Of a stretch of 64,000 nt of DNA, positions 1-64,000 are shown piece after piece. Position numbers and translations under genes: made by a program. Numbering within the stretch: the stretch's first letter is position 1; each line of letters begins with the position of its first letter. The DNA comes from Methanosarcina sp. MTP4. GTDB taxonomy: Archaea; Halobacteriota; Methanosarcinia; Methanosarcinales; Methanosarcinaceae. Location: the NCBI RefSeq assembly GCF_000970045.1, contig NZ_CP009505.1, positions 3,558,808 to 3,622,807 on the forward strand, given 5' to 3'. Below the pieces are notes generated by a model. It worked only from the letters and a program-made list of their open reading frames with translations, made no database searches and had not been told where the DNA came from.

Positions 1-91
1 TCTGGTAATAGCTCTTGCAGTCCTGCTGGCAAACATGCTTGCGGACCTGCTGTATGCAGTTGCCGACCCTAGAGTCAGGAGGCCGGCATGA
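1..91 (+). CDS. ABC importer permease, C-terminal end (NikB/DppB-like), partial
   Basis: Only the last 29 codons are inside the window, read in the frame beginning at base 2 and ending with TGA at 89-91. The peptide is hydrophobic (LVIALAVLLANMLADLLYAV) and ends ADPRVRRPA, which is how NikB/DppB/OppB permeases usually end after their last membrane helix. Its stop overlaps the start of the next permease gene (ATGA), so the two are translationally coupled. The family call rests on this ending and on the neighbours; the solute is unknown. Confidence 0.7.
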   Translation, partial: LVIALAVLLANMLADLLYAVADPRVRRPA

Positions 92-1080
92 TGCAGGACG
101 AAGCGTACATAGGGGAAAGCCCCATTCAGGAAAGCAAAATCCAGGAAAACAAAATACGGGAAAGTGCCATCAAGAAAAATATCATCCTGGAAAGTGCCCG
201 GCAATGGAAAGATTTTCTATCCCTTAATTTAAACCTTGATCTCCGGAAATATGAAAGAAACCTGAAAAGATTCAATAGAGGAGGACTTTTTCTCTTTACT
301 TTTTTCCTCATCCTTGCCCTTTTTCCCGCCCTTTTTGCCCCTTACCCCCCGACCGAACGCTTCATTCCCTATGAAGCACCATCAACTGCCCACCTTCTGG
401 GGACAAACGATATCGGAAATGACATACTCTCGGAACTGGTTCACGGGGCCAGAATCTCGATGATGGTGGGCTTTGCCTCGGCCTGCATCTCAACCTTAAT
501 AGGGCTCATGATAGGGCTTTTTTCAGGATATTTCAGGGGGACGCCGGACGAGCTGCTTATGGGCTTTACCGACGTTGTCCTGATAATCCCGAAAATCCCC
601 CTGATAATAATCCTGGGAGCCTTCCTGCACCCGAGCATCTGGATCCTGATCCTCGTCCTGGGGCTGCTTTCCTGGGAGTCAATTGCCAGGGTTGTCCGCT
701 CAAAAACCCTGCAGATAAGAGAATCAGGCTATGTCAAAAGTGCCCGATGCATGGGCTTTTCCTCATTTCACATCATGACCTCGGACATCTTCCCGAACCT
801 CTTCCACGTCCTGCTCCCCAAGTTCATGCTGGCGACGGCTTCGGCAATGATTTCCGAAGCCTCACTCTCCTTCCTGGGACTCGGGGACATAAGCATGAAA
901 AGCTGGGGAATCATGCTTTCCTTTGCCTTTTCCAGAGGTGGCTTTATCAGGGAAATGTGGTGGTGGTACCTGCCTCCGGGGATCTGCATAACACTCTGTG
1001 TAATGTCCATCGCACTGATAGGGTTCGGGTTCGAAGGAAGAGAGAAAGAAAAAGAAAAAAGAGGAGTGGATGCGGAATGA
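88..1080 (+). CDS. ABC importer permease, NikC/DppC family
   Basis: Second inner-membrane subunit of a nickel/peptide-type ABC importer (330 residues). The first ~65 residues are a charged, loosely repetitive extension (QESKIQENKIRESAIKKN) that usual DppC/NikC proteins lack. The OppC-type N-terminal helix follows at about 70-95 (FLFTFFLILALFPALFAPY), then the permease core with the cytoplasmic EAA loop at about 190-225 (SWESIARVVRSKTLQIRESG), which docks on the ATPases. An alternative start at Met2 (base 91) is equally possible; 88 overlaps the upstream stop as ATGA. The stop overlaps the next start (ATGA at 1077-1080). Order permease-permease-ATPase-ATPase is the classic opp/nik operon. Nickel, peptide or another chelate cannot be told apart from this sequence. 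Confidence 0.88.
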   Translation: MMQDEAYIGESPIQESKIQENKIRESAIKKNIILESARQWKDFLSLNLNLDLRKYERNLKRFNRGGLFLFTFFLILALFPALFAPYPPTERFIPYEAPSTAHLLGTNDIGNDILSELVHGARISMMVGFASACISTLIGLMIGLFSGYFRGTPDELLMGFTDVVLIIPKIPLIIILGAFLHPSIWILILVLGLLSWESIARVVRSKTLQIRESGYVKSARCMGFSSFHIMTSDIFPNLFHVLLPKFMLATASAMISEASLSFLGLGDISMKSWGIMLSFAFSRGGFIREMWWWYLPPGICITLCVMSIALIGFGFEGREKEKEKRGVDAE

Positions 1081-2159
1081 ACACCCTGCTTGAAGTAAAA
1101 GACCTCAATGTTTCTTTCCAGGGAAATGAAACCAAGAACAAAAACGAGAATAAATCAGAGAATAAAAAAGAAAATAAAAACGGGAATAAAGAAGAAAATG
1201 AAAACGAAACCGTGACCGCAGTTTCCTGCCTTTCAATTTCTATCAGGGAAAAAGAAACCCTGGCCCTCGTAGGGGAGACTGGCTGTGGGAAATCTGTTGT
1301 CGCACATGCGATTATGCGTCTGCTACCCCCGGAATCCAGAGTTAAGGGGAGAATAGAATTCGGAAGCAAAAACCTCCTCGAACTGAGCGAAAAAGAGATG
1401 GCAAAGCTTAGGGGGAAAGAAATCTCCATTATTTTCCAGAACCCTTCTCTTGCTTTAAATCCCGTATATTCCATAGGGCACCAGCTTGCAGAACCCCTCC
1501 GAATTCATAAGCAGGAAATGGGATGGAAGGAAAAGGAAGAGAAAAAAGAAAAGGGGAAGAAGAGAGAAAAACGAGAGAAAAAACAGGATAATGCCAATCT
1601 CTCAAAAGTCGCAAGAGCCCTTAAACGAGTGGGTTTTTCAAATCCCCGTGAATACATGGGATACTACCCCTCCTGGTGTTCAGGCGGAATGAACCAGCGC
1701 TTTTTGATTGCGGCTTCAACCATGCTTGACCCGGTCCTCCTTATAGCAGACGAACCCAGCAAAGGGCTAGACAGGGGCTGCGTAGCCGAACTGGAAAACG
1801 AGCTGAAGGGACTGAAAGAAAAAAGTGAAACAGCCCTGCTTCTGATAAGCCACGACCTCGGTTTTGTGCGGCGGCTTGCAGACAGGGTCGCCGTAATGTA
1901 TGCAGGAGAAATCGTCGAGATTGCTGACCCTTCAAGCCTTTTTGAAAGCCCGCTCCACCCCTATACCCGGGGGCTCCTGAACAGCCTGCCTGAAAGGGGA
2001 TTTGTGCCCATACCCGGTTCGTCCCCGCCCCTCAGCAGCCCGCCTGCAGGCTGCAGGTTCCATCCGAGATGTCCTCTTAAGGAAAAACGCTGCATGCAGG
2101 AACGTCCCGAACTCAAGGAAAGCAACGGAAGGGCAGTGAGGTGTTTTTTGTGTCCCTGA
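1077..2159 (+). CDS. ABC importer ATP-binding subunit, OppD/NikD-like
   Basis: ATPase subunit of the same importer, 360 residues from ATG 1077. Visible motifs are Walker A GETGCGKS (about residue 66), signature CSGGMNQR (instead of LSGGQ), Walker B LLIADEPSKGLD, the switch histidine in LLISHD, and a C-terminal oligopeptide-transporter tail with the Cys pattern CRFHPRCP...C. Two stretches are odd. One is an Asn/Lys/Glu run of about 35 residues between the first two core strands (1134-1212). The other is a Lys/Glu-rich insert of about 30 residues after the Q-loop (1519-1590). Both are purine-rich and look like expanded short repeats; family members normally have short turns there. An open frame extends upstream to 747, but that part lies over the permease gene. 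Confidence 0.88.
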   Translation: MNTLLEVKDLNVSFQGNETKNKNENKSENKKENKNGNKEENENETVTAVSCLSISIREKETLALVGETGCGKSVVAHAIMRLLPPESRVKGRIEFGSKNLLELSEKEMAKLRGKEISIIFQNPSLALNPVYSIGHQLAEPLRIHKQEMGWKEKEEKKEKGKKREKREKKQDNANLSKVARALKRVGFSNPREYMGYYPSWCSGGMNQRFLIAASTMLDPVLLIADEPSKGLDRGCVAELENELKGLKEKSETALLLISHDLGFVRRLADRVAVMYAGEIVEIADPSSLFESPLHPYTRGLLNSLPERGFVPIPGSSPPLSSPPAGCRFHPRCPLKEKRCMQERPELKESNGRAVRCFLCP

Positions 2160-2839
2160 AAGCCGAAAACCTCTCAAAGACATACGGGTCCGGTCTGCTG
2201 GGAGGGGGGAAATGCATTTTCCGGGACATATCTTTTGAACTTGAACCCGGGCAAACCTTCGGGCTTATGGGCCCCTCAGGGGAAGGAAAGAGCACGCTCG
2301 GAAGAATTATTGCAGGCCTTGAAAGTCCCACTGAGGGTACGATTCATTTCAAGGGGAGCCTGCTTTCCGGGATGAAAAAAGTCGAATACGCAACTTTCCG
2401 CCGCCGCGTCCAGATGATGTTCCAGGACCCTACAGATGCCTTTAACCCCAGGAAGCGGATTCAGCATTCGATTTTCGAAGTCCTGAAGCTGCTCGACACC
2501 CCGGGAACCGGGCGTATCCGGCGCACAAAAGAAATGCTAAAGACCATAGGCCTCCCCGAAGAAGTACTTTCCCGCTACCCGGCCCAGCTCTCAGGCGGCC
2601 AGCTCCAGCGCCTTGCCCTTGGTAGGATCCTCCTGCTCGAACCGGAATACATTGTACTTGACGAGCCGACCTCAGCCCTTGACGTCTCGGTCCAGGCCCA
2701 GATACTCCACCTGTTGAAAAAGGTTCAGGCTGAGCAGGGAATCGGCTACCTCCTTATCTCCCATGACGAAGCCGTTGTCAGCTTTATGTCGGAAAGAATG
2801 GGAATGCTTGAAAACGGGAAGCTGAAAGTTTTTAATTAA
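2150..2839 (+). CDS. ABC importer ATP-binding subunit, NikE/OppF-like
   Basis: Second ATPase subunit, 229 residues from GTG 2150. It has Walker A GPSGEGKST, signature LSGGQLQR, Walker B YIVLDEPTSALD and LLISHDEAV. It is short and ends right after the ATPase core without the oligopeptide C-terminal tail, as NikE proteins do. GTG 2150 (MSLKAENLSKTYG) is preferred because TGAGGTG lies 6 bases upstream; GTG 2141 in the same frame is the alternative. Either start overlaps the end of the preceding gene. It would pair with the OppD-like subunit as the ATPase heterodimer. It is the last gene of the operon. Confidence 0.88.
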   Translation: MSLKAENLSKTYGSGLLGGGKCIFRDISFELEPGQTFGLMGPSGEGKSTLGRIIAGLESPTEGTIHFKGSLLSGMKKVEYATFRRRVQMMFQDPTDAFNPRKRIQHSIFEVLKLLDTPGTGRIRRTKEMLKTIGLPEEVLSRYPAQLSGGQLQRLALGRILLLEPEYIVLDEPTSALDVSVQAQILHLLKKVQAEQGIGYLLISHDEAVVSFMSERMGMLENGKLKVFN

Positions 2840-3084
2840 CTGTTTTTTATTGACTTTTTTTGCGAATGTTTTTTGGGTGACTGCCTTTCAAACCCACCCC
2901 TTCGTATCAAGACCTATACTACACCCTGAATTTCCATGCACATAATTAATAGTAATTTATTTACATTTGTTTTTAAAAAATAAAATTCTGTTTATTATAT
3001 TATTTTTCAGATGATCTAAACAAAAAAATTAAATAAATAATACAAATAATATAAATAATAGAGAATAAACGGTTTTGATATAAT

Positions 3085-3097
3085 AAATATTATATAC
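3085..3097 (+). promoter_or_regulatory. Predicted TATA box of the giant repeat-protein gene
   Basis: In the AT-rich gap after the transporter operon (2840-3320) the stretch around 3088-3096 (TATTATATA) fits an archaeal TATA box. A start about 25 bases further on would fall near 3118-3121, directly before the G-rich arm of the leader structure. No BRE was confidently recognised. Bases 2840-3080 hold no gene that I can see. Confidence 0.45.
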
Positions 3098-3117
3098 TTG
3101 CAAAACAAATTAATATT

Positions 3118-3320
3118 AGGATTGGGGGAGACGCCGAATACAGATAAAACTGTATGAAGCTCCGGGTTTAGTATATATCTCAGCAAAAATTACGATTACC
3201 TGAAGAATAAAAATCGGGTATTTTTACCAGATACTAATTATTAATTTAAAGAAGATAACCCGGAAACTCCCCCATATCTATGAGAACTAGTGGTAAAAAA
3301 ATCGGAGGGGTTTAAGAAAA
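3118..3320 (+). promoter_or_regulatory. Structured ~200-nt 5' leader (candidate cis-regulatory RNA)
   Basis: Between the predicted transcription start and the ATG at 3321 are two nested pairs of complementary arms. GGGGGAG at 3124-3130 matches CTCCCCC at 3267-3273. TCCGGGTT at 3161-3168 matches AACCCGGA at 3257-3264. A perfect 6-bp hairpin (arms 3138-3143 and 3150-3155, loop ATAAAA) lies between the two 5' arms. A small GGTA/TACC hairpin (3217-3228) lies in the inner loop. The closing helices sit 48 bases before the ATG, followed by GGAGGGG at 3304-3310 as ribosome binding site. This layout suits a leader that can fold as one closed domain. No known riboswitch class was recognised. Confidence 0.5.
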
Positions 3321-6300
3321 ATGAACCGCACGAATAGCGTAAGCTATCGTCAAAAAAGGCCCAGAAAAATCAGGCCTCTAACATATTTGACACTCTTGAT
3401 AACGCTCCTTCTCTGTATGCCATCAGCTGCAGGGTTGGGATTTACGGGCGATGTCCCGGCAGACTTTACCGGAACAGGCATATTCACTATTACTGATCCG
3501 GGAGGAATAGATGTAGGGGTTCCCACGGCAGCCCCTGCAGGGACAACAAGCGGAAATGATATGGAAGATCTCCGCCTGTTTTACGATCCTGCTACAGATA
3601 CCCTTTACGTGGGGATGAACACCTACGTAATTGCAGGTGACGTCGACGGGGACGGTGACCCTGGGGCCACCAGTGCATGGTTGGCAGGTATCACAGGTAA
3701 TGATAATCCTGACTTCGGAGGTACCGAGTCCTTTGCACTGATGCTTGATATCGACGAAGACGGAACATATGATGCAATAGCCGGTGTTTCCGGTCTGGCC
3801 GATACCTCCGGGTTCTCTGTCAACCAGCACGCTAACCTCTTCCTGACACCCCCGGCAGGCCAATTCGCTGCACCGCTACCTGCAAACACGGGAAGCCTCT
3901 TTGCAAGCCCATCTGCAGGAGCACCGGATATCGAGTTCACCGTCCTCAATATCTCCGCTCTGCCGGTGTCTTCAGGAAGCGATCCTGACCCGAGCAGTTT
4001 CAGTGTTAACTCTTTTATGGGTTCTTTTGAAGATGCGGGGATCGGTGAAGACTTCCTGCCAGGATTCCCAACATCGATTAAACTTGCCTCCATCAGCGAC
4101 TTTGTGTGGGAAGACCTGAACGGAAACGGTCTCCAGGATGAAGGAGAACCGGGAATACCCGGAGTTACCGTTAACCTCTACGACTGTGCCGATAACTTCG
4201 TTACAACTACCACAACAGACGCCACTGGATACTACGGCTTCACAGCAGGTCCCGGGGATTACTATGTAGAATTCATTGCCCCCGAAGGCTACGAGTTCAC
4301 AGATCAGGACGAAGGGACTGACGATGCACTCGACAATGACGCAGACCCCACAACAGGAAAGACCGTGTGCACAACCCTTGAGCCCGGTGAAAACGACCTT
4401 ACCTGGGACGCAGGCCTTTACCGGCAGGCTTCCGTCGGAGACTTCGTATGGGATGACCTTGACGAAGACGGAATCCAGGATGACGGCGAACCGGGCATTG
4501 CAGGCGTGACCGTAAACCTCTACGAATGTGAAGGGACAACTCCTCTTGCCACCACGGCCACGGATGCAAACGGGATGTACCTTTTCACAGGGCTTACTCC
4601 CGGAGAATATTATGTAGAGTTTGCACTTCCTGCAGGATACGATTTCAGCCCGCAGGACCAGGGAGCTGATGACGCGCTTGACAGCGATGCGGACCCTGCA
4701 ACAGGAGAGACCGCATGCACATTGCTCGAGTCGGGCGAAGCTGACCTCACACTGGATGCCGGGGTGTACCTGCTCAGGGCAAACATAGGGGACTTTGTCT
4801 GGAATGACCTGGACATGGACGGGATACAGGAAGAAAACGAACCCGGAATCCCGGGAGTAACCGTCAACCTCTACGAATGCGACGGGACGACTCCAATTGC
4901 CAGCACAAGCACGGATTCAAACGGTTACTATAACTTCGAAGTTGTGCCCGGGAACTACCATGTGGAGTTCATGCTTCCGGCAGGCTATGTCTTCAGCCCG
5001 CAGGACCAGGGTGCAGATGACACTCTGGACAGCGATGCTGATCCCGTAACGGGACAGGCAGCCTGCACAAACCTTGAACCTGGAGAAAACGATCCCACCT
5101 GGGACGCAGGAATATTCGAAGCAGCACCTGCAATCGACATCGAGAAAGCCACTAACGGAGAAGATGCCGATGAACCCACTGGCCCATACATCCCGGTTGG
5201 AAATGAAGTCGAGTGGACGTACCTTGTAACAAACACAGGGAACGTACCACTGGAGAACATTAACGTTGTTGATGACCAGGGAGTCACGGTAAACTGCCCG
5301 ACTGACACACTTGCCCCGGGAGAATCAATGACATGTACCGCAACAGGGACTGCAACAGTAGGACAGTATGCAAACAACGGTACGGCAACCGGATACTATG
5401 ATCAAACAGAAGTAACAGACACGGATCCAAGCCACTACTTTGGGGCAGCGCCTGCAATCGAAATTGAAAAATCCACTAACGGTGAAGATGCCGATGAACC
5501 CACAGGCCCATACATCCCGGTTGGCGAGCCTGTGACCTGGGAGTACGTCGTAACCAACACAGGGAACGTGCAGCTAACAGGTATTGTTGTGACCGACAGC
5601 CAGGGAGTTGAGGTCAGCTGTCCGACTGATACCCTTGCACCCGGAGAGTCCATGACCTGCACGGCAGAAGGGACTGCAACAGAAGGACAGTATGCAAACC
5701 TCGGAACCGTAACCGGGTACTATGAAGACATGCGGGTATCGGATAAGGATCCGAGCCATTACTTCGGGGCAGCACCTGCAATTGACATCGAAAAGCACAC
5801 CAATGGCTTTGATGCCGATGAAGCACCGGGACCTGCAATAATGACCGGGGCTCCGGTTACGTGGGAATACATCGTAAGCAATACAGGAAACGTGGAACTG
5901 GCCAGCGTTGACGTCTATGACGACGTGCTCGGATACGTGGGTACAATAGCCGTCCTCCCGGTGGAAGCCACGGAAACAATTACCATGGACGGAATTGCAG
6001 CCCCGGGACAGTACGAAAACTTCGGGAATGCAACAGCTGTCTATGAAGATGTTACCGTAGAAGACACGGACCCGAGCCACTACTTCGGGGCAGCACCTGC
6101 AATTGACATAGAGAAAGCCACTAACGGGGACGATGCAGACACGCCAACAGGACCAGTACTCGCTGTTGGAGACACTGTTACCTGGGAATATGTAGTGACA
6201 AACACAGGGAATGTGCTTTTGACTGACATAGTTGTCACGGACGACAGGCTCGGAGAAATTTGTACGATAACCGAACTGATGCCTGGAGAAAATGAGACAT

Positions 6301-9300
6301 GCACTGCTACAGGCACAGCTGAAGTCGGACAGTACGCAAACCTTGGTAACGCAACCGGTTACTATGAAAACATGCCGGTATCGGACGAAGACCCAAGCCA
6401 CTACTATGTTGAGCCTGTCCCTGCAATAGACATCGAAAAGTCAACAAACGGTGACGATGCGGACACGCCCACAGGACCGGTACTCACAGTGGGAGACACC
6501 GTGACCTGGGAATATGTAGTGACAAACATGGGGAACGTGCCGCTGACTAACATCGTTGTTACGGACGACAGGCTCGGAGAGATATGCACGATACCCGAAC
6601 TGATGCCTGGCGACAATCAAACATGCACAGCTACCGGAACGGCAGAAGCAGGCCAATACGCAAACCTTGGTAATGCAACAGGGTACTATGAAGACATGCC
6701 GGTGTCAGACGAAGACCCGAGCCATTACTTCGGGGCAACCCCCGCAATTGACATCGAGAAAGCCACTAACGGGGAGGACGCAGACGCAGCACCCGGACCC
6801 ATGATCGTGGCAGGCGGAACTGTGGAATGGACCTATGTGGTGACCAACACAGGAAACGTGCCCCTGGCAAACGTTGCAGTTGTCGATGACCAGGGCGTCA
6901 CAGTAAGCTGCCCGACTGACACACTTGCCCCGGGAGAATCAATGACCTGTAACGCCACAGGTACGGCAATCCCTGGACAGTATGAGAACCTGGGCACTAC
7001 GACCGGAGAATACGGGCAAACAACCGTTTCTGACGCGGACCCGAGCCACTACTTCGGGGCAGAACCTGCAGTCGACATAGAGAAACATACCAACGGGAAC
7101 GATGCTGACGAACCGACAGGACCCTTCGTGATGGTGGGAGCCCCGGTTACTTGGGAATACATTGTAAACAACACAGGAAACGTGGAACTGACAAACGTTG
7201 AAGTCTATGACGATGTGCTCGGATACGTGGGCACAATAGCCGTCCTCCCGGTGGGAGCCACGGAAACCCTAACCATGGACGGAAACGCAACCCCTGGACA
7301 GTACGAAAACTTCGGGAATGCAACAGCTGTCTATGAAGATGTCACCGTAGAAGACACAGACCCGAGCCACTACTTCGGGGCAGCACCTGCAATCGACATC
7401 GAGAAAGCAACCAACGGTGAAGATGCGGACACACCCACCGGACCAATACTTGCTGTTGGAGACACCGTGAACTGGGAATACGTAGTAACAAACACAGGGA
7501 ATGTGCCTCTGATGGACATAGAGGTGCTTGATGACAAACTTGGATCCATCTGCATAATACCCGAACTGATGCCCGGAGACAGCCAGACATGCAATGCTAC
7601 AGGCACGGCTGAAGTCGGACAGTACGCAAACATCGGGAATGCAACGGGAACCTACGACGGAACGACTGTCAGTGACGAAGACCCGAGCCATTACTATGTT
7701 GAGCCAATGCCTGCAATTGACATCGAAAAATCAACGAATGGTGAAGATGCGGACACGCCCACAGGACCGGTACTTGCAGTGGGAGACACTGTAACCTGGG
7801 AATATGTCGTAACAAACACAGGGAACGTGCCTCTGACTGAAATAGTTGTACAGGATGACCAGCTCGGAGAGATTTGCACGATACCCGAACTGATGCCGGG
7901 TGAAAGCCAGACATGCACTGCTACAGGCACGGCTGAAGTTGGGCAGTACGCAAACATCGGAAATGCAACGGGAGCCTACGACGGAACGACTGTCAGTGAC
8001 GAGGACCCGAGCCACTACTATGTTGAGCCAATGCCTGTAATCGACATCGAAAAATCAACGAACGGTGAAGATGCAGACACTCCCACAGGACCGGTACTTG
8101 CAGTGGGAGACACCGTGACCTGGGAATATGTTGTAACAAACACAGGAAACGTGCCTCTGACTGAAATAGTTGTACAGGATGACCAGCTCGGAGAGATATG
8201 CACGATACCCGAACTGATGCCTGGAGAAAATGAGACATGCACTGCTACCGGCACGGCGGAAGTTGGACAATACGCAAACATAGGGAATGTAACGGGAACC
8301 TACGAAGGCATGAATGTCAGTGACGAGGACCCAAGCCACTACTATGTTGAGCCAATGCCTGCAATCGACATCGAAAAATCAACGAACGGTGAAGATGCGG
8401 ACACTCCCACCGGACCGGTACTCGCAGTTGGAGACACCGTAAACTGGGAATATGTAGTGACAAATACAGGAAACGTGCAGCTGACAGGCATTGTTGTGAC
8501 CGACAGCCAGGGAGTTGAGGTCAACTGTCCCACTGACACCCTTGCCCCCGGAGAATCCATGGCCTGTACAGCCAGCGGCGTCGCAGTTGCAGGACAGTAC
8601 GAGAACCTCGGGACAGCCACAGGCAACTATGACGGCATGCAGGTATCGGATACTGACCCGAGCCACTACTTCGGGGCAGCCCCTGAAATTGACATCGAGA
8701 AAGCCACAAACGGATTTGACGCCGACGAGCCTACCGGGCTCGAAGTTTCGGTGGGAGATGCAGTAGAATGGACCTATAATATCACCAACACAGGGAACGT
8801 GAACCTGACAGCCATCAGCATAAGCGATGACATTCAGGGAGCCATAACTAACCCTGTCAGCAAGGGCAATGGGGACGACATTCTGGAACCGGGAGAGTAC
8901 TGGGTCTTCAATGCGACAGGCGTTGCAGTGGCAGGCCAGTATGCAAACAACGGTACAGCCACCGGGTATTATGGAGAAATGCCAGTAACGGACATTGACC
9001 CGAGCCACTACTTCGGAACCGAAGGACCGGGAACCGGAACTCCCGGATACTGGAAGAACCATCCTGAGGCATGGCCTGTGGATGAAATCGAGATCGGAGG
9101 ATTGACCTACACAAAAGAAGAAGCAATAGAGTACATGCAACTTCCCGACGGGGACAAAACCAATACCATGTTCAGGGCTCTTGTTTCGACCAAGCTGAAC
9201 ATCTTTGCGGGCAACACGCACTCCTGCATTGACGACGTCGTCGCTGCTGCAGATGAATGGATGGAAAAGTACGGTCCAGTGAGCAGCGGGGTGAAGGCAA

Positions 9301-9416
9301 AGGAAGACGCCTGGAAAGTAGAAGAAGGAGAGCCACTGGCAGAACAGGGTGAGTACCTGTACACGATACTGGACATGTACAACAACGGGGAACTCTGTGC
9401 ACCCCACAGGGAATGA
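3321..9416 (+). CDS. Giant secreted repeat protein (SdrD_B-like + 12 DUF11-like repeats)
   Basis: A 2031-residue, strongly acidic surface or secreted protein. Residues ~18-40 form a signal peptide (LTLLITLLLCMPSAAGLG). Residues ~40-250 are a unique domain with a calcium-type loop (DVDGDGDPG). Three SdrD_B/Cna-B-like domains start near residues 254, 369 and 485 (GDFVWDDLDEDGIQDDGEPG). From about 603 to 1900 there are twelve ~108-residue repeats of the DUF11-like type, each opening like AIDIEKATNGEDADTPTGP and closing with DPSHYFG or DPSHYYV. The C-terminus (~1900-2031) contains GTPGYWKNHPEAWP, a motif seen at the end of other large secreted proteins. There is no C-terminal membrane helix or PGF tail, so how it is held at the cell surface is unclear. 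Adhesion or cell-cell contact is an inference from these domain types. Confidence 0.85.
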   Translation: MNRTNSVSYRQKRPRKIRPLTYLTLLITLLLCMPSAAGLGFTGDVPADFTGTGIFTITDPGGIDVGVPTAAPAGTTSGNDMEDLRLFYDPATDTLYVGMNTYVIAGDVDGDGDPGATSAWLAGITGNDNPDFGGTESFALMLDIDEDGTYDAIAGVSGLADTSGFSVNQHANLFLTPPAGQFAAPLPANTGSLFASPSAGAPDIEFTVLNISALPVSSGSDPDPSSFSVNSFMGSFEDAGIGEDFLPGFPTSIKLASISDFVWEDLNGNGLQDEGEPGIPGVTVNLYDCADNFVTTTTTDATGYYGFTAGPGDYYVEFIAPEGYEFTDQDEGTDDALDNDADPTTGKTVCTTLEPGENDLTWDAGLYRQASVGDFVWDDLDEDGIQDDGEPGIAGVTVNLYECEGTTPLATTATDANGMYLFTGLTPGEYYVEFALPAGYDFSPQDQGADDALDSDADPATGETACTLLESGEADLTLDAGVYLLRANIGDFVWNDLDMDGIQEENEPGIPGVTVNLYECDGTTPIASTSTDSNGYYNFEVVPGNYHVEFMLPAGYVFSPQDQGADDTLDSDADPVTGQAACTNLEPGENDPTWDAGIFEAAPAIDIEKATNGEDADEPTGPYIPVGNEVEWTYLVTNTGNVPLENINVVDDQGVTVNCPTDTLAPGESMTCTATGTATVGQYANNGTATGYYDQTEVTDTDPSHYFGAAPAIEIEKSTNGEDADEPTGPYIPVGEPVTWEYVVTNTGNVQLTGIVVTDSQGVEVSCPTDTLAPGESMTCTAEGTATEGQYANLGTVTGYYEDMRVSDKDPSHYFGAAPAIDIEKHTNGFDADEAPGPAIMTGAPVTWEYIVSNTGNVELASVDVYDDVLGYVGTIAVLPVEATETITMDGIAAPGQYENFGNATAVYEDVTVEDTDPSHYFGAAPAIDIEKATNGDDADTPTGPVLAVGDTVTWEYVVTNTGNVLLTDIVVTDDRLGEICTITELMPGENETCTATGTAEVGQYANLGNATGYYENMPVSDEDPSHYYVEPVPAIDIEKSTNGDDADTPTGPVLTVGDTVTWEYVVTNMGNVPLTNIVVTDDRLGEICTIPELMPGDNQTCTATGTAEAGQYANLGNATGYYEDMPVSDEDPSHYFGATPAIDIEKATNGEDADAAPGPMIVAGGTVEWTYVVTNTGNVPLANVAVVDDQGVTVSCPTDTLAPGESMTCNATGTAIPGQYENLGTTTGEYGQTTVSDADPSHYFGAEPAVDIEKHTNGNDADEPTGPFVMVGAPVTWEYIVNNTGNVELTNVEVYDDVLGYVGTIAVLPVGATETLTMDGNATPGQYENFGNATAVYEDVTVEDTDPSHYFGAAPAIDIEKATNGEDADTPTGPILAVGDTVNWEYVVTNTGNVPLMDIEVLDDKLGSICIIPELMPGDSQTCNATGTAEVGQYANIGNATGTYDGTTVSDEDPSHYYVEPMPAIDIEKSTNGEDADTPTGPVLAVGDTVTWEYVVTNTGNVPLTEIVVQDDQLGEICTIPELMPGESQTCTATGTAEVGQYANIGNATGAYDGTTVSDEDPSHYYVEPMPVIDIEKSTNGEDADTPTGPVLAVGDTVTWEYVVTNTGNVPLTEIVVQDDQLGEICTIPELMPGENETCTATGTAEVGQYANIGNVTGTYEGMNVSDEDPSHYYVEPMPAIDIEKSTNGEDADTPTGPVLAVGDTVNWEYVVTNTGNVQLTGIVVTDSQGVEVNCPTDTLAPGESMACTASGVAVAGQYENLGTATGNYDGMQVSDTDPSHYFGAAPEIDIEKATNGFDADEPTGLEVSVGDAVEWTYNITNTGNVNLTAISISDDIQGAITNPVSKGNGDDILEPGEYWVFNATGVAVAGQYANNGTATGYYGEMPVTDIDPSHYFGTEGPGTGTPGYWKNHPEAWPVDEIEIGGLTYTKEEAIEYMQLPDGDKTNTMFRALVSTKLNIFAGNTHSCIDDVVAAADEWMEKYGPVSSGVKAKEDAWKVEEGEPLAEQGEYLYTILDMYNNGELCAPHRE
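5129..9020 (+). repeat. Twelve in-frame ~324-bp coding repeats
   Basis: DNA encoding the twelve DUF11-like repeats of the giant protein. Units begin near 5129, 5455, 5776, 6098, 6421, 6745, 7066, 7387, 7711, 8035, 8359 and 8683. Units 9, 10 and 11 (about 7711-8400) are the most alike, nearly identical over long runs, while unit 12 is the most divergent. Units 3 and 7 form a separate subtype (IEKHTNG, DVLGYVGTIAVLPV). This suggests expansion by unequal recombination, with the central to late units being the youngest. Confidence 0.85.
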
Positions 9417-9495
9417 ACAATGGGAGCGTAAAAAATAGGACAAGAGAAAAGAGAAAAGTAAAAACAAGTAAGAACAAGCAAAAAACATAAAATAA

Positions 9496-9539
9496 AGGAC
9501 CGGGTGAGAAAATTCACCTGAGCCTTTATTCCTTTTTTT
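9496..9539 (+). terminator. Hairpin plus T-run after the giant repeat-protein gene
   Basis: GGTGA-GAAAAT-TCACC forms a short hairpin about 85 bases after the stop codon, followed by TTCCTTTTTTTC. It fits a transcription terminator for the gene ending at 9416. The rest of the gap to 9869 holds no gene. It has an 8-bp inverted repeat (AAACAAAT...ATTTGTTT near 9720-9748), an isolated TATA-like stretch (9770-9785) and three copies of TTCTTCTGATT/C. Confidence 0.45.
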
Positions 9540-9869
9540 CAACAACGAAAAGTAAAAACATCAGGACTGAAAACCCCGGACCTTCAAGCTTCTTCTGATT
9601 AAAAACCACCCTCAAATAAACAAAAGTTGATTTCATCATCAGATCTATGAAAAAAATAAAAATAAAATATGTGGTGCAGAAATCCGTTTTTTATTATGGT
9701 GGTGGAGATTTACTCTGGCAAACAAATCAAAATCAACTTAATTTGTTTTACTGAGGGGTAGTATAATATATTTATATATAAATATTTTGGTATTTTTATC
9801 GTTTATTTTCTTTTTTGAGGGTCTTGATTCTTCTGATCCAAAATCATTCTGTGCTAAAATTCTTCTGAT

Positions 9870-10589
9870 TCAAAATAGCTCCAGGATAGCTTCCGGACTT
9901 TCGAGAACAGTGATTCCCTGAAGGTTTTTTACGGTTTCGACGTTCTTCATGTCCACGTCCCGGACCAGGACATCGACCGGCCCTCCTTTGATCGCGGAAT
10001 AGGGACAGAGTTCTTTGCAGATCCCGCAGCCCTTGCACTTCAGGAGATCGATCTGGTCCGTCGCCCCGTTCCTTTCGGTGATGGCGCCGTGGGGACAGTT
10101 ATCCCGCGGGGGACAGTCCTCACATTGCTGGCACTGCTTCCGGTCTATATTGTAAGGCATCTCAGAGACGATAGAACCCTCGATATCTACGGGCACAACG
10201 TAGACCGGGACCCTGCCTTTCACAGCCTGGGCAACGGCGTTCGTAACCAGGGAGTCTGCAATCCCGTAGGCGATCTTCGAAACCGTGTTTGAGGTCGCAG
10301 GCGTAATAAAGAGGGCATCGTACCTTTCAAGGAGGAAACGCCCCACCTTGGGGGAACTCGACCCCTGTTCACTTTCCCGGAAAATCTCTTCCAGGTAGTC
10401 CCCGCCCGAGATCTTAACTAGTTTCTGCTCAAGCCCGTACATCCGCAGGACTTCCTCGGCAGCCCTTGAGACATAGGTATTCACGGAAATATCCCTGTCT
10501 TTGAGCTTGAGCTCCTTGAAGACCTGGTAGCTCCGGTCCAAGAAATGTCCCGCACCGGTAATGCCCCATGCGATTCTCTGAAAACTCAT
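9870..10589 (-). CDS. Archaeal flavoprotein with two [4Fe-4S] clusters (AfpA/DmrX family)
   Basis: A 239-residue fusion of an N-terminal flavoprotein fold (WGITGAGHFLD; FMN-binding PATSNTVSKIAYGIADS near residue 96) and a C-terminal ferredoxin with CQQCEDCPPRDNCP and CKGCGICKELCP. This architecture is the archaeal flavoprotein family. In Methanosarcina mazei a member, DmrX, reduces dihydromethanopterin to tetrahydromethanopterin; in Archaeoglobus a member (AfpA) takes electrons from ferredoxin. The nearby CitG-like and DUF447 genes favour the pterin role, but paralogues exist, so dmrX is not assigned. A 188-bp gap with a minisatellite separates it from the DUF447 gene upstream, so it may be transcribed separately. 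Confidence 0.8.
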   Translation of the reverse strand: MSFQRIAWGITGAGHFLDRSYQVFKELKLKDRDISVNTYVSRAAEEVLRMYGLEQKLVKISGGDYLEEIFRESEQGSSSPKVGRFLLERYDALFITPATSNTVSKIAYGIADSLVTNAVAQAVKGRVPVYVVPVDIEGSIVSEMPYNIDRKQCQQCEDCPPRDNCPHGAITERNGATDQIDLLKCKGCGICKELCPYSAIKGGPVDVLVRDVDMKNVETVKNLQGITVLESPEAILELF

Positions 10590-10637
10590 GTAAAGAACTC
10601 ATGCCAAAAGGGGATAATATAATTTTCTAAACAGAAA

Positions 10638-10718
10638 GCGAAAAAAATCAAAAAATCGAAAATCAAAAAATCGAAAATCAAAAAATCGAAAATCAAAAAA
10701 TCGAAAATCAAAAATCAA
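10638..10718. repeat. Minisatellite, 15-bp unit (AAAAAATCGAAAATC)
   Basis: About five tandem copies of a 15-bp A-rich unit in the gap between the flavoprotein gene and DUF447. Read on the minus strand the unit contains TTCGATT, the core also present in the minisatellites at 26841-26999 and 32129-32204. It lies upstream of the minus-strand flavoprotein gene and codes for nothing. Confidence 0.85.
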
Positions 10719-10777
10719 AAAAAGATTAGAGAGAGCAAAGAAGGAGAGAGGAGAATCCGGGAACTAAAACAAGAGCC

Positions 10778-11407
10778 TCAGATTCCAAGCACCTCGTAAA
10801 TCAGTTCCATAGCCTGCTTCTCTTTTTCGCCTCCGCATTTGGAAGCCAGGGATTCATAGTGCCGGATCCATTCCAGGTATTTTTCATCCCCTGAAAGCTG
10901 GTAACGGGTTGCGTGTACCGTAGCTTCCAGCACGGCATTAAAGCCGCGGTTAGGGGCCGGAATCGCCCTCCTGTTAACCTCACAAAAGCCCGCCCCGAGC
11001 GGGATGAGGTCGGATACCACGGCCTGTTCCGTATCCTTGAGGTTGGTGCACCTGAAAGCCACCCAGGAAATCGCCGATTTCAGGACAGGGAACTTTTTCC
11101 CACCAATATCCACAAAATCGAATTCGGAAGATTCGAGGTCGTAGAAGGTGGAGCGTACGAGAAGCAGAGGGTCGTATACCACGTTTGCTACAAGAACCCT
11201 TTCCCGGACCAGGTTTTCCCCGGTATGGCTGCCTTTGAAAATCCGGACAAAGGTCTTCTTGTTTTTCCTGATAATACCGATAGGGGCCGCATTGGGGGTA
11301 TCAAGCCCCGTACTTACGATTGTCTCAGAGATACCTGCCGGAATACCGTATTCAGAGAGGTCGATAGCTGGTTTACAGCGATCTCCTGATTTTTTAAATT
11401 CCTTCAA
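10778..11407 (-). CDS. DUF447 family protein
   Basis: A 209-residue protein recognised as DUF447, a small family shared by methanogens and by bacteria that use tetrahydromethanopterin for C1 metabolism. It has the N-terminal segment GISETIVSTGLDTPNAAPIG and a central RSTFYDLESSEFDFVD region typical of a flavin-reductase-like split barrel. The start is TTG 11407, which overlaps the stop of the CitG-like gene (TTGA) and has GGAGGA 8 bases upstream. Its position directly after the CitG-like gene matches the bacterial clusters, where both are linked to methanopterin. The reaction is unknown. Confidence 0.75.
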   Translation of the reverse strand: MKEFKKSGDRCKPAIDLSEYGIPAGISETIVSTGLDTPNAAPIGIIRKNKKTFVRIFKGSHTGENLVRERVLVANVVYDPLLLVRSTFYDLESSEFDFVDIGGKKFPVLKSAISWVAFRCTNLKDTEQAVVSDLIPLGAGFCEVNRRAIPAPNRGFNAVLEATVHATRYQLSGDEKYLEWIRHYESLASKCGGEKEKQAMELIYEVLGI

Positions 11408-12465
11408 AAACGTAGTCCTCCGAGTAAAGCGATAAACAGGCCTGCAATAATTATATCTGCGGTGGAACCCGGATTGATCCTTTTTTCAAGCAGTTCTGAA
11501 TCAAATTCCCTTATGGAAGGGAGCAGAGCCAGGAAATCCCTTTTTCCGGATCCTGAATCCGAAACCGAATCTAAAACCGATCCTTTTTCCTCCCATTCCG
11601 AAAGGATCTCTCGAGCCCTGGAAGAAACATGGTCTGCAGTGTCGGCATCGAACTTTGTCTGGATAAAGGTGTCCCTGTGCCTGGAAAGCAGTTTAAGGAA
11701 TGAGTATACCACGGCTTCATTGATCCCGGTTCCGGAACAGTCGGGGGAAGGATTTCCGCAATCCCCATTCCGGGCATGCATGAACCCCAGGATAGTTCTT
11801 GCTCCCTCAAGACAGCGCCTGAAACCTGTTGTCCACTCATTTGCGATCATGTCGTACCCCTCCGAAATCACCATGAGGTCGTAAAGGGTTACGGCCTTTT
11901 CACAAAGAGCCCCGGGGGATTCCGTGTCTTTAAGGTCAAATTCCTCCACACTGTTTACCCGGACACCTGCAGCCCCGAAAGCCCTGTAGAACTCTACCGC
12001 GTCCTCGCAGCCCGTCTCCCGGACAAAAACAAGAGCCCTATCGACCAGGTTTTCCAAATCCCCTGGTTCAAGCTTTTTGAGGCCGTTTTCAGGCTTTTTT
12101 CCTGCAAGAATAACCCCTGCAGCCATGGCAAGGGGAATGAGTAAAAGAAAAGCCCCGAAATGAGTGTTGCCTCCATTCTGCCAGGCGGCACTCTCGTAGA
12201 CTGCCGCTTTTATGAGAGAACCGATCCCGTCCCTGCTCCTTGCAGCCTGTTCGAGGGCAGGGTACACGCCCACGGAGGAAGCCACGAAATGTTCAAAACA
12301 AGTATCAGAATAATCATGCTCCCTGTCCACGTTCCCGGGTTTGGGGGAAGCCGAAACCTCCAGCAGCATAGCAAGCTGGGCACAGCGGGCAATGTGACCG
12401 GAAACATGGGGAGAAGATCCCCTACCGGCCGGATAGCCGGGCAGATCAGCGTATTCAGGATTCAT
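11404..12465 (-). CDS. CitG/MdcB-like triphosphoribosyl-dephospho-CoA synthase family protein
   Basis: A 353-residue protein with the family motif LEVSASPKPGNVDRE near residue 35 and the later helix-rich core (NTHFGAFLLLIPLAMAAG). CitG makes the precursor of the citrate lyase cofactor from ATP and dephospho-CoA. Methanosarcina has no citrate lyase here, and homologues occur with tetrahydromethanopterin genes. A role in attaching a ribose-phosphate group during pterin cofactor synthesis is therefore a reasonable inference, not proof. The gene overlaps its neighbours at both ends (11 bases with the marker 9 gene upstream, 4 with DUF447 downstream), so the three are one transcription unit. Confidence 0.75.
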   Translation of the reverse strand: MNPEYADLPGYPAGRGSSPHVSGHIARCAQLAMLLEVSASPKPGNVDREHDYSDTCFEHFVASSVGVYPALEQAARSRDGIGSLIKAAVYESAAWQNGGNTHFGAFLLLIPLAMAAGVILAGKKPENGLKKLEPGDLENLVDRALVFVRETGCEDAVEFYRAFGAAGVRVNSVEEFDLKDTESPGALCEKAVTLYDLMVISEGYDMIANEWTTGFRRCLEGARTILGFMHARNGDCGNPSPDCSGTGINEAVVYSFLKLLSRHRDTFIQTKFDADTADHVSSRAREILSEWEEKGSVLDSVSDSGSGKRDFLALLPSIREFDSELLEKRINPGSTADIIIAGLFIALLGGLRF

Positions 12466-13591
12466 TTACCGGGATTTTGGCATGATCCAATATATATTTT
12501 GCCAGTTGTGCCTTGAGTTTCATATACTCGGCATCGGAGAGGTCCAGGGTATTTAATGCGCCGTCCCGGATCCAGCAGGGTTTCGTAACCTTGCAGCACC
12601 ACACAAGGCTTCCGAAACATGTATCCTGCCCGAATTCAAGCATTGTACCTTTCGCAAATTCAAACTTTGTCCTGGCGAACTCCTCGGCGGTGTACCCCAG
12701 TTTCCGGAATTTTTCATGTACCGGGCAGGGTTTCACGGGCATGCAGCAAAAAGCAAGACCTCTGAAGTCCCCACTGCTGCAAACATGCTTCGGGGCGTTG
12801 TACCAGCCTATGACCTGCTGGTAGGAGGTGACACTTTCAACCAGTTTCCGGATAAGTTCGGGATCTTCCAGAACTCCCCTGGCAGCCGAAACCATATCCG
12901 CACCCCAGGAAAACATATCCTTAGCATCAGCGAAATCCGTTACCGAGTTGTTGCCTATGAGAAACTTTCTTGTTGAATCCCTGTACGTCATGATTGCATC
13001 AAGGTCAGTGCCAAAGCCTTCCAGCATGGCGTCAACGTGAATGATATCGGCACCTGCCTTATCGATAATCCGGGCAAGCTGGACATCGTCCACGATATTG
13101 GCCCGGACCTTTACGGAAAGCACGACCCCGGTTTCCTTGATGGCACGTATCCATTCGGAAAGCCTGGGGAGGTCCTGGAGAAGAGCTTCTCCCAGGCCCG
13201 CATCAAGCATCTCGGGCTGCCTGCAATGGGCGTTTAACTCGAGGATTGCACCCTCTTCTTTGACAAGCTTTGCAGCTTCGATCAGGGGGCCAAGCGTAGT
13301 GCTCCGCACGTTAACCGCAACAGCACTTCCGGACGTAACCGCCCGAATTTCCTGTTTTATAAACTCCATTGGTTCATCGGAAATGAATTCTTTTCTACCC
13401 CGGGCTGCAAGCTCTGACGCAACTTTCATGGAACCTTCGTCAAGGTTAAAAGCCCCCAGTATAACAAGCCCGGCATCATCTGCATGTTTGTTGGCAAACG
13501 CACTGTCGGCAATCCCTGCCATCGGAGCCAGTGCGATAGGATTTTTAAAACGGACATACCCAACATGCAGATTGAACAGATCATCACTCAT
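12455..13591 (-). CDS. Methanogenesis marker 9 protein, TIM-barrel with C-terminal Cys domain
   Basis: A 378-residue protein with two parts. Residues 1-260 look like a dihydrouridine-synthase/dihydroorotate-dehydrogenase-type flavin TIM barrel (NPIALAPMAGIADSAF at the start, VHVDAMLEGFGTD-like phosphate region). The last ~110 residues are rich in cysteine (CSSGDFRGLAFCCMPVKPCP and CFGSLVWCCKVTKPCW). This second part is the domain that defines methanogenesis marker 9, found in methanogens. The substrate is unknown; the Cys pairs suggest iron-sulfur or zinc binding. It is the first gene of the marker 9 - CitG-like - DUF447 unit. Confidence 0.75.
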   Translation of the reverse strand: MSDDLFNLHVGYVRFKNPIALAPMAGIADSAFANKHADDAGLVILGAFNLDEGSMKVASELAARGRKEFISDEPMEFIKQEIRAVTSGSAVAVNVRSTTLGPLIEAAKLVKEEGAILELNAHCRQPEMLDAGLGEALLQDLPRLSEWIRAIKETGVVLSVKVRANIVDDVQLARIIDKAGADIIHVDAMLEGFGTDLDAIMTYRDSTRKFLIGNNSVTDFADAKDMFSWGADMVSAARGVLEDPELIRKLVESVTSYQQVIGWYNAPKHVCSSGDFRGLAFCCMPVKPCPVHEKFRKLGYTAEEFARTKFEFAKGTMLEFGQDTCFGSLVWCCKVTKPCWIRDGALNTLDLSDAEYMKLKAQLAKYILDHAKIPVNES

Positions 13592-13899
13592 ATTTTACCT
13601 CTTCAAAAATAAGCCTGGAACTTAAGTACAAAAATGATAACTATAGTCTCATATTAAAGTAACGATAACGTTTTTTTCTGATAATATGGATAGGGGTTTA
13701 AAGCAATAAACCAAATTATCGATTACAATGCATATATATTAATATTTGGGCAGATGTCAAACACGCAAATATTATAAGAAGGACACGGAAGCATATCGCG
13801 GATCAGACCGAATACATTAAAAAAGATCACAGGCACTCAACCGACAGCCAAAAAATAGATATACTAACAAAAAGTATATAGAAGTTCCATATTAAATAA
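13592..13899 (+). other. Gene-free gap with the RNase P RNA promoter
   Basis: No coding region is evident. The upstream side would hold the divergent promoter of the marker 9 gene. AAAGTATATAG at 13871-13881 is a good TATA box 20-27 bases before the 5' end of RNase P RNA. Confidence 0.5.
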
Positions 13900-14268
13900 A
13901 GTGCGAGAGAGGTCGGACGGCTGCCGGACCCCAGGGTCTGAGGAAAGTCTCCCCTCCGCTCCGGACACACGAACACCTGTAAAGGGTGTCGGGCGAGAGC
14001 CCGGGCGCTGGCACAGAAACGGAACCGTCCCCTGTTAATGCAATGATGCGAAAAGCTGAGGTCGCAGGGGCTGCGGATGAAACGGTGAATCCTCGTGGGT
14101 GCAAGTTGGAAATCGGGATTATATGAGCAGTCCGGAATCACCCGATTTGTTTTGAAACGCTTAGCCGAATGCCGTCACTGCAAGAGTCCTAAAGGACCGT
14201 TCCCCTCACTGCCTGGTGTCGGGAATCATTGCAGGAACAGAAGGGAGCTTACGGACCTCACTCGCACT
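13900..14268 (+). ncRNA. rnpB: RNase P RNA
   Basis: The catalytic RNA that trims tRNA 5' leaders. The ends pair (GTGCGAG at 13901-13907 with CTCGCAC at 14261-14267, and GGTC at 13911-13914 with GACC at 14254-14257), giving helix P1/P2. Conserved landmarks are present in order: GAGGAAAGTC near 13939, ACAGAAA near 14013, GATGAAACGGTGAATCCTCG with GTGCAAGTTGG near 14075-14110, and the closing ACAGAAGGGAGCTTACGG near 14237. The length of 369 nt fits archaeal type A RNA. A TATA box lies just upstream, and TTTTTTAG follows at 14284-14291. Confidence 0.93.
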
Positions 14269-14283
14269 AAAATTAATAAACTG

Positions 14284-14379
14284 CTTTTTTAGTTTTATTT
14301 TTGGCTTTAGTTTTAGATTTAGTTTTAGTTTTAGATTTAGTTTTAGATTTAGTTTTAGATTTAGTTTTAGATTTAGTTT
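14284..14379. repeat. Minisatellite, 12-bp unit (TTTTAGATTTAG)
   Basis: A T-rich array of TTTTAG and ATTTAG hexamers, most regular after 14310, between the 3' end of rnpB and the 3' end of the reductase gene that converges on it. The first T-run may serve as rnpB terminator. No coding content. Confidence 0.8.
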
Positions 14380-14391
14380 AATGAGTGGGCA

Positions 14392-15516
14392 TTACTTAAA
14401 CTTGAAATTCAGGAGTGACCATCGAAGGAAATCCTTATAATCCATACTTAGACCCACAACCTCAAGGTACTTATCGACCATTTTCTCGCTGGAGGCGAAA
14501 ATTCTGAACGTCCTTTCAGGGAAACGGTGCATAACTTTTGAGAACATCAGGGAATATTTCAGGTGTGTCCCGAACTCAGCCTGGCATAGGGACTCGTATT
14601 TTTTGAGATCCTTTGCCTTTCCACATTCCAGGCAGATCCCGGAAATTACTTCTGCTGCAAGTTGTCCGGAGCGGATGGCATAAGCGAGCCCCTCCCCGGA
14701 AAAAGCATCCACGAACCCGGCAGCATCCCCGCAAAGGAGAATTCTCGAACCGACTATTTTCCTTTTAATCCCACCCCAGGGAATCTTGTGTCCATGAAGT
14801 TTGTATTCACCCTCAAAACCATTTTCCTTCAGGAATTCTAGCATGGTTTCTTTTGGGTGAGGAAGGTTTTTAACGACTCCGCCAATTCCTACAGAATAAT
14901 AAGTTTTGTGTGGAAAGACCCAGCCGTACCCACCTCCGGCCACTCCAAAATGCAGTTCAATAGCCTTCCCCAACCTCTCTTCGATTTCCTTTTCCTCTGC
15001 CGGGACTTCGGCGACCACACAGACCCCGTACTCTTCTTTCGTGTCCGCAGGCCGTAAACAGGTCTTTAGGAGGCCGTGCGAGCCCTCGGAAATAATCACG
15101 AATTTTGCCCGGTAGGTATTTTCCTTTGTTTCTACCTCCACAAATTCAGGAGTCTCCCTGCAGCTGAGGACCTTTTCCCGGGTATGGACTTTTATACCGG
15201 TTTCTTTTGCTTTTTCGAGCAGGAGATTGTCAAAAACGTCCCTGGAAACAAGAATGGAAAGCCTATGGTCCTTGTGGGCTTCAATCATCTGCTCTTTGAA
15301 AATAACCCTTGCACCCGTGATTTCCCATTCAATGACCTCTTCCGGAAACTCGAAATCAAGAAAAGAAATCGCATGGTCCGAAAGCCCTCCTCCGCAGGGC
15401 TTGTACCTCGGAAAGTCTTCTTTTTCAAGCAGCAATGTATTAAGCCCGAGTATTCCTGCACGTCTTCCGGCCGAGGCACCGGATGGGCCGCCACCTACAA
15501 TAATAACATCATACAT
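14392..15516 (-). CDS. Geranylgeranyl reductase family FAD enzyme
   Basis: A 374-residue flavoprotein of the geranylgeranyl/digeranylgeranyl-glycerophospholipid reductase family, which saturates isoprenoid chains, in archaea those of ether lipids or quinone-like carriers. Visible are the FAD dinucleotide motif IIVGGGPSGASAGRRA at the N-terminus, the family motif KPCGGGLS (about 40-47), GYGWVFP near 195, and the second FAD motif LCGDAAGFVDAFSGEGLAYA near 260. The length fits the family. AAGGTG 8 bases before ATG 15516 serves as ribosome binding site. Methanosarcina has several paralogues, so lipid or methanophenazine side-chain reduction cannot be chosen. Confidence 0.82.
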   Translation of the reverse strand: MYDVIIVGGGPSGASAGRRAGILGLNTLLLEKEDFPRYKPCGGGLSDHAISFLDFEFPEEVIEWEITGARVIFKEQMIEAHKDHRLSILVSRDVFDNLLLEKAKETGIKVHTREKVLSCRETPEFVEVETKENTYRAKFVIISEGSHGLLKTCLRPADTKEEYGVCVVAEVPAEEKEIEERLGKAIELHFGVAGGGYGWVFPHKTYYSVGIGGVVKNLPHPKETMLEFLKENGFEGEYKLHGHKIPWGGIKRKIVGSRILLCGDAAGFVDAFSGEGLAYAIRSGQLAAEVISGICLECGKAKDLKKYESLCQAEFGTHLKYSLMFSKVMHRFPERTFRIFASSEKMVDKYLEVVGLSMDYKDFLRWSLLNFKFK

Positions 15517-15647
15517 AAAGAAACACCTTCAAAAAATATCCTTAAATGAATTCAAAGTCACCTATTAATTTGGAGAGGAACGTATTTAAAGTGTCGATTT
15601 GCAGACGGGAAAAAAGTTGCTTTTTACCCGGAAGAAGAAAATAGGGA

Positions 15648-16268
15648 TCAGTATTTGAAAGTTTCAAAAGCATCCAGGACCTTTTGATAATCCACTTCTG
15701 TTCCGTAGCAGCCATCATTTTCCATCGGGACCCCATAGGTCACGACTTTTTTACCCTTGAGAGCGCGCATAACCTTATTGAGCTCGTAATCACAGGCTAT
15801 AAGGAGCACTCCGTCAGCTTTTTCCATTTGCAGGATACGTTTGACAAAAGAAGACCCGGTCAGGATAAAAAGCTTGTATCCGTTTGTTTCCGAATCTTTT
15901 TTCAGCCGGGTAAACACGCATTTTCCACAGGACTTGCACTGGATACCTTCCCTCGTGGAATGGGCGGGGCAGTCAAGAGCCCGCATGCAGTGGGGAGCAA
16001 GAATAATCCGTTTACTGGTTTTTGCAAAAGCTGATTTATGAGCCATGTTTTTCAGAGAAGCCATCCATTTGTCCAGTATCCTGGAATCCGAAAACTTAAC
16101 AAAAAGATGCCTGAGTGGAAGATAGAAAAAGTCAAGCACATTCGCAAAAAAGCCTGCCAGCCATACATGCCTGTTTAGGCTGACCCGGCTTACCATAAGA
16201 GCGGTCGACGAAATAAAAACCGAAAAAATGATGGTAAAGAACAGGACTTTTCCTATAAGATTATACAT
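15648..16268 (-). CDS. DUF116 family protein, paralogue 1
   Basis: A 206-residue protein starting MYNLIGKVLFFTIIF with two N-terminal membrane segments (about 5-28 and 40-55), then a cytoplasmic DUF116 domain with cysteines in CMRALDCP and CKSCGKC and a GSSFVKR loop. The frame stays open upstream to 16454, but that part lies inside the neighbouring gene; ATG 16268 overlaps the neighbour's stop by 8 bases. It is a tandem copy of the next gene. DUF116 proteins have no established reaction. The Cys groups could hold an iron-sulfur cluster or zinc. Confidence 0.75.
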   Translation of the reverse strand: MYNLIGKVLFFTIIFSVFISSTALMVSRVSLNRHVWLAGFFANVLDFFYLPLRHLFVKFSDSRILDKWMASLKNMAHKSAFAKTSKRIILAPHCMRALDCPAHSTREGIQCKSCGKCVFTRLKKDSETNGYKLFILTGSSFVKRILQMEKADGVLLIACDYELNKVMRALKGKKVVTYGVPMENDGCYGTEVDYQKVLDAFETFKY

Positions 16269-16896
16269 CGCACATCTCCATTTTTCTGATAATTTCTTCA
16301 ACGTCAGCTTCGGTGTTGAAGCAACCGTCCCGAAGGAGAAGAACCCCCTGCACAGGAACAAAAGAAACTTCCTGCATATCTTCTGCAAGCTCATTGTAGC
16401 ATGCAACGCCCATGCAGGCCTTAGGCCTGTATTCCTTGAAGATCTTTTTGACAAAACTGCCCCCTGGGATTACGAATACCTTAAAATTATACCTGTCGCC
16501 GGCTTCGTAAATCTTTGCAATATCGCAAAGCCCGCAGCGCTTGCATTCATACCCGTGAACGGGGTCACACCTTGCCTTACAATTCGGGTGGCGCATACAC
16601 TGCGGCAGCAGGACAACCCTCCCCTCCTTCGTATGTACGAAATCATCCAGCATCATCGCATTCCGGACATCGATAAGGATATCATCAACAAGGGTTTCCC
16701 GGATTCGAAAGACCCTGCATATCCACCTGGAGGGAGAATAGAAAAGATAGAGCGTGAAGAGTGTAAAACTCGGAAAAAGTATCCTGCGTTTATTAAAAGA
16801 GTAAGCCCCTATAAGAAGCGCAAACAGTGTCCCGCATAAAGCCAGGAGTGTCAGGAATATGAACACTTTACCCAGGAATTCGTAAGGGATTTGCAT
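16261..16896 (-). CDS. DUF116 family protein, paralogue 2
   Basis: A 211-residue protein with two N-terminal membrane helices (FLGKVFIFLTLLALCGTLF and the next ~20 residues) and a DUF116 domain with CMRHPNCKARC, CKRCGLC, GGSFVKK and GVACYNEL. It shares this order with the downstream paralogue and overlaps it by 8 bases, so the pair is one operon that arose by tandem duplication. The extra cysteines (ARCDPVHGYEC) are missing from paralogue 1, where the stretch reads AHSTREGIQC. Function unknown. Confidence 0.75.
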   Translation of the reverse strand: MQIPYEFLGKVFIFLTLLALCGTLFALLIGAYSFNKRRILFPSFTLFTLYLFYSPSRWICRVFRIRETLVDDILIDVRNAMMLDDFVHTKEGRVVLLPQCMRHPNCKARCDPVHGYECKRCGLCDIAKIYEAGDRYNFKVFVIPGGSFVKKIFKEYRPKACMGVACYNELAEDMQEVSFVPVQGVLLLRDGCFNTEADVEEIIRKMEMCDV

Positions 16897-17009
16897 ATAT
16901 TGATCATGAGATTTTTACAGTATTTATACCTACCCATAAAATCAAAGACAGGCAGGGAAATCAAACATGAAAATAAGGAAAGAAAAAAGGAAATTAAACC
17001 ATTAAAGGT

Positions 17010-18266
17010 TTAATCCCCTATAACTTCGAGCCCGAGAGCTTCTGCGACAAGGACAATAATGTCCTCGACTTCCAGCTTGTCTGCGCCCGGTGTGTTCTTT
17101 TCATTGAGGGAATTCGTTCCGTCCTGAAGGTTTCTCTTACAGAACGGGCAGGCGCTTGAGAGGATATCTGCGTGAGTTGCAAGTGCATCTTCGACACGAG
17201 TTTCAGCAACTCCCAGAGCCAGGTCAGGGATACCTGCTTTCACACCACCGCCAGCTCCACAGCAACGCTGGAATTCCTTAACCCTGTCCATTTCAACGAA
17301 CTTGACACCGGGAATGTGTTCAAGCACAAACCTTGGGGCGTCGTATACGCCTACGTGGCGGCCCAGGTGACAGGGGTCGTGATAGGTGATGGACTTATCA
17401 AGGGATTTTTCCCATTTGATCTCGCCTTTCTTAATGAGGTCCATGAGGAACTCGGTGATGTGGATAACTTCGAAGGGCAGTTCTTCTCCGAGCTGCCTCG
17501 GCCAGTCAATCTTGGAAGAACGGAAACAACCTGCACAGGCATAAAGGACCTTTGTTGCACCCGTAGCTTTGATGGCCTCCACGTTGTGCTCGGCAACCCT
17601 GCGTGCAATGTCTTCAATATGAGGCTGCCCAGTCCTTATCATGGCTGAGCCGCAGCACCATTCTTCTTCCCCGAGCATGGTGAATTCAATGCCCAGCTTG
17701 TTAAGCACCCTGGCGGTCGCAACAGCCAGTTTGGTCTGCCTGAGTTCGGCGGTACAGCCACCGAAATAGAGAATGTTAGCTTTCTCTGCGATCTTGACAT
17801 CGTCAGGAATCCATTTGAGGCGGTCTTCGGGAGCTGCCAGGTAGGGGTTGTTGTACTGGTTGACCAGTTTTGGGAACATACTCTGTTTCCCGTAAGGACC
17901 GATTCCCTTCTTCACAAGGTTTGCCCGCATGGCTTCCCAGAGCTCTACGGTAGCGATTCCGGACTCACAGACAGTCCCACAGATACCACAGGTGGTACAA
18001 CCGTGGACGTCATCTTTGAACTCTTCGAGTTCAGCGTCGGGGATCTCCGTCGGGCCAAAGAGCTTTGCCTTGACCCCGTAGGACTTGTTCATAAACTCCC
18101 TCCAGCGCAGGATCTTGTCTCTGGGGGCAAGTCCCGGTTTCTGGCCGGAAGCGGCGTAAGTGGGACACCATTTGACACATTCTCCGCAGCGTGTGCAGGA
18201 GTCAAGCTCCATAAGCTGAACTGCGGTAAGGTTTTTAGTGTCTATTGAGGGTTGTTTTTTTGCCAT
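17010..18266 (-). CDS. hdrD: Heterodisulfide reductase subunit D
   Basis: Catalytic subunit of the membrane-bound HdrDE complex, which reduces CoM-S-S-CoB with electrons from methanophenazine at the end of the respiratory chain. The protein (418 residues) has two [4Fe-4S] ferredoxin motifs ([12 protein letters not shown] near residue 28, [12 protein letters not shown] near 90). These are followed by two CCG domains: C...CCGSAMIRT...CAGC, and CHLGRH...CCGAGGG...CPFC. The CCG domains bind the noncubane [4Fe-4S] centres of the active site. Start ATG 18266 has GGGAGGAG 6 bases upstream and sits one base after the hdrE stop. Confidence 0.96.
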
Positions 18267-18267
18267 T

Positions 18268-19062
18268 TTATTCTCCTCCCTTGTTTGCTAGAATCGCAAG
18301 TGGAGTGGCTATTATATGGATGTATTTTGAATAGGGGATAAAAGCGATACAGAAAAGCAGGGAAATCACGGAGTGGAAGAGTGCTGCAGGGGGTGCATAG
18401 GCCATTGCGGTCTCCCCGGACATGCCAATATTCCAGACGATGTCTCCAGTCCTGATCCCGTCAGCGACGAAACCGGAAACGGTGACAATGAAGACAACTC
18501 CTATAAGGACCCAGTCATACATGATGGAAGCTTCTCTGACTTCCTTGATAAAGAGTCTCCTGGCAATGGCGATGAGCACACCAACGAGCAGGATGTACCC
18601 GAAAATGTCGTTCGGAAGCTGCAGGAATTCCCTGAACATTTCGGCGGTGAAAGGAAGCTCAATGAACCTTTCTGTCATTTCCACTGCAAACATCATGCCC
18701 GACAGGGCGAAAAGGGTCATCCAACCAACGAAAATCGTAAAGTGCATAAACCAGCGGACAGGGCTCCTTTTGAGAATTCGTCTCTGAAAGAGGATATCAA
18801 GGACAAGGATCTCAAGGATGGGCTTTCCATGCCCGTGAGGAGATACTTCCGTTACCTGTTTCCACCAGGTCTTTAAGAACCGGATTGCGCTTCCCTTGCT
18901 CCCGGCTTCGGGTTCAAGAGCATAGCCTGTGACGCCGGCACCCCATTTCTGTAAGTTAATGATCATGCCGTATACGAAAATCACCATGGCGATAAAACTG
19001 ACTATCATCATCTGGACAAACGTGATCCTGAGAGCATCCGAAAGTCCAGAAAAATATGCCAT
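18268..19062 (-). CDS. hdrE: Heterodisulfide reductase subunit E (cytochrome b)
   Basis: Membrane cytochrome b subunit that takes electrons from reduced methanophenazine and passes them to HdrD. The 264 residues hold about five membrane helices with a NarI-like layout and histidines in [13 protein letters not shown] and [11 protein letters not shown] that can ligate haem b. The gene order hdrE-hdrD is that of Methanosarcina. ATG 19062 gives [11 protein letters not shown]; the AGGAGG site lies 17 bases upstream of it, unusually far, whereas in-frame ATT codons lie 5 and 8 bases after that site. I keep the ATG. Confidence 0.95.
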
Positions 19063-19211
19063 CTCACTAATAATTTATTCCTCCTATGTATGGGTCAAAA
19101 ACTGAAAACTGATACTGGTTTTTAGAATTATAATCGCTGTTACAGGAAATAAATAACATTAAAGATCGAGAGACTGCCGTAGCGACTGTCTGCATAAGGT
19201 TCGTTTAGTCT

Positions 19212-19228
19212 TTGTATCTATTATATTT
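19212..19228 (-). promoter_or_regulatory. Predicted promoter of hdrED
   Basis: On the minus strand TTTAAATATAATAGA fits a TATA box. It would place the start near 19190 and give a leader of about 130 nt before hdrE. The leader holds a short inverted repeat (AGAC/GTCT near 19168-19188). Confidence 0.4.
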
Positions 19229-19601
19229 AAACGTTATCTTTAACTTTTCATAGATCGAAAAGCATTCGGGAGCCTAAAAAGTAAGGTCCCAGTTAACAAA
19301 AAGGAAGAAAAGTGGAAGGAAAAAAGCAAAAATAAAGCCAGATAAATATAATACACCGTATATAAAGGTATGATAAATATAAATGGGAAGTAATGAAATT
19401 TGCTTAAATATAATATATTAGAAATGATGAAAATCTTCTGAGCGGACATAGAGAATAGAGAATTGAATGGAAAAAATTGAGAATTTAATGTTAATAGAGA
19501 AAATTAAGAAGAACACAAAGAGCTGGAAAAATAAAAAAAGAAGTAAATTGCCAGACAGAGTATAATATAGAAGGGAGAATATATTTAAAACTCTTCCTGG
19601 A
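19229..19601. other. Gene-free AT-rich gap upstream of hdrED
   Basis: About 370 bases of A-rich sequence between hdrED and the siroheme protein gene, whose 3' end faces it. I see no RNA gene and no convincing reading frame. The open frames on the minus strand are phenylalanine- and leucine-rich translations of poly-A stretches. Confidence 0.6.
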
Positions 19602-20261
19602 TTAAAGCCCTATCTCTTCCTTAAATTTATCAAGCCCCAGTTCGTCTATGACCTTTCCAAGCCTTTTGGCCTTTCCATAACCTTTGTAGAAGTTAATGAT
19701 TTTTTCCACAAAGTCCAGAACCTCTTCCTCAGAAAGCTCCTTTGCTACTACATCGCCTATTCGCGGGCTTGGGCCTGCACTGCCCCCCACCATAAGAGTG
19801 TAACCTTTTGCCGTGCCCATGATTCCAACATCCTTGATGGCAGGTTCGGAACAGGAGTTAGGACAACCGGCAACTGCCATCTTGAACTTTGAAGGCAGCT
19901 CCATGCCATGGTACATCTCATCGAGTTTCAGGCCAAGCCCCACAGCATCCTGTTTCCCGCGCTTGCAGAATGTTGTTCCGGGACAGATCTTGATGCTCCG
20001 CACACAGAGCCCTATGGCAGCCCCGGGCTTCATGTCCAGTTCTCCCCAGGCAGCATCCAGATCTTCCTCTTTTAAGCCGACGATGGCAACCCGCTGGGCA
20101 GAAGTAAGTTTCAGGGCTGCAGCCCCGTATTTCTCTGCAATGTCCGCAATCTTTCGAAGAGTCTCCGGGTACACGATTCCCCCCGGAATATGAGGAGCAA
20201 TTGCATAAGTTTCCCCGTCTCTTTGCACAATGGCGCCTTTCTCAGGAATATCCCCTTTCAT
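19602..20261 (-). CDS. Small sulfite-reductase-like siroheme/[4Fe-4S] protein (Dsr-LP type)
   Basis: A 219-residue single-domain relative of sulfite and nitrite reductases. It contains the siroheme-[4Fe-4S] binding motif CPGTTFCKRGKQD followed by GCPNSCSEP. It also has the N-terminal ferrodoxin-like half-domain with LTSAQRVAIVGL. Full-length assimilatory enzymes are over twice this size, so this matches the short Dsr-like proteins of methanogens. It may use sulfite, nitrite or an unknown substrate; no ferredoxin domain is fused. It stands alone on the minus strand. Confidence 0.78.
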   Translation of the reverse strand: MKGDIPEKGAIVQRDGETYAIAPHIPGGIVYPETLRKIADIAEKYGAAALKLTSAQRVAIVGLKEEDLDAAWGELDMKPGAAIGLCVRSIKICPGTTFCKRGKQDAVGLGLKLDEMYHGMELPSKFKMAVAGCPNSCSEPAIKDVGIMGTAKGYTLMVGGSAGPSPRIGDVVAKELSEEEVLDFVEKIINFYKGYGKAKRLGKVIDELGLDKFKEEIGL

Positions 20262-20640
20262 GCTTTACACGTCTCCCAAAATCCGTTTCTGTTAAAATTT
20301 AGCTTGACCGATCTAGAACCAGTCAAAAAGTTAATTGATAAATCAGCAATCCGATACCGTAAATCAAAAGCCAGGTATGAGACTTTCATTTCCCGGAAAA
20401 AAGATTCCAGAATCCAGAAGCAACCTCTAACTATCCGGCAACGTACCCCCGATGTACCGACGCATATCCGGCCAATTTACCGGATAACCCAGTATAATCA
20501 GATATAATCCGGATGATATAAATTAATTGTATGTATCCCGGGCACGGCCCTTACAAATGAGTGCATAGAAGTTCAAAAGGAAACAAAAAAAGAAAGAAAA
20601 GGAAGAAAAGAAATGGATCGAAAGATCCATCTTCTTTCGT
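20262..20640. other. Gene-free gap, upstream region of the siroheme protein gene
   Basis: Contains several TATA-like stretches (for example around 20490-20525). It should hold the promoter of the siroheme protein gene and the 3' end of the rubrerythrin-like transcript. No other gene is apparent. Confidence 0.5.
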
Positions 20641-21024
20641 TCACTGCTGCTCTTTCAACCGCTTCAGGAAACCCTTAAGGCCTGCCTTGTGACGGGCTTC
20701 GTCCAGGGAGGCACGTTCAAAGAAGAGAGCAGCCCTTGTGTTGCCTTCCTTCCGGGCAATTTCCGCGGCTTCAGCCTTTTCTATCTCAGCTTTGCTTTCA
20801 CCCTCGAGCATCATTTCGAGGTTTTCTACGGTAGACCCTTTGACCAGGCCCAGGATTTCGGCGACCTCGGTTGCGTGCCAGGCTTCGTCCATTGCGATCT
20901 GGCGGAGATAGACCGCAACATCCGCAAACCCTTCCTGTTCCGCAACTTTAGACATCGCAAGATACCATCCGACTTCGGTAGTCTCCCCTTTGAAGGTGTC
21001 CTGTAAAATCTTTTCAAGACTCAT
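20641..21024 (-). CDS. Rubrerythrin-like ferritin-fold protein
   Basis: A 127-residue four-helix protein with the diiron ligand pattern of rubrerythrins: ETTEVGWY near residue 15, AMDEAWHATEV near 49 and LDEARHKAG near 107. It lacks the C-terminal rubredoxin domain. Rubrerythrins reduce hydrogen peroxide in anaerobes; without its own rubredoxin this one would need a separate electron donor. The ferredoxin gene starting 259 bases away on the other strand is a possible but unproven partner. Confidence 0.82.
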   Translation of the reverse strand: MSLEKILQDTFKGETTEVGWYLAMSKVAEQEGFADVAVYLRQIAMDEAWHATEVAEILGLVKGSTVENLEMMLEGESKAEIEKAEAAEIARKEGNTRAALFFERASLDEARHKAGLKGFLKRLKEQQ

Positions 21025-21282
21025 TAAATACCACTTCCTGATTAGTTAAGACAATATTCAATTTACTGACATATATGTAAATCTATGTCCAGACGTAACA
21101 ATATAAAACTCTATCAGTTCTTACATCGGGTCATATTTAAGGCTGAGACCTGATTAAGAACTCAAAATTAATATAATAATGAAGAATAAATAAATATCCC
21201 CAGGAGAATATAATAAAAACAGCAGGTAAAGAAATCTATCCATTTATCAGGAAGAACAAATCTCCCGAAGAGAAATAGCCAT

Positions 21283-21480
21283 ATGAAGATTTATATTGAT
21301 GAAGAGAAATGTACAGGCTGCGGGGCATGCAAAGCCGCCTGCCCGAAAGGCCCGAGGGTTTATTCCATCGAAGAAAAGAACGGGAAAAAGGTCTGCGTCG
21401 TAAAGGATGCATCATACTGCCTGGGCTGCAGGATGTGCACAACGGTCTGCATGGAAGACGCAATCACCCTCGTGAACTGA
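21283..21480 (+). CDS. 2[4Fe-4S] ferredoxin
   Basis: A 65-residue electron carrier with two cluster motifs, CTGCGACKAACPKGP and CLGCRMCTTVCMED. The second motif has Met-Glu where Pro usually follows the fourth Cys. The gap between the first motif and the second is long for a clostridial-type ferredoxin. It is the first gene on the plus strand after the rubrerythrin-like gene and shares a 258-bp divergent promoter region with it. Confidence 0.88.
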   Translation: MKIYIDEEKCTGCGACKAACPKGPRVYSIEEKNGKKVCVVKDASYCLGCRMCTTVCMEDAITLVN

Positions 21481-21520
21481 TTTTTAAAACAAAAAAAGCG
21501 CAGTCAGGATTTGAGAAACC

Positions 21521-22291
21521 TTGTCACTTGAGATACGCGTAGTGCTTGTGGAGCCCATGTACCAGGGAAACGTTGGCTCGGTAGCAAGAGCCATGAAAAA
21601 CTTTGGATATTCGGACCTTGCCCTTGTAAACCCCTGTAAACTGGAAGGACAGGCAAGAGCCATGGCCTCTCATGCCAGGGAAGTACTGGAAGGAGCCAGG
21701 ATTACCTCGACGGTCGAAGAAGCCGTAAAAGGTGCAAACCTTGTCATAGGGACCACGGGAATCCCGAGCCTTAAGGCAGGAGAACATATCCGGCTCCCTC
21801 TTTATACACCCCCCCAAATCAAGGAAAGGCTCAAAGGATACAGTGGGACAGTTGCAGTCCTCTTCGGGCGTGAAGATAACGGTTTCCGGAACGAGGAAAT
21901 CAAAAGCTTTGACATGCTTGTTACGGTCCCTACATCGGAAGAATATCCCGTAATGAATATCTCCCATGCCGTGGCAGTGCTGCTTTACGAACTTTCCGGA
22001 ATTGAAAGCGGGGAAAACCCCCTTGCGGAAGGGTTTGACCTGCGGTTATTGTACGGGCACTTAGGAGAACTTTTAGAAGAAATAGGATATCCCCCCCACA
22101 AAAAGGACAAGACTTTCCTTATGCTGAGGAGGATCTTCGGAAGAGCCGGGCTGACCCCGAGGGAAGTCCAGACCCTGCGGGGAGTGATAAGGAAAATCGA
22201 AAGGAAGATCGACGACCCCTCCGGAAAAGTTCAGGACTCTCTGCAGGAAAACGAAGGAGAGGAAGACATAGAAAAGTTCATATCAGAATAA
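21521..22291 (+). CDS. SPOUT-class RNA methyltransferase, TrmJ/SpoU-like
   Basis: A 256-residue S-adenosylmethionine-dependent RNA 2'-O-methyltransferase. The knotted SPOUT fold is marked by VEPMYQGNVGSVARAMKNFG near the N-terminus, VLFGREDNGF near residue 110 and VMNISHAVAVLLYEL near 145. The C-terminal extension resembles archaeal TrmJ, which methylates C32 of tRNA. The start is TTG 21521 (MSLEIRVVLVEP); no better start lies nearby. Confidence 0.83.
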   Translation: MSLEIRVVLVEPMYQGNVGSVARAMKNFGYSDLALVNPCKLEGQARAMASHAREVLEGARITSTVEEAVKGANLVIGTTGIPSLKAGEHIRLPLYTPPQIKERLKGYSGTVAVLFGREDNGFRNEEIKSFDMLVTVPTSEEYPVMNISHAVAVLLYELSGIESGENPLAEGFDLRLLYGHLGELLEEIGYPPHKKDKTFLMLRRIFGRAGLTPREVQTLRGVIRKIERKIDDPSGKVQDSLQENEGEEDIEKFISE

Positions 22292-22438
22292 GCCTCTCTT
22301 ACATTTGGAGCTTCAATGTACATTTTTTTTAACGCTTTTTGAGCAAACTGTTTTGAACGGAGAGGCCTGGTTAAGGAAATGAAGATTTTTTCAAAAATCC
22401 TAGATAATATTTAAGATGTCAACAGATCCGGGAAGATT

Positions 22439-24547
22439 ATGACAGAGACAGAAAGCAAGTGGAACGAAAAGCTAAAGAAATTTTTTAAAGATTATTACTG
22501 GAACGAAATCCTCCAGCTTGCAAACGAGTACCCGGACTTAAGAAGCCTCACCGTGGACTTCACCGACATAGAGAAGTTCGACAGGGAACTCTCAAAGGAG
22601 TTTCTTGACCACCCGGGAGAACTTGTAGAAGCAGCCGAAGCCGCACTGAAAGAAATTGACCTCCCCGTCGAAAAAGACTTCGAGCAGGCTCATGTCAGGA
22701 TTATAAAAGTCCCTAACAGAGTCCCAATCCGGGAACTGCGCAGCAAGCACCTGGCCAGGTTCGTTGCAATCGAGGGGATGATACGGAAAGCCACGGAAGT
22801 AAGGCCCAGAATCACAAAAGCCGCATTCCAGTGTCTCCGCTGTGGACATATAACCCTTGTGGAGCAAAACAGCTTCAAATTCGAAGAGCCTTACGGGGGC
22901 TGTGAAGAAGAGACCTGCGGGAAGAAAGGCCCCTTCAAGGTCTTGATTGAAGAATCCACTTTTGTTGATGCCCAGAAACTCCAGGTCCAGGAGTCCCCCG
23001 AAAACCTGAAAGGAGGCTCTCAGCCCCAGAGCCTTGAAGTGGACGCGGAAGACGACCTTACGGGAGATGTCACCCCCGGAGACCGGGTCCTTATAAATGG
23101 AGTCCTGATATCCAGGCAGCGTACCCTCAGGGACGGGAAGTCCACCTTCTATGACCTTGTCCTTGAGGCAAACTCTATCGAAAAGCTGGACAAGGACTAT
23201 GATGAACTGGAAATCACCCAGGAAGACGAAGAACAAATCCTGGAACTTTCCAGGGACCCGGAGATATACGGAAAGATCATAGGCTCGATTGCCCCTTCAA
23301 TTTACGGGTATGAGGACATAAAGGAAGCCCTGGCCCTCCAGCTCTTTTCAGGAGTCGTGAAAAACCTGCCCGACGGTTCCAGGACCAGGGGAGATATCCA
23401 CATGATGCTCGTGGGAGACCCGGGTATCGCTAAAAGCCAGCTCCTCCGTTATGTTGTCAAGCTTTCCCCCAGAGGTGTGTTCGCATCAGGGAGAAGTGCT
23501 TCTGCAAGCGGATTGACAGCTGCTGCCGTGAAAGACGACCTGAACGATGGCAGATGGACCATCGAAGGAGGGGCTCTCGTAATGGCAGATATGGGAATTG
23601 CCGCCGTTGACGAGATGGACAAGATGCGGACAGAGGATAAAAGTGCCCTGCACGAGGCAATGGAACAGCAAACCATCAGCATAGCCAAGGCAGGGATCAT
23701 CGCAACTCTGAAGTCCCGCTGCGCCCTCCTTGGAGCGGCAAACCCTAAGTACGGACGTTTTGATCGATATGAAGGCCTGGCAGAGCAGATAAACATGCCA
23801 CCGGCCCTACTCTCCCGGTTTGACCTTATATTTGTCCTGCTCGATACTCCGAACCACGCCATGGACAGCAAAATTGCTACCCACATCCTCCAGTCCCATT
23901 ACGCAGGGGAACTCTTCGAACAAAGGCAAAAACTTCCCGGCTGTGAGATAAGCGAAGAATTAGTAAACGCCGAACTGGAAGTTATCGAACCTGACATTGA
24001 TGCTGAAATCATGCGAAAATACGTTGCATACGCCCGGAAAAACGTATATCCCGCAATGGAAGACGACACCCGGCAGTACCTGATCAACTTTTATACGGAT
24101 CTCAGGAAAACCGGAGAGGGAAAGAATACCCCCGTACCTGTTACCGCCAGGCAGCTCGAAGCCCTGGTCCGCCTCTCGGAAGCCAGCGCAAGAGTCAGAC
24201 TTAGCAATAGGGTCACCCTGGAAGATGCAAGAAGGACTATCAGAATCGTAATGAACTGCCTGAAGAACGTAGGCGTGGACCCGGAAACAGGAGCTCTTGA
24301 CGCGGATATCATTGCGACAGGCACAAGCAAGAACCAGAGGGACAAGATAAAGCTCCTGAAAGACATTATCAAAAAAGTAAGTGAGAGACACACGCATGGG
24401 AAAGCTCCCCTGGAAGAGGTCTATGCCGAAGCGCAAAAAGAGTGCGGTATCGACAGGCCCCATGCCGAAGAACACATAGGTAAAATGAGGCAGAGAGGAG
24501 ACCTTTTTGCCCCGGATAAAGACCACATAAAAATAGTCAACAAATGA
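22439..24547 (+). CDS. mcm: Replicative DNA helicase MCM
   Basis: A 702-residue hexameric replicative helicase. The N-terminal domain carries a zinc finger (CLRCGHI...CEEETCGKKG, residues ~138-165). The AAA+ domain has Walker A GDPGIAKSQ near 329, Walker B AAVDEMDKM near 388, sensor region LGAANPKYGRFD, and arginine finger LLSRFDLIFVLLD near 460. The C-terminal winged-helix region (about 620-702) is complete. Length and order fit archaeal MCM. Confidence 0.96.
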   Translation: MTETESKWNEKLKKFFKDYYWNEILQLANEYPDLRSLTVDFTDIEKFDRELSKEFLDHPGELVEAAEAALKEIDLPVEKDFEQAHVRIIKVPNRVPIRELRSKHLARFVAIEGMIRKATEVRPRITKAAFQCLRCGHITLVEQNSFKFEEPYGGCEEETCGKKGPFKVLIEESTFVDAQKLQVQESPENLKGGSQPQSLEVDAEDDLTGDVTPGDRVLINGVLISRQRTLRDGKSTFYDLVLEANSIEKLDKDYDELEITQEDEEQILELSRDPEIYGKIIGSIAPSIYGYEDIKEALALQLFSGVVKNLPDGSRTRGDIHMMLVGDPGIAKSQLLRYVVKLSPRGVFASGRSASASGLTAAAVKDDLNDGRWTIEGGALVMADMGIAAVDEMDKMRTEDKSALHEAMEQQTISIAKAGIIATLKSRCALLGAANPKYGRFDRYEGLAEQINMPPALLSRFDLIFVLLDTPNHAMDSKIATHILQSHYAGELFEQRQKLPGCEISEELVNAELEVIEPDIDAEIMRKYVAYARKNVYPAMEDDTRQYLINFYTDLRKTGEGKNTPVPVTARQLEALVRLSEASARVRLSNRVTLEDARRTIRIVMNCLKNVGVDPETGALDADIIATGTSKNQRDKIKLLKDIIKKVSERHTHGKAPLEEVYAEAQKECGIDRPHAEEHIGKMRQRGDLFAPDKDHIKIVNK

Positions 24548-24723
24548 GCGGGCACCAATTAGCAAATCCCGCGCATCTTTGGAAATTCCCGATAATTATT
24601 AAATAAACTTATTAATAATTAGAATTTGTAAGGAATATTTTGAGGGAGCTATGCATCCTGAATGTAAATTTACCTATAAATAAAGTGAAAATGGTTAAGC
24701 TGTAAATACTAAAAGGGTAAAAT

Positions 24724-25014
24724 ATGTACTTAAAGATCTATGAAAACGGAAAAAACTTTTTGGTAGCGGCTTGCGACAGCGAAGTGCTTGGAAAAACACT
24801 GAAACACGGCATGGCCAATGTGGAAATAGACCGGAATTTTTACGAAGGTAAAAAGGTTTCAGAACCCGAACTCCAGGAAGCCCTATGGAGAGCAACAACT
24901 GCCAACCTCTTTGGAGAAAAAACGGTCCAGTGTGCCATAAAGTGCGAACTTGTCGATCAGGGATCCGTGATCATGATCGATGGAGTACCCCATGCCCAGA
25001 TTTTCAGGGTATGA
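24724..25014 (+). CDS. DUF424 family protein
   Basis: A 96-residue archaeal protein (MYLKIYENGKNFLVAACDSE) with the family features EVLGKTLKHG near residue 20, a central ANLFGEKTV and an SVIMIDGVPHAQIF end. DUF424 is conserved in archaea and has no proven role. GGTAAAAT precedes ATG 24724. It follows mcm by 176 bases, with a TATA-like stretch in between (24600-24625). Confidence 0.75.
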   Translation: MYLKIYENGKNFLVAACDSEVLGKTLKHGMANVEIDRNFYEGKKVSEPELQEALWRATTANLFGEKTVQCAIKCELVDQGSVIMIDGVPHAQIFRV

Positions 25015-25152
25015 AGCCTGAGAGTATATGATGCTTAAGGAAAAGGGCAAGGACAGCAAAAATGCGATCTTGCTACCTGATACACATATCTCAAAGGAAG
25101 AGAAGATTATCCTAGAATATATTTATAAAATTAAACTGCAAATAGTGATACA

Positions 25153-25776
25153 GTGAACGAAAGCAGCGAAAACACCGGAATCAGGACATTGCCATCAGGG
25201 GAACTGGTTGCCGGGGTTGTGGGTAAACACAGGCGATTCCTGGAAGAATACAGAAAGGAATTCGAAGAGCTGGAAAGCCGGCTGAACGAGATCGAAGGCG
25301 AAGTCAAGAACTCGAAGAACTTCAGGAGCCAGATGCTCGAGAGAAAGGAGGTTCTTAAGGAAAAAAGGCAGCAGTTCTACCATCAGGTAGAAGGACTGCT
25401 TGAAAAGGAGCTTTTTCCGAAAATCGACCAGATATCTACCGATAAACTCCTAGAAGAAATAAAGAAACTTAAGGCCCAGATAGAGCCGGGAGAAGAACAG
25501 GAGTTTGCTGGAGCGTTTACAGGAAGCTTCCGGGAGGCATCCAGGAAAGCGGACCTTGAAGAAAGCATTGTTCAGCAGGTTGGGGCTAAAATCGAAGAAG
25601 CAAAAAACTCTAACCAGGAACTTAAAAAGATTGAGGAATCAGAAAAACAGCTGGAAGAATCCCACGGCAGCAAGAGCGAGGAATTGTCAAAAGGCAAGCC
25701 CCAGCACAAGTTGCTCAAAAGCAAAATAAAAAGCCATGAAGAGGCGCTCAAATACTGGGAAACACTGGCAGTTTAA
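25153..25776 (+). CDS. Archaeal coiled-coil protein, smaller partner
   Basis: A 207-residue, almost entirely helical, charged protein starting at GTG 25153. Heptads run through most of its length (EFEELESRLNEIEGEVKN and later). GAATATATTTATAAA at 25117-25131 fits a TATA box, so the message would be almost leaderless. It is followed after 30 bases by a second coiled-coil gene. No catalytic motif is visible. Confidence 0.65.
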   Translation: MNESSENTGIRTLPSGELVAGVVGKHRRFLEEYRKEFEELESRLNEIEGEVKNSKNFRSQMLERKEVLKEKRQQFYHQVEGLLEKELFPKIDQISTDKLLEEIKKLKAQIEPGEEQEFAGAFTGSFREASRKADLEESIVQQVGAKIEEAKNSNQELKKIEESEKQLEESHGSKSEELSKGKPQHKLLKSKIKSHEEALKYWETLAV

Positions 25777-25806
25777 GAACTTCCGGAAACATGCGGGTGG
25801 TAGTAC

Positions 25807-26769
25807 ATGGACAACGACGTTTCAACAGAAGAAATTGCAACGGCCGACCTTTCAGACCTCAACGAACGGGAGCTGAAGAATAAGGTAAACGAGCTCAGGA
25901 ACAGGATAGAGAAGAGTGAGAGGCAGTTAAGTTCGGTTTTCAAGGAACTGAAAAATCACAGGACCGATATCGACGAACTGAAAGAAAAACGGGACTCTTT
26001 GAACCAGCAGGTCAGGGAACGGGTCAGGAAAGCGCAGGAACTCAGGAAAAAGCGGGATGGAATTAACGACCTGATATCCGAGTACAAGGAAAAAAGAAGC
26101 AGCGTAAACTCCAAAACTCAGGGTCTTTTTACCGGAATTGCGGAACTTAAGGAGAAAAGGGACGAGTACAACAGGCTTTCCCATGGAAGCGTAGAATCCC
26201 TTTCCAAAGCCTACCTGGCCGAAATGGAAACATTTTTTGATAAAGAACTCCCCCTTGCCGTTGAGATAAAGATCTACCAGAAACTAAATGACCTGGGAAA
26301 ACGCCTGGAGTCTGCCAGGAAAGCAAACGAGCTTCACGCCCAGATTCAGGAAAGCTACACGGAATCCAAGGAAATCCACCAGGAAGGCGATGAACTTCAC
26401 GAAAAGATCCAGGCTCTTTCCGATGAATCCCAGGCTTGCCACCTTGAAATGCTGGAAAACTTCAAGGCAGCCGACGAAATCCGGAAAGAAGCAAACATGT
26501 ACCATGCCCAGCTCACGGACAAGTTCTCAAGCATAAACGCAATCAAAGAAAAAATCGATCCCCTGAAGACAGGCATTGCCAGCGCCAGAAAAGAACTTTC
26601 CTTATATCTCGATAGGTTGAAGGATGTCCAGCTGGCAAAAGACGAGAACAAGGTTAGCCAGAAACACAGTACAGCCCGGGAAAAACTTCAGAAAAATGCC
26701 CGCATGAGTCTTGAAGACCTAAAACTCCTGATTGAAAAAGGAGATGTCAAGTTCAACTCAAAAGAGTGA
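25807..26769 (+). CDS. Archaeal coiled-coil protein of COG1340 type
   Basis: A 320-residue long coiled coil (for example ELRNRIEKSERQLSSVFKEL). It matches the uncharacterised archaeal coiled-coil family that databases often mislabel as phosphoserine phosphatase; none of the haloacid-dehalogenase motifs (DxDxT) is present. A short globular break lies near residues 130-155 (DEYNRLSHGSVESLSKAYL). With the preceding gene it forms a two-gene unit. A scaffold or filament role is only an inference. Confidence 0.72.
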   Translation: MDNDVSTEEIATADLSDLNERELKNKVNELRNRIEKSERQLSSVFKELKNHRTDIDELKEKRDSLNQQVRERVRKAQELRKKRDGINDLISEYKEKRSSVNSKTQGLFTGIAELKEKRDEYNRLSHGSVESLSKAYLAEMETFFDKELPLAVEIKIYQKLNDLGKRLESARKANELHAQIQESYTESKEIHQEGDELHEKIQALSDESQACHLEMLENFKAADEIRKEANMYHAQLTDKFSSINAIKEKIDPLKTGIASARKELSLYLDRLKDVQLAKDENKVSQKHSTAREKLQKNARMSLEDLKLLIEKGDVKFNSKE

Positions 26770-26802
26770 AAAAAGCGAGGTAGCCGGAACCACCCGGGGA
26801 AG

Positions 26803-26840
26803 AGCCCGTCCTTAAGGCGGGTTTCGTCATTTTTCTTTTA
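26803..26840 (+). terminator. Hairpin and T-run after the coiled-coil genes
   Basis: CCCG(T)CC-TTAA-GGCGGG forms a G/C stem with one bulged base, followed by TTTCGTCATTTTTCTTTTA. It lies about 40 bases after the stop at 26769. Confidence 0.6.
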
Positions 26841-26999
26841 TTGATTTATTCGATTAATTTATTCGATTAATTTATTCGATTAATTTATTCGATTAATTTA
26901 TTCGATTAATTTATTCGATTGATTTATTCGATTGATTCATTCGATTGATTTATTCGATTGATTCATTCGATTGATTCATTCGATTGATTTATTCGATTA
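26841..26999. repeat. Minisatellite, 14-bp unit (TTCGATTAATTTAT)
   Basis: About eleven tandem copies of a 14-bp AT-rich unit between two convergent genes. Copies in the first half read TTCGATTAATTTAT; later copies drift to TTCGATTGATTTAT and TTCGATTGATTCAT, so variants are clustered in blocks. It shares the TTCGATT core with the arrays near 10.7 and 32.2 kb. Confidence 0.88.
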
Positions 27000-27008
27000 T
27001 TACAGTTC

Positions 27009-27650
27009 CTACTTTTGTTCTTTAGTTCGCCCTGCAAAAATGCCAATAAAGAAGAGCAAGCTTCCCAAACTCAGGAAGAAAATGGATGCATTGAAACCTT
27101 TTGCTTGATATTCAGGGCCACCGGGCAAAGAAGAGTTGTTTTCGGAGCTTTCGGGGAGAGGGGACGTGGGGGTTTGGGGCTTGGGATATTTAGGGTCAAG
27201 GTACTGGTAAACGGGGAAAAACCTGACCAGTGCTCCGTCCGTCCCTGCATAGATGGTATCCACAGTTATATTCAGGAATACCGTAGAGTTTCGGGAATAA
27301 ACAAGACTGGTGCCTTCGGTGGCGATGGCATCTTCCAGGGAAATCCCTTCCCTACTGAGTTCAAGCCAGACACGGCTTGCATCGGGGTCCGCACCTTTCA
27401 CGTAAAGCTCATAACCCTGATAAAAGGTGTGGGAGTCTCCGGACCTTACATAGAGGTCCTCCCCATCAATCAGGATAATGGAAAGCCGATCCTCTTCATT
27501 CACGGCAGCGGATGCCGAAGAGACTCCAGAACAGACATAAATAAGGAAAAAGAGGAGGACCAGAAGGAAAAAAAGGAAGATGGGGAAAAACTGCATTCCC
27601 CTTTTTTCGCTTCCCGAAGACCTCCATGGAGACTTACTTAGGCCGTGCAT
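27009..27650 (-). CDS. Small membrane protein with a half S-layer-type domain
   Basis: About 213 residues from ATG 27650 (TTG 27668 or ATG 27596 are alternatives; the last gives a clean signal peptide MQFFPIFLFFLLVLLFFL). The extracellular part (GYELYVKGADPDASRVWLEL ... ITVDTIYAGTDGALVRFFPV) lines up by eye with one half of the S-layer domains encoded at 56.6-61.5 kb (GYSLEVKQVDVEGNKVWFSL ... MTYVEQVFQGSVDSLAVFRY). A Pro/Ser spacer and a C-terminal helix (ASIFFLSLGSLLFFIGIFAG) follow. It overlaps birA and is the last gene of the pyc-birA run. An envelope role is inferred; there is no PGF tail. Confidence 0.65.
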   Translation of the reverse strand: MHGLSKSPWRSSGSEKRGMQFFPIFLFFLLVLLFFLIYVCSGVSSASAAVNEEDRLSIILIDGEDLYVRSGDSHTFYQGYELYVKGADPDASRVWLELSREGISLEDAIATEGTSLVYSRNSTVFLNITVDTIYAGTDGALVRFFPVYQYLDPKYPKPQTPTSPLPESSENNSSLPGGPEYQAKGFNASIFFLSLGSLLFFIGIFAGRTKEQK

Positions 27651-28611
27651 AGATACATCTGCCTGCAATGACCTCTTCTTTCGTATTGTCGGCTTTCCTT
27701 ATCACAAGAGCTCCGTCAGAGGTGACACCTACTGCTTTGCCTTCGATAATCCGCGAAGGAGTCGTGACTTTGACATCCCTTCCGATTGTATCGGAAAGCG
27801 CAAGCCAGTCGTTGAGGATCTGGGAAAATGGCTGGGTCTTGAAAAGGATGTACTGCTGTTCCAGTTCAAAAAGCAGGTCCTGAAGGAACTGTACCCTCCT
27901 GATATGCCTGCCCAGTTCCGCCTTCAAGGTCGTGGAACCGGCACGTAAGGGCTCGGGGATGTCTTTTAAGTCCATGTTGGCATTGATGCCGATCCCCAGC
28001 ACCACGTAGTCCACGCGATCCACTTCAGCTTTTGCCTCGGTCAGGATTCCGCAAACTTTCTTCCCGTTGATGCGTACATCGTTTGGCCACTTAATACGGG
28101 CATCGAGCCCAAGGTCCCGCATCACATTGGCAACCGCAAGCCCCGCAACAAGGGTCAGCCGCGAGGCATGCCTGAGAGGGATCCCGGGTTTGAGGAGCAC
28201 GGACATCCAGATCCCGCCGTGCGGGGAGATCCATTCCCTCCCCATACGACCTCTTCCGCCCTTCTGCACCTCGGCAATCACAAGCGTCCCCTCTTCCTCG
28301 GACGCTCCAATCTCTTTTGCGAGGCTGTTTGTGGAGCTTACTTCATCGAAATAATGGATCTTTTTCCCCAGAAGGGTTGTTGTAAGCCCCATCTTGATTT
28401 CCTCAGGGTAGAGGAGCTGGGGCACGGATTTCAGGACGTATCCCCTCTTGGGAGACGATTCTATTTCATAGCCGTCAGCCTGGAGGGACTTAATGTACTT
28501 CCAGACCATCGTCCTGGAAATTCCAAGTTCAAGTCCCAGTTCTTCCCCTGAGACGGGGGTTTTCTGTGCGTCCTTAAGCGCCTTAATTATCCTAGAGCGT
28601 TTATCTCCCAT
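27634..28611 (-). CDS. birA: Biotin-protein ligase with N-terminal HTH (BirA)
   Basis: Couples biotin to the acceptor lysine of biotin enzymes via biotinyl-AMP. The protein (325 residues) has an N-terminal winged helix (SGEELGLELGISRTMVWKYI, about 17-40) that in Escherichia coli BirA makes it also a repressor. The catalytic domain contains the biotin loop GGRGRMGREW near 117, KWPNDV near 175 and VVLGIGINAN near 210, plus the C-terminal cap. It lies downstream of pycB and pycA, whose product PycB carries the biotin site in this cluster. Confidence 0.93.
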   Translation of the reverse strand: MGDKRSRIIKALKDAQKTPVSGEELGLELGISRTMVWKYIKSLQADGYEIESSPKRGYVLKSVPQLLYPEEIKMGLTTTLLGKKIHYFDEVSSTNSLAKEIGASEEEGTLVIAEVQKGGRGRMGREWISPHGGIWMSVLLKPGIPLRHASRLTLVAGLAVANVMRDLGLDARIKWPNDVRINGKKVCGILTEAKAEVDRVDYVVLGIGINANMDLKDIPEPLRAGSTTLKAELGRHIRRVQFLQDLLFELEQQYILFKTQPFSQILNDWLALSDTIGRDVKVTTPSRIIEGKAVGVTSDGALVIRKADNTKEEVIAGRCIYARPK

Positions 28612-28743
28612 CCGTACACCCCATACAAATGTATGATTTCCACAGTATAATACTTTAGTTCAAACATGTACTTCATACCAAACAGACCAGAGTTTCTGGC
28701 ATTTTCACATTAATTTCCACGTTTTTTAGGGAGAAAGGCCAGA

Positions 28744-30225
28744 TTATCGCTGAGTCTTCTTGGCCATGCTGACATAGCTCTCTACGGCAGCTGCAATCGC
28801 TGCAACCTTCTTGTCCTTTGCCTCCAGAGCAGAAGCCAGAGTAATCCCTTTTTCGGACTCGGACATGACAACCTCTTCCACGGCTTCCAGGATATTCTGC
28901 TCCTCGATAAAACCGGTTGTAAGGTCACCTTTCCTGAACGCCGGGTTTCGCATGACCGCTTTATGGAAAGGAATGTTGGTAGTTACCCCTACGACCACGT
29001 ATTCGTAGAGGGCTCTTTGCATCCTGGCAATCGCTTCATCCCGGGTCCTGCCCCATACGCAGAGCTTTGAGATCATTGAATCGTAAAACGGGGAGATTGT
29101 GTAACCCATATGCACCCCACTGTCAACCCTGACGCCGGGCCCGCCTGCCGAACGGTATCTCCGGATCTTCCCCGGAGAGGGGGCAAAGTCGTTGAGGGGG
29201 TCTTCAGCGTTGATCCTGCATTCGATCGCATGCCCGTCAATGGTGATATCTTCCTGCTCAAGTTCGAGTTTTTCTCCGCAGGCTACCCTGAGCTGTTCCT
29301 TCACGATATCTATCCCTGTTACCATCTCCGTGATCCCGTGCTCGACCTGCAGGCGGGTGTTGACTTCAAGGAAATAGTAGCTGCCCTTCGAATAGAGGAA
29401 CTCCACAGTCCCTGCGTTTACATACCCTATCGCCTTTGCGACCTTTACTGCCGAGTCTCCCATCTCTTTCCGGAGTTCGGGAGTCATGATCGGGGAAGGC
29501 GCTTCTTCGATGAGCTTCTGGTGCCTTCTCTGGATGGAACATTCCCTATCCGAGAGGTAGACAGTGTTTCCGTAAGAATCAGCCAGGATCTGGATCTCAA
29601 TGTGCCGCGGCTCTTCCACATACTTTTCAATAAACACGGAAGAGTCTCCAAAAGCCGAACCCGCCATCTGACGGGTAGAGTTGAGGGCGACGGCAAACTC
29701 GCTTCTGGAGTGCACGACCTTCATCCCAATCCCGCCGCCTCCGGCAGAAGCCTTCAACAGGACCGGATACCCGATATCTTCCGCCACTTTCAGGGCTTCG
29801 TCAACGTCTTCGACGGCATCCTTCGTGCCGGGAACCACGGGGACCCCGGCTTTTATCATCAGGTTCCTGGCCCGGATCTTGCTACCCATTTCGGCAATTA
29901 CATGGCTCGGAGGCCCTATGAAGATGATCCCTTCGTCCTCACAGCGCTTTGCAAAAGCAGGGTTTTCAGAGAGGAAACCGTAGCCGGGATGGATGGCATC
30001 GGTCCCGGTCTTTTTTGCGACCTCTATGATGGCGTCCATGTTCAGGTAACTCTGGCTGGTGGGTGCCGGGCCTATCAGGTAGGCCTCGTCGGCATACTTA
30101 GCAAAGAGGGCGTTTTTATCCGCCTCCGAACATACTGCAACCGTGGAGATGCCCATTTCCCGGCAAGCCCGCATAACCCTGATTGCGATTTCTCCGCGGT
30201 TTGCAACCAATACTTTTTTAAACAT
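28744..30225 (-). CDS. pycA: Pyruvate carboxylase subunit A (biotin carboxylase)
   Basis: ATP-grasp subunit that carboxylates biotin with bicarbonate and ATP (493 residues). Seen are the N-terminal [18 protein letters not shown], glycine-rich ATP loop [12 protein letters not shown] near 160, catalytic [20 protein letters not shown] near 287 and [18 protein letters not shown] near 337. It starts 21 bases after pycB ends. Together PycA and PycB make oxaloacetate from pyruvate for the incomplete citric acid cycle and amino acid synthesis. Confidence 0.95.
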
Positions 30226-30246
30226 GATACCCTCCGCTCACTCATT

Positions 30247-31965
30247 TCACTCGATTGCCAGAATCAGGTCCCCTGGAGCCAGGGTGTCACCTTCGGCAAC
30301 GAAAATTTCCTTCACGGTACCCGAATGCGGGGCATGGACCGCATTTTCCATCTTCATGGCTTCAATGACCGCGACGGTGTCTCCTTCCTCAACCGTGTCC
30401 TCGACCTTGACCTTAAGGGAGAGCACCATTCCCTGCATGGAACTGGTAACAGCGCCTTTGACGGACTCGGAAGTCGGCTTCGAGGGTGCGGATTCGGATA
30501 CGGAAATCCCACCAGTGGGCTCAACTTTGACATCGAAGACCTCGTCGTCCACCGTGACTTTGAATTCGGTGGGGATCGTGTATTCCTGCGGGGAAGCGGG
30601 TTTCGGGGCCACAACCGCAAGGGCTTCTTCTTCCATCTCCCCCTGCAGGAACTTAGGAGCAATAGCCGGATAGAGGATGTAGGTCAGGATGTCCTCCTCG
30701 GACCTGGCAATGCCCAATTCCTCGGCTTCCTTCTTCCGCTTCTCATACTCGGGCTTCAGGAGGTCAGCAGGACGGCAGTGGATGGGCTCTTCGTCCCCGA
30801 TAATCTTCCCGACCATTTCCGGGCTGATGGGGGCAGGAGAACGCCCGTAAAGTCCGCGCACGTAGTCCTTGACCTCTTTTGGGATGACCTTATAACGCTC
30901 GCCCATGAGCACGTTCAGTACGGCCTGGGTGCCCACGATCTGGCTGGTAGGAGTCACCAGGGGCGGATAGCCAAGCTCTGCCCTGACCCGGGGCATTTCA
31001 TCAAGCACCGCATCGTACTTGTCAAGGGCATTTTGCTCCTTTAGCTGGGAGACCAGGTTCGAGAGCATCCCGCCCGGGATCTGGTAGATAAGGACATTGG
31101 TGTCGACCTGCTCGGAAATCGGGTCCAGAATCCCTCTGTACTTTTCCTTGAGTTCCTTGAAATACCGGACAACTTCCTCAAAAGCCCCCAGGTCAAGCCC
31201 CGTGTCGTAGGGAGTGTTCTTGAGGGCTGCCACGACAGTTTCCGTAGGGGGCTGGGAAGTACCCCAGGCAAGGGGAGAAATTGCGGTGTCAAGGATGTCC
31301 ACTCCTGCCTCACAGGCTGCCATATAGCTCATTGGAGCCATTCCCGAGGTACAGTGACAGTGCAGGGATATGGGGATGGAGACCTCCTTTTTCATGGCAC
31401 CGATAATACTTGCAGCTTCACTGGGGGCAAGCAGCCCGGCCATGTCCTTGATGCAGAGAGAATCGCACTCGAGTTCTTCGAGCTGTTTTGCGAGTTCAAC
31501 ATATTTCTCCACAGTATGCACCGGACTTATGGTGTAGCAAACCGTACCCTGAACGTGGGCTCCAAGACCCTTTGCGACCTTGATCGAGAGTTCCATATTC
31601 CGGATGTCATTGACCGCGTCGAAGACCCGGAAAATGTCAATGCCGTTTTCATAAGCTTTTGTAACGAATTTTTCAACGACGTCATCCGAGTAGTGCCGGT
31701 ACCCGACAAGGTTCTGCCCCCTAAGAAGCATCTGGCCATAGGTATTGTCCATTTTCTTCTTGATATCCCGAAGGCGGTGCCATGGATCTTCATTCAAGTA
31801 TCGGATACAGCTGTCAAAGGTGGCACCTCCCCACATCTCAAGGGAGAAATATCCTACCTGGTCCAGATGTTCGACCACTTCGAGCATGTCCCGTGTCCGC
31901 ATCCTGGTGGCCAGGAGGGACTGGTGTGCATCCCGGAGGACGGTTTCAGTAATTTTTACACTCAT
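30247..31965 (-). CDS. pycB: Pyruvate carboxylase subunit B (carboxyltransferase + biotin carrier)
   Basis: Transfers the carboxyl group from biotin to pyruvate. The 572 residues start with the HMGL-like barrel (VLRDAHQSLLATRMRTRDM), with the metal-binding SLHCHCTSGMAP near 205. A PycA-binding stretch and a Ser/Pro/Glu linker follow. The C-terminal biotinyl domain has AMKMENAVHAP near 538, whose lysine is biotinylated by BirA. The split A/B form is the methanogen type. First gene of the pycB-pycA-birA run. Confidence 0.95.
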   Translation of the reverse strand: MSVKITETVLRDAHQSLLATRMRTRDMLEVVEHLDQVGYFSLEMWGGATFDSCIRYLNEDPWHRLRDIKKKMDNTYGQMLLRGQNLVGYRHYSDDVVEKFVTKAYENGIDIFRVFDAVNDIRNMELSIKVAKGLGAHVQGTVCYTISPVHTVEKYVELAKQLEELECDSLCIKDMAGLLAPSEAASIIGAMKKEVSIPISLHCHCTSGMAPMSYMAACEAGVDILDTAISPLAWGTSQPPTETVVAALKNTPYDTGLDLGAFEEVVRYFKELKEKYRGILDPISEQVDTNVLIYQIPGGMLSNLVSQLKEQNALDKYDAVLDEMPRVRAELGYPPLVTPTSQIVGTQAVLNVLMGERYKVIPKEVKDYVRGLYGRSPAPISPEMVGKIIGDEEPIHCRPADLLKPEYEKRKKEAEELGIARSEEDILTYILYPAIAPKFLQGEMEEEALAVVAPKPASPQEYTIPTEFKVTVDDEVFDVKVEPTGGISVSESAPSKPTSESVKGAVTSSMQGMVLSLKVKVEDTVEEGDTVAVIEAMKMENAVHAPHSGTVKEIFVAEGDTLAPGDLILAIE

Positions 31966-32750
31966 GGATGAACCTCTTTAAGATTGAACCGAAACAACAC
32001 CATATGTCATTTCAGTGGGGGTTTTCCGGAGCAAACAGGAATCTCCGGAATTGATAGTAATTTGCAATTTATTCACCTTTATTTGAAGTTAAAGTTTTAA
32101 TTGCAATATTATCATAATTTTAATGTCGTAATTCGATTATTTAGTAATTCGATTATTTAGTAATTCGATTATTTAGTAATTCGATTATTTAGTAATTCGA
32201 TTATGTTTAATTTGATAGTGAGTCAAACGGACCCTTGTTGTAGTGGGTCCCTGTTGCAGTGGATTCCAGATTAACAATGTTATAATTGAGTTCAATTGCA
32301 ACTAGTTTAAATTAATCGCAGTTCTTAAGGCCGATTCAGGAATAATTGCGGCATAATCGCTCATTTGTAAGGGTAATTAAGAAAATCGGCATTTATGGGC
32401 ATCACCCACAAAACTCGATAAATATTTGCGTTGTTCAGAAATAATGTATATTAGTATTGTTAACAAGTAATATACCTTTCGCTGGCGTTGACATTAAAAA
32501 ATAAACGAAAGTATCAGGAGGTTGCTGCCGATTATGAAAAAAACCTGCTGATTTGTTAACAAATAAGCCTGTTAACGCAACAGCCTGAAAGCCCGGAAGA
32601 TTTGAAGAGAAATAAGGAAGAGTTACAAAAAATAAAGGGGATTTATAAGGGGGTACACCCCGCCCTGTTTGATGATTTACATTTTCCGGAACTTAATGGT
32701 TAACATGATCCGGAGCTTAATGACCCATAGCACCGGGCCGGGAAATTAGT
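31966..32750. other. Gene-free 785-bp region upstream of pycB
   Basis: No convincing gene. It holds the pyc promoter, the minisatellite at 32129-32204, a GGACCC/GGGTCC hairpin (32229-32250), and three GTTAAC-centred sites. The palindrome ATTTGTTAACAAAT at 32551-32564 is perfect over 14 bp, TTGTTAACAA lies at 32457-32466, and a third GTTAAC lies near 32571. A GGAGG followed by a five-codon frame (MKKTC) near 32517-32551 is probably chance. Confidence 0.55.
32129..32204. repeat. Minisatellite, 16-bp unit (TAATTCGATTATTTAG)
   Basis: Nearly five head-to-tail copies of a 16-bp unit with almost no variation, about 165 bp upstream of the pycB start. The unit contains TTCGATT like the 10.7- and 26.9-kb arrays. 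Confidence 0.88.
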
Positions 32751-33710
32751 TCACTTACATAGGACTTTCTTACCCACAAAATACCACTGATCAAACACGC
32801 CATCTGCGTCCGTGTTGTCCACTATTTCCCCTTCGACTCCCGCCCTGCGAAGGGCTTCTGCCAGGATCTCTATTTCAGGCCTGCTTTTTACGGTGAAAAG
32901 CAAAAGACCACCTTCTGTTACGACTTTTGCAGCTTCATTGACAATACCTATCCAGAGATCCTTGTTAAATTCATAGACCAAGCCCAGCATGAAACCCACA
33001 ACGACATCGAAACTCCCGGGTTCGAAGTACCTGGAAAGCTGCATTGCGTCCATTACAAGGGCTTTTTTAGGGTTAAGGACCCCATGCTCAAGCCCCTGGC
33101 AGACCGTACACTTGTTAAGCTCCATTGCAATGGGGTCCAGGCCTAGCCTGTAGAGGGCAAGTGTAGACATACCGTTCCCGCAGCAGACCTCGAGCACTCT
33201 GCCTTCAAGTGAGAAACCTTTATTCCCCAGGTCATGAAAAATCTCCGAGACCCTGTTGACCCGCTGTTCGGAAAAAATGCTTCCGTAAGACTCGGGCCTT
33301 GTGCTGCATTCCGAGCAGAGGTTTCGGTTCACAAGCATAAGGGAGTAATATTCATTTACTGCATCCCTCCAGAGTTCGGAAGAAACTTCAACTTCCCTTT
33401 CCGGAGGATTGAGAGAAAGAATGGAACTGGCAAAGGCTTCAAACTTCACTTTTTGGGATGCTCCCGCAAGGGCTCCCGTAAATACCGACCAGAAATCCAC
33501 AGGAACATCCTCTTCCCCGGGGTTGAAGAGTAAGAGCCCCAGCGTCTGCTCCCCGTTCCGAACCCTGAGAAGCCGGACCTTCTGGTTTTCCAGGAAAGCC
33601 TGGACCCCTTCCAGGTAATGGAGAGTGGACCCGATATTCCGCTGGGAGGTATAGCTTTCTTCAACAAAATAAATTTCTTCACCGATGTCAAGGAGTTCCT
33701 GTAAAAGCAT
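32751..33710 (-). CDS. Class I SAM-dependent methyltransferase, unknown substrate
   Basis: A 319-residue protein whose C-terminal half is a Rossmann-type methyltransferase: motif I VLEVCCGNGMSTLALY near residue 162, acidic AMELNKC in motif II, and FDVVVGFMLGLVYEF in the motif IV region. The N-terminal ~140 residues (LLQELLDIGEEIYFVEESYT) are not recognised and contain a CSEC pair near 135. Monocistronic on the minus strand. The substrate cannot be inferred. Confidence 0.72.
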   Translation of the reverse strand: MLLQELLDIGEEIYFVEESYTSQRNIGSTLHYLEGVQAFLENQKVRLLRVRNGEQTLGLLLFNPGEEDVPVDFWSVFTGALAGASQKVKFEAFASSILSLNPPEREVEVSSELWRDAVNEYYSLMLVNRNLCSECSTRPESYGSIFSEQRVNRVSEIFHDLGNKGFSLEGRVLEVCCGNGMSTLALYRLGLDPIAMELNKCTVCQGLEHGVLNPKKALVMDAMQLSRYFEPGSFDVVVGFMLGLVYEFNKDLWIGIVNEAAKVVTEGGLLLFTVKSRPEIEILAEALRRAGVEGEIVDNTDADGVFDQWYFVGKKVLCK

Positions 33711-34088
33711 GTTTGTTTAGATTCGGATAATGTAATATCAAGATTTCGAAAAGAGGAACGCAGATATATTTCAAGGGTCTTTCAAAGAATTCAAGAATTT
33801 TTCCAGAATATTCAAGGATTTATTTAAAAAATATTCAGAGATGTTTTTCAGAGATGTTTTTCAGAGATGTTTTTCATGGAGATAGCGAAACTGGCGTCTG
33901 CTTGCGAAAAATCAAGAAAAGAACTTACCCAGATCCGAAAAAATGCATATAAGAAGTTCTAAGAAAAGAAAAGCCCTTCAGGAAATTGGGGGAGGGAATC
34001 AAAGAAATAGAAGAGCCTTAGTAAGTGAATAAAGGAGTAAAAAGGCATAAAAAGGAGAAAAAGCTCTGAAAAATACTCCGATATAAGC
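33711..34088. other. Gene-free gap with 13-bp direct repeats, upstream of the histone gene
   Basis: Three copies of a 13-bp unit (CAGAGATGTTTTT) at 33836-33875, preceded by TTCAAGAATTTTTCCAGAATATTCAAGGATT, a looser repeat of the same flavour. The rest is A-rich with no visible gene. Confidence 0.6.
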
Positions 34089-34098
34089 AAAAGTATAT
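34089..34098 (+). promoter_or_regulatory. TATA box of the histone gene
   Basis: AAAGTATATAAGG is a near-ideal archaeal TATA box about 75 bases before the ATG, giving a ~50-nt leader that ends in ATCGGAGGATAAT, a strong ribosome binding site. Confidence 0.6.
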
Positions 34099-34168
34099 AA
34101 GGATTTAATTACAAAATCAGAGATTGAAAAGGATTCATATTACTAATTGAAGATAATCGGAGGATAAT

Positions 34169-34378
34169 ATGGCTAAAGTTATACCATTTGCACCAATAGA
34201 ACGTTTAGTAAGAACTGCAGGAGCTCAGAGAGTCAGTGAAAGCGCAGGGATGGCCCTTACGGAGATTCTGGAAGAATACGGGCTTGAGATATCCAGAGAA
34301 GCTATAAAACTTGCAGAACATGCAGGCAGAAAAACCGTAAAAGCCGAAGATATAAAATTAGCAAAAGAAATGCTGTAA
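34169..34378 (+). CDS. Archaeal histone
   Basis: A 69-residue HMf-type histone fold protein (IPFAPIERLVRTAGAQRVSE...) that wraps DNA as dimers and larger assemblies. It ends at the fold with KTVKAEDIKLAKEML and has no tail. Helix-strand-helix order and the RLVRTAGAQRVS DNA-contact region are intact. Single gene with its own promoter. Confidence 0.95.
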   Translation: MAKVIPFAPIERLVRTAGAQRVSESAGMALTEILEEYGLEISREAIKLAEHAGRKTVKAEDIKLAKEML

Positions 34379-34418
34379 AAACAGCATTTCCATAATTTTC
34401 CTTTCTACCGATTTCTGC

Positions 34419-34682
34419 TTATGCGGATGCGGATTCCACTTCGACGACGGTAAGGGATTCCACAGGACAGATTTTTGAACAGGCCCCGCAGCGGACGCAG
34501 AACTCATCATCAATAACAGCCTTTCCGTCAATAATCCTGAGCGCGAGATCGGCGGTGTCGGGATCAAAATCATCTTTTTTAATCAGCTTTGCGTTCACGG
34601 GGCAGACGGAATAACAAATCCCGCACCCAATGCACTTTTCGGACTGAACTATTTTCTTGTTTTTCTTATCTGCCTTTGCCAT
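34419..34682 (-). CDS. 2[4Fe-4S] ferredoxin-like protein
   Basis: An 87-residue protein with CIGCGICYSVCPVN and CVRCGACSKICPVE separated by about 40 residues. The spacer (LIKKDDFDPDTADLALRIID) makes it longer than a simple ferredoxin and like the small polyferredoxin subunits of methanogen oxidoreductases. ATG 34682 is chosen because AGGTGA lies 5-6 bases upstream; GTG 34691 is the longer choice. No partner gene is adjacent. Confidence 0.82.
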   Translation of the reverse strand: MAKADKKNKKIVQSEKCIGCGICYSVCPVNAKLIKKDDFDPDTADLALRIIDGKAVIDDEFCVRCGACSKICPVESLTVVEVESASA

Positions 34683-34938
34683 CACAATCACCTTTAAATT
34701 CCCAATAATTTCCAGACAGCGGGAGGAATATACCGTAGAATTTTATAAGCAAGAATTAAAGACTAAATATAAAATCAAATTTATATTTGATCTGTTGATG
34801 ATATATTTGACATTGTTAAGGTATATGAAGATTTCGAACATTCGTATAGGGGGAAGAAAAAGTAATGAGGGGAACCGCACTCGGGGAGTGGAGAAGGAGA
34901 AAATATAAGACCTTTACAAAAGGTGGGACCGGAAAGTT

Positions 34939-35460
34939 TTACCCGGGAATCCCGCTAAAAAGCAGGTCAGCAAGTCCGATACCCATCATCGTAAGAGTTG
35001 TTACGATTATCCCTGCAATCATGATCCCGGCAGCAATTGCCGGCAAAGCGTGCCTGAACTTGATCCCGAAGACGAAAGCTGCCGCACAGCCTGTCCAGGC
35101 CCCGGTGACGGGAAGGGGAATGGCTACGAAGAGAGTCAGGGCAAAGGTCCCGTATTTTTCAAACCTTTCACTGTGGTTGCGGCGGGTCCTTTCGAAGAGC
35201 CAGGAAAAGAAGAGATCAAAAATACTGAAACGCCTGAGGAAGTCCGAAACCGGTTCGAGGAAGAGCAGGAGAGGAACTACAGGGAGCATGTTACCAAGTA
35301 CCGAGAAAAAATAAGCTGAAAGTGGGCCCATCCCATAGACTCCCATTGCAACAGGGATTGCCCCTCTCAGTTCGGAGATTGGGAGCGAAGCTATGATCAT
35401 GGTTGCACACCAGTCGGGCACAGCCCTAAGCATTTCTATTAACGCCGCTTCTATAGACAT
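34939..35460 (-). CDS. COG2426-type small membrane export protein
   Basis: A 173-residue membrane protein with about five helices and the family signature ELRGAIPVAMGVYGM near residue 30. The families COG2426/Sm_multidrug_ex are named as small multidrug exporters without direct proof. ATG 35460 is preferred over TTG 35472 because GCAGGTG lies 4 bases before it. Confidence 0.75.
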   Translation of the reverse strand: MSIEAALIEMLRAVPDWCATMIIASLPISELRGAIPVAMGVYGMGPLSAYFFSVLGNMLPVVPLLLFLEPVSDFLRRFSIFDLFFSWLFERTRRNHSERFEKYGTFALTLFVAIPLPVTGAWTGCAAAFVFGIKFRHALPAIAAGIMIAGIIVTTLTMMGIGLADLLFSGIPG

Positions 35461-35591
35461 TTTCACCTGCAATGATTAAAGGATAACTTTTCTCCAAACT
35501 TCCTTCAAGCTTATCTTCCTGCCTTCAAGCTTGTTTTCTGCTTTTCAAGCATATTTTCCGATATTCCAGCATATTTTCCGATATTCCCTGC

Positions 35592-36593
35592 TTATTCTCC
35601 GGAAAGTGCAAAATGTGCGAGCAGGGCTTCCAGCTGGATCTTTTCGCTGGCCCCTTCCGTGAGCCTGAAATCGATTTCTCCCAGGATGTCCACAAGATCA
35701 ATTATGCGCCTCTCCGACAACCCGAGGTCCAGCATATCACGGTTTTCCAGACCGGAGATAACCCTGTAGATCTGCCCAACTATGTCTTCCCCTGAAAGCC
35801 CTTCTTCATAGAGCAACCTGTCGAGCTCTTTCTTGGCACCCTTGAAGTTCCCGAGAAGGGCAGTTTCGATCAGGCCTTTGATCTCCTCCGGGTTTGCGGT
35901 TGCCGTGGTCCTGTAGATAGTTTCCCTGGAAATAGGCTGGCCCCGGTCAATGAAAGCAGCTGCCTGCAAGGAGTTTACAGCTTTTCTCATGTCCCCCTGA
36001 GCCACATAGACAAGGGCTTCATACCCGTCTTCGGTGATGGACAGCCCCTGTTCTTCCGCAATGAACTCCAGGCGTTTCCGGATAGCCCCGTCCGAGAGCC
36101 TCCTGAACCTGTAGACAGCGCAGCGGGACTGGATGGGTTCGATGATCTTGGAAGAGTAATTGCAGGAAAGGATGAAACGGCAGTTGTTGCTGAAGCGTTC
36201 CATGGTCCTCCGCAGGGCAGACTGGGCGTCCGAGGTAAGGGCATCGGCTTCGTCCAGAAAGATAATCTTGAACCCGGACCCGCCTATGGGTGCGGTTTTT
36301 GCAAAGTTTTTGATCTTGTTCCTGACAACGTCAATCCCCCTTTCATCCGAGGCATTGAGTTCGGTAAAGTTTTCACGCCATAAATCTTCCCCGAAAATTT
36401 CCCTGGCAATGGAAACCGCAGAAGCCGTCTTTCCCACACCAGGCGGCCCGGAAAAGAGGAGATGGGGAAGGTTTTTCGTTGCCACGTAGGATTTCAGGCG
36501 CTCAATGGTCTCATCCTGCCCGGCAACCTGGTCCAGCCTTACGGGCCTGTATTTTTCAATCCAGATCTCTTCTTTAATCGTAAAGTCCTCCAT
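35592..36593 (-). CDS. rfcS: Replication factor C small subunit
   Basis: Clamp-loader ATPase that opens the PCNA ring. The 333 residues carry the RFC box IEKYRPVRLDQVAGQ, Walker A GPPGVGKT near 50, Walker B LDEAD near 113 and the arginine finger QSRCAVY near 152, followed by the collar domain. ATG 36593 is chosen over the in-frame ATG 36608. The TATA-like TTAAATATTA (36621-36630, minus strand) would start transcription near 36600, and GGTG precedes 36593. Confidence 0.93.
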   Translation of the reverse strand: MEDFTIKEEIWIEKYRPVRLDQVAGQDETIERLKSYVATKNLPHLLFSGPPGVGKTASAVSIAREIFGEDLWRENFTELNASDERGIDVVRNKIKNFAKTAPIGGSGFKIIFLDEADALTSDAQSALRRTMERFSNNCRFILSCNYSSKIIEPIQSRCAVYRFRRLSDGAIRKRLEFIAEEQGLSITEDGYEALVYVAQGDMRKAVNSLQAAAFIDRGQPISRETIYRTTATANPEEIKGLIETALLGNFKGAKKELDRLLYEEGLSGEDIVGQIYRVISGLENRDMLDLGLSERRIIDLVDILGEIDFRLTEGASEKIQLEALLAHFALSGE

Positions 36594-36832
36594 TAATGCT
36601 TGCACCATAATTGGAGAAGGTAATATTTAACCTTTCGAATGTTTGAAATTGTCAGGAAGCCGGGTTTCCCCCCTAAGAACCCCATCACTCAAAAAAACGT
36701 AATCAAGAACAACTATAATTGCATGAGCCCCGATAAATACAAGCAAGGTACAAAGTAAAATGCGAAAGAAGAAAGTAAAATCTGGAACTAGAGATTAAAT
36801 CTGGAACTAGAGCTTGACAGTGGGGGATTACA

Positions 36833-37654
36833 ATAAAGTGGAAAACACCGGTTTACATCCTGATAGTACTGACCCTTATAAGCTTCGCAGCGGGATGCGT
36901 TTCGGATTCAGGAACAGAAACTGAAGCCGAAACAGAAATCGCAACAGAAGACGAAAAGGATGCCGAAGACCAGCCTCCTGAAACAGGGGAAGGCGTAGAG
37001 CCAGAGGGAGAGGACGCCGAATTCGAAGCCCTGATGCAGAGTGCAAACTCCAATTACGTAAAAGCCCTGGTCTCGACCAGCAGGAAAGACTATAATGCTT
37101 CAGAGGAAGCCCTTGATGGGCTCGTAGAAGACCTGGAAACGGTGAATGCAGAATATTCAGAAAACCCGCCTGCCGTCTACGCTGACGATGAAAAGTGGCC
37201 CGATACCCTCGATGAAGCCCTGGCAATAGCAGAACGTTCCAGAGAGCACCTTCGGGAAAACGATATCGAAGCAGCCCACGAAGCCCTGGAACCCATGCGG
37301 GACCTCTTCTTCGAGCTCCACCAGAGAAACGGAATAAACCTCATGGGCGACCGCCTGACCAGCTTCCACACGCTGATGGAAATTGCAATCGAGGACGCAA
37401 ATAAAAACGACACCGCTGCTGTGGTAACCCTCATTCCCGAACTTGAAATCAGCTGGGAAGCCGTAGCTTCCGCCGAGCCTCCCGAAACTGCGGACGAAAA
37501 CTACGAAGCCAGCCTTGAAGCCGTGGAGTTGAAAATCCACGAACTGGAAACCGCTGCAATCCTCAATGATGAGGAGGAAACGAAAAAGGTAGCAGAGGAA
37601 ATGAGAAGGGCTTTTGCACTGGTTTTTGTGAAATACGGGGTAGTGATTGCTTAA
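36833..37654 (+). CDS. Putative lipoprotein with a non-canonical start codon
   Basis: A coding frame runs from just after the TGA at 36815 to 37654. It includes a full lipoprotein signal (KWKTPVYILIVLTLISFAAGC), an acidic linker (about residues 25-65, Glu/Thr-rich) and a helical domain. That signal is in frame but has no ATG, GTG or TTG before 37034, which would cut off the signal. The best start is ATA 36833, 6 bases after the GGGGG at 36822-36826; ATT 36827 is the alternative. The mature domain (about 200 residues, many EALEALE-type helices) is not recognised. Anchored outside the membrane by the Cys of AAGC. Single gene. Confidence 0.65.
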   Translation: MKWKTPVYILIVLTLISFAAGCVSDSGTETEAETEIATEDEKDAEDQPPETGEGVEPEGEDAEFEALMQSANSNYVKALVSTSRKDYNASEEALDGLVEDLETVNAEYSENPPAVYADDEKWPDTLDEALAIAERSREHLRENDIEAAHEALEPMRDLFFELHQRNGINLMGDRLTSFHTLMEIAIEDANKNDTAAVVTLIPELEISWEAVASAEPPETADENYEASLEAVELKIHELETAAILNDEEETKKVAEEMRRAFALVFVKYGVVIA

Positions 37655-37909
37655 AAAAACCCTGAATTTCTTTTTCCCTTTTTTATTTCTTTTTTTCGTA
37701 TCCTCTTCAAATTTAATCTTTTTTCCCAAATTTCGTTCCTGTTCTTAAAGAGCATAATACTTGAATCAAAGACCAACTTAAGCAAGGTTATCAGGCTATA
37801 CCTGCGGCCAGGTTGTACACTCCAATGCCGATTAAATATATATGAATGACCTTGCATAAATTCTATTGTAAACTTTATATGTCTCTAAAATTTACCTGAG
37901 GAATCGAAA

Positions 37910-38962
37910 ATGGACGAATTAACCGAAACTCTCAAAGAGATGGCTCTGACCCTGGGAGCCTTCAAAGCGGGGATCTCAACAACTGAAACACTTGCGTGCG
38001 GCCCCCCTTCTGCCGACCTGACCTATGTACTGCCTGAAGCAAAGTCAGCCATCTGTTTCGCTCTGGCTTTTGACCAGAGCCTTATTGACCCTTACTTTAA
38101 AAAAGAGGATCATAAATCCCTTGAAACCAACAAAGTGCGGACCACCACCCTTGCCAACGGGATCGCCCTTGAAATGGCAGGGTTCTTGCAGCAGCTCGGA
38201 TACAAAGCTGTACCCCAGGGAGCAAATTTCGTGTACAGGACGGACAGCGAAAACGGGCCCATGGACATGAACCCCCCGATTTCCCACAGGTACCTGGCAG
38301 TCCGCTCAGGAATCGGATACTTCGGGTATTCAGGGCACATTATTACGAAGGAATACGGGTCTGCGATTGCCCTGGCCTCAGTCGTTACTGACGCGGAACT
38401 TGTCCCGACGGATCCCCTGCCAGAAGAAGAAAACTACTGTGACGGGTGCAAGCTCTGCCTTTCAGTCTGCTCCACCGGATTCGTGGACCCCGTTGAAAAG
38501 GTCACGGTTACTCTTGGGGGAAGAGAGTTCAGTTACGGTAAACGGAGGAGCTACGCCCGCTGCTGCTATGTGTGCGGAGGAATGTCAGGCCTGAACCCCT
38601 CAGGAAAATGGTCAACCTGGTCTCCGGCTCGCTTTGAGATCCCCGAAAAAGATGAAGATTTTCCCGCTGTGCAGCTTCCTGCTCTGCAAGCGTACCTCGG
38701 AAGGCCGAAGATCAAAGGCGGATTTTTCGTCTCACAGATTCCGGGGTACAGGCTTGAATACAGCTGTTCCAACTGCCAGCTCGTTTGCCACCCGGATAAA
38801 GAGGTCAGGAAAGAACGCTACAGGATGCTCAAAGAAAGCGGCGTGGTCATACAGGAGCCCGATGGGACCCGCAGGGCAGTTTCACCCGAAGAAGCAAAAG
38901 AATATCTCGAATCCATGCCCCCGGAAAGGAGAAAACTTTACGAGTCGGTTTCAGAGGAATAA
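37910..38962 (+). CDS. QueG/reductive-dehalogenase-like [4Fe-4S] protein
   Basis: A 350-residue protein with an N-terminal cobalamin-type reductase fold (LPEAKSAICFALAFDQ, GIGYFGYSGHIITKEYGSAI) and two iron-sulfur motifs, CDGCKLCLSVCSTG near 182 and CSNCQLVCHPDKEV near 286, the layout of epoxyqueuosine reductase and reductive dehalogenases. Archaea make archaeosine rather than queuosine, so QueG itself is not a likely role. A TATA box (AACTTTATATG at 37868-37878) lies just upstream. A corrinoid- or iron-sulfur-linked reductase is the most that can be said. Confidence 0.7.
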   Translation: MDELTETLKEMALTLGAFKAGISTTETLACGPPSADLTYVLPEAKSAICFALAFDQSLIDPYFKKEDHKSLETNKVRTTTLANGIALEMAGFLQQLGYKAVPQGANFVYRTDSENGPMDMNPPISHRYLAVRSGIGYFGYSGHIITKEYGSAIALASVVTDAELVPTDPLPEEENYCDGCKLCLSVCSTGFVDPVEKVTVTLGGREFSYGKRRSYARCCYVCGGMSGLNPSGKWSTWSPARFEIPEKDEDFPAVQLPALQAYLGRPKIKGGFFVSQIPGYRLEYSCSNCQLVCHPDKEVRKERYRMLKESGVVIQEPDGTRRAVSPEEAKEYLESMPPERRKLYESVSEE

Positions 38963-39059
38963 TTCAACGGAATAATTCTGCAGAAGGTTGCGAATGTATT
39001 TTTGTGCAAATGACCATCTTGAATTAGAAAGGAATCTATTAGAGATGAGAGGGATTTAA

Positions 39060-39599
39060 ATGCCCGATAATTTACACGTATTAATCGAAAAAGCCTCAAG
39101 TCTGGGCCTTAAAGCCTGCCCTCTGGAATCAGGTGATATTGCAGTGGAGAACCGGATTGCCCTCAAGTGCGCCCACGGCTGCCGGAACTACGGGGAGCGG
39201 TTGAGCTGTCCGCCCCACACCCTTTCCATTGACGAATTCAGGAAGGTCCTGCAGGAATACGGAAGCGCCCTTCTCCTTGTGGAAGAGCATGATACGTCAG
39301 GTGCAGAGGATATCCTCGAAGCCTGGGGAAAACTCCAGAAAGAGTCTTTCCATAAGATGTTTGAGCTGGAACAGGACGCTTTCAGGAAAGGCTTCATTTA
39401 CGCCCACCTGCTCCGCCCCGGCCCCTGCAACGAATGCGAGAAGTGCAACCTGGAAAAGTGCGTAAAGCCCGAACTCAGGCGTTTTTCCCCGGAAGCCGTG
39501 GGGATCAACCTGCAGAAAGCCATGGAAAAAGCAGGTATCGAGCTTGAGTTCTGTAACCCTGAAAAAACTGTGTGCGTGGGGATTCTTCTGGTTGAGTGA
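39060..39599 (+). CDS. DUF2284 metal-binding protein
   Basis: A 179-residue protein with the family's cysteine pattern: CAHGCRNYGERLSCPPH near residue 40 and GPCNECEKCNLEKC near 120. Members are predicted metal or iron-sulfur binders and often sit near methyltransferase and corrinoid genes in methanogens. It follows the QueG-like gene by 97 bases and precedes a DUF1638 gene by 67, all in one direction. Confidence 0.75.
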   Translation: MPDNLHVLIEKASSLGLKACPLESGDIAVENRIALKCAHGCRNYGERLSCPPHTLSIDEFRKVLQEYGSALLLVEEHDTSGAEDILEAWGKLQKESFHKMFELEQDAFRKGFIYAHLLRPGPCNECEKCNLEKCVKPELRRFSPEAVGINLQKAMEKAGIELEFCNPEKTVCVGILLVE

Positions 39600-39666
39600 A
39601 AAAGTAAAAAAGGAAAGCCCGGCAGAAAAAGCTGAAAGTTAAAAACAGCCGGAAAGAGGTTCTTAC

Positions 39667-40542
39667 ATGCCCATACTGAGTATTATCGCCTGCAGGATGT
39701 TTGAGGATGAGCTTGCCCATGTCCTTTCGAATGATAGGGAACTGGAGCAGTTGATTGTGGTAGAAGGCAGGGATAGTTTCGGGTTGCTCCGGAAACTCAA
39801 GTCCGAAAACTGTATTCATAGAACAGCGCCCCTGGATAGGGTTCCACTTCTCCTTGGGAACAGGCACGTATCCAGCTCTGGCTTCATGACGCTTGCAAAA
39901 CCCCTGCTCAAGCTTCCTTTTTTCAGGGAAATTCATGAGAAGATGAAGCTCAAAGCGGCTCACAGGGTAACGGTAGTTGTAAACCCGCTCAGGTTGGGGC
40001 TTCATGACGATCTTGATCTCCTCAAGTCTGAAGTCTACGGAAAGATCAGGGAGATGGCAGCGTTTTCGGATGGAATCCTCATTTTTTACTGCAGCTGCGG
40101 GGAAGCCTTTGAGAGTCTGGAAGAGGACTTTTCGGGCTTTGAGTGCCCCATTTACTGCCTGAAAGACGGAAACGGGGAAGTCGTGGCAGATTGCATAAGC
40201 GCCGCTCTCGGGGGAAACGCTGCCTACGACGAAACCATGTACACCTGCAGGGGGACTGGCGCCCTTTACTTCACCCCCATGTGGGCTTCGGCCTGGAAAG
40301 AAATGGCAGAAGAAAGGAGAAAATCCCGGAATCTCGACGATAGTTTCCTGAAGGATCCGAGATACTCACGGCTTGTAAAACTCGATACCGGCCTTTCATA
40401 TGACCCTGATTTCAATAAAAATGTCCTGGATTTTGCCCGCACTTTCGACATGGAAATTGTAGAAATAAAGGGAAGTGCGGAACTTGCAGAAAAGTCCTAC
40501 AGGACTGCCAAAAAAGGTGTTATCCAGCGCACTCTGGAATGA
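39667..40542 (+). CDS. DUF1638 family protein
   Basis: A 291-residue protein starting PILSIIACRMFEDELAHVL, the DUF1638 hallmark, with FYCSCGEAFESLE near 135 and a C-terminal aspartate-rich DTGLSYDPDFN. DUF1638 genes co-occur with corrinoid methyltransferase systems in Methanosarcina, but the role is unknown. Likely in the same unit as the DUF2284 gene. Its 3' end converges on the regulator gene across a 260-bp gap. Confidence 0.7.
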   Translation: MPILSIIACRMFEDELAHVLSNDRELEQLIVVEGRDSFGLLRKLKSENCIHRTAPLDRVPLLLGNRHVSSSGFMTLAKPLLKLPFFREIHEKMKLKAAHRVTVVVNPLRLGLHDDLDLLKSEVYGKIREMAAFSDGILIFYCSCGEAFESLEEDFSGFECPIYCLKDGNGEVVADCISAALGGNAAYDETMYTCRGTGALYFTPMWASAWKEMAEERRKSRNLDDSFLKDPRYSRLVKLDTGLSYDPDFNKNVLDFARTFDMEIVEIKGSAELAEKSYRTAKKGVIQRTLE

Positions 40543-40802
40543 TTTACCAAAAAGAGGGCTCTGTTGAAATGTTTCCCTTATCCCCGAAAAGCTTTATTCC
40601 GAAAATTAAGGAAGGCTTCCACCAGCCTATCTGGTGGCCCTCTTCAAAAAAAAGATTGAAAATTGAAAAGGAAAGCCAGGCTTTCAGCCAGGAAAGGGAC
40701 GTTCCTGAAAGGTGAATTACGGTCACTTCGGCTCGATTAAGGGTATATACGGATTCTGTATTTACACGAAGTCAGGAGTTTACGTTATTCTGATTCCACG
40801 AT

Positions 40803-41561
40803 TTACAAAATCAGCCGGGAATAACACTCCACGACCATTTTTAAGATCTGGTATCCTTTGTCAGTTATGACATAGTCCCCTCTTTCGTTCCGCTGCAAAA
40901 TCATGTCCGAATCCTGCAGCTTCCTCAGGTGAAAAAGCAGGTTTCCTCCGCGAAGCCCGGTCGTTTTCGAAAGTTCAGAGAAGCTTTGGGCCTGCGTAGC
41001 CACGGCCTGCATAATCATGAACCTGTGCTTATTCGTAATAGGCTCCAGGACCGATTCGACCATGACACCGGCAGAAACCTCCGAAATAGGGAGCGTGTAC
41101 ACACCGTCACCCACATATATGCCCAGAGAACGCATAAGGTCGATCTGTTTTTCGAAAAGCCGGGTGACTTCCGAAGTACACTGGCTGCAGTGCTCATAAG
41201 GAAGATTTTCCTTAATTTTTTCCAGGTTATCCCTGAAAGAATTTACCACCGAATCAGCAACTGAACCCGTTTTTATGCACTCTGCCGAGTTTACCAGAAA
41301 TTCAATGAAAGCAAGAGAACAGCGAGAATTCATCGGGCAGTCCCTGACCATTTCCCTGCTCAAAGAGGTTTTTGCATCAGCAACCTCTTTCTGGAAGAAT
41401 ACTTCCGAATACCTGTCCCTAAGCCCTTCAAGCAGCGAATCCGTGTGTTCCTGATTTGAACGCTGTATGAAGTGGTTTAATTGACCGTTCAGCTTTGAGA
41501 CTTCTTCTTTTAATTCCCGGAGCTCCGAAGAGTCCACCACAATGGAACCTGACATGTCCAT
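40803..41561 (-). CDS. ArsR-like winged-helix regulator (Msr-like), with Cys pairs
   Basis: A 252-residue transcription factor. The C-terminal ~90 residues are an ArsR-type winged helix (HRFMIMQAVATQAQSFSELS ... FHLRKLQDSDMI). The N-terminal ~160 residues are a sensor part with a coiled-coil start (LRELKEEVSKLNGQLNHF) and cysteines in CPMNSRC and CSQC, which could bind metal or a cluster. This size and layout resemble the Msr regulators of Methanosarcina methyltransferase genes. The targets may include the QueG-like/DUF2284/DUF1638 group, by position only. Confidence 0.7.
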   Translation of the reverse strand: MDMSGSIVVDSSELRELKEEVSKLNGQLNHFIQRSNQEHTDSLLEGLRDRYSEVFFQKEVADAKTSLSREMVRDCPMNSRCSLAFIEFLVNSAECIKTGSVADSVVNSFRDNLEKIKENLPYEHCSQCTSEVTRLFEKQIDLMRSLGIYVGDGVYTLPISEVSAGVMVESVLEPITNKHRFMIMQAVATQAQSFSELSKTTGLRGGNLLFHLRKLQDSDMILQRNERGDYVITDKGYQILKMVVECYSRLIL

Positions 41562-41689
41562 ACACCTTTTTTGAGAATTTCAAAATCAAGATATGACTAC
41601 ATTAGATTAACAATTAAGTATAGTATAATTACCTAATAATGCTTTCTGTCCTTTTAAGGCAAGGAGAAAAATGTTAAGTGAGTTAGGAG

Positions 41690-41785
41690 ACAGCAATGGA
41701 ACAGCAATGGAACAGCAATGGAACAGCAATGGAACAGCAATGGAACAGCAATGGAACAGCAATGGAACAGCAATAGAACAGGAAA
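41690..41785. repeat. Minisatellite, 11-bp unit (CAGCAATGGAA)
   Basis: About eight identical copies of an 11-bp unit, ending in one variant copy (CAATAGAAC). Because 11 is not a multiple of 3, three units encode an 11-residue peptide repeat in each frame, so the open frame across it on the minus strand (FHCCSIAVPLL repeated) is probably an artefact. Confidence 0.9.
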
Positions 41786-41876
41786 ATAAGAAAATCCGAG
41801 GAAGATGGAAAATTCAAGAAAACTAAGCCAGAAAAAAACTGCAAATAGAGAGTAAATCCAAAAAGAGAAAAGAAAG

Positions 41877-41905
41877 GGAATTGCCCTTGAAAAGGACAAT
41901 TCGAA
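41877..41905 (-). terminator. Terminator of the mmcA-rnf unit
   Basis: An inverted repeat (arms GAATTGTCCTT and AAGGGCAATTC on the minus strand with one mismatch) about 30 bases after the last gene. It is followed on the minus strand by CTTTCTTTTCTCTTTTTGG. Confidence 0.55.
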
Positions 41906-41929
41906 TTCTCAGGTTAAATCTGTTTATCT

Positions 41930-42265
41930 TTATTCACCGTAGGCAAAGTCGTATGCGATCTTCCCGATGATGGGGATCTTGAACTTTGAGCCCCTGAACG
42001 CCATGTATGCGGGGATCACTATAAGCAGTAATCCGGGCATTCCCACACCGTCCGCAATGGCCCAGCCTATAACCGGAATCCACGCGACCAGGAAGATAAA
42101 TAAGGCAAACGGTATAAAGATCAGGATAGACTGCATGGCATGGAAGCGGACGAATTTGTTATTGCGCTCAAGGAGCAAAAACAAAATCCCGGAGAGCCAA
42201 CCACCCAAATAAGTGAGAGCCGCCACGATGTTTTCAGGTAAGCCAATGGAAGTCTTGTAGGACAT
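41930..42265 (-). CDS. DUF4870 membrane protein, last gene of the rnf cluster
   Basis: A 111-residue membrane protein of DUF4870 type with three or four helices (IVAALTYLGGWLSGILFLL, QSILIFIPFALFIFLVAWI, GLLLIVIPAYMAF). ATG 42265 is preceded by AGAGGTGG. The small membrane gene after rnfB belongs to the same cluster in Methanosarcina acetivorans (gene MA0665 by my recollection). Its role in Rnf is unknown. Confidence 0.75.
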   Translation of the reverse strand: MSYKTSIGLPENIVAALTYLGGWLSGILFLLLERNNKFVRFHAMQSILIFIPFALFIFLVAWIPVIGWAIADGVGMPGLLLIVIPAYMAFRGSKFKIPIIGKIAYDFAYGE

Positions 42266-42322
42266 ACTTTCCACCTCTTGTTAAAGTGTTTTCAAAGCCA
42301 AAAGGGAAAATCGGGCCGGAGA

Positions 42323-43114
42323 TTACCGGACCTCGATTATTCCCTGAGGACAGACCGCGGCACAGGCGCCACAGCCGGTACACTTCTCCTGGTCGATTTC
42401 GGCCAGGAAGTTCGTGACCTTGATAGCCCCTTCCGGGCATTCCTTTTCACATTTCTTACAGCCGATACAGCCGTTTTCACAGACTGCCTTGACCTGCTTA
42501 CCCTTGTCGTGGGAGCGACAGAGCACATGCACTTTCTCCGAGTCCTTGGCAAAGGTGAGGATTTCGTTCGGGCAGGCTGCAATACAGTTCCCACAGCTTG
42601 TACAGAGGTTCTTGTTCACATGCGGAAAGCCGTCTTCTCCCATGGAGAGGGCATCGAACTGGCAGGCACGGACACAGGTCCCGAGCCCAAGACAGCCGTA
42701 GGAACAACCCTTTCTGGAGTCACAGAGCATCAGTGCAGCCTTACAGCCATCCACACCTTCATAATCGAAGAGGGTAACACAGCTTTTTCCGCCGTTACAG
42801 CGGACAAAGGGATACTCGGGTTCGGACTCCGTAACTTCCTGTCCCATGAGGGCGCCGATTTCCTTCGCAGTATCAAAACCGCCCACCGGACAGCTATTTA
42901 TGGGAGCTCCACTTTCGACGATCGCCTCTGCGCAGGCAGCACATCCTGCATACCCGCAGCCACCGCAGTTTGCTCCGGGAAGGAGTTCCGCAACCTCATC
43001 GATAAGGGGGTTCGAATCGATCTTAAAGATCCTGGAAGCAGCGACCAGCATTGCGCCGACCGCAAACCCGAGGCCCGCCAGAACTGCTATGGAGTTTACA
43101 AGTACATCAGTCAA
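42323..43114 (-). CDS. rnfB: Rnf complex subunit B (polyferredoxin)
   Basis: Entry point of electrons from ferredoxin. The 263 residues begin with a membrane helix (SIAVLAGLGFAVGAMLVAAS) followed by GANCGGCGYAGCAAC, the N-terminal cluster motif of RnfB. Then come CNGGKSC, CDSRKGCSYGC, and four ferredoxin motifs (CTSCGNCIAACPNE, CENGCIGCKKCEKECPEG, CTGCGACAAVCPQG and the preceding GLGTCVRAC). The number of Cys motifs suggests about six [4Fe-4S] clusters. Overlaps rnfA by 8 bases. Confidence 0.95.
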   Translation of the reverse strand: MTDVLVNSIAVLAGLGFAVGAMLVAASRIFKIDSNPLIDEVAELLPGANCGGCGYAGCAACAEAIVESGAPINSCPVGGFDTAKEIGALMGQEVTESEPEYPFVRCNGGKSCVTLFDYEGVDGCKAALMLCDSRKGCSYGCLGLGTCVRACQFDALSMGEDGFPHVNKNLCTSCGNCIAACPNEILTFAKDSEKVHVLCRSHDKGKQVKAVCENGCIGCKKCEKECPEGAIKVTNFLAEIDQEKCTGCGACAAVCPQGIIEVR

Positions 43115-43700
43115 GCGGAATCACCCCGAAGAAGTTCACAAAGGACATGGACATGATCGTTGCGACGAATAAAGCGTATGTAACGCCTCTGCCCACAGCC
43201 TTTGGCACGTTTACGATGTTACTCCGCTCGCGGATTCCAGCCATCATGAGCATGGCAACGGTGTACCCGAGCCCTGCTGCAACTCCGAAAGTAACGCTCT
43301 GGATGAAGTTGTAGTCATTCATGACGTTAAGGAGCACCGCACCGAGCACCGCACAGTTGGTGGTGATCAGGGGCAGGTAGATACCAAGCGAACGGTAGAG
43401 TGCAGGCACGTGCTTTCTTACGATGAACTCCACAAGCTGTACGAGCGCTGCAATAACCACGATAAAGGCGATGGTCCGCAGGAACTCCAGCTTAAGGGGC
43501 ACTAACACGTAATTAAACAGCACAAAGGACACGGTTGCTGCCAACGCCATGACGAAGACCACAGCTCCTGACATCCCTGATGCGCTTTTTACGTCCTTGG
43601 TCACACCCACGAAGGAACATAGACCCAGGAACTGGATGAGAAGGAAGTTCTTGACAAACACTCCTTCAAGCAAGATTGTAAATAAGGCCTTTTCAACCAT
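43107..43700 (-). CDS. rnfA: Rnf complex subunit A
   Basis: Integral membrane subunit of the Na+-translocating core (197 residues, about six helices), paired with RnfE in an inverted-topology duplex that holds a membrane [2Fe-2S] or [4Fe-4S] site. Seen are NFLLIQFLGLCSFVGVTK near residue 20 and TTNCAVLGAVLLN near 110, whose cysteines (LC and NC) are the conserved cluster ligands. ATG 43700 has GGGTGG 5-6 bases upstream and follows the rnfE stop by one base. Confidence 0.95.
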   Translation of the reverse strand: MVEKALFTILLEGVFVKNFLLIQFLGLCSFVGVTKDVKSASGMSGAVVFVMALAATVSFVLFNYVLVPLKLEFLRTIAFIVVIAALVQLVEFIVRKHVPALYRSLGIYLPLITTNCAVLGAVLLNVMNDYNFIQSVTFGVAAGLGYTVAMLMMAGIRERSNIVNVPKAVGRGVTYALFVATIMSMSFVNFFGVIPLD

Positions 43701-43701
43701 T

Positions 43702-44319
43702 TTAACCACCCTTTGCAGCTTTCTGCTGCTTGCGATAGTTCACCATAGTCATCAGCACTGAGATTGTAAGGAAGGCCCCTGGAGACAGGATCATGAACAT
43801 TGCAGGGTTCATGAATGCACTCGCGTCGATCACTGTGATCCCGAACGGGTCGATGATACCGGTCCCGAAGAATTCACGGATACCTCCAATAAGTATCAGC
43901 ACGAGCAGGAAACCCGTACCCTCACCAAAGGCATCAATGGTTGAGTAAAAGACCCCATTCTTCAGGGCATAGGCTTCAGCCCTTCCGATAACAATACAGT
44001 TGACCACGATAAGGGGAATGAACACACCGAGCGATTCATACAAAGCCGGCGTAAACGCTTCCATAACCATGTCAACGATCGTAACGAAGGTTGCAATGAC
44101 AATGATTTCAATGGGAAGACGGACTGCTCCGGGGATATGGTTCCGGATTGCAGAGACCATCACGTTTGAGCCGACCAGCACAAACAGAGTCCCCATAGCC
44201 ATTCCGATCCCGTTTTCCACAGAGGACGTAACTGCTAAAGTCGGACAGAGTCCAAGCACGAGCCCGAAGGTCGGGTTGTCCTTGGTAATTCCACGTAAAA
44301 ATTCACTTAACGGATTCAT
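43702..44319 (-). CDS. rnfE: Rnf complex subunit E
   Basis: Partner of RnfA in the membrane core (205 residues, six helices). It has the conserved cysteine segments LVLGLCPTLAVTSSVENG near residue 23 and IVNCIVIGRAEAYA near 107. ATG 44319 is placed 6 bases after GGAGGG and two bases past the rnfG stop. Confidence 0.95.
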   Translation of the reverse strand: MNPLSEFLRGITKDNPTFGLVLGLCPTLAVTSSVENGIGMAMGTLFVLVGSNVMVSAIRNHIPGAVRLPIEIIVIATFVTIVDMVMEAFTPALYESLGVFIPLIVVNCIVIGRAEAYALKNGVFYSTIDAFGEGTGFLLVLILIGGIREFFGTGIIDPFGITVIDASAFMNPAMFMILSPGAFLTISVLMTMVNYRKQQKAAKGG

Positions 44320-44321
44320 TT

Positions 44322-44888
44322 TCAACCCTCCTGTGCGGCTGCGTAATCCACCGCACTATGCAGGGCGTCCACCACAGCCTGTGAAGAGATCGTGGCTCCG
44401 GTAATGGCATCAATCTGCCCACCATTACTTTTCAGGCTCACGTCAGCCACCGGTTTGTCCACGAACTGTCCCTGGAATTCAGGAGTTACGATCAGGGCTC
44501 CGAGACCAGGAGTTTCGGAATGCTTCATCACCTGCAGTCCTGTTATTGTATTGAAATCCGCCGAAACTCCGCCAATCAGTTGAATTACACCCTGAGCTCC
44601 GACTTGATTTCTTTTAACCGCATATCCAACAACGTTTCCTGAGGAATCAACCCCGCGGTAGTAGAGCACTACCGGATCACCTGCATCGTCTACCTGGTCC
44701 CCGGTTACAGGCTCAAAATCCGCTGCTTCCGGGAGGATAACCTTCAGTGCCTCTTTCTGCTGCTCTGCCTGTAACTCTTTCAACTTAACCTGGGTTGGGG
44801 TATAGGTCGCTGCAAGAGCCGCAGCCGCAACAGCAGAAATCAGGACCATTACTACAATAACTTGCACTATTTCCTTGTTATCACTCAT
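44322..44888 (-). CDS. rnfG: Rnf complex subunit G (covalent FMN)
   Basis: Outer-face flavoprotein of Rnf (188 residues) with one N-terminal helix (VIVVMVLISAVAAAALAATY). The C-terminal flavinylation motif is DAITGATISSQAVV near 165, in which the second Thr of TGAT is the expected attachment site for FMN. ATG 44888 with GGGAGGTG 6 bases upstream is the start, although the frame stays open to 44984 inside rnfD. Overlaps rnfD by 8 bases. Confidence 0.94.
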   Translation of the reverse strand: MSDNKEIVQVIVVMVLISAVAAAALAATYTPTQVKLKELQAEQQKEALKVILPEAADFEPVTGDQVDDAGDPVVLYYRGVDSSGNVVGYAVKRNQVGAQGVIQLIGGVSADFNTITGLQVMKHSETPGLGALIVTPEFQGQFVDKPVADVSLKSNGGQIDAITGATISSQAVVDALHSAVDYAAAQEG

Positions 44889-45747
44889 GTGCCACACCTC
44901 CCACGGGCTTTGGAAGGGTATTGACTTCAATGTACGGAGCTGCTGCATTTGCGAGAAGGAGTGCATACAGAGTACCCCACACATAGTTGCCCGAGAAGTA
45001 TCCGTAAAGCACCGTCAGGACTCCGCAAAGGATTCCGTAGATGATCCTTCCGTTCTTGGTAACCGGAGACGTCACGGTGTCGGTAGCAATGAAAAGCACT
45101 CCAAGGAGGAAAGTTCCGGTCATCACATAGGAGACCGGATCCCCAAGAAGCACGGCCAGGATGACCGTTGTCAGGAAATAAGCAACCGGGATCCTCCACT
45201 CAATGAATTTCGTGGCTATGAGTGCAACTCCGGTGAGGAGCACCAGAATTGGGGAAACTTCTCCCAGGAATCCAGCTCCGGTTTCAAAAATCATGTCCGA
45301 AAAGCTGCTGGTAATTGGGGTAGTTCCCGGGAGCATGTCCTGAGCCCAGGAAAGACTCAGGAAAACCCAGGCTGCAAGCGCCGGATGGAAAACGTAGGAC
45401 CCGATACCTCCAAACGCATGCTTACAGATTCCTACCGCAAACATAGCCGCCACGAAAATCATCCAGGCAGGCAGTGTCGGAGGGCAGATAAGAGCCAGTA
45501 AAAGCCCAATGTAAACAGCGTTTCCGTCCAATATCGTTAACTCGTATTTAAACGCTTTTTGAATAACTAATTCGATACCCACTGCACCTAAAATGGAAGC
45601 AGCAATGTTCCCGATTGCAGCGAATCCGAAGAAATAAATCGCTGCCAGACTTATCGGAACAAGGGCAGCGACCCTGCCCCACATGAGAGTCTTGATAGAG
45701 ATTTTCGATCTCCTGTGGGGAGGAGGAGATACTGTAAAAGTTGTCAT
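44881..45747 (-). CDS. rnfD: Rnf complex subunit D
   Basis: Membrane subunit (288 residues, about nine helices) related to NqrB. It has the RnfD/NqrB landmark ATDTVTSPVTKNGRIIYG near residue 230 and a TTPITSSF stretch near 140 that may be the covalent FMN site. Start ATG 45747 overlaps the rnfC stop (ATGA) and has GGAGGTG upstream. Confidence 0.94.
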   Translation of the reverse strand: MTTFTVSPPPHRRSKISIKTLMWGRVAALVPISLAAIYFFGFAAIGNIAASILGAVGIELVIQKAFKYELTILDGNAVYIGLLLALICPPTLPAWMIFVAAMFAVGICKHAFGGIGSYVFHPALAAWVFLSLSWAQDMLPGTTPITSSFSDMIFETGAGFLGEVSPILVLLTGVALIATKFIEWRIPVAYFLTTVILAVLLGDPVSYVMTGTFLLGVLFIATDTVTSPVTKNGRIIYGILCGVLTVLYGYFSGNYVWGTLYALLLANAAAPYIEVNTLPKPVGGVAHE

Positions 45748-47054
45748 TCTGTCACCTCCGCGGGTTCAGCTTCCGCACACATTTTCAGAAGCTGGAGCTT
45801 AGAGAAGCGGATGAGCTGGACAAGGTGCTTCTTTGCCGGACAGACTGCTGCACAGTCTCCACACTCAATGCAGCTCAATGCATAGTATTCTCCGCATTTC
45901 TCGTACATCCCCTGATCCGCCATGACTGCAATCCTTCCGGGGAGCAGGTTCATGGGACAGACGTCCACACAGCGGGCACAGTGAATGCAGGCAGAAGACA
46001 CGTCCCTGAGAACCTCGTCTTTTGTCTGGACAACAATTCCCGTGGTATTCTTGGCAACCGGGGAATCGTCAGTGTAAAGAGCTACTCCGACCCTTGACCC
46101 ATTGACAATGACCTTTCCGGGTTCGCCTTTGTAACCGCCGCAGACCTCGATCACATCCTTGATCGGGGTCCCGAACTTAACGAGTACGCTTCCGGGACGA
46201 TTAACCGCTCCAGTGACCGAGATCACATTCTCAAGGTAAGGCTTGCCTTCATAAACAGCATCGTATGTTGCTTTAGCAGACTTTACCCCGCAGACTGCCA
46301 CATGCACATCCGCAGGTTCGTAACCCAGAGGGATCTTGCGACCCATTACATTGCCAGAGAGCAGGTTCATCATCGTTGGAGTATAGGTGATCTTGCCTCC
46401 GGCCAGCACTATGATTTCGGCATCCGAATCTTCGAAGTAGTAGTCAGCGTGCCTCTTTCCAATAATCGGGGCAACAGTCAGGGGCTTTCCCCCGACCTTC
46501 GCGTTCTTGAAAGCCTTGATGGACTCCTTGTCATCTGCCCGGATTACGATTGCGCCCCTCGATATCCCGCCTGCTTCAAGCATAAGCCTGAACCCTTCGA
46601 GAACTTTGTCAAGGGAATCCAGGTAAGCGTTGGTGATCAGAGGGAAAGTCGCATTCATTATCAAGGTGTCAATTCTCTTCCCGGGTTTCAGGGCAAGGTA
46701 CGTGGGCTTTTGATAATATTCGACAATGCCCGCTTCCTGGATAATTTCCAGTAACCTTGAAGGAGTTGCATCCTTCTCAGGGACGAAATCAACGGATTCG
46801 GCACACTCAGAAGGACTGATTACTACACTTAAGACCCTTTTCCCGAAGGGGCTGGGCATCTCACCAACAGATTCCACAGTCCCGCAGTAGGAGGAATGAA
46901 TGTAAGCGAGGTCGCTTCCCTCGCAATCCCCAATTTTCTGGCCAATTATAACTTCTTCGCCTTTTTTGACCAGAGGGGCACATGCAATCCCATCATGCTG
47001 CTTCAGGGGTAAAATTACCTTTTCAGGCAGTTTATCAAGTTTGATTACACTCAA
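45744..47054 (-). CDS. rnfC: Rnf complex subunit C
   Basis: Peripheral cytoplasmic subunit (436 residues) with an N-terminal barrel-sandwich segment, a NuoF-like central fold and two [4Fe-4S] motifs (CIHCARCVDVCPMN near 366, CIECGDCAAVCPAK near 405). It is shorter at the C-terminus than enterobacterial RnfC, which has long repeats. It starts with TTG 47054; AGGAGGTGG 8 bases upstream is among the strongest ribosome binding sites in the operon. Confidence 0.94.
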   Translation of the reverse strand: MSVIKLDKLPEKVILPLKQHDGIACAPLVKKGEEVIIGQKIGDCEGSDLAYIHSSYCGTVESVGEMPSPFGKRVLSVVISPSECAESVDFVPEKDATPSRLLEIIQEAGIVEYYQKPTYLALKPGKRIDTLIMNATFPLITNAYLDSLDKVLEGFRLMLEAGGISRGAIVIRADDKESIKAFKNAKVGGKPLTVAPIIGKRHADYYFEDSDAEIIVLAGGKITYTPTMMNLLSGNVMGRKIPLGYEPADVHVAVCGVKSAKATYDAVYEGKPYLENVISVTGAVNRPGSVLVKFGTPIKDVIEVCGGYKGEPGKVIVNGSRVGVALYTDDSPVAKNTTGIVVQTKDEVLRDVSSACIHCARCVDVCPMNLLPGRIAVMADQGMYEKCGEYYALSCIECGDCAAVCPAKKHLVQLIRFSKLQLLKMCAEAEPAEVTE

Positions 47055-47068
47055 CGTTTGCCACCTCC

Positions 47069-48565
47069 TTACAATGCAGGTTCCCCTTCAACTTCTTCGG
47101 GTCTTGGCTTGTCATAGGTCACGCCAATGCTCTTGACTGCTGAAGAATCTCCTCCGGGGTCCTCCACATAACCAATGGACTCCCAGTCAATCACGGCTTC
47201 GCTTCCGTGGCAGTCCTTACAGGTCATCGGGTCACCCATTTCGCTTCCCCTGCTCACAATGTTGTGGGAAACCTGGTAGTAGAGTTCGACAGTCCTCAAA
47301 ACGGCGTTCGGATAATCCGGCTGACCGTCTCCGTCGGCATCATAAGCCTGCATTTCTTCAACTGTGACCTCACCGTCACCGTCGGCATCCGCGGCCTTCA
47401 CATACTGCACCGGGATCGGGTCTCCAGTGGAGATACTTGTATCCGGGTTTGCGAGCACTTCAGGATCGGTGCCTGCGTCCCACCAGGTTCCGGCGATCTT
47501 GTTGAAGGGGGTAAGCTTCACGTCACTGTCATTTCTGGTGTCCACGGAAGGCAGGACATCTCCGGAGATTCCGTTGTACCAGGCAAGGACGGGCTGGAAG
47601 TCTTCTTCCCAGTAAACGTCTTCCCGTTCTCCGTTCTGCCAGCTAAAGGCCTTAAGGGGCGTTCCTCCCGGCAGGTCTCCTCCAGGAAGCATGGGGACAT
47701 GGCAGGACGTACAGTCAAGGAACTCCATGTGCGAGTCCGCGAAAGGCCCGTGGGAGATACCTGCATGACACCCTTCAGCGTCGCAGCTCCTCATGGTATC
47801 ATCATAGCTCTCTCCGATATCAGGGGTATCAGAGACGTTTCCACGCCCGATCTGGTGATCGGAGGTTATGATGTACGCTTCCGTGTGGTGGCACTCAACA
47901 CATTCGACACCTGCTTCTGCGTGAACGTCGAGTTCTTCGTAAAACTCTTCTGAACCCCATGAAACAGCCCGTGCTTCCACTTCTCTGCTGTGGCAGTACT
48001 GGGCACAGGAGGTATCTTTAGGAGCTCCATTCACACCGTCATGGAACACGATCAGCAGGGGATAGGGGGTAAGAATATTGCCACTGTACACAAAAAGATG
48101 CATTGCGTCAGTCTGGGCAGTGCGGCTTGAGACTTCCATTGCAGCCTTATTTGCATTGGCATAATCCCCACTTTCGATTTTTTCCGCCCGTTTTTCGAAG
48201 TCATAGAGCCCGTACTTTTCGTGACACATCATACAGTTGACATCAACACCGTATTCGGCAAGTGGTCCCCCACCCGGGTGATACTTTCCGAACTCGGCAA
48301 CCCAGGCGTCCTCTCCGGACGTTTCAAGATCAAAGTTCGTGAGGGGAGACCACCGGTCCATGTCTACCTGTACATGATAAGAATTATTGACGTTTTCATA
48401 GACGCCGTAGTGACAGCCTCCGCAGACCGAATCTTCCCATTCTCCTTTGGTCATGTAGTGGGATGCAATAGCATCATTCCCGGAATAACCAAGAGAAGAA
48501 TAGGCGCCAGCGGCCACAAGAAGTAGCACAGCGACTCCCGACACCATCAGATTTAACCTATTCAT
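47069..48565 (-). CDS. mmcA: Multihaem cytochrome c MmcA
   Basis: Exported cytochrome (498 residues from ATG 48565) co-transcribed with Rnf, at the outer membrane face. In M. acetivorans it takes part in electron transfer to methanophenazine and outside acceptors. Seven haem sites are visible: five CxxCH (CGGCH, CMMCH, CVECH, CTSCH, CKDCH), one CxxxCH (CAQYCH) and one CxxxxCH (CDAEGCH). The signal helix is LMVSGVAVLLLVAAGAY. Between the sixth and seventh haem site lie two loops of EF-hand form (DADGDGEVTVEE, DADGDGQPDYPN), which suggest calcium binding. GTG 48595 is the alternative start, without a ribosome binding site. Confidence 0.93.
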   Translation of the reverse strand: MNRLNLMVSGVAVLLLVAAGAYSSLGYSGNDAIASHYMTKGEWEDSVCGGCHYGVYENVNNSYHVQVDMDRWSPLTNFDLETSGEDAWVAEFGKYHPGGGPLAEYGVDVNCMMCHEKYGLYDFEKRAEKIESGDYANANKAAMEVSSRTAQTDAMHLFVYSGNILTPYPLLIVFHDGVNGAPKDTSCAQYCHSREVEARAVSWGSEEFYEELDVHAEAGVECVECHHTEAYIITSDHQIGRGNVSDTPDIGESYDDTMRSCDAEGCHAGISHGPFADSHMEFLDCTSCHVPMLPGGDLPGGTPLKAFSWQNGEREDVYWEEDFQPVLAWYNGISGDVLPSVDTRNDSDVKLTPFNKIAGTWWDAGTDPEVLANPDTSISTGDPIPVQYVKAADADGDGEVTVEEMQAYDADGDGQPDYPNAVLRTVELYYQVSHNIVSRGSEMGDPMTCKDCHGSEAVIDWESIGYVEDPGGDSSAVKSIGVTYDKPRPEEVEGEPAL

Positions 48566-48766
48566 AACGACCACATTCTTTCTTTTTTTGTTCACATTGT
48601 TATATTCATGCTTGGCGAGTAAACAAAGTTTAAATTTTGAATAAATTCAATACATTATACAGTTTATGATAAAGTTTATAAGATCGGGGACGCCCAAAGC
48701 TGGATTCGTATACGGCTAAAGGGGCATACACCACCGTTCCCTCCAATCTTCAAATAGATATAAATC
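48566..48766 (-). promoter_or_regulatory. Promoter and ~170-nt leader of mmcA-rnf
   Basis: On the minus strand ATTTATATCT (48756-48765) fits a TATA box, placing the start near 48735 and leaving about 170 nt of leader. Its first ~45 nt can fold. ATGCCC (48720-48725) pairs with GGGCGT (48689-48694), and AGC/GCT arms inside enclose CGTATACG. The downstream part is AT-rich with no clear structure. Confidence 0.4.
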
Positions 48767-49735
48767 ATGGAATTAACAGGAATTCAATAAAACGGAAACC
48801 TAAACTCGGAGAAGGAACTGTCATGGACAGCCATAAAGGTTCTATTCAGTATCGTTTGGCTTTCCTGAAGATTTTTTACGATCACCGGCGTCTCCATTTT
48901 TTACTGATATAGTCCATTTTATTCCTGAAAAACAAAGCTAAATTCGACTTCAATTGGAAATGTTTACCCGAGGTAATACTTATTTCTTTCGAAATAAGTT
49001 TGAGGGAATGGAAGAGACTTGTATAAAGTAATAAAAATATATACTTTATATATAACACGCCGTGTATATTATGAAATAATATAAAATATACACGATATAA
49101 TTAAAATTTACACAATATTAATATATATACCTTTCTAAAGAAAATAACATGATTATACATTAAGGATGAAAAAAGGATAGATTCAACATCAGTAAAGCAA
49201 AAAGGAGATTAGAAAAAATCCCCGAAAAAGGAAAAAATGCCCTCATAAAGGGGACGTACATTAAATATATATAAATTATGAAAAAAATATACCCTAAAAT
49301 ATACCGTCTAAGAAAAAACCGACAAACCTGAAAAGAAAAACGTAGAGAAAAACCCGAAAAAAGCCCTAAAAAAGAAAGGTAAAGGAAAAAAATACCGGAA
49401 TCTGATCTGAACAAAAAAATCTGATGCCAAAAAGAAAAAACCGGATTCAAAGAGAAAAACTATGATTCAAAAATCGGGAAAAAGTATCATAAATGAGACT
49501 AAAATGAAAAAAACCGTGAAGAAAAATTAATGAAAATAAAGCAAAATAAACGAAAAAAAAGTGAAATCATACCAAAAACTTAGATAAAAAAGAGATGAAG
49601 AAGAGATGAAGAAGAGAAGTAGAAAAAAATCAAACAAAAGTGATGAAGAAAATGAGTAGAAAAGAAAGAGAAAGAAATTAAGCCTGAAGCTAGAATAAAA
49701 AGTTACAAATAGCAGAAGCAAAAATGGAGTGAAAA
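48767..49735. other. Gene-free AT-rich region between mmcA and the IS element
   Basis: Nearly 1 kb with no believable gene. Small palindromes are present: CTGTC-ATG-GACAG at 48818-48830 and ACACG-C-CGTGT at 49055-49065 inside a string of TATATA. The long minus-strand open frames (49160-49450, 49527-49721) are F/L/S-rich translations of poly-A and have no ribosome binding sites. Confidence 0.6.
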
Positions 49736-49870
49736 GTGAACTACCCGCTAAATCTAAAGATTTAACGGACTTCTTGCTTCATTTCCCCTAGCATCCTAGA
49801 CGAATCCACAAGCTTAACCCCACGTTCCATAGGGAAGATTAGATTACTATCAAATTTTGATCTTGCAAAG
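49736..49870 (-). ncRNA. Candidate omega RNA (TnpB guide RNA scaffold)
   Basis: In the IS605 family the RNA that guides TnpB covers the 3' end of tnpB and the adjoining element end. Here the stretch after the tnpB stop has a CTAGGATGCTAGGGG segment and the end hairpin (49745-49768). By that model the guide would be the ~16-20 bases just outside the element, read on the minus strand below 49736. Borders and expression are inferred. Confidence 0.45.
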
Positions 49871-50954
49871 CAAACTTTTTAATGTTTATAGCTGCGTTTA
49901 TATCCCTATCATGTTCTGTTTTGCATTCGGGACATACCCATTCCCTTATTTTTAGGGTAATGTCCTTGTTATGATAGCCGCAAACATTACACAATTTTGT
50001 TGATGGCTCAAACTGGCCTATTCTCAGAATGGTTTTTCCGTACCATTCGGCTTTATACTCCATTTTTGTAATGAAGCTTGACCATGAAGCATCACTTATA
50101 GCCTGTGCAAGACAGTGATTTTTTACCATGTTCTCGACTTTCAGAGTTTCAAACGCTATTGCTTGGTTCTCGCTGATTAATCTTGATGAAACTTTGTGCT
50201 GAAAATCAGTTCTTTGATTTGTTACCTTTTCATGGATTTTAGCAAGCCTTTTTATTGCTTTTTTCCGGTTATTAGAGCCTTTAACCTTCTTACTTAATTG
50301 TTTTTGAACTACCTTAAGACGCTGTAAAGAGTTTTTAAGATATTTCGGATTATCTATTTTTTCTCCATTTGACAAAACAGCAAAATCCTTTATTCCAACA
50401 TCAACACCTACTGTATTATTTCCTGTGAATGTTTGTTTTTCGGGCAAATCCTTTTCATCATCCACCAATATACTAATGAAATATTTTCCGGTTGAAGTTC
50501 TGGATACAGTTGCTGTTTTTAATTTACCTTCAAAATTCCTATGCAGGACAGCTTTAATTTCCCCTATTTTAGGAAGTTTTATTATATTTTTGTCAAAATC
50601 AACTATGTAATGTTGAGGTATTTCGAAGGATTGAACTTGATTCTTTTTTGATTTAAAGTTTGGAAAACCTGCTTTTTCTCTAAAGAACTTAGTAAAAGCA
50701 TTTTCCACATTTTTAGTCATTGCTTGCAATGACTGAGAATTTGATTCCTTTAACCATTCATGTTCTTTTTTCAGTTCTGGAATCATCTTATTAATGTCAT
50801 ATCTGGAAAACGATTTTCCTTCTTCTTGGTATGATTTAATTTTTAGTTCTAAAGCCCAATTAAAAACAAATCGACAGCTACCTATATGTTTTGCTATCAT
50901 CGTTTTTTGTTCAGTTGTAGGATACAACCTGAATTTATAGGCTTTTAACATCAT
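49839..50954 (-). CDS. tnpB: TnpB RNA-guided nuclease (IS605 OrfB)
   Basis: A 371-residue IS605-type TnpB, ancestor-like relative of Cas12. All parts look intact: N-terminal domain (YKFRLYPTTEQKTMIAKHIG), RuvC Asp in VGVDVGIKDFAVLSNG near residue 190, Glu in AIAFETLKVENM near 269, zinc ribbon CNVCGYHN...CPEC near 328-347, and final Asp in HDRDINAAINI. TnpB cuts DNA matching its guide and helps retain the element. ATG 50954 or 50951 both fit (MMLKAYKF). Confidence 0.92.
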   Translation of the reverse strand: MMLKAYKFRLYPTTEQKTMIAKHIGSCRFVFNWALELKIKSYQEEGKSFSRYDINKMIPELKKEHEWLKESNSQSLQAMTKNVENAFTKFFREKAGFPNFKSKKNQVQSFEIPQHYIVDFDKNIIKLPKIGEIKAVLHRNFEGKLKTATVSRTSTGKYFISILVDDEKDLPEKQTFTGNNTVGVDVGIKDFAVLSNGEKIDNPKYLKNSLQRLKVVQKQLSKKVKGSNNRKKAIKRLAKIHEKVTNQRTDFQHKVSSRLISENQAIAFETLKVENMVKNHCLAQAISDASWSSFITKMEYKAEWYGKTILRIGQFEPSTKLCNVCGYHNKDITLKIREWVCPECKTEHDRDINAAINIKKFALQDQNLIVI

Positions 50955-51003
50955 AGCACCATAAGCTTTAACGGTTTATATACATTCTGGTAAATACAGG
51001 AAT

Positions 51004-51397
51004 GTGAAATATGAAAAAGGGAATCATAGCAAATTTTTGTTAATGTACCATATTATTTTTGTATGCAAATATAGAAAAAAATTGCTGCAACCAATAGATA
51101 AGGAACTAAAAGACTTAATCTATTTGATTTCTGAAAGTTCAGATTTTGAAATTGTAGAGATGGAAACAGACAAAGACCATATCCATTTACTTGTAAAAAG
51201 CAAACCTAAAATTGGCGTACTTTCAATAGTAAGAAAGTTAAAACAGCTAACAACATATGTTATGGAAAACTCAAAAACAATATCTGAAACAATTCTACAG
51301 AAAGGAAAATACATTAGGGAGTGAGGGGTATTTTGCTTGCACTATAGGGAACGTTAGCAGGGAAACTTTAGAAATATATATACGGAATCAGGGTTAA
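51004..51397 (+). pseudogene. tnpA: IS200-type transposase tnpA, broken by a frameshift
   Basis: From GTG 51004 the frame encodes a Y1-type HUH transposase with the HxH pair in KDHIHLL near residue 59, but it stops with TGA at 51322 after 106 codons. The missing end continues in the next frame from about 51310: GYFACTIGNVSRETLEIYIRNQG, ending TAA at 51395-51397, which is the normal C-terminus with the catalytic Tyr in EIYIRNQ. A one-base insertion or deletion around 51305-51320 separates the metal-binding histidines from the tyrosine, so the copy should be inactive. Confidence 0.88.
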
Positions 51398-51558
51398 GTT
51401 TACGCTTATATCCCCTAGGCTAAAGACCTAGGGGTTTTACGCTCTTATTTATAAAATCCGTGATCCAGCCCCGGATAGAGTCTCAAGAGTACCGGTTAAG
51501 CCTGAATAAATCGAAAATTAAAAACACTATAAAAACAAATAATCGAAGCTGATAGAGC

Positions 51559-52572
51559 ATGAATTCAAGGTACACAGCATTTTTTGCATTGATAATCATA
51601 ACGGTAAGCCTTGCATCAGGCTGCATAAATCCGGCCCCCGAAGAAGGAGAAGAAATTCAACTTTTTCAACAGACCCGGAGCATCATGGACACCACTGTAA
51701 CAATTGCAGTATATGCCTCAGAGGAAAATGAAGCCAATGAGGCCATAGACAATGCTTTCGGAGAGATCGAAAAAGTAGATTCCCTGATGAGCCCTTCGAA
51801 GGAAGATAGCCAGCTAAACTTGCTGAATAAAGAGGCAGAACTTCAGGGGGCTGACCCGGCTTTTATCTATGTGCTGGAACGTTCCGTATATTATTCCGAA
51901 ATAAGCGGCGGGGCCTTTGATATAACCATACAGCCGGTACTTGACCTATGGAAAAGCAAGTTCAGCCCCGGAGGAACCTATGAACCCCCGACCCCCGATG
52001 AGCTTAACGAAACCCTTAAATTGGTAAACTATTCCGAGATCAGGATCGAAGACGGAAACGTCACCCTCCAGCCAGAAATGAAAATGGCTGTAGGAGGAAT
52101 TGCGAAAGGATATGCAGTTGACATGGCGATAGAATCCCTTGAAGCCGACGGGATCGAAAACGCCTTCGTAAACGCAGGAGGAGACGGGAAGTACATAGGC
52201 AGGAAACCCGACGGCACAGCCTGGATAGTAGGACTCCAGAACCCCGATAAAAACGAAGAATATGTTACGGCTATCAGAGCAGAGGATGTGGCAGTTGCAA
52301 CAAGTGGGAATTATGAACGTTATTTTAACGAATCCGCAAAGATGTCCCACATCTCGGACCCTAGAACCGGTTACCCTTCCACAAGCCTTATAAGCAGCAC
52401 AGCGATCGCAAAAGACGCGATTGATGCAGATGCCTTTGCAACAGCTGTGTTTGTGCTTGGGGAAAAAGAAGGACTCAAAATGATCGAAACTGTGGAAGGC
52501 GTTGAGTGTATGATAATAACAGAAGACCGCAGGCTCGTGTATTCCAGCGGTTTCAAGGAATACGAGGCCTGA
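51559..52572 (+). CDS. apbE: FAD:protein FMN transferase ApbE (lipoprotein)
   Basis: Transfers FMN from FAD to a threonine of target proteins such as RnfG and RnfD. The 337 residues start with a lipoprotein signal (IIITVSLASGC), then MDTTVTIAVYA, DSLMSPSKEDSQLNLLN, GGAFDITIQPVLDLW, the flavin-binding VGGIAKGYAVD near 175, FVNAGGDGKYIG near 205, HISDPRTGYP near 264 and the metal-binding DAIDADAFATAVFVLG near 290. CTATAAAAAC at 51527-51536 is a possible TATA box, giving a nearly leaderless message. Lies one IS element away from rnf. Confidence 0.94.
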   Translation: MNSRYTAFFALIIITVSLASGCINPAPEEGEEIQLFQQTRSIMDTTVTIAVYASEENEANEAIDNAFGEIEKVDSLMSPSKEDSQLNLLNKEAELQGADPAFIYVLERSVYYSEISGGAFDITIQPVLDLWKSKFSPGGTYEPPTPDELNETLKLVNYSEIRIEDGNVTLQPEMKMAVGGIAKGYAVDMAIESLEADGIENAFVNAGGDGKYIGRKPDGTAWIVGLQNPDKNEEYVTAIRAEDVAVATSGNYERYFNESAKMSHISDPRTGYPSTSLISSTAIAKDAIDADAFATAVFVLGEKEGLKMIETVEGVECMIITEDRRLVYSSGFKEYEA

Positions 52573-52596
52573 GGCTATTTACCTTTTTTTCATTTT

Positions 52597-52626
52597 TACC
52601 CCTGGTAAACCAATTTTCCAGGGCCT
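52597..52626. terminator. Hairpin between apbE and thpR
   Basis: CCCTGG-TAAACCAATTTT-CCAGGG inverted repeat about 27 bases after the apbE stop; T-rich sequence precedes it, and it lies between convergent genes, so it may serve both. Confidence 0.5.
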
Positions 52627-52753
52627 TTTCCGGGATTTTGTTATTATTGTATTATATGTGATTGTATTTTATTTTCATGAACCAACTTTAGTTTTACACT
52701 TCATGAACCAACTTTCGAATTATTATTCCAGGATCGGTTTTCAGATTCTTATT

Positions 52754-53299
52754 TCAGTCAAGGTAAACTGTATGCATGATCTCGTAGATAGGGCCCTCCG
52801 GAGTAAGAGTACTCTTTTTGAGCATTATCCTGTTCACCCGCATGCTCCCTAACTTCAGGTCCTTCAAATCCTTAAGGATAGCCGAAAAGGCTTTTTTCTG
52901 GTCCTTGTTGAGAAACTTCACCCTGGCAAGGGTTGCATGGGCGGTAAATTCCCTGTTATCCTTCTCAAACTTAAAAGGCTCAAGCAAAGCCTCCACCTCA
53001 TCATGGAGAGCCTTAAAATTCCCGACTCCCCCCAGCCAGAGTACCTTCGGGTTCGAAGGTTTGGGAAAAACTCCGACCCCTTCAATCCCGGCTTCGAAAG
53101 GTTCACACATCATGGAATCAAGCGCATCAGCCAGGGAAGTTATTTTTGATGCTTCCACATCCCCCAGAAACTTCAAAGTGATATGAACGATTTCGGGGTC
53201 CACTAACTTCAGGGGAAAATCCGCAAATCTGGCCTGAATCTCCCGAATCTGTTCCCTGAAATTCGGGTCAAGTTCAACTGCTATGAAAGTCCTGATCAA
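52754..53299 (-). CDS. thpR: RNA 2',3'-cyclic phosphodiesterase (ThpR/LigT)
   Basis: A 181-residue 2H-family phosphoesterase that opens 2',3'-cyclic phosphate ends of RNA. The two catalytic HxTx motifs are HITL near residue 40 and HATL near 122; KVLWLGG follows the first domain. The start is TTG 53299 with GGTGAG 6 bases upstream. Length fits the family. Confidence 0.9.
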   Translation of the reverse strand: MIRTFIAVELDPNFREQIREIQARFADFPLKLVDPEIVHITLKFLGDVEASKITSLADALDSMMCEPFEAGIEGVGVFPKPSNPKVLWLGGVGNFKALHDEVEALLEPFKFEKDNREFTAHATLARVKFLNKDQKKAFSAILKDLKDLKLGSMRVNRIMLKKSTLTPEGPIYEIMHTVYLD

Positions 53300-53649
53300 A
53301 GCATCTCACCAATGTAGATTAGAAAAACAGACAAGAAAAAAGTTTCCATGCAAAAGCTCTGGAAAACCCGGAGAAAAATCTCTTACTGCCGCATTGTAAA
53401 CCTTCCACCCCCAGTGAAGCTTAAGGGACAGGCAGGAAGAAAAGAGACAGAAAGAGGGAAATAATTGAAAAAGACAGAAAGGAAAAAATGTGGACACCAC
53501 ATAACAATTATAATGTAGTAGATATAACGTTATAATGGAAAGAGATAGATTTAAGTAGAGGGTTCGACACCGCATAATGTCAACCTCAAGATGGGGCTAG
53601 GAACTAAAAAAATCGTGTGAGTGGAAAAACGAAAAAAGCAGAGGATCGA
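53300..53649. other. Gene-free gap upstream of dacZ
   Basis: A-rich sequence with a TATA-like stretch (TAGATATAACGTTATAATGG around 53519-53538) that suits a dacZ promoter. No gene is visible. Confidence 0.5.
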
Positions 53650-54522
53650 ATGGACAGAGCACGCGTAATCGTAGAGGCGGCAACCCGGATAGCCAGGGAA
53701 CTCGATGCCGCTGCAATAATGGTTTCCGGCGAACTGAGCTTTGAAGGGATTGAAACCGACATCCCGATCTACTATACCTCCATGCGCCCGAAAAGCATAA
53801 TCGACCACCTGGTCGCCACCGGAAAAGAGGGGAAAGGCGCTGCAAGAGAGCTCATTGACCAGTTAAGTAGGGAATCTGCCGGCAACATCGAACACCTGCA
53901 AAACGCCGTTGCCATCGAATACGTGCTCGATGAACTGAAAAAAGGAATTGTTATAGGGATAATCGAGACCCGGGACTCCAGTTCCATTATAGTGCACAAC
54001 CTGGACGAAAACCCCCTTATAAAAGCCATGAAGGAATGCGAGGAAAGGGTCAAACCCGAAGTAATCAGTGCTGTCCTGAAAATTGCATTTGACATCGCAG
54101 TTACGGGAAGGGAAGGAAAAAAAATAGGGACTGCCTTTGTAATAGGTGACTCCGAAGAAGTGCTGAAACGCTCCCACCAGATGATCCTGAACCCCTATGC
54201 AGGCCAGGAAGAAAGTGACCGAAACGTCCTGGACAAGAAAAACGGGGAATCAATAAAGGAATTTGCCCAGCTCGACGGGATCTTCGTGGTGGACGAAAGC
54301 GGCCTGATCCACGCAGCAGGACGTTACCTGGACGTCGACGGAAAAAATATAGACATTGAAAAAGGCCTGGGAGGAAGGCACGTTTCCGCAGCTGCCATAA
54401 GCAGAGATACCGTAGCAGTCGCAATCACCATTTCCGAGTCAGGGGGAGTAATCAGGATCTACAAAGACGGAAAAGAGAGTATCTGCATCGAATCCGTACA
54501 GCCTGCGACCAGATACCTCTGA
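53650..54522 (+). CDS. dacZ: Diadenylate cyclase DacZ (c-di-AMP synthase)
   Basis: Makes cyclic di-AMP from two ATP. The protein (291 residues) has a helical N-terminal domain and a C-terminal DisA_N domain with the catalytic LDGIFVVDESGLIHAAGRYL near 217-236 (the DG(A) motif appears as LDG) and GLGGRHVSAAAISRDT (the RHR motif appears as GRHVSA), then SESGGVIRIYKDGK. This is the archaeal DacZ layout. ATG 53650 has GAGG 5 bases upstream; GTG 53617 is a longer alternative. c-di-AMP controls potassium and osmotic balance in archaea. Confidence 0.88.
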   Translation: MDRARVIVEAATRIARELDAAAIMVSGELSFEGIETDIPIYYTSMRPKSIIDHLVATGKEGKGAARELIDQLSRESAGNIEHLQNAVAIEYVLDELKKGIVIGIIETRDSSSIIVHNLDENPLIKAMKECEERVKPEVISAVLKIAFDIAVTGREGKKIGTAFVIGDSEEVLKRSHQMILNPYAGQEESDRNVLDKKNGESIKEFAQLDGIFVVDESGLIHAAGRYLDVDGKNIDIEKGLGGRHVSAAAISRDTVAVAITISESGGVIRIYKDGKESICIESVQPATRYL

Positions 54523-54633
54523 TTCCTCTGGAAAAACCCAGGAATCCATTAACAACCCGCATCATAATAACTGGTACACTTCATAATAACTGATGCCATA
54601 TATTCCCACAATCAACAAAAAGAAGGGAAATCC

Positions 54634-55350
54634 ATGAGGAGAATGTTTTATATCCCGTTCAGCCTAAAGTTCCTGATCCTTCTGATTATCATCTTAATGT
54701 TCGGGTTTGGCACCCTCTTTCTCGGGGTATTCATATCTACGTTCATGAAAATAGGTTTTTCCGCGGAAGATGCCCTTCTGATCCTCCTTTTATCATTACT
54801 GGGAAGCGGAGTTAACGTGCCCGTTGCAACCCTCAAGTCCGACGTTCCGGTTGTCAGGAAAAATTATGTCCGGAGCTTTGGAGTAAGCTACAGGATTCCG
54901 GTACGCAAATTCGTTAGGAGCGAAACACTGCTCGCCGTAAATGTCGGAGGGGCAGTAATCCCGGTCCTGATCTCCGCATATCTCCTCATAAAATTTCCCT
55001 CTTCCCTGCTCCTTGCAGGAACAGGAATTGCAATCGTAGCGGCTGTAACATATTCCGTTGCAAAGCCAATCCGGGGAGTAGGGATTGCAACCCCTGCCCT
55101 GCTCCCCCCCCTTACGGCCGCTTTTGCAGCAGTTATCCTGACTTCAGTATTCCAGATGCCGGAATGCCTGGCCGACCAGTGCCGCTTTGTAACTGCCTAC
55201 ACGGGAGGTGTGCTGGGAACCCTGATCGGAGCCGACCTCCTGAACCTGGGAAAAATAAAGAACCTCGGCGCCCCTGTTGCAAGTATAGGGGGAGCGGGGA
55301 CCTTTGACGGGATATTCCTGAGCGGATTTATTGCCCTGCTCCTGATATAA
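54634..55350 (+). CDS. DUF1614 membrane protein
   Basis: A 238-residue protein with about six helices. It has the DUF1614 features GSGVNVPVATLKSD near 65, AVNVGGAVIPVLISAYL near 105, GVGIATPALLPPLTAA near 150 and GGAGTFDGIFLSGFIALLL at the end. The family has no known function. It follows dacZ by 111 bases in the same direction, so they may be co-transcribed. Confidence 0.75.
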   Translation: MRRMFYIPFSLKFLILLIIILMFGFGTLFLGVFISTFMKIGFSAEDALLILLLSLLGSGVNVPVATLKSDVPVVRKNYVRSFGVSYRIPVRKFVRSETLLAVNVGGAVIPVLISAYLLIKFPSSLLLAGTGIAIVAAVTYSVAKPIRGVGIATPALLPPLTAAFAAVILTSVFQMPECLADQCRFVTAYTGGVLGTLIGADLLNLGKIKNLGAPVASIGGAGTFDGIFLSGFIALLLI

Positions 55351-55434
55351 AAGCAGAAAAAACAGAAAAAACAGAAAAAGCATAAAAATAGATAGGGAAA
55401 ACCTCAAATTCAAAAACGAAAAAATATCCAGCCT

Positions 55435-56415
55435 TTACTGGTCCGTACCCTGATGGAACATGCCGTGTACAGAATCCGGAAAAGGCTCCACATGAATGGA
55501 AAAATACCCGTTATTGCCGCAGGCCTTCCTTAACCTTTTTTCCACCCGGGTCGAAATATCATGAGCTTCAACGATGTTAAGCTTGCAGTCTACCTCAATA
55601 TGGACATCTGCAGCCACGACGTTTCCTATTTTTCGGGTTTTTAATTTATGACAGTCCACAACCCCATCAGTAGACCTTATGAGCCCTTCGATCTTGCAGC
55701 AGGTCTCCGGGTCCAGGGAAGCTTCCAGCAGTTCATTTATGTTTTTGTAAAAGATCTCGCCTGCAACCTTGAAAATGAAAAAACTCAGGACAACAGCAGC
55801 AAGCGGATCGAGCACTGCCCAGCTGCCCCCGAGCAGTATAGCCCCTCCGGTACCAAGGGCAGTCCCGACTGAGGAAAAGGCATCCGAGCGCTGGTGCCAG
55901 GCATTTGCGGCCAGCGCATTACTCCCCAGGTCCCGGGCACATTTAATTGTGTAACGATACATACCTTCCTTTGAGAAAATGGAGATTACCGCTGCAGCAA
56001 AGGCAATCCAGCCCGGAGCGGAGAGTTCGGCACCCCCCGCAACAGAGAGCACCTTCTGCAGCCCGGACAAGAAGATTTCAAACCCGACTGCAAAAAGCAT
56101 CAGACCCACAAACACCGCAGCGAGGGTCTCGATTTTACCGTGCCCGTAATTGTGAGTGCTGTCCTCGGGCTTTTCAGCTGCCTGGAAGCCCAGGATTACC
56201 GCAAAGTCAGTCAGCAAATCCGAAAGGGAATGGACCGCATCGGCAACCATCGCAGCACTGCCGCCAAGCACTCCTGCCGCAAACTTGAAAATAGTAAGGG
56301 AAACGTTTACAAAAACCGCCAGTTTCGTTACCCTAACAGCCCTGGAGAGCCGGCTATTATTACCTGCCTCAGAGAAATCATTCTCAACAATTTCATTCCG
56401 AATACCGCAGCTCAT
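55435..56415 (-). CDS. Cation diffusion facilitator (CDF) metal exporter
   Basis: A 326-residue proton-driven exporter of zinc, iron, manganese or similar ions. Helix 2 has VADAVHSLSDLLTD and helix 5 NAWHQRSDAFSSVG, the two HxxxD metal sites. A C-terminal cytoplasmic domain follows (VVAADVHIEVDCKLNI). The metal is not evident. The start could be 55435-strand Met1 (56415). Confidence 0.9.
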   Translation of the reverse strand: MSCGIRNEIVENDFSEAGNNSRLSRAVRVTKLAVFVNVSLTIFKFAAGVLGGSAAMVADAVHSLSDLLTDFAVILGFQAAEKPEDSTHNYGHGKIETLAAVFVGLMLFAVGFEIFLSGLQKVLSVAGGAELSAPGWIAFAAAVISIFSKEGMYRYTIKCARDLGSNALAANAWHQRSDAFSSVGTALGTGGAILLGGSWAVLDPLAAVVLSFFIFKVAGEIFYKNINELLEASLDPETCCKIEGLIRSTDGVVDCHKLKTRKIGNVVAADVHIEVDCKLNIVEAHDISTRVEKRLRKACGNNGYFSIHVEPFPDSVHGMFHQGTDQ

Positions 56416-56599
56416 AATTTCTCAGAACAATTTTGTTTTTTCAATTTTACTCTCAATAAGAAGAGATCAGAAATGGGGTTCAACCCTTATAGGTTTTACC
56501 TGTGGAAGCGGGAAGATTTATATAAAAAAGGAACCGGAACTCAAACCAAAAAATGACGAATCAAAAAAGGAGAAAGAAGGAAAGATTATGAATAAACAA

Positions 56600-58801
56600 T
56601 TATTTCCTCCTTACAAAAACTGCACAAAGTCCCAGAATACAGGTCAGCAACCCGAATCCCGGGGATTGTTCCGAACTTTCATCATCGGATTCGGAAGAAG
56701 CAGAATTGGATACCCGGACTTCAGGAGCAGGGCTGGCTTTTGATCCGGATGAATCTGCTGTCGAATTCGTTTCATCGGGAGAGATCTCTACTTCTGCGAG
56801 CTCATTTTCTGCGGATTCGGGAGCTGGTTCAGCCTCAATTGTGACATCCGTTGCAGGATAGATGATGTATCCACCATTCGTACCTTTTCCCTCATCCGAG
56901 GTCTGGAAATACCAGGAATCCGTAAAGTAGGTCTTTTTGTCGGCATCTACATCGATGGTTATAGTATCCGGGTTTTTGAGGACTAGTCCGGTTTCGGAAG
57001 CCTCCTTTACCTCAAGGCCCTGATACTCATCTCCATTTTCGATCACCAGCACATTATCCTTGTCCACAAGCCAGGTGTATTTGAAAACGGCAAGAGAATC
57101 AACGCTGCCCATAAAGACAGAATCAACATAGGTAACGAAGTAAAGCTGGTCATTACCATCCCCAAAGTCGGCTGTTGCGGTAAAGGCCTGGCTTTCCACA
57201 GTGCCATCAGCCTCAACAATAGCGGACTCGAGGACCTCGCCGTCCTTTTCGAGAGAGAACCAAACCTTGTTCCCGTCGGTATCGACCTGGTGCACGGCAA
57301 GAGTGTAGCCCTTTCCAAGGTCCCAGGTCTCCCCGGTTCTCAAGGTTTTTTTGTCACTTCCACCCTGCATACAGATAATAGTCGAAAGCTGGGTGGCATC
57401 ATTCTCAATGGCAATATAGGGTTTTGCAAAGAAGGGAAGTTTCCAGTAGAAGGCGGAACCCATGTCTTCAGGAATGCTATCCCCGCTAAGGCCAAGTTCG
57501 GAAACAAGCTTGTATTTGCAACAAAACGGTTTGGTGGAATAGACCAATTCTCCCTCGTCAAGCACGTGGTTTGAAGGAGTGGAGGTGCCCAGGGAACCAT
57601 GGGTGCTGTCAATATCCTCAATCCATAGGCGTTCACCCCAGGCGATGCTATCATTAACAAAGTTCTGATGCTTGTTTACGGGATAACAGAAAGCCCCGAA
57701 GGTAGTTGCATCCCAGCCAAAACTGCTCGCATCGTTTATCCCGGTGTCAAGGGTAAGCCCTCTAATTTTGTAGGTCCCCGGGTTGCTGAGATCCATTGCC
57801 GGATAGAGAATATAGCCGATACCTTCCGTTCCTTTCCCATCATCCGAGGTCTGGAAGTACCAAGAATCCGTAAAGTAGGTCTTTTTGTCGGAATCGACAT
57901 CGATAGTGATAGTATCCGGGTTTTTGAGGACTAGTCCGGTTTCGGAAGCCTCCTTTACCTCAAGGCCCTGATACTCATCTCCATTTTCGATCACCAGCAC
58001 ATTATCCTTGTCCACAAGCCAGGTGTATTTGAAAACGGCAAGAGAATCAACGCTGCCCATAAAGACAGAATCAACATAGGTAACGAAGTAAAGCTGGTCA
58101 TTACCATCCCCAAAGTCGGCTGTTGCGGTAAAGGCCTGGCTTTCCACAGTGCCATCAGCCTCAACAATAGCGGACTCAATTTCCTCGCCGTCCTTTTCGA
58201 GAGAGAACCAGACTTTGTTCCCTTCGGCATCGACCTGGTGCACTGTAAGCGTGTAGCCTTTTCCAAGGTCCCAGGTCTCTCCGGTTCTCAAGGTTTTTTT
58301 GTCACTTCCACCCTGCATGCAGACAATACTTGAAAGCTGGGTGGCATCATTCTCAATGGCAATATAGGGTTTTGCAAAGAAGGGGAGTTTCCAGTAGAAG
58401 GCGGAACCCATGTCTTCAGGAATGCTATCCCCGCTAAGGCCAAGTTCGGAAACAAGCTTGTATTTGCAACAGAACTGTTTGGTGGAATAGACCAGCTCCC
58501 CCTCGTCAAGCACATGGTTTGAAGGGCCGGAAGTACCGAAGGTTCCGTGAGTAATGTCAATATCCTCAATCCGGAGACGTTCACCCCAGGCGATGCTGTC
58601 ATTAACAAAGTTCTGATGCTTGTTTACGGGATAACAAAAAGCACCGAAGGTAGTTGCATCCCAGCAAAATTCCTCAGCTGAGGCTTCATTCGTATCAACA
58701 GTGAGGCCCCGTATGGAAGCCCCCATCCCTGCCGGGGCAAGGAGTAAAAAAACCGTGAAAGCGGCCAGAATTAAATATAGGGTTTTTGGCAGACTATTCA
58801 T
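56600..58801 (-). CDS. S-layer protein paralogue with extra cysteines
   Basis: A 733-residue envelope protein. A signal peptide (LILAAFTVFLLLAPAGMGA) is followed by two tandem Methanosarcina-type S-layer domains of about 316 residues each. Then come a Glu/Ser-rich spacer and the sorting tail SPGFGLLTCILGLCAVFVRRK (PGF motif, helix, basic end) cut by an archaeosortase. Unlike the neighbour at 59308-61521 it has cysteines at matching places: AFCYPVNKH, QFCCKYK, IVCMQGG in domain 1 and AFCYPVNKH, PFCCKYK, IICMQGG in domain 2; domain 1 also has EFCWDATTF. These could form disulfides or bind metal. Confidence 0.88.
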   Translation of the reverse strand: MNSLPKTLYLILAAFTVFLLLAPAGMGASIRGLTVDTNEASAEEFCWDATTFGAFCYPVNKHQNFVNDSIAWGERLRIEDIDITHGTFGTSGPSNHVLDEGELVYSTKQFCCKYKLVSELGLSGDSIPEDMGSAFYWKLPFFAKPYIAIENDATQLSSIVCMQGGSDKKTLRTGETWDLGKGYTLTVHQVDAEGNKVWFSLEKDGEEIESAIVEADGTVESQAFTATADFGDGNDQLYFVTYVDSVFMGSVDSLAVFKYTWLVDKDNVLVIENGDEYQGLEVKEASETGLVLKNPDTITIDVDSDKKTYFTDSWYFQTSDDGKGTEGIGYILYPAMDLSNPGTYKIRGLTLDTGINDASSFGWDATTFGAFCYPVNKHQNFVNDSIAWGERLWIEDIDSTHGSLGTSTPSNHVLDEGELVYSTKPFCCKYKLVSELGLSGDSIPEDMGSAFYWKLPFFAKPYIAIENDATQLSTIICMQGGSDKKTLRTGETWDLGKGYTLAVHQVDTDGNKVWFSLEKDGEVLESAIVEADGTVESQAFTATADFGDGNDQLYFVTYVDSVFMGSVDSLAVFKYTWLVDKDNVLVIENGDEYQGLEVKEASETGLVLKNPDTITIDVDADKKTYFTDSWYFQTSDEGKGTNGGYIIYPATDVTIEAEPAPESAENELAEVEISPDETNSTADSSGSKASPAPEVRVSNSASSESDDESSEQSPGFGLLTCILGLCAVFVRRK

Positions 58802-59307
58802 GAAACAACACCATCACATTCATCGAATTCCATACACAGAATAATAACAATATAGATATTATGAACACATGATAACATCAAATTAAATTAAAGTAGCAAT
58901 AAATAATTTGCAATAATTTATAAGTTTTACTAATTTGAACGAAAAACCAAGAAAATAATATCTAAAAAAAGCAAACCGGGCGTAAACGTGTGTTAACAGA
59001 ATAAAAAATATAGAAGAGGAAAAGAGGGAAGAAGAAAAGAAGGAAAATGAAGAAAGAAAATGAAAAAGAGAAGAAATAAAGATAAAATCGTGGGAAAGAA
59101 AAAAATCCGGGTGAAGAAAAGAAAGTGAAATAGCAAAATAAAAAGAATGAAAAAATATACCGGCCTGATTGAAACCAGTTCAAAGAAGCCGGGTCGAACT
59201 ATAAAATCACGGGGGAAACAGCTAAAAAATTAAGAAGAAGGAAATTTCAGTATCCTTCTCCCGAATATATCCTTCTTACGGATTAGTTCTTCTTACATTC
59301 CTTTAAG
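58802..59307. other. Gene-free gap between the two S-layer genes
   Basis: About 500 bases of A-rich sequence carrying the promoter of the cysteine-rich S-layer gene (TATA-like ACTTATAAATTA on the minus strand near 58916-58930, leader about 100 nt). No gene seen. Confidence 0.55.
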
Positions 59308-61521
59308 TTACTTCCTTCTCACAAGGAAACAAACAGCAGAGATTCCGAAGATCGCTGTGAGGAGGCCAAAACCAGGAGACTTCTCTTCACTGGCAGGTTC
59401 TGAAGCTTCGGATTCGTCCTCTTCTTCGGACTCGGCTTTAACCTGCTCGTCTCCGGACTCACCTTCGGCAGATTCGTCTTCTGCAGGTTCGATAACCTCG
59501 GTTTCGTCGGATTCGGCTACTTCTTCGGATTCGGCTTCATCTTCCGGAGCTTCGAGTGTTATGTCGGAGGCAGGATAGAGGATGTAACCGTTTCCTCCGG
59601 TCCCTTTGTCCTCGTCAGAGGACTGGAAATACCAGGAGTCGGTGAAATAGGTCTTCTGGTCGTCTTCAACATCGATTGTGATGGAATCGTCATTGGAGAG
59701 AACAAGTCCGTCTTCAGCGGCGACATCAACGTTGAAGCCCTGGTAGACATCGTCGCTGGAGATGAGAAACACATCTTCAGTGTCGATAAGCCAGGTGTAC
59801 CTGAAGACAGCAAGGGAGTCAACACTGCCCTGGAAGACCTGCTCAACGTAGGTCATGAAGTAAAGCTGGTCGGAATCATCACCGAAATCAGCACGAGCTA
59901 CGAAGGTCTGGCTCTTGACAGTGCCGTCAACATCAATGATGCCGTCCTCAAGTTCTTCCCCGTCCTTGCACAGGGAGAACCAGACTTTGTTACCATCGAC
60001 ATCGACCTGGTTTACGTTGATGCTGTACCCAGAGCCAAGGTCCCAGCTCTCTCCGGCCCTAACATTCTTTTTGTCACTTCCGCCCTGCTTGTACACGAGC
60101 TTGGCAAGCTGGGTGGCATCGCCTTCAACGGCAACGTAGGGCACGCTGAACCACGGGGTTTCGTAGTAGCAGGTGCCGCCTACATCCGCAGGGACATCCT
60201 CGGCATCAAGCCCGAGTTCAGAAACAAGCTTGTAGGTGCTGGTGTAAGGCGTGATTGCGTAGATAAGTTCCCCATCATCGATGATATTGTTGTCAGGGTC
60301 TTCATCGTTCCCGAGAGGTCCGTTGTCACTGCCTTCTTCGTCCTGGAAGTAGAGCCTCTCACCCCAGCCGTCATTGAGGTAATTGGCATTCTTGTTTATG
60401 GAATAGTAGAAACCCCTGAAAGTGGCCGGGTTCCAGTCCAGGGAAGATGCCAGGGCCGTGTCAGCAGGCATACCCCTAACGGTATAGGTCCCTGGCTGGC
60501 TTTTGTCAACTGCGGGATAGAGGATGTAACCGTTTCCGCTGCTTCCTTTGTTCTCATCAGAGGGCTGGAAGTACCAGGAGTCGGTGAAGTAGGTCTTCTG
60601 GTCGTCTTCAACATCGATTGTGATGGAATCGTCGTTGGAGAGCACAAGCCCGTCTTCAGCGGCAACATCAACATTGAATCCCTGGTAGACATCGTCGCTG
60701 GAGATGAGAAACACGTCTTCAGTGTCAATAAGCCAGGTGTACCTGAAGACAGCAAGGGAATCAACGCTGCCCTGGAAGACCTGCTCAACGTAGGTCATGA
60801 AGTAAAGCTGGTCGGAATCATCACCGAAATCTGCACGGGCTACGAAGGTCTGGCTCTCGACAGTGCCGTCAACATCAATGATACCGTCCTCAAGTTCTTC
60901 CCCGTCCTTGCACAGGGAGAACCAGACTTTGTTACCTTCAACATCGACCTGCTTTACCTCGAGGCTGTACCCACAGCCAAGGTCCCAGTTCTCTCCGGCC
61001 TTAACATTCTTTTTGTCGCTTCCTCCCTGCTTGTACACGAGTTTGGCAAGCTGGGTGGCATCGCCTTCAACGGCAACGTAAGGCGCTCCGAACCACGGGG
61101 TTTCATAGTAGCAGGTGCCGCCTACATCCGCAGGGACATCCTCGGCATCAAGCCCGAGTTCGGAAACGAGCTTATAGGTACTGGTATAGGGAGTGATTTC
61201 GTAGATAAGTTCCCCGTCATCGATGATATTGTTGTCAGGATCTTCATCATTCCCGAGAGGCCCGTTGTCACTGCCTTCTTCGTCCTGGAAGTAGAGTCTT
61301 TCACCCCAGCCGTCGTTGAGGTAATTGACGTTCTTGTTCACAGAATAGTAGAAACCTTCAAAAGTGGTCGCATCCCATACAAGTCCACTTGAAGAGGTTT
61401 CGCTGGTATCGTAAGAAATGGTTCTGGTTATAGCAACCGCGAAAGCTGACGGGCTTAAAAGAGTTAGTAACATAAGCCCGGCTACAGCTACTGCTATCAT
61501 TTTTGAAAACTTGAATTTCAT
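59308..61521 (-). CDS. Major-type S-layer protein
   Basis: A 737-residue S-layer protein with a signal peptide (MIAVAVAGLMLLTLLSPSAFA) and two S-layer domains of ~314 residues (each from DATTF/NPATF ... to FTDSWYF). An acidic spacer of Glu, Ser and Ala follows (about 665-710), then the PGF tail SPGFGLLTAIFGISAVCFLV. The order matches the main S-layer glycoprotein of Methanosarcina. The two domains are almost identical in DNA over several hundred bases, unlike the more divergent N- and C-flanks. Expressed from a long, duplicated upstream region. Confidence 0.9.
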   Translation of the reverse strand: MKFKFSKMIAVAVAGLMLLTLLSPSAFAVAITRTISYDTSETSSSGLVWDATTFEGFYYSVNKNVNYLNDGWGERLYFQDEEGSDNGPLGNDEDPDNNIIDDGELIYEITPYTSTYKLVSELGLDAEDVPADVGGTCYYETPWFGAPYVAVEGDATQLAKLVYKQGGSDKKNVKAGENWDLGCGYSLEVKQVDVEGNKVWFSLCKDGEELEDGIIDVDGTVESQTFVARADFGDDSDQLYFMTYVEQVFQGSVDSLAVFRYTWLIDTEDVFLISSDDVYQGFNVDVAAEDGLVLSNDDSITIDVEDDQKTYFTDSWYFQPSDENKGSSGNGYILYPAVDKSQPGTYTVRGMPADTALASSLDWNPATFRGFYYSINKNANYLNDGWGERLYFQDEEGSDNGPLGNDEDPDNNIIDDGELIYAITPYTSTYKLVSELGLDAEDVPADVGGTCYYETPWFSVPYVAVEGDATQLAKLVYKQGGSDKKNVRAGESWDLGSGYSINVNQVDVDGNKVWFSLCKDGEELEDGIIDVDGTVKSQTFVARADFGDDSDQLYFMTYVEQVFQGSVDSLAVFRYTWLIDTEDVFLISSDDVYQGFNVDVAAEDGLVLSNDDSITIDVEDDQKTYFTDSWYFQSSDEDKGTGGNGYILYPASDITLEAPEDEAESEEVAESDETEVIEPAEDESAEGESGDEQVKAESEEEDESEASEPASEEKSPGFGLLTAIFGISAVCFLVRRK

Positions 61522-61547
61522 GTCGCAACTCCACGTTGTTCAATTTT

Positions 61548-61797
61548 GTTAGGGGTTTTTGTCTTTAAAAACAAATTTTGTACACTTTGTACTGTATCCT
61601 CACAATTGGACGCTAGTCTCACCACAAGCTAACGAATTGACAACAGCGAGGAATATTATTGGCAGGGGTTTTGTTTTTAAAAACGATTATTATATATTTT
61701 TATATACAGTTCCATCATTTTATGCAATTCTCACCATTGTACGCCAATCTCACCACTGGCGAACAGATTAATAATAGTGAGAAATATATTTGCAGAA
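61548..61797. repeat. Imperfect tandem duplication upstream of the S-layer gene
   Basis: Two copies of a ~120-130 bp block. Each begins with AGGGGTTTT(T)GT and TTTAAAAAC (61549 and 61666). Each then has CTCACAATTGGACGC.AGTCTCACCAC or CTCACCATTGTACGCCAATCTCACCAC (about 61601 and 61731) and a GCGAGGAATATTATT- or AGTGAGAAATATATT-type end. The minus-strand TATA candidate (CTGTATATAAAAATATAT, 61687-61707) lies in the distal copy, so the proximal copy would be leader sequence. Confidence 0.65.
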
Positions 61798-61799
61798 AT

Positions 61800-62013
61800 A
61801 TATGGGGGATGAATAACAGATAAGGATTATCACATTAGTACAAACCAAAAAATACAAATAGTCAATAAAGAAGGCTTGAAAAAAAAGACGGTATAAAGCG
61901 CTTAATTAAAGAAAAAAAGGATTAAAATGACTATTTAAAAAAGCATAAACTGAAAAAATATTTAAATAACAAGCTGAAAAAAAGTAAATTTTTAAATAGT
62001 AGTCAGCTCCGGT
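61800..62013. other. Gap between the S-layer promoter region and pelota
   Basis: A-rich, no gene; it holds the 3' end of the pelota transcript. Confidence 0.5.
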
Positions 62014-63063
62014 TCAACCCTGTACCTTGAAGCGGAGTAGAGCTGCGATACCTCCCAGTTTATTAAGTTTCTCCCCGGGCTCAAAAGCCGTACTGAATAC
62101 AACCACCTTCCCCTGTGCCTGTTCGACTTCCAGGAGCAAACGGTCGATGTTTCCTTTTTCCCTTTCTTCCCTGAGGGTTTCGTCAGCTATCAAAAGGGTC
62201 TCAACTGCCCCGAAATCAAGCGCATTCCTGACATCTGCAAATCCGTAGGCAGCTTTCCCACCCATGGCAATTTCCTTGATCAGCTCTTCCATGAGAGTAG
62301 ATTCCCGGGCGATCCGCGACTCCTGCATGATCCTGTCCACGGCTCCCCTGCGCAGCACTTCCTGGAAACCGGACATCCCGATCATGGAAGTGTCCTCGGT
62401 CAGAGCTTTTGAAGCCAGGTCCTTTTGGGCTTCCCGGAAGTATTTCATGAAATCGTCCTTGGTAAACCCTGGCCCTGCAACCACGATGGAAGCGTCTTCA
62501 GGGACCGCATGCCTGAGCTGTTCCACAATTTCCTTGAAAAACTCATCCCTGAGCCCGGATTCCCGCTTCCCCGACGACTGACTGATATGGGAGTAGACCT
62601 CGATTCCGTAGTGGCGCACAAAGCCGATATCCGCATCTCCCTCTTCCACGGCAACGATCACGACCTTCGGACGTTTTCCTGCCTCTTCGGCATCCTTGAT
62701 GCGCTGGAGCTGGTCGTTCTTCCAGTGCTCCTTGAAAATGGAAAGGTTCGTCCCGAGTTCGAGATTCAGGGTGTGGTAAGAGCCCGCATCCATCCCGTGC
62801 TCTATTGGCCCATGGACCCGCAGCCTGTTCGCAAACTTGTGAAACTCCAGTTCCTCCACCCTTATCCCGAGACGGACTTTTACCTTCTCAACCTTTTCCG
62901 GGCGGATTTTGTCACTTGCAGCATCAGCCTTCCTTTTTGTAAGGGCAAAGACCATGTCCCCTTTTTCAATGATGTACTTCAGGTGCCAGAGGTCATCAAG
63001 GGTCTCGGCAGTGACAGCAATTTCCCCTTCCCTGCCTTTAAGGAAACGCTTCGTAACTCTCAT
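62014..63063 (-). CDS. pelA: Pelota (aPelota/Dom34), ribosome rescue factor
   Basis: A 349-residue release-factor-like protein that, with a GTPase (aEF1A in archaea) and ABCE1, splits stalled ribosomes. Three domains are seen: N-terminal Sm-like (RFLKGREGEIAVTAETLDDL), central (VVIVAVEEGDADIGFVRHYG) and C-terminal L7Ae-like (AAYGFADVRNALDFGAVETL). The GGQ motif of ordinary release factors is absent, as it should be. Starts 2 bases after rqcH ends. Confidence 0.95.
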   Translation of the reverse strand: MRVTKRFLKGREGEIAVTAETLDDLWHLKYIIEKGDMVFALTKRKADAASDKIRPEKVEKVKVRLGIRVEELEFHKFANRLRVHGPIEHGMDAGSYHTLNLELGTNLSIFKEHWKNDQLQRIKDAEEAGKRPKVVIVAVEEGDADIGFVRHYGIEVYSHISQSSGKRESGLRDEFFKEIVEQLRHAVPEDASIVVAGPGFTKDDFMKYFREAQKDLASKALTEDTSMIGMSGFQEVLRRGAVDRIMQESRIARESTLMEELIKEIAMGGKAAYGFADVRNALDFGAVETLLIADETLREEREKGNIDRLLLEVEQAQGKVVVFSTAFEPGEKLNKLGGIAALLRFKVQG

Positions 63064-63065
63064 AC

Positions 63066-64000
63066 TTAAGCCTCTCTGGAATTATTTCCTGCTTCAGCTT
63101 CAACCTCACTCTCACCTTCATTCTCAGCTTCAGCTCCTACTTTAGTTTCTACTTCAGCTTCAACTCCAAATTCAGCTTCAGTTTCTACTTCAGTTTCTAC
63201 TTCAGCTTCAGCCTCAGCTTCAACGTCGGTGCCAGTATCATTTACCAGCCCTGCTTTTTCAGCCTTTTTCTCGGGCTTCTGGCTCTTCAGGTCCGATTCT
63301 CCGGCAGGCACCATCATGGCGACCAGGTCAGGGGACGCTATCTGCTTGACAAAACGGGGGTCATTCAGCTCATCCGCATAGATCCTGTAGATCTTTTTAG
63401 AGATATCGTTCTGGTTGAACTTGCCAGGAACAGCTTCCAGAATATAGTCCCCGTGCTTCCGGACAGCCGAGACAGGTCCACCTATAACCCGGGTTTCGCC
63501 CTTCAACTCAAGCCCGACTGCAATTCCCAGGGGCACATCCTTGAAGTAGTTCCTCTCTCCACGAATGACAAAAGCCCCTTTCTTCAGGTACTCCCCGGAC
63601 TCCGGGGTCTTGGTAACCTGCTCAGACTTGATCCAGTAGCAGTCCCCGCTGAAATGCCCGGCTTTCCAGAGGCTGGAATAGGAAACCGCAAACTGCGCTG
63701 TCTCCTGTAAGGTAGTTTCCGGAACTTCCTTGCCCCCGGTCTTGATGACAGTTAGGGGAGCTCCGGGCGTCTGGGTGTGGAAGACGATGTCCCGCTTTTC
63801 CATATACTTCTTGAAGATATCCTCATTCGTATCGGCATCCCTGCCGCCGACCACCAGGAAACCGTCCGAAGACACAAACCACCTGAAACGATCGTACCAG
63901 TGCTTTTTCCGGCGGGCCAGGACTCTCCTGCCAGCTTTCGCAGCCTTTGCAGGCCGTTTATCCATCGCCTTTTTCGTATCCTCGATAGCCCGGAGAGCCC
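63066..64000 (-). CDS. rqcH: RqcH/NEMF-family ribosome quality control protein, C-terminal part
   Basis: The gene runs on past the right edge; about 311 residues are in the window. Visible are the coiled-coil end (ALRAIEDTKKAMDKR), the NFACT-R domain from WYDRFRWFVSSDGFLVVGGRDA to WIKSEQVTKTPESGEYL, a short middle region and an acidic C-terminal tail of about 60 residues made of Glu-Ala/Glu-Val repeats (EVEAEAEAEVETEVETEAE-like, 63075-63225). RqcH family proteins recognise peptidyl-tRNA on split large ribosomal subunits. Position directly before pelota fits this. The acidic repeat is not usual for the family. Confidence 0.9.
   Translation of the reverse strand, partial: ALRAIEDTKKAMDKRPAKAAKAGRRVLARRKKHWYDRFRWFVSSDGFLVVGGRDADTNEDIFKKYMEKRDIVFHTQTPGAPLTVIKTGGKEVPETTLQETAQFAVSYSSLWKAGHFSGDCYWIKSEQVTKTPESGEYLKKGAFVIRGERNYFKDVPLGIAVGLELKGETRVIGGPVSAVRKHGDYILEAVPGKFNQNDISKKIYRIYADELNDPRFVKQIASPDLVAMMVPAGESDLKSQKPEKKAEKAGLVNDTGTDVEAEAEAEVETEVETEAEFGVEAEVETKVGAEAENEGESEVEAEAGNNSREA

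Follow-up and report, generated by a model that had tools for sequence, protein, structure and literature searches.

Long 5′ leaders are common in methanogens related to the organism studied here, where they have been tied to mRNA stability and to the masking of ribosome sites, and 24% of the 5′ UTRs of Methanolobus psychrophilus exceed 150 nt (PMC5378194). The leaders described in that work show signs of post-transcriptional control, and one of the examples is a cell-surface protein gene whose alternative starts were mapped (PMC5378194). In Methanosarcina mazei zm-15, the large 5′ UTRs of mtaA and mtaC are proposed to prolong the life of the mRNA; these are cold-related leaders of metabolic genes, likened to the present case only by a role that is likewise proposed here (PMC5378194). 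Since long 5′ UTRs are so frequent in methanogens, length alone is no proof of regulation, and the size of the leader, which the original prediction took as a sign of regulated expression, does not imply it (PMC5378194). The leader described here lies in a 64,000-nucleotide stretch of the Methanosarcina sp. MTP4 genome (the window), immediately before the gene for a giant surface protein. It resembles the long 5′ UTRs of Methanosarcina mazei and Methanolobus psychrophilus in coming from a related methanogen and in exceeding 150 nt, but those leaders were mapped by experiment (PMC5378194), whereas this one is predicted and its model has no relative in the order. Only one other genome, UBA9310 (G003; DUKH01000082.1), carries the leader, and does so 5′ of the same gene. 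This leader counts as a new, lineage-specific case among the long methanogen leaders, not as a demonstrated riboswitch.

Long leaders are frequent in methanogens and, to our knowledge, few archaeal leaders are known that have a defined fold and evidence of selection at the RNA level. If real, this one offers a concrete, single-gene test of whether a leader controls the stability or the translation of a giant surface protein. Among bacteria, S-layer genes (Lactobacillus slpA, for instance), which encode abundant surface proteins, also have structured 5′ leaders; the organism is unrelated and the likeness is an analogy only. The cis-regulatory RNAs and riboswitches of Rfam share with this leader a compact junction near the ribosome site and alternative pairings, but differ in that none of their covariance models (Rfam 15 families) matches it at the gathering score. 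Weak matches over 2900–3400 reach at best 15–18 bits against cut-offs of 70–80, so the original statement that no known riboswitch class is recognisable extends to every Rfam class at that level. The sole sequence in the window to pass is an archaeal RNase P RNA at 13905–14263 (RF00373, 190.8 bits).

The architecture of the leader is built on two nested pairs of arms (Table 1). The outer arms, TGGGGGAG (3123–3130) and CTCCCCCA (3267–3274), form a perfect complement of 8 bp, as do the inner arms, TCCGGGTT (3161–3168) and AACCCGGA (3257–3264), and a perfect 6-bp hairpin (ATACAG, 3138–3143; CTGTAT, 3150–3155) lies between the two 5′ arms. The nesting, the inner length and the hairpin had been described correctly beforehand; the outer arms, given as 7 bp, are longer by one. 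The outer helix (P1) lengthens to 12 bp with one bulged U (3119–3130/3267–3279) and, with the inner arms nested inside it around the hairpin, gives a three-way junction of P1, P2 and P3. The 3′ end of P1 lies 41–46 nt 5′ of the surface-gene ATG (3321), in agreement with the predicted closure about 50 nt before it. In UBA9310, P4 exists as a longer version. Two further candidates were rejected: an alternative pairing of 3214–3229 with 3291–3306 is broken in the orthologous leader, and a K-turn-like tandem GA beside P2 in the window is absent from it.

Table 1. Features of the leader and its locus. Positions are those of the window unless a contig is named; the ortholog is that of UBA9310.
Feature	Position	Strand	Basis or comparison
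TATA box TTATATA	3090–3096	+	sequence; conserved in ortholog
Structured RNA domain, three-way junction P1/P2/P3	3119–3279	+	fold z and shuffle test
P1 5′ arm GGAUUGGGGGAG, at predicted mRNA 5′ end	3119–3130	+	
P1 3′ arm CUCCCCCAUAUCU, one bulged U; alternative partner is the Shine-Dalgarno sequence	3267–3279	+	
P2 hairpin, 6 bp AUACAG/CUGUAU	3138–3155	+	same in both genomes
P3a 5′ arm UCCGGGUU	3161–3168	+	predicted pairing probability near 1, both genomes
P3a 3′ arm AACCCGGA	3257–3264	+	
P3b 5′ arm, partner 3231–3237	3168–3174	+	two double compensatory changes, one broken pair versus ortholog
P3b 3′ arm, partner 3168–3174	3231–3237	+	
P4 hairpin, GGUA/UACC core; excludes 3198–3203/3214–3219 pairing	3214–3230	+	
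Shine-Dalgarno-like GGAGGGG; GGAGG 12 nt from ATG	3304–3310	+	sequence; ortholog identical
Surface protein, 2031 aa: signal peptide, 3 SdrD_B domains, 12 DUF7507 repeats	3321–9416	+	signal peptide read from sequence
Breakpoint loci	window 3071–3111; G003:C166 (L121) 1–230; G003:C40 (L122) about 4000–4120; partner G000:C1 about 3786424		
Split paralog	L117 4180–9101 (G000:C1 about 3527180–3532100)		

The 5′ arm of P1 begins about 26 nt 3′ of the TATA box. The usual archaeal TATA-to-start spacing predicts a transcription start near 3118–3121, at the first base of P1, which agrees with the earlier proposal that the box is spaced for a start at the first arm and would imply a leader of about 200 nt. 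The GGAGGGG sequence is probably the ribosome site. Small ORFs within the leader (ATG 3154 and an ATG near 3281) and an upstream GTG were set aside, as they are not conserved in the ortholog. No intrinsic terminator (a GC hairpin followed by a U run), and hence no transcription attenuator of that type, is present in 2830–3420.

The nested arrangement is well beyond what chance provides, as a comparable pair appeared in none of 1000 dinucleotide shuffles and the arrangement is unique (1 of 170) among real upstream regions sampled from the Methanosarcina sp. MTP4 genome. The fold has a z-score of −3.64 over 253 nt. Stretches of 161 nt placed on the domain reach −4.0 (3119–3279) and −4.85 (3120–3280), and the other + strand stretches of this length in 2880–3400 range from about −1.5 to +1.0. 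By plain folding z-score, the 202-nt leader (z −2.76) ranks 10th among the 170 upstream regions, nine of which fold more strongly, and high stability as such is therefore not rare in this genome. The outstanding trait is the geometry of the nested arms, not plain stability. The minus strand folds equally well thermodynamically, so that stability gives no strand information.

The comparison with UBA9310 involves two leader sequences that are about 90% identical, which leaves covariation with little power. Within the domain, 18 of 160 aligned sites differ, and all 26 core pairs (P1, P2 and P3a) are kept (P = 0.004 when substitutions are placed randomly among like bases); two substitutions fall in the 52 paired core columns (P = 0.03). 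The changes in the outer and inner arms are single-sided wobbles. Double compensations occur only in P3b, a helix that the original prediction did not list, where A-U is replaced by C-G and G-C by A-U (P = 0.0005 within this helix, uncorrected for the choice of helix) and one further pair is broken. RNAalifold, applied to the two sequences, derived a consensus that omits P3b and counted no double compensation in it. In P1, P3a and P4 the one-sided changes put U for C across from G, or G for A across from U. Such pairs hold on the + strand only; the other strand, and DNA, would have mismatches at these sites, which favours an RNA made from the strand of the gene and argues against a DNA element.

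Divergence in the leader is 10% (20/200) versus 17% (46/267) in neighbouring intergenic DNA, and lies below the 21% (52/248) at fourfold sites of the surface gene; fourfold divergence between the two genomes is 0.12–0.22. There is modest evidence from these sequences that the RNA fold is under selection, as in a long structured methanogen 5′ UTR. The observation that the domain has the sequence potential for a well-defined RNA fold, kept by one related genome, is confirmed, and the pairing-preserving changes in the sole orthologous leader support the original view that a costly surface gene here carries a leader structured at the RNA level.

Searches for relatives with blastn in its own genome, the genus and 112 genomes of the family returned the one ortholog only. 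A covariance model of the pair, run over family and order (186 genomes), recovered the same two leaders and otherwise weak matches; these many-genome searches used stricter filters, under which weak relatives may go undetected. The weak matches (E 0.006–1 per genome) were treated as chance, those inspected being without common context, and the best of them runs from the end of a cheB-like gene into the beginning of a cheA-like gene. No such leader turned up in plasmid records or viral contigs, nor does one precede the paralogs in the same genome or the genes in 13 other genomes whose products are distantly related to the protein in its N-terminal domain. The leader's own genome holds no second copy, and a single-copy leader does not fit a miniature mobile element. 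As far as these searches reach, the leader is confined to the two known genomes.

We give a probability of about 0.5 to the reading in which this region is a 5′ UTR of about 200 nt selected for its RNA fold, acting as a clamp on the 5′ end and possibly as a Shine-Dalgarno switch. Here, the first 161 nt would fold as a three-way junction closed by P1, which would tie the extreme 5′ end of the transcript to a C-rich arm located 41–54 nt before the start codon. The clamp would most likely shield a long, costly mRNA at its 5′ end, and may in addition hold the C-rich arm off the Shine-Dalgarno sequence. With P1 formed, the message would be stable and translatable; should something bind the 5′ arm or P2 and open P1, CUCCYCC could pair with GGAGGGG and block initiation. 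This 3′ arm of P1 is complementary to the Shine-Dalgarno sequence at 6 of 7 positions in the window and at 7 of 7 in UBA9310.

Folding predictions bear on the two parts of this mechanism. In the window, the predicted probability of P1 is near 1 and the P1 state is favoured over pairing with the Shine-Dalgarno sequence by some 10 kcal/mol or more, so that the switch is not poised there. In UBA9310, pairing of the P1 3′ arm with the Shine-Dalgarno sequence has a probability of 0.6–0.9 when more coding sequence is folded, and is otherwise near 0. P1 of the window is predicted to form fully throughout 10–50 °C, and P3a is predicted to form in both genomes at every temperature tried. The modelling suggests the P1 clamp as the main role, with the P1/Shine-Dalgarno switch the weaker inference and poorly supported in the window. 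The sequence shows folding potential, pairing kept on the + strand and a link with the surface gene, and the leader probably serves to control or protect the surface-protein mRNA. It is quite unlikely that this is a new, lineage-restricted archaeal regulatory RNA in which the C-rich arm toggles between the 5′-end clamp and Shine-Dalgarno masking of the adhesin, triggered by a ligand, a protein or a small RNA.

A passive stabiliser, whose structure guards the mRNA 5′ end from decay with nothing switchable about it, would suit a P1 that begins at the predicted +1 and stays formed over that temperature range. It is possible, if doubtful, as such a stabiliser needs neither a three-way junction nor a double-compensated inner helix nor an arm complementary to the Shine-Dalgarno sequence. 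It is unlikely that the structure is a product of chance in an ordinary long leader, common to both genomes by recent descent. The two genomes are close by their fourfold divergence, nine of the sampled upstream regions have stronger z-scores and long leaders are normal in methanogenic archaea (PMC5378194), but the shuffles never reproduced the nested pair, the core pairs are all kept, P3b is doubly compensated at two positions and the leader has diverged less than its neighbouring DNA.

A metabolite-binding riboswitch of an undescribed class would account for the junction, for the alternative pairings P4/P5 and P1/Shine-Dalgarno and for the absence of an Rfam match. The element precedes one gene in two genomes and nothing else in 186 genomes of the order, rather than several genes or genomes; a surface adhesin is an unusual target and there is no ligand clue, all of which makes this reading improbable. 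A DNA element, be it a protein operator or a small mobile element bounded by terminal inverted repeats, is suggested by outer arms that resemble 12-bp terminal inverted repeats and by equal folding of both strands, but is made very improbable by the single copy and by substitutions whose G-U pairs are possible on the + strand alone. An RNA thermometer, in which heat opens the ribosome site, has a parallel in Methanolobus psychrophilus, also a methanogen, with its temperature-dependent leaders and stem-loops masking ribosome sites (PMC5378194). Predicted Shine-Dalgarno accessibility here varies very little across 10–50 °C in both genomes, and we give the thermometer the least credence of all.

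The history of the locus was examined by comparing window 2840–9870 with genome G001 (C53, L147), where the surface gene and leader are absent and some 210 bp separate the two flanking genes, ABC-transporter and flavoprotein-like. This points to gain or loss of the surface gene with its leader within the genus. In UBA9310, a rearrangement, most simply read as an inversion, has a breakpoint immediately 5′ of the TATA box; the partner locus is 224 kb away in the genome of the window. At each of the two joints in UBA9310, some 19 bp from this locus and 8 bp from its partner are present, a pattern expected of staggered breaks. The inversion replaced all DNA upstream of about window 3071, and the upstream control DNA shared by the two genomes is therefore only the core promoter and the leader.

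The surface-gene ortholog in UBA9310 consists of two ORFs (L121 426–2015 and 2079–4613) with fewer repeats, and is either a disrupted gene or an assembly error. A transposase-like ORF (L117 5521–7185) interrupts a paralogous surface gene with DUF7507-like repeats located some 30 kb before the window, and upstream of this paralog (L117 about 3730–3905) is a long but imperfect inverted repeat, AACCACGGAACACACGAAAGGACACGGAA ... TTCCGTGATTTTCCGTGTCTTTCCGTGGTT.
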